Shown piece after piece: positions 1-5,530 of a stretch of DNA of 5,530 nt. The notes beneath the pieces are model-generated. The model was not told the DNA's origin. It was given only the letters and a program-made list of their open reading frames with translations, and made no database searches. The DNA is from an uncultured beta proteobacterium (GTDB lineage Bacteria > Pseudomonadota > Gammaproteobacteria > Burkholderiales > Burkholderiaceae), in contig CAJAFJ010000426.1 in the NCBI GenBank assembly GCA_903938955.1, positions 1-5,530 of the forward strand, in the 5' to 3' direction. How positions within the stretch are numbered: position 1 is the stretch's first letter; every line of letters begins with the position of its first letter. The position numbers and the translations under genes were made by a program.

Positions 1-108
1 ATCATTCGGCACCATGGCCAAATTGACAAAAATCCGGGGCAAGTAAAACAGACCAGCAAACCAGCTGGCCACGAGAACGATATGAAGCGATTTAATAGTC
101 AAAAACAT
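1..108 (-). CDS. hemJ: HemJ-type protoporphyrinogen IX oxidase (partial, N-terminal 36 codons)
   Basis: Only the N-terminus is present; the gene runs off the left edge. The minus strand opens with ATG at 108-106 and stays open for 36 codons: MFLTIKSLHIVLVASWFAGL, then FYLPRIFVNLAMVPND. The pattern KSLHI, a hydrophobic stretch with SWFAGLFYLPR, then an aromatic/basic end is the hallmark first membrane helix of the HemJ family (UPF0093, CopD-like). His9 corresponds to the conserved, presumably heme-linked histidine of that family, and Arg25 to the conserved arginine. HemJ is an inner-membrane protein that oxidises protoporphyrinogen IX to protoporphyrin IX late in heme synthesis. It diverges from hemB, another heme gene, which supports the call. 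No convincing Shine-Dalgarno site precedes the ATG, and no separate promoter is visible between the terminator at 149-176 and the start. Its transcription may therefore depend on readthrough of that terminator. The main alternative is another CopD-family membrane protein. Confidence 0.82.
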   Translation of the reverse strand, partial: MFLTIKSLHIVLVASWFAGLFYLPRIFVNLAMVPND

Positions 109-148
109 GCGTCACAGTTTAAACCTGGGGTCTCAAAATGTTCAGGCG

Positions 149-176
149 AAAAAAAACCCCAGCACAAGTGCTGGGG
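149..176 (-). terminator. Intrinsic terminator upstream of hemJ
   Basis: On the minus strand CCCCAGCA and TGCTGGGG form a perfect 8-bp GC-rich stem with a 4-nt loop (176-157). It is followed at once by eight T residues (156-149). No T-tract follows the stem on the plus strand, so it is directional and acts on transcription heading to hemJ. No protein-coding gene ends there on that strand; the transcript it ends must start in the gap or come from antisense transcription of hemB. Confidence 0.85.
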
Positions 177-249
177 TGGTAAGCCTATTTGCTGTCACAC
201 ATCAAGGCCCCGCTCAGGGAGGAAAAGCGGGAGACAGCGAACTGCCCAC
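149..249 (-). ncRNA. Candidate structured small RNA or hemJ attenuator leader
   Basis: The sequence shows a complete minus-strand transcription unit of about 100 nt: promoter hexamers at 282-277 and 259-254, a likely start near 247-249, several helices, and a terminator ending at 149. The RNA can form (a) a 5' hairpin GGCAG-UUCG-CUGUC (246-233); (b) a hairpin with arms CCCGCU (231-226) and AGCGGG (214-209) whose 11-nt loop contains UUCCUCCC; (c) a long-range helix GCUGUC (238-233) with GACAGC (196-191) enclosing hairpin b and excluding hairpin a; and (d) the terminator hairpin. It contains no sensible open reading frame. It ends 41 nt before the hemJ start, so it could be a free small RNA or a cis-acting leader that stops transcription before hemJ. 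From memory, a 'hemB RNA motif' was reported upstream of hemB in Burkholderia by comparative genomics; whether this is that family needs a covariance-model search. Confidence 0.62.
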
Positions 250-253
250 GGGT

Positions 254-282
254 AATTTAACAAAAAATAACGCCCCTTTCAA
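254..282 (-). promoter_or_regulatory. Sigma-70-type promoter of the minus-strand RNA (and perhaps hemJ)
   Basis: Reading the minus strand, TTGAAA (282-277, five of six matches to TTGACA) is followed by exactly 17 nt and then TAAATT (259-254, four of six matches to TATAAT). A start about 7 nt downstream falls on a G near 247-249, just ahead of the first predicted hairpin. This is the best-spaced promoter in the gap and it points towards hemJ. Confidence 0.6.
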
Positions 283-294
283 GAAAAAGGTTAA

Positions 295-1359
<1,065 letters not shown>

Positions 1360-1368
1360 CAGCGGCCA

Positions 1369-1404
1369 GCGCCCGACGGGCGCAGGGGCCACAAGGCTCT
1401 TTTT
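1369..1404 (+). terminator. Weak hairpin after hemB
   Basis: GCGCCC (1369-1374) and GGGCGC (1378-1383) form a 6-bp stem with a 3-nt loop just after the hemB stop. Flanking GGCC at 1364-1367 and 1387-1390 may extend it with bulges. Five T residues lie at 1400-1404, about 16 nt past the stem, which is too far for a textbook terminator. It may reduce transcription into the corA-like gene rather than stop it. Confidence 0.3.
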
Positions 1405-1430
1405 AACGATCTGGTGAGAAAGACCTGCGC

Positions 1431-2552
1431 ATGCGAATTTTTACGGTCACCGGCAACCGCGTCGAAGAAACCGACCAACTGGCCTCACTGCTCAATGCCG
1501 GGTTGCCCGCACGGGGTTATGTCTGGATCGCTTGCGAGCGCCCAGAATTCGACCTCATTCAGGCCCAGATTCAGGCCACTTTGCAGGCCTTGTCCGGCAT
1601 CCAGCTGGTCGACCTGCACGTCTCTGACTTGCTGAACCAGCAGTTGCCTTCGCGCTACGACTACACCTCGCAGTACGACCTGCTGGTGTTTCGTCGTCTG
1701 GCCGCCAGCCACCCTGAAAATGAGCGGGTGCAGTCCGGCGTGCCGCTGCAGCGCTTGCCCGCGCGTGGCGGCCCGCCCATTTTGCGGCGCGTAGACACCA
1801 GTCCGGTCGGGTTTGCAGTGCTGGACCACGTCCTGCTCACCGTCCACCCCGCCCGCTGTTCGGTGCTGGAGGCCTATGCCAGCAAGTTGCTGAGTGCCAC
1901 CGCCGCAGACGTCCATGCGGCTGGCGCGCGCCTGCCCCTCAGCCCGGCCGACCTGATGCTGCGCATCGTCAACCAGATGGTCGACGGCTACCTAGAGCTC
2001 AGGCGCGAGCTGACGCATCAACTGGACCACTGGCAAAACGAATTATTGAACCCCAAAACGCGCTTCAACAACTGGGGCGCGCTGCTGGAGGCGCGCCTGT
2101 CGCTGCATCTGTTGGACGAGGTCTGCGAAGACCAACGCTCGGCGGTGCAGGACTGGATCGAAGCCATTAAAACCTGGCCCGATGCCGACAGCCCCTTGAG
2201 CCAGCGCGAACGCGACCTGTTGCAGGTGCGCAGCCGCGACGTGCTGGAGCACATCGAACGCGTGGTGCACCATGTGCGCCGGCTGGAGCAAAGCGCCGAA
2301 ACCGCGGTGCAAATGCACTTCAACGCCCAGAGCCACCGCACCAACGAGATCATGCGCACCCTCACCGTGCTGACCGCCGTCTTTCTGCCTTTGAACCTGA
2401 TCGCAGGCATCTTCGGCATGAATTTCGAATTCATCCCCCTGTTGCACCGCTCGAACGGGTTTTGGCTGGCCATGGTCCTGATGCTGAGCATCGCGAGCGG
2501 TCTGGTGGTGTTTTTCTGGCGCAAACGCTACCTTGAACGCTCTGCGCGTTAA
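1431..2552 (+). CDS. corA: CorA-family magnesium/divalent metal transporter
   Basis: The 373-residue protein has the CorA layout. A cytoplasmic alpha/beta domain spans about residues 1-165. A long helical stalk rich in charged heptads follows, about 170-305 (DLMLRIVNQMVDGYLELRRE). Two C-terminal membrane helices lie at about 310-331 and 343-363. The first helix ends in the signature IAGIFGMNFEF, with GMN at 329-331, the selectivity loop of the pentameric channel; a basic tail WRKRYLERSAR follows the second helix. The canonical loop after GMN is MPE; here it is FEFIPL, a common variant in the wider CorA/ZntB superfamily, so the transported ion could be Mg2+ or another divalent metal such as Zn2+ or Co2+. 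The gene starts 71 bp after hemB on the same strand and may be partly cotranscribed. A weak ribosome site (GGTGAG, 1413-1418) precedes the ATG. The family is secure; the substrate is not. Confidence 0.88.
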   Translation: MRIFTVTGNRVEETDQLASLLNAGLPARGYVWIACERPEFDLIQAQIQATLQALSGIQLVDLHVSDLLNQQLPSRYDYTSQYDLLVFRRLAASHPENERVQSGVPLQRLPARGGPPILRRVDTSPVGFAVLDHVLLTVHPARCSVLEAYASKLLSATAADVHAAGARLPLSPADLMLRIVNQMVDGYLELRRELTHQLDHWQNELLNPKTRFNNWGALLEARLSLHLLDEVCEDQRSAVQDWIEAIKTWPDADSPLSQRERDLLQVRSRDVLEHIERVVHHVRRLEQSAETAVQMHFNAQSHRTNEIMRTLTVLTAVFLPLNLIAGIFGMNFEFIPLLHRSNGFWLAMVLMLSIASGLVVFFWRKRYLERSAR

Positions 2553-2558
2553 GGTGGG

Positions 2559-2586
2559 CAGCCCTTGTTCAGCCTTGACAGGGCTG
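2559..2586. repeat. Inverted repeat between corA and lldR
   Basis: CAGCCCT (2559-2565) and AGGGCTG (2580-2586) are perfect 7-bp arms around a 14-nt loop. The right arm begins at the last base of the lldR -35 hexamer. No T-tract follows, so it is not a clear terminator; it may end corA mRNA weakly or be a protein site. Confidence 0.35.
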
Positions 2587-2602
2587 ACCATGAAGCTATT
2601 AT
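2575..2602 (+). promoter_or_regulatory. Sigma-70 promoter of the GntR-family regulator
   Basis: TTGACA (2575-2580, consensus) is followed by 16 bp and TATTAT (2597-2602, five of six). The predicted start, near 2609, falls inside the operator-like palindrome. This is the strongest plus-strand promoter in the window and gives a leader of only about 20 nt ahead of the regulator gene. Confidence 0.68.
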
Positions 2603-2621
2603 TTATTGGTATGACCAGTAA
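2603..2621. promoter_or_regulatory. FadR/LldR-type operator at the regulator promoter
   Basis: The core TGGTATGACCA (2607-2617) matches the TnGTnnnACnA operator pattern of the FadR subfamily of GntR regulators. The arms extend to TTATTGGT and ACCAGTAA with one mismatch. The site abuts the -10 hexamer and covers the predicted transcription start, so the regulator probably represses its own gene. The same core recurs before lutA. Confidence 0.65.
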
Positions 2622-2627
2622 CGTTTT

Positions 2628-3389
2628 ATGACTCAACTTCGCCCTAACGCCCGCTTGGCCGACACCGTCGCCAGCGAGCTTGAAAAACGCATTCTTGAGG
2701 GCTCACTCAAGCCCGGCCAACAGCTCAGCTCCGAGCGCGATCTGGCGCTTGAGCTGGGCGTTTCGCGCCCGTCCCTGCGTGAGGCGATCCAGAAACTGGT
2801 CGCCAAAGGGCTGCTGACGACCAAACACGGCTGCGGCACCACCGTGACGGATCGGCTGGAAGCGCACTTCGTCGACCCCTGGCAAGCCATGCTCAAGGGC
2901 CACCCGATGCTGCACCGCGATCTGCTCGAATTCCGCCAGATGCTTGAAGGCCAGGCCGCTTACCTGGCGGCTGAGCGCGCGCTGGATGCCGACGTACAGC
3001 GCCTGGACGCGGTGTACGAAGCGCTAGACGCCGCCTATGACAGCGACGACATGCAAGCCTGTATCGACGCCGATGTGGCATTTCACCAAGCCATTGCCGA
3101 AGCCGCCCATAACGTGCTGATCGGCCACCTGACCGCCAGCCTGATGCGCGTCATCCACGGCCATGTCTCGACCAACCTGACGCAACTGCATGCCCAGCCG
3201 CAGCGCTGGGATGATCTACGGGCGCAACACCACGCGATTTGGCAAGCCATTCGCAATCACCAACCCGAAGCGGCCGACCGCGCCGCACGCCAGCACATTG
3301 ACTTTGTGCGCCAGAGCATGGATGACAACGCCCGGGAAACAGAACGCCGGTCCACGGCCCTACGCCGCCTGGGTGAACCCAGCCTCTGA
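2628..3389 (+). CDS. lldR: GntR-family (FadR subfamily, LldR-like) transcription regulator of lactate use
   Basis: The 253-residue protein has an N-terminal winged helix-turn-helix, about residues 10-75 (PGQQLSSERDLALELGVSRP then SLREA, wing HGCGTTV). A C-terminal all-helical FCD ligand domain spans about 95-235. Visible metal-ligand candidates of FCD domains are D149 and H153 (DVAFH) plus H202 and H223. The segment ADVAFHQAIAEAAHN closely resembles E. coli LldR. Family members bind a small carboxylate, here probably lactate, and release DNA. Context agrees: the lut operon follows on the same strand, and matching operators sit before both this gene and lutA. An in-frame stop at 2619 rules out an upstream start, so ATG 2628 is the first possible ATG. 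No Shine-Dalgarno site precedes it; a 13-codon open frame overlaps its start. A closely related ligand such as glycolate cannot be excluded. Confidence 0.85.
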   Translation: MTQLRPNARLADTVASELEKRILEGSLKPGQQLSSERDLALELGVSRPSLREAIQKLVAKGLLTTKHGCGTTVTDRLEAHFVDPWQAMLKGHPMLHRDLLEFRQMLEGQAAYLAAERALDADVQRLDAVYEALDAAYDSDDMQACIDADVAFHQAIAEAAHNVLIGHLTASLMRVIHGHVSTNLTQLHAQPQRWDDLRAQHHAIWQAIRNHQPEAADRAARQHIDFVRQSMDDNARETERRSTALRRLGEPSL

Positions 3390-3399
3390 CGAGCGCCCA

Positions 3400-3421
3400 C
3401 GTTGTTTGAGAACAAACAACG
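3400..3421. repeat. Perfect 9-bp inverted repeat after the regulator gene
   Basis: CGTTGTTTG (3400-3408) and CAAACAACG (3413-3421) are perfect arms with a 4-nt loop AGAA, starting 11 nt after the regulator stop codon. The stem is moderately AT-rich, and four T residues appear only about 11 nt beyond it. It could be a poor terminator, an mRNA 3'-end stabiliser, or a protein site; which one is not evident. Confidence 0.5.
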
Positions 3422-3506
3422 AACCCTGTCAGTTTTCTTGCACCATCACACCCAGAGGCCGGACGGCAAGCGCCCGCCCACCCGGGCGACGCGGCACATC
3501 CCTTTC

Positions 3507-3556
3507 AAACCATAGGGTTTCTACCTATAGACCGGTTTCGGTATTATTTTTACATT
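3507..3556 (+). promoter_or_regulatory. lut operon promoter region with small inverted repeats
   Basis: Two promoter readings are possible. TAGACC (3528-3533), 17 bp, TACATT (3551-3556) gives a start near 3563 inside the operator. Alternatively TATTAT (3542-3547), identical to the regulator's -10, is preceded by only a poor -35 (TTTCTA, 3518-3523). Upstream lie overlapping small inverted repeats: AAACC/GGTTT (3507-3511 and 3516-3520) and ATAGG/CCTAT (3512-3516 and 3524-3528), possible activator contacts. The rest of the gap from 3422 to 3506 shows a GC-rich 6-bp hairpin (3471-3488) and nothing else recognisable. Confidence 0.42.
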
Positions 3557-3561
3557 AGCAC

Positions 3562-3578
3562 AACTGGTAATACCAGTT
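3562..3578. promoter_or_regulatory. FadR/LldR-type operator of the lut operon
   Basis: AACTGGT-AAT-ACCAGTT has perfect 7-bp arms around a 3-bp centre. Its core TGGTAATACCA (3565-3575) fits TnGTnnnACnA and shares TGGTxxxACCA with the site before the regulator gene. It lies downstream of the candidate -10 hexamers and about 35 bp before the lutA ATG, a position suited to repression. Confidence 0.75.
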
Positions 3579-3612
3579 TACCAATACAAGTAATATTGAG
3601 GAGACTCCGGCC

Positions 3613-4419
3613 ATGGAACCCAAGCACCCCAGCACACGCCTGTACCCGGCCAAGCCGACAGACGTCTACCTTTTCGCCACCTGTCTGGTCGACCAGTTCG
3701 CCCCTGAGGCGGGCCTTGACACCGTGCGTCTGCTGGAGCGCGAAGGCATTCGGGTTCACTTCCTGGAGCAGCAAACCTGCTGCGGCCAGCCCGCCTACAG
3801 CAGCGGCTACCCCGACGAGGCGCGTGCGGTCGCCTTGCAGCAACTCAAGCTCTTTACCCAACCGTGGCCGGTGGTGGTGCCGTCCGGCTCGTGTGGCGGC
3901 ATGATTCACCACCATTACCCAGCCCTGTTTGCCGATGATCCAACGCTGCATGCTTTGGCCAAAGACTTGGCCGCGCGCACCTACGAGTTGAGCGAATTTT
4001 TGGTGCAAGTGGTCAACTTCAGCCAACAAGACTTGGGCGAGGATTGCACCGTGGCGCTGCACACCTCTTGCCATGCACGGCGCCAGATGGGCTCACACGA
4101 CACCAGCAGCGCCCTGCTCGACAGCCTGGAATATGTGAACGTGGTGGTACAGGCTCGCATTGAAGAATGCTGCGGCTTTGGCGGCACCTTTGCCATCCGC
4201 TACCCCGACATTTCCGAAGCCATCGTCAGTGACAAGGTCGCCGCCCTGAAAGACACCGGCTGCGAACGCGTCGTCAGCGCCGACTGCGGTTGCCTGTTCA
4301 ACATCACCGGCCGCGCCGCCAAACAGGACGAGGTGGCCGGCATCAGCACCCCGTCGCTACCGGGCGAACACCTGGCCAGTTTCCTCTGGCGCCGTACCAC
4401 CGTGGGAGCCGCGACATGA
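3613..4419 (+). CDS. lutA: Lactate utilisation protein A (LutA/LldE), CCG-domain Fe-S protein
   Basis: LutA is one of three subunits of the iron-sulfur L-lactate oxidation system (LutABC, also LldEFG) that converts L-lactate to pyruvate in the cytoplasm, probably passing electrons to the respiratory chain. The 268-residue protein has two CCG (cysteine-rich) domains. The first has C24, C56-C57 (QQTCCGQPAYSSG) and C94 (PSGSCGGMI). The second has C153 (HTSCHARR), C186-C187 (EECCGFGGTFA) and C225 (SADCGCLFNI). These paired CX(n)CCGX(n)C motifs are those of the heterodisulfide-reductase-like cluster site and both are intact. A strong ribosome site GAGGAG (3598-3603) sits 9 nt before the ATG. The stop overlaps the lutC start (ATGA), indicating translational coupling. 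An upstream operator links it to the LldR-like regulator. A glycolate-oxidase GlcF-like role is less likely given the lutC and lutB partners. Confidence 0.93.
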   Translation: MEPKHPSTRLYPAKPTDVYLFATCLVDQFAPEAGLDTVRLLEREGIRVHFLEQQTCCGQPAYSSGYPDEARAVALQQLKLFTQPWPVVVPSGSCGGMIHHHYPALFADDPTLHALAKDLAARTYELSEFLVQVVNFSQQDLGEDCTVALHTSCHARRQMGSHDTSSALLDSLEYVNVVVQARIEECCGFGGTFAIRYPDISEAIVSDKVAALKDTGCERVVSADCGCLFNITGRAAKQDEVAGISTPSLPGEHLASFLWRRTTVGAAT

Positions 4420-5090
4420 GCGCCCGCGAGCGCATCCTGGGCCGCCTGCGCGCCACGAGCATCCCCGAAAAACCAGCCCTGCCGGATGTGGCAGGGTGGT
4501 TCGATGCACACCGCCGCCAGGAAGATTTACCTCAGCGCATCACGCGCCTGCGCAACGCGCTGGAAGCCGTGCACGCCGAAGTGCATGACACCACCGCCGC
4601 CGGCTGGCCCGACCTGCTGCTGCAGATAGCCACCGCCAAAGGCCTGCGCAACCTGCTGATCGGCGCGGACACTCCACACGGCGCCCAGTTGGCCGCGCGC
4701 CAGCCCGCCAACCTGGCCCTGATGAACTACGCGCAGTCGGTCGACACCTGGCGCGACATTTTGTTTGACGACATCGACGCCTCGCTCACGCTGGCGCGCA
4801 GCGCCATTGCCGAAACCGGCAGCCTGGTGCTGTGGCCCAACGCCAGTGAGCCGCGCCTGATGTCGCTGGTGCCACCGCTGAGTTTTGTGCTGCTGGACGT
4901 CACCACGATCCACGCCGACCTGCACGCCACCCTGCGCGCCGAGAACTGGAAAGACAGCATGCCAACCAACGCCCTGCTCATCTGCGGCCCTTCCAAGACC
5001 GCCGACATCCAGCAAACCCTGGCCTACGGCGCACACGGCCCGCGCGAACTGGTGGTGCTGCTGTGCCACCCTGAAGGAGCCGCATCATGA
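4416..5090 (+). CDS. lutC: Lactate utilisation protein C (LutC/LldG), LUD domain
   Basis: This 224-residue protein is a stand-alone LUD (formerly DUF162) domain, the third component of the LutABC lactate oxidation system. Diagnostic segments are IAETGSLVLWPNASEPRLMS (131-150), LVPPLSFVLLDVTTIHADL (151-169) and GPSKTADIQQTLAYGAHGPR (191-210), followed by ELVVLL. Its exact biochemical role in the complex is not settled in the family. The frame is open upstream to an ATG at 4290, but that region is inside lutA. The ATG at 4416 overlaps the lutA stop by 4 bp, has GGGAG (4404-4408) 7 nt ahead, and gives the N-terminus MSARERILGRLR typical of LutC, so it is the start chosen. It overlaps lutB by 4 bp at its own end. 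The gene order A-C-B differs from the A-B-C order of the Bacillus operon. Confidence 0.92.
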   Translation: MSARERILGRLRATSIPEKPALPDVAGWFDAHRRQEDLPQRITRLRNALEAVHAEVHDTTAAGWPDLLLQIATAKGLRNLLIGADTPHGAQLAARQPANLALMNYAQSVDTWRDILFDDIDASLTLARSAIAETGSLVLWPNASEPRLMSLVPPLSFVLLDVTTIHADLHATLRAENWKDSMPTNALLICGPSKTADIQQTLAYGAHGPRELVVLLCHPEGAAS

Positions 5091-5530
5091 GCAAGGTCAT
5101 TCCGATCCACCCGGCCGAAGACTTCAAGGAACGCAGCCGCCAAGTGCTTAACGACCCCGGCCAGCGCAAGAACTTTCGCGGCGCCATGGACTTTTTGCAA
5201 GCCAAGCGACGCAACCAGTTTCCCGATGAAGAAGAACGCGAAAGCCTGCGCGAACTCGGCTCCGCGATTCGCCAATACAGCTTGGCGCACCTGCCCCGCT
5301 TGCTCGAACAGTTTGAAACCAACCTGAAGGCCAACGGTGTGCAGGTGCACTGGGCGCAAAACGCCGATGAGGCCAACGCCATTGCGCTCGGCATTGCCCA
5401 GCGCGTCAACGCCAAGCGCATCATCAAAGGCAAGTCGATGGTGAGCGAGGAAATCGAGTTCAACCACGCGATGGAAGCGGCCGGCATCGAGGCCTTTGAG
5501 TCCGACATGGGCGAGTACATCGTCCAGCTG
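5087..5530 (+). CDS. lutB: Lactate utilisation protein B (LutB/LldF), partial at right edge
   Basis: The first 148 codons are present and the frame is open to the window edge. LutB is a fusion of an N-terminal LUD domain and a C-terminal ferredoxin-like 4Fe-4S region, about 470 residues in the family; only the start of the LUD part is visible. Recognisable segments are the N-terminus with RKNFRGAMDFLQAKRRNQFP, the HLPRLLEQFETNLKANGVQVHWAQNADEA stretch split across residues 68-96, and KGKSMVSEEIEFNHAMEAAG (114-133), which is strongly conserved in LutB. The Fe-S cysteines must lie beyond the edge and cannot be checked. AAGGAG (5074-5079) lies 7 nt before the ATG, which overlaps the lutC stop by 4 bp, so lutA, lutC and lutB form one coupled operon. 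Confidence 0.93.
   Translation, partial: MSKVIPIHPAEDFKERSRQVLNDPGQRKNFRGAMDFLQAKRRNQFPDEEERESLRELGSAIRQYSLAHLPRLLEQFETNLKANGVQVHWAQNADEANAIALGIAQRVNAKRIIKGKSMVSEEIEFNHAMEAAGIEAFESDMGEYIVQL

What the first reader, a model, noticed from the sequence alone, without database searches (positions are those of the whole stretch)
149..282. Complete minus-strand structured RNA between hemJ and hemB: small RNA or hemJ attenuator
The gap contains, in order on the minus strand, a TTGAAA-17-TAAATT promoter, helices, and a perfect 8-bp terminator hairpin with eight U residues, together about 100 nt with no sensible reading frame. It ends 41 nt before the hemJ ATG, and no second promoter is visible after it. 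So either it is a trans-acting small RNA, or hemJ is expressed by regulated readthrough, which would be a cis-regulated heme gene. A 'hemB RNA motif' upstream of hemB was described in Burkholderia; membership is my inference.
Basis: partly seen in the sequence, partly recalled or inferred. Interest (0 to 1): 0.72.

Follow-up and report, generated by a model that had tools for sequence, protein, structure and literature searches.

The report
Known anti-hemB small RNA, wider family
The hairpin-rich stretch between two heme genes looks like a separately transcribed small RNA of a known but little-studied family, whose relatives occupy the chromosomal spot where other bacteria keep well-known regulators such as ErsA, sX13 and Spot 42.

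Summary
The minus strand has a sigma-70-like promoter (282-254), a predicted ~99-nt transcript (247-149) folding into four hairpins, and a strong terminator. It belongs to Rfam RF02837 "anti-hemB" (60.9 bits, cut-off 49.5), published as the 105-nt, RACE-confirmed, Hfq-binding ncS04 of Burkholderia cenocepacia. The hemJ-attenuator reading is not supported: hemJ carries its own conserved -10 just before its ATG, engB replaces hemJ in 28 of 59 loci with the RNA, and five loci keep hemJ without the RNA. Nor is it antisense to hemB mRNA: the two predicted starts diverge ~100 nt apart. Likeliest mechanism: a trans-acting sRNA whose conserved loop UUNUCCUCCCUGA pairs with Shine-Dalgarno sequences; my target searches found nothing coherent. 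Two additions beyond what I saw in print: (1) a 5' hairpin absent from Rfam's model, and dispersed paralogues; (2) RF02837-like RNAs in other genomes of the same class lie in the polA-engB gap (34 of 43 loci read show polA or engB in canonical orientation), where ErsA, sX13 and Spot 42 sit. Anti-hemB thus looks like the betaproteobacterial branch of the polA-locus sRNAs. Sequence support for ErsA and sX13 is below their cut-offs; for Spot 42 essentially only position is shown.

The parts
254..282 (-). Promoter of the small RNA: -35 TTGAAA (282-277), 17-nt spacer, -10 TAAATT (259-254)
   Evidence: Consensus scan, 9 of 12 matches with TG before the -10; the -10 (TTAAATT) recurs in close relatives such as L001 and L007
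149..247 (-). Small RNA of family RF02837 (anti-hemB), predicted about 99 nt; start inferred from the -10 spacing, end from the U run
   Evidence: RF02837 60.9 bits at 234-149; own model R1 91.9 bits, but the window is one of its training sequences; four-hairpin fold z -3.15
232..247 (-). Hairpin H1 (GGGCAG-UUCG-CUGUCU), outside the Rfam model
   Evidence: Fold; the 32 nt directly 5' of H2 fold with mean z -2.06 against shuffles in 83 distinct relatives, 79.5% below -1; in the window itself z is only -0.7
209..231 (-). Hairpin H2; apical loop 224-216 UUCCUCCCU inside the conserved stretch UUUUCCUCCCUGA (anti-Shine-Dalgarno type)
   Evidence: Alignment A2: stem 99.3% of cells paired, 3 of 5 pairs with double changes; CCUCCCUGA in 83 of 83 relatives examined, 53 of which had been picked through this motif
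183..208 (-). Hairpin H3 (GCCU...AGGC)
   Evidence: A2: 83.6% of cells paired, 2 of 5 pairs with double changes
156..177 (-). Hairpin H4, intrinsic terminator stem
   Evidence: A2: 80.5% of cells paired, 7 of 8 pairs with double changes
149..155 (-). U tract of the terminator, possible Hfq site (Hfq role inferred)
   Evidence: Sequence; Hfq binding stated for ncS04 in PMC5688073 with a reference
116..144 (-). Putative separate hemJ promoter TGAACA-17-TAAACT, 7 nt before the hemJ ATG (leaderless hemJ)
   Evidence: Sequence; conserved -10 in relatives
1..108 (-). hemJ, 5' part of the gene (UPF0093), runs off the window
   Evidence: Pfam PF03653, E 3e-11
311..338 (+). Putative hemB promoter ATGACA-16-TACACT, 7 nt before ATG 346 (leaderless hemB)
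   Evidence: a CACAAT-type -10 close to the hemB start is seen by eye in 14 of the 25 hemB upstreams printed
346..1359 (+). hemB (ALAD); ATG 346 is taken as the likelier start, 307 is the longest ORF
   Evidence: Pfam PF00490 from residue 24 of the 307 ORF; ORF

Best explanation
It is an independently transcribed, Hfq-type trans-acting small RNA of family RF02837 (anti-hemB). A sigma-70-like promoter starts a ~99-nt RNA that folds into four hairpins and ends at its own terminator. The conserved C-rich loop of the second hairpin (UUNUCCUCCCUGA) is displayed to base-pair with Shine-Dalgarno regions of several mRNAs and block their translation. It is the betaproteobacterial branch of the sRNAs encoded at the polA-engB locus of other proteobacteria. 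Shown here: family membership, structure with covariation, own promoter-like and terminator signals, a location independent of hemJ and partly of hemB, and the polA/engB position of relatives. Inferred: transcription in this organism, Hfq dependence, the Shine-Dalgarno pairing mechanism, and common descent with named polA-locus RNAs.
For: RF02837 60.9 bits over a cut-off of 49.5. ncS04/anti-hemB of B. cenocepacia is 105 nt with a RACE-confirmed 3' end, appears on Northern blots and is stated to bind Hfq (passages of PMC5688073). The RNA is found in 59 of 81 sources (window plus 80 HemB loci) and over cut-off in 104 of 150 genomes of the order. Covariation in an unguided alignment: 86.6% of cells paired, 12 of 18 pairs with double changes, falling to at most 52.2% paired when slid; beta plus other class members, model-fitted and so leaning to the structure: 92.9%, 17 of 18. 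Loop CCUCCCUGA in 83 of 83, 30 of them not picked through that motif, while stems differ. Copies of similar architecture elsewhere in two genomes. Location: 28 of 59 face engB, 28 of 59 precede hemJ. Of 43 class-level loci picked only by RF02837 score, 27 face engB, 26 follow polA, 34 show at least one. Rfam's ErsA, sX13, ar14 or ar7 models hit the same place in 13 of the 34 of these loci that were scanned, at E up to 1 and all below cut-off; 7 of 34 at E up to 0.05. Model R2, which does not contain it, finds a true ErsA locus at 26.6 bits. sX13 represses mRNAs with G-rich motifs through C-rich loops.
Against: No expression data exist for this organism. Two searches for extended complementarity to the loop before start codons gave no coherent target set: the 10-nt pattern had 5 hits in 10 genomes (two of them the sRNA gene itself; reversed-pattern control 3), and the 9-nt pattern had none in the nearest genome G001. 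sX13 is reported to act without Hfq, so Hfq dependence need not hold across the group. H3 and H4 loops are C-rich in most class-level members but rarely in beta members, so one loop at most would act in the window. RF02837 also gives weak matches (E up to 0.001, none over cut-off) in 3 of 14 control genomes: E. coli, Caulobacter, Deinobacterium, so weak hits alone are not specific. The beta-only model R1 gives ErsA just 14.7 bits.
Confidence: 0.8

Rival explanations
1. hemJ attenuator: the RNA is the leader of hemJ mRNA and hemJ is expressed by regulated readthrough of the terminator.
For: The RNA lies directly upstream of hemJ on the same strand in 28 of 59 loci, with a gap of only 29-40 nt in five, the window among them. 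In L015 and L020 the RNA stays with hemJ although hemB is 1.5 kb away.
Against: hemJ has its own -10 at a near-fixed distance from its ATG in 41 of 54 distinct upstreams. engB, on the opposite strand, takes the place of hemJ in 28 of 59. Five loci keep hemJ without the RNA. Burkholderia shows a discrete 105-nt RNA. Competing anti-terminator folds were not searched for systematically; the fold of the predicted RNA shows none.
Confidence: 0.06
2. Cis-antisense regulator of hemB, as the name anti-hemB suggests.
For: The gene lies upstream of hemB on the opposite strand, within about 450 nt of the HemB match, in 57 of 59 loci.
Against: Predicted starts are about 247 (RNA) and 346 (hemB), divergent and not overlapping; hemB appears leaderless. 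Some relatives keep the RNA with no HemB match within 1.5 kb (L089/L106, L141, L144, L145, L148, L153). Class-level relatives are next to polA/engB.
Confidence: 0.04
3. The RNA is a protein sponge or ribosome-directed decoy: the conserved loop mimics the anti-Shine-Dalgarno end of 16S rRNA or binds a protein rather than specific mRNAs.
For: The loop is constant over 9 nt in the relatives examined while its stem covaries, and target searches with extended complementarity found nothing coherent.
Against: sX13 represses reporter mRNAs through its C-rich loops, and the double-hairpin RNA S17 directly represses one mRNA and affects 91-92 genes, most with complementary sites near the ribosome-binding site.
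Confidence: 0.12

Closest known systems
RF02837 anti-hemB / ncS04 (Burkholderia RNA 7)
   Same: Sequence and structure over the full 81-position model, hemB neighbourhood, terminator, C-rich loop
   Different: The window's RNA and most relatives have a further 5' hairpin (H1) that the Rfam model does not contain; here the downstream gene is hemJ instead of engB
RF02278 double-hairpin 'toxic' sRNAs (bdhR1, ncS27; S17 of Bordetella)
   Same: Short RNA of betaproteobacteria with C/U-rich single-stranded anti-RBS segments; works alike by inference
   Different: Two hairpins rather than four; the window scores 27.8 bits against a cut-off of 50
sX13 (RF02232) of Xanthomonas
   Same: Gene next to polA, stem-loops with C-rich apical loops; RF02232 gives subthreshold hits at the same places as RF02837 in some class-level loci
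   Different: No RF02232 match was listed in the window at E up to 10; reported Hfq-independent; three C-rich loops
ErsA / Pseudomon-1 (RF01719)
   Same: polA-engB gap (polA upstream in L253); model R2 finds it at 26.6 bits
   Different: The window scores 18.5 bits against a cut-off of 50
Spot 42 (RF00021)
   Same: polA, spf, then convergent yihA (engB) in E. coli K-12
   Different: No C-rich loop like that of the window (sequence); window 18.4 bits against a cut-off of 80; model R2 gives spf 17.9 bits and R1 17.3 bits, the middle of the RNA unaligned in the R1 match

Membership tests
RF02837 anti-hemB | Score over the curated gathering cut-off (49.5 bits) | tested here: met
   60.9 bits, full-length 1-81
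RF02837 anti-hemB | Divergent position upstream of hemB in betaproteobacteria | tested here: met
   Window 149-247 (-) against hemB at 346 (+); same in relatives
RF02837 anti-hemB | Discrete ~100-nt transcript | not testable with these tools
   Reported for B. cenocepacia ncS04, not known for this organism
RF02278 double-hairpin toxic sRNA | Score over the cut-off (50 bits) and two-hairpin fold | tested here: not met
   27.8 bits; four hairpins
polA-engB locus sRNAs (ErsA, sX13, Spot 42) | Relatives of the RNA lie between polA and a convergent engB | tested here: met
   Of 43 class-level loci 34 show at least one canonical neighbour, 19 both; 3 are inverted in the gap, 6 have neither
polA-engB locus sRNAs (ErsA, sX13, Spot 42) | Sequence/structure similarity to a named member | tested here: inconclusive
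   ErsA locus 26.6 bits with R2 but 14.7 with R1; sX13/ErsA/ar14/ar7 models hit the same places in 13 of 34 scanned loci, all below cut-off; Spot 42 17.9 bits
polA-engB locus sRNAs (ErsA, sX13, Spot 42) | The window's own gene lies next to polA or engB | tested here: not met
   Its neighbours are hemJ and hemB; engB is the neighbour in 28 of 59 loci with the RNA
cis-acting hemJ leader/attenuator | Downstream gene depends on readthrough (no own promoter) and the association is conserved | tested here: not met
   Conserved hemJ -10 and exchange of hemJ for engB; dependence itself was not measured

The most novel reading that the evidence does not exclude
Anti-hemB, sX13, ErsA, probably the alphaproteobacterial ar7/ar14 RNAs and possibly Spot 42 descend from one ancient sRNA gene downstream of polA and facing engB. 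The betaproteobacterial members kept one near-invariant anti-Shine-Dalgarno loop while their stems turned over; the gene lost polA as neighbour (now hemB), in the Comamonadaceae-like group also engB (now hemJ), and in places multiplied into sibling copies.
Probability: 0.55. Interest if true: 0.66.

Novelty: new member of a known kind. Interest (0 to 1): 0.47.

Why it matters
The RNA itself is a new instance of a known family without a reported function in what I saw. The wider pattern would join several separately named regulators into one locus-bound family. It bears directly on a question left open in the sX13 paper: whether the polA locus of other bacteria encodes sRNAs and whether structurally related ones act alike. 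It also warns against reading the name anti-hemB as a function in heme synthesis.

Tried and rejected
hemJ attenuator and hemB antisense: rejected as set out above. Target search by loop complement before start codons: CTCAGGGAGG-N(4-11)-ATG had 5 hits over 10 genomes, two of them the sRNA gene itself, against 3 for the reversed pattern. CAGGGAGGA-N(3-10)-ATG had 34 hits, again two of them the sRNA gene, against 6 for the reversed pattern, but Shine-Dalgarno bias alone can give that; none were in the nearest genome G001. Of the 30 loci given for these, 19 had an open frame of at least 60 aa at the ATG; no function recurred by eye in the printed N-termini, and no family search was run on them. 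Spot 42 as a sequence relative: only weak scores, so position alone is claimed. RF00021 matched 0 of 143 genomes in the class sample, so Spot 42 proper was compared only through E. coli K-12. Arm-swap test of hairpins: native pairing was better by over 1 kcal/mol in 66 of 66 H1, 70 of 72 H2, 70 of 70 H3, 72 of 72 H4, but the hairpins were taken from each minimum-energy fold, so the test is circular and is not used; 3 of the 75 sequences given dropped out because no H2 hairpin appeared in the fold. Only the loop counts of that call are used. RNAalifold on A2 recovered H2 and H4 but not H3.

Limits of the samples: the 56 sequences of A2 were found with the pattern CCTCCCT[GT]A within 450 nt of the HemB match, so their loop is partly conserved by choice; 30 of the 83 sequences were not chosen through it, though RF02837 and R1 reward it too. 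One search was given 85 of the 89 beta-type hits then at hand (L016, L017, L049, L054 not given), 83 distinct. A4 holds 46 chosen loci (19 beta, 27 class-level), not all. The class-level loci are the RF02837 matches down to E 7.6e-6 outside G001 and G123 (43 loci); 69 of 143 genomes had a match at E up to 0.001 and the weaker ones were not read. In 'next to' means a tblastn match (E up to 1e-8) within 1.2 kb (engB) or 1.5 kb (polA) in the right orientation. A notebook entry of mine says hemJ has the -10 in 25 of 25 relatives; that was a first impression, the count (41 of 54) replaces it.

Full report
What is there. The minus strand between hemJ (ATG at 108) and hemB (ATG at 346) carries a sigma-70-like promoter at 282-254 and a 9-bp terminator with a T run ending at 149. 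From the predicted start near 247 the 99-nt RNA folds into four hairpins in a row: H1 247-232, H2 231-209, H3 208-183 and the terminator H4 177-156; energy -40.7 against -30.0 +/- 3.4 kcal/mol for shuffles. Rfam scan: RF02837 'anti-hemB', 60.9 bits (cut-off 49.5), E 7.7e-13, full length; other families listed for this place are below cut-off (RF02278 27.8, Pseudomon-1 18.5, Spot 42 18.4). Genes by Pfam: hemJ, hemB, CorA, a GntR/FCD regulator and a CCG-LUD-LUD series.

What is known. A 2012 Burkholderia survey lists anti-hemB once, in a table, as a trans-acting RNA (PMC3521395, one passage). In B. cenocepacia it is ncS04: 105 nt, 3' end confirmed by RACE, on Northern blots, no change over the threshold in any of the seven qPCR conditions, and stated to bind Hfq with a reference (PMC5688073, passages and section 8). 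Full-text search found 'anti-hemB' in three papers, one of them an antibody against HemB, 'ncS04' with sRNA in one and 'RF02837' in none. I saw no function reported.

Conservation and structure. Of 81 sources (the window and 80 HemB loci) 59 carry the RNA by model R1; 56 of them built the model, and one more (L016) is identical in sequence to a training row, so these match by construction. The 22 without it include Comamonas, Delftia, Polynucleobacter, Achromobacter, Advenella, Vandammella and Janthinobacterium records. Over the Rfam cut-off: 46 of 60 genomes of the family of the Rhodoferax genome G001, 104 of 150 of its order, 7 of 143 of its class (G001 and one genome of the order sample included). 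Control genomes: weak matches in 3 of 14, none over cut-off. In the unguided alignment of 56 sequences H2, H3 and H4 have 86.6% of cells paired, 12 of 18 pairs with changes on both sides, against at most 52.2% paired when the partner is slid. The loop of H2 contains CCUCCCUGA in 83 of 83 distinct relatives examined; 53 of these had been picked through the motif. In A2 it is in 55 of 56, L017 reading CCUCCCUUA. A hairpin directly 5' of H2, outside the Rfam model, has mean z -2.06, below -1 in 79.5% of 83; in the window alone it is weak (z -0.7). The 105-nt length of ncS04 against 81 model positions fits such an extra 5' part (inference).

Not a hemJ leader and not hemB antisense. hemJ has a -10-like hexamer 4-14 nt before its start in 41 of 54 distinct upstream sequences (all hemJ loci held, with or without the RNA) against 5% in shuffles, 32 of them at exactly 6 nt; ten more lie 18-19 nt before the start I used, where an upstream start codon is likely. 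In the window it is TAAACT at 121-116, 7 nt before the ATG. So hemJ is probably leaderless with its own promoter. The RNA is followed by hemJ in 28 of 59 loci, faces engB in 28, neither found in 3 (L029, L033, L057). L008, L018, L021, L030 and L035 have hemJ next to hemB and no match to the RNA. Against this reading: in L015 and L020 the RNA stays with hemJ although hemB lies 1.5 kb away, and in five loci the gap to hemJ is only 29-40 nt. hemB too looks leaderless, its -10 ending 7 nt before ATG 346; a CACAAT-type -10 near the start is visible in 14 of 25 printed relatives. The two predicted transcripts diverge and do not overlap. Of 29 best family-level loci (L140-L168), 24 have a HemB match within 1.5 kb and 5 do not.

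Paralogues. RF02837 has further copies in some genomes. In the Rhodoferax G001 (L092, L094, L096, L100) and the Roseateles G016 (L091, L093, two in L095) they fold into the same H2-H3-terminator series with different stems and a CCUCCCU-type loop (CCUUCCU in L100). Their neighbours differ from copy to copy, judged from translations only. Over cut-off among these eight are L091 and L092; the others score 32.8-48.5 bits. Several weaker RF02837 hits in other genomes are better explained as RF02278 double-hairpin RNAs. The Methylophilus genome G012 has its copy away from hemB.

The polA-engB connection. In the betaproteobacterial loci without hemJ the usual order is engB (+), sRNA (-), hemB (+). 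In the class-level search, 43 loci chosen only by RF02837 score were read: engB convergent just downstream of the RNA in 27, polA just upstream on the same strand in 26, both in 19, at least one in 34; three have the RNA inverted in that gap and six have neither gene in the fetched stretch, a few of which are cut by contig ends. This is the arrangement of Spot 42 in E. coli K-12 and of ErsA ('polA-engB intergenic region', PMC8575079, passage). sX13 lies beside polA, and its authors compare that place with the Spot 42 and ar7 loci and ask about other bacteria (PMC3771888, passage of section 23). Rfam's ErsA model hits G277 and G286 at the places of the RF02837 hits. Of the 43 loci 34 were scanned with all of Rfam: an sX13, ErsA, ar14 or ar7 match lay on the RNA in 13 at E up to 1, in 7 at E up to 0.05, all below cut-off; unrelated families (6C, PrrF, Scr3202) also gave such weak matches there. 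Model R2, built from 19 beta and 27 class-level RNAs, finds the one ErsA locus over Rfam's cut-off (L253, 121.3 bits with RF01719), which it does not contain, at 26.6 bits, E about 1e-5, and Spot 42 at only 17.9 bits; the beta-only R1 gives them 14.7 and 17.3 bits. In the class-level RNAs the H3 and H4 loops are often C-rich as well (34 of 40 and 30 of 41), in beta rarely (1 of 30 and 9 of 31) (loop counts only). I found no paper making the anti-hemB link in searches, judged from listings and from passages of the papers opened; one search listed 20 of 7,152, and PMC5760752, which mentions Spot 42, was not opened. Most subscription papers are outside that library.

Likely working. sX13 represses mRNAs carrying G-rich motifs through its C-rich loops, and the double-hairpin RNA S17 represses an mRNA with a complementary ribosome-binding site (PMC11722255, abstract and sections 8 and 12). 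A near-invariant anti-Shine-Dalgarno loop on a covarying stem fits the same mode. My target searches gave no coherent set, so the regulon is unknown, and nothing I found ties the RNA to heme.

Verdict. A new instance of a known family; the cis-regulation idea fails on comparative evidence; the interesting part is the family's likely membership in the polA-locus group.

Noticed in passing
window 106-121 (-) and 333-348 (+): Both hemJ and hemB look leaderless: -10 elements end 7 nt before their ATG, and the hemJ spacing is conserved in relatives.
   Followed up: partly
   Followed up: no
L092, L094, L096, L100; L091, L093, L095: Sibling copies of the anti-hemB RNA elsewhere in Rhodoferax G001 and Roseateles G016, each with its own stems but the same kind of loop.
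   Followed up: partly
window 2607-2617 and 3563-3577: Similar palindromes TGGTATGACCA and ACTGGTAATACCAGT before the GntR/FCD gene and before the CCG-LUD (lactate-utilisation-like) genes, perhaps operators of that regulator (read from the sequence, inference).
   Followed up: no
L208:2973-3057 (-): A c-di-GMP-I riboswitch (77.9 bits) between the sRNA and polA in one class-level genome.
   Followed up: no
L220, L230, L234: The sRNA gene appears inverted within the polA-engB gap.
   Followed up: no
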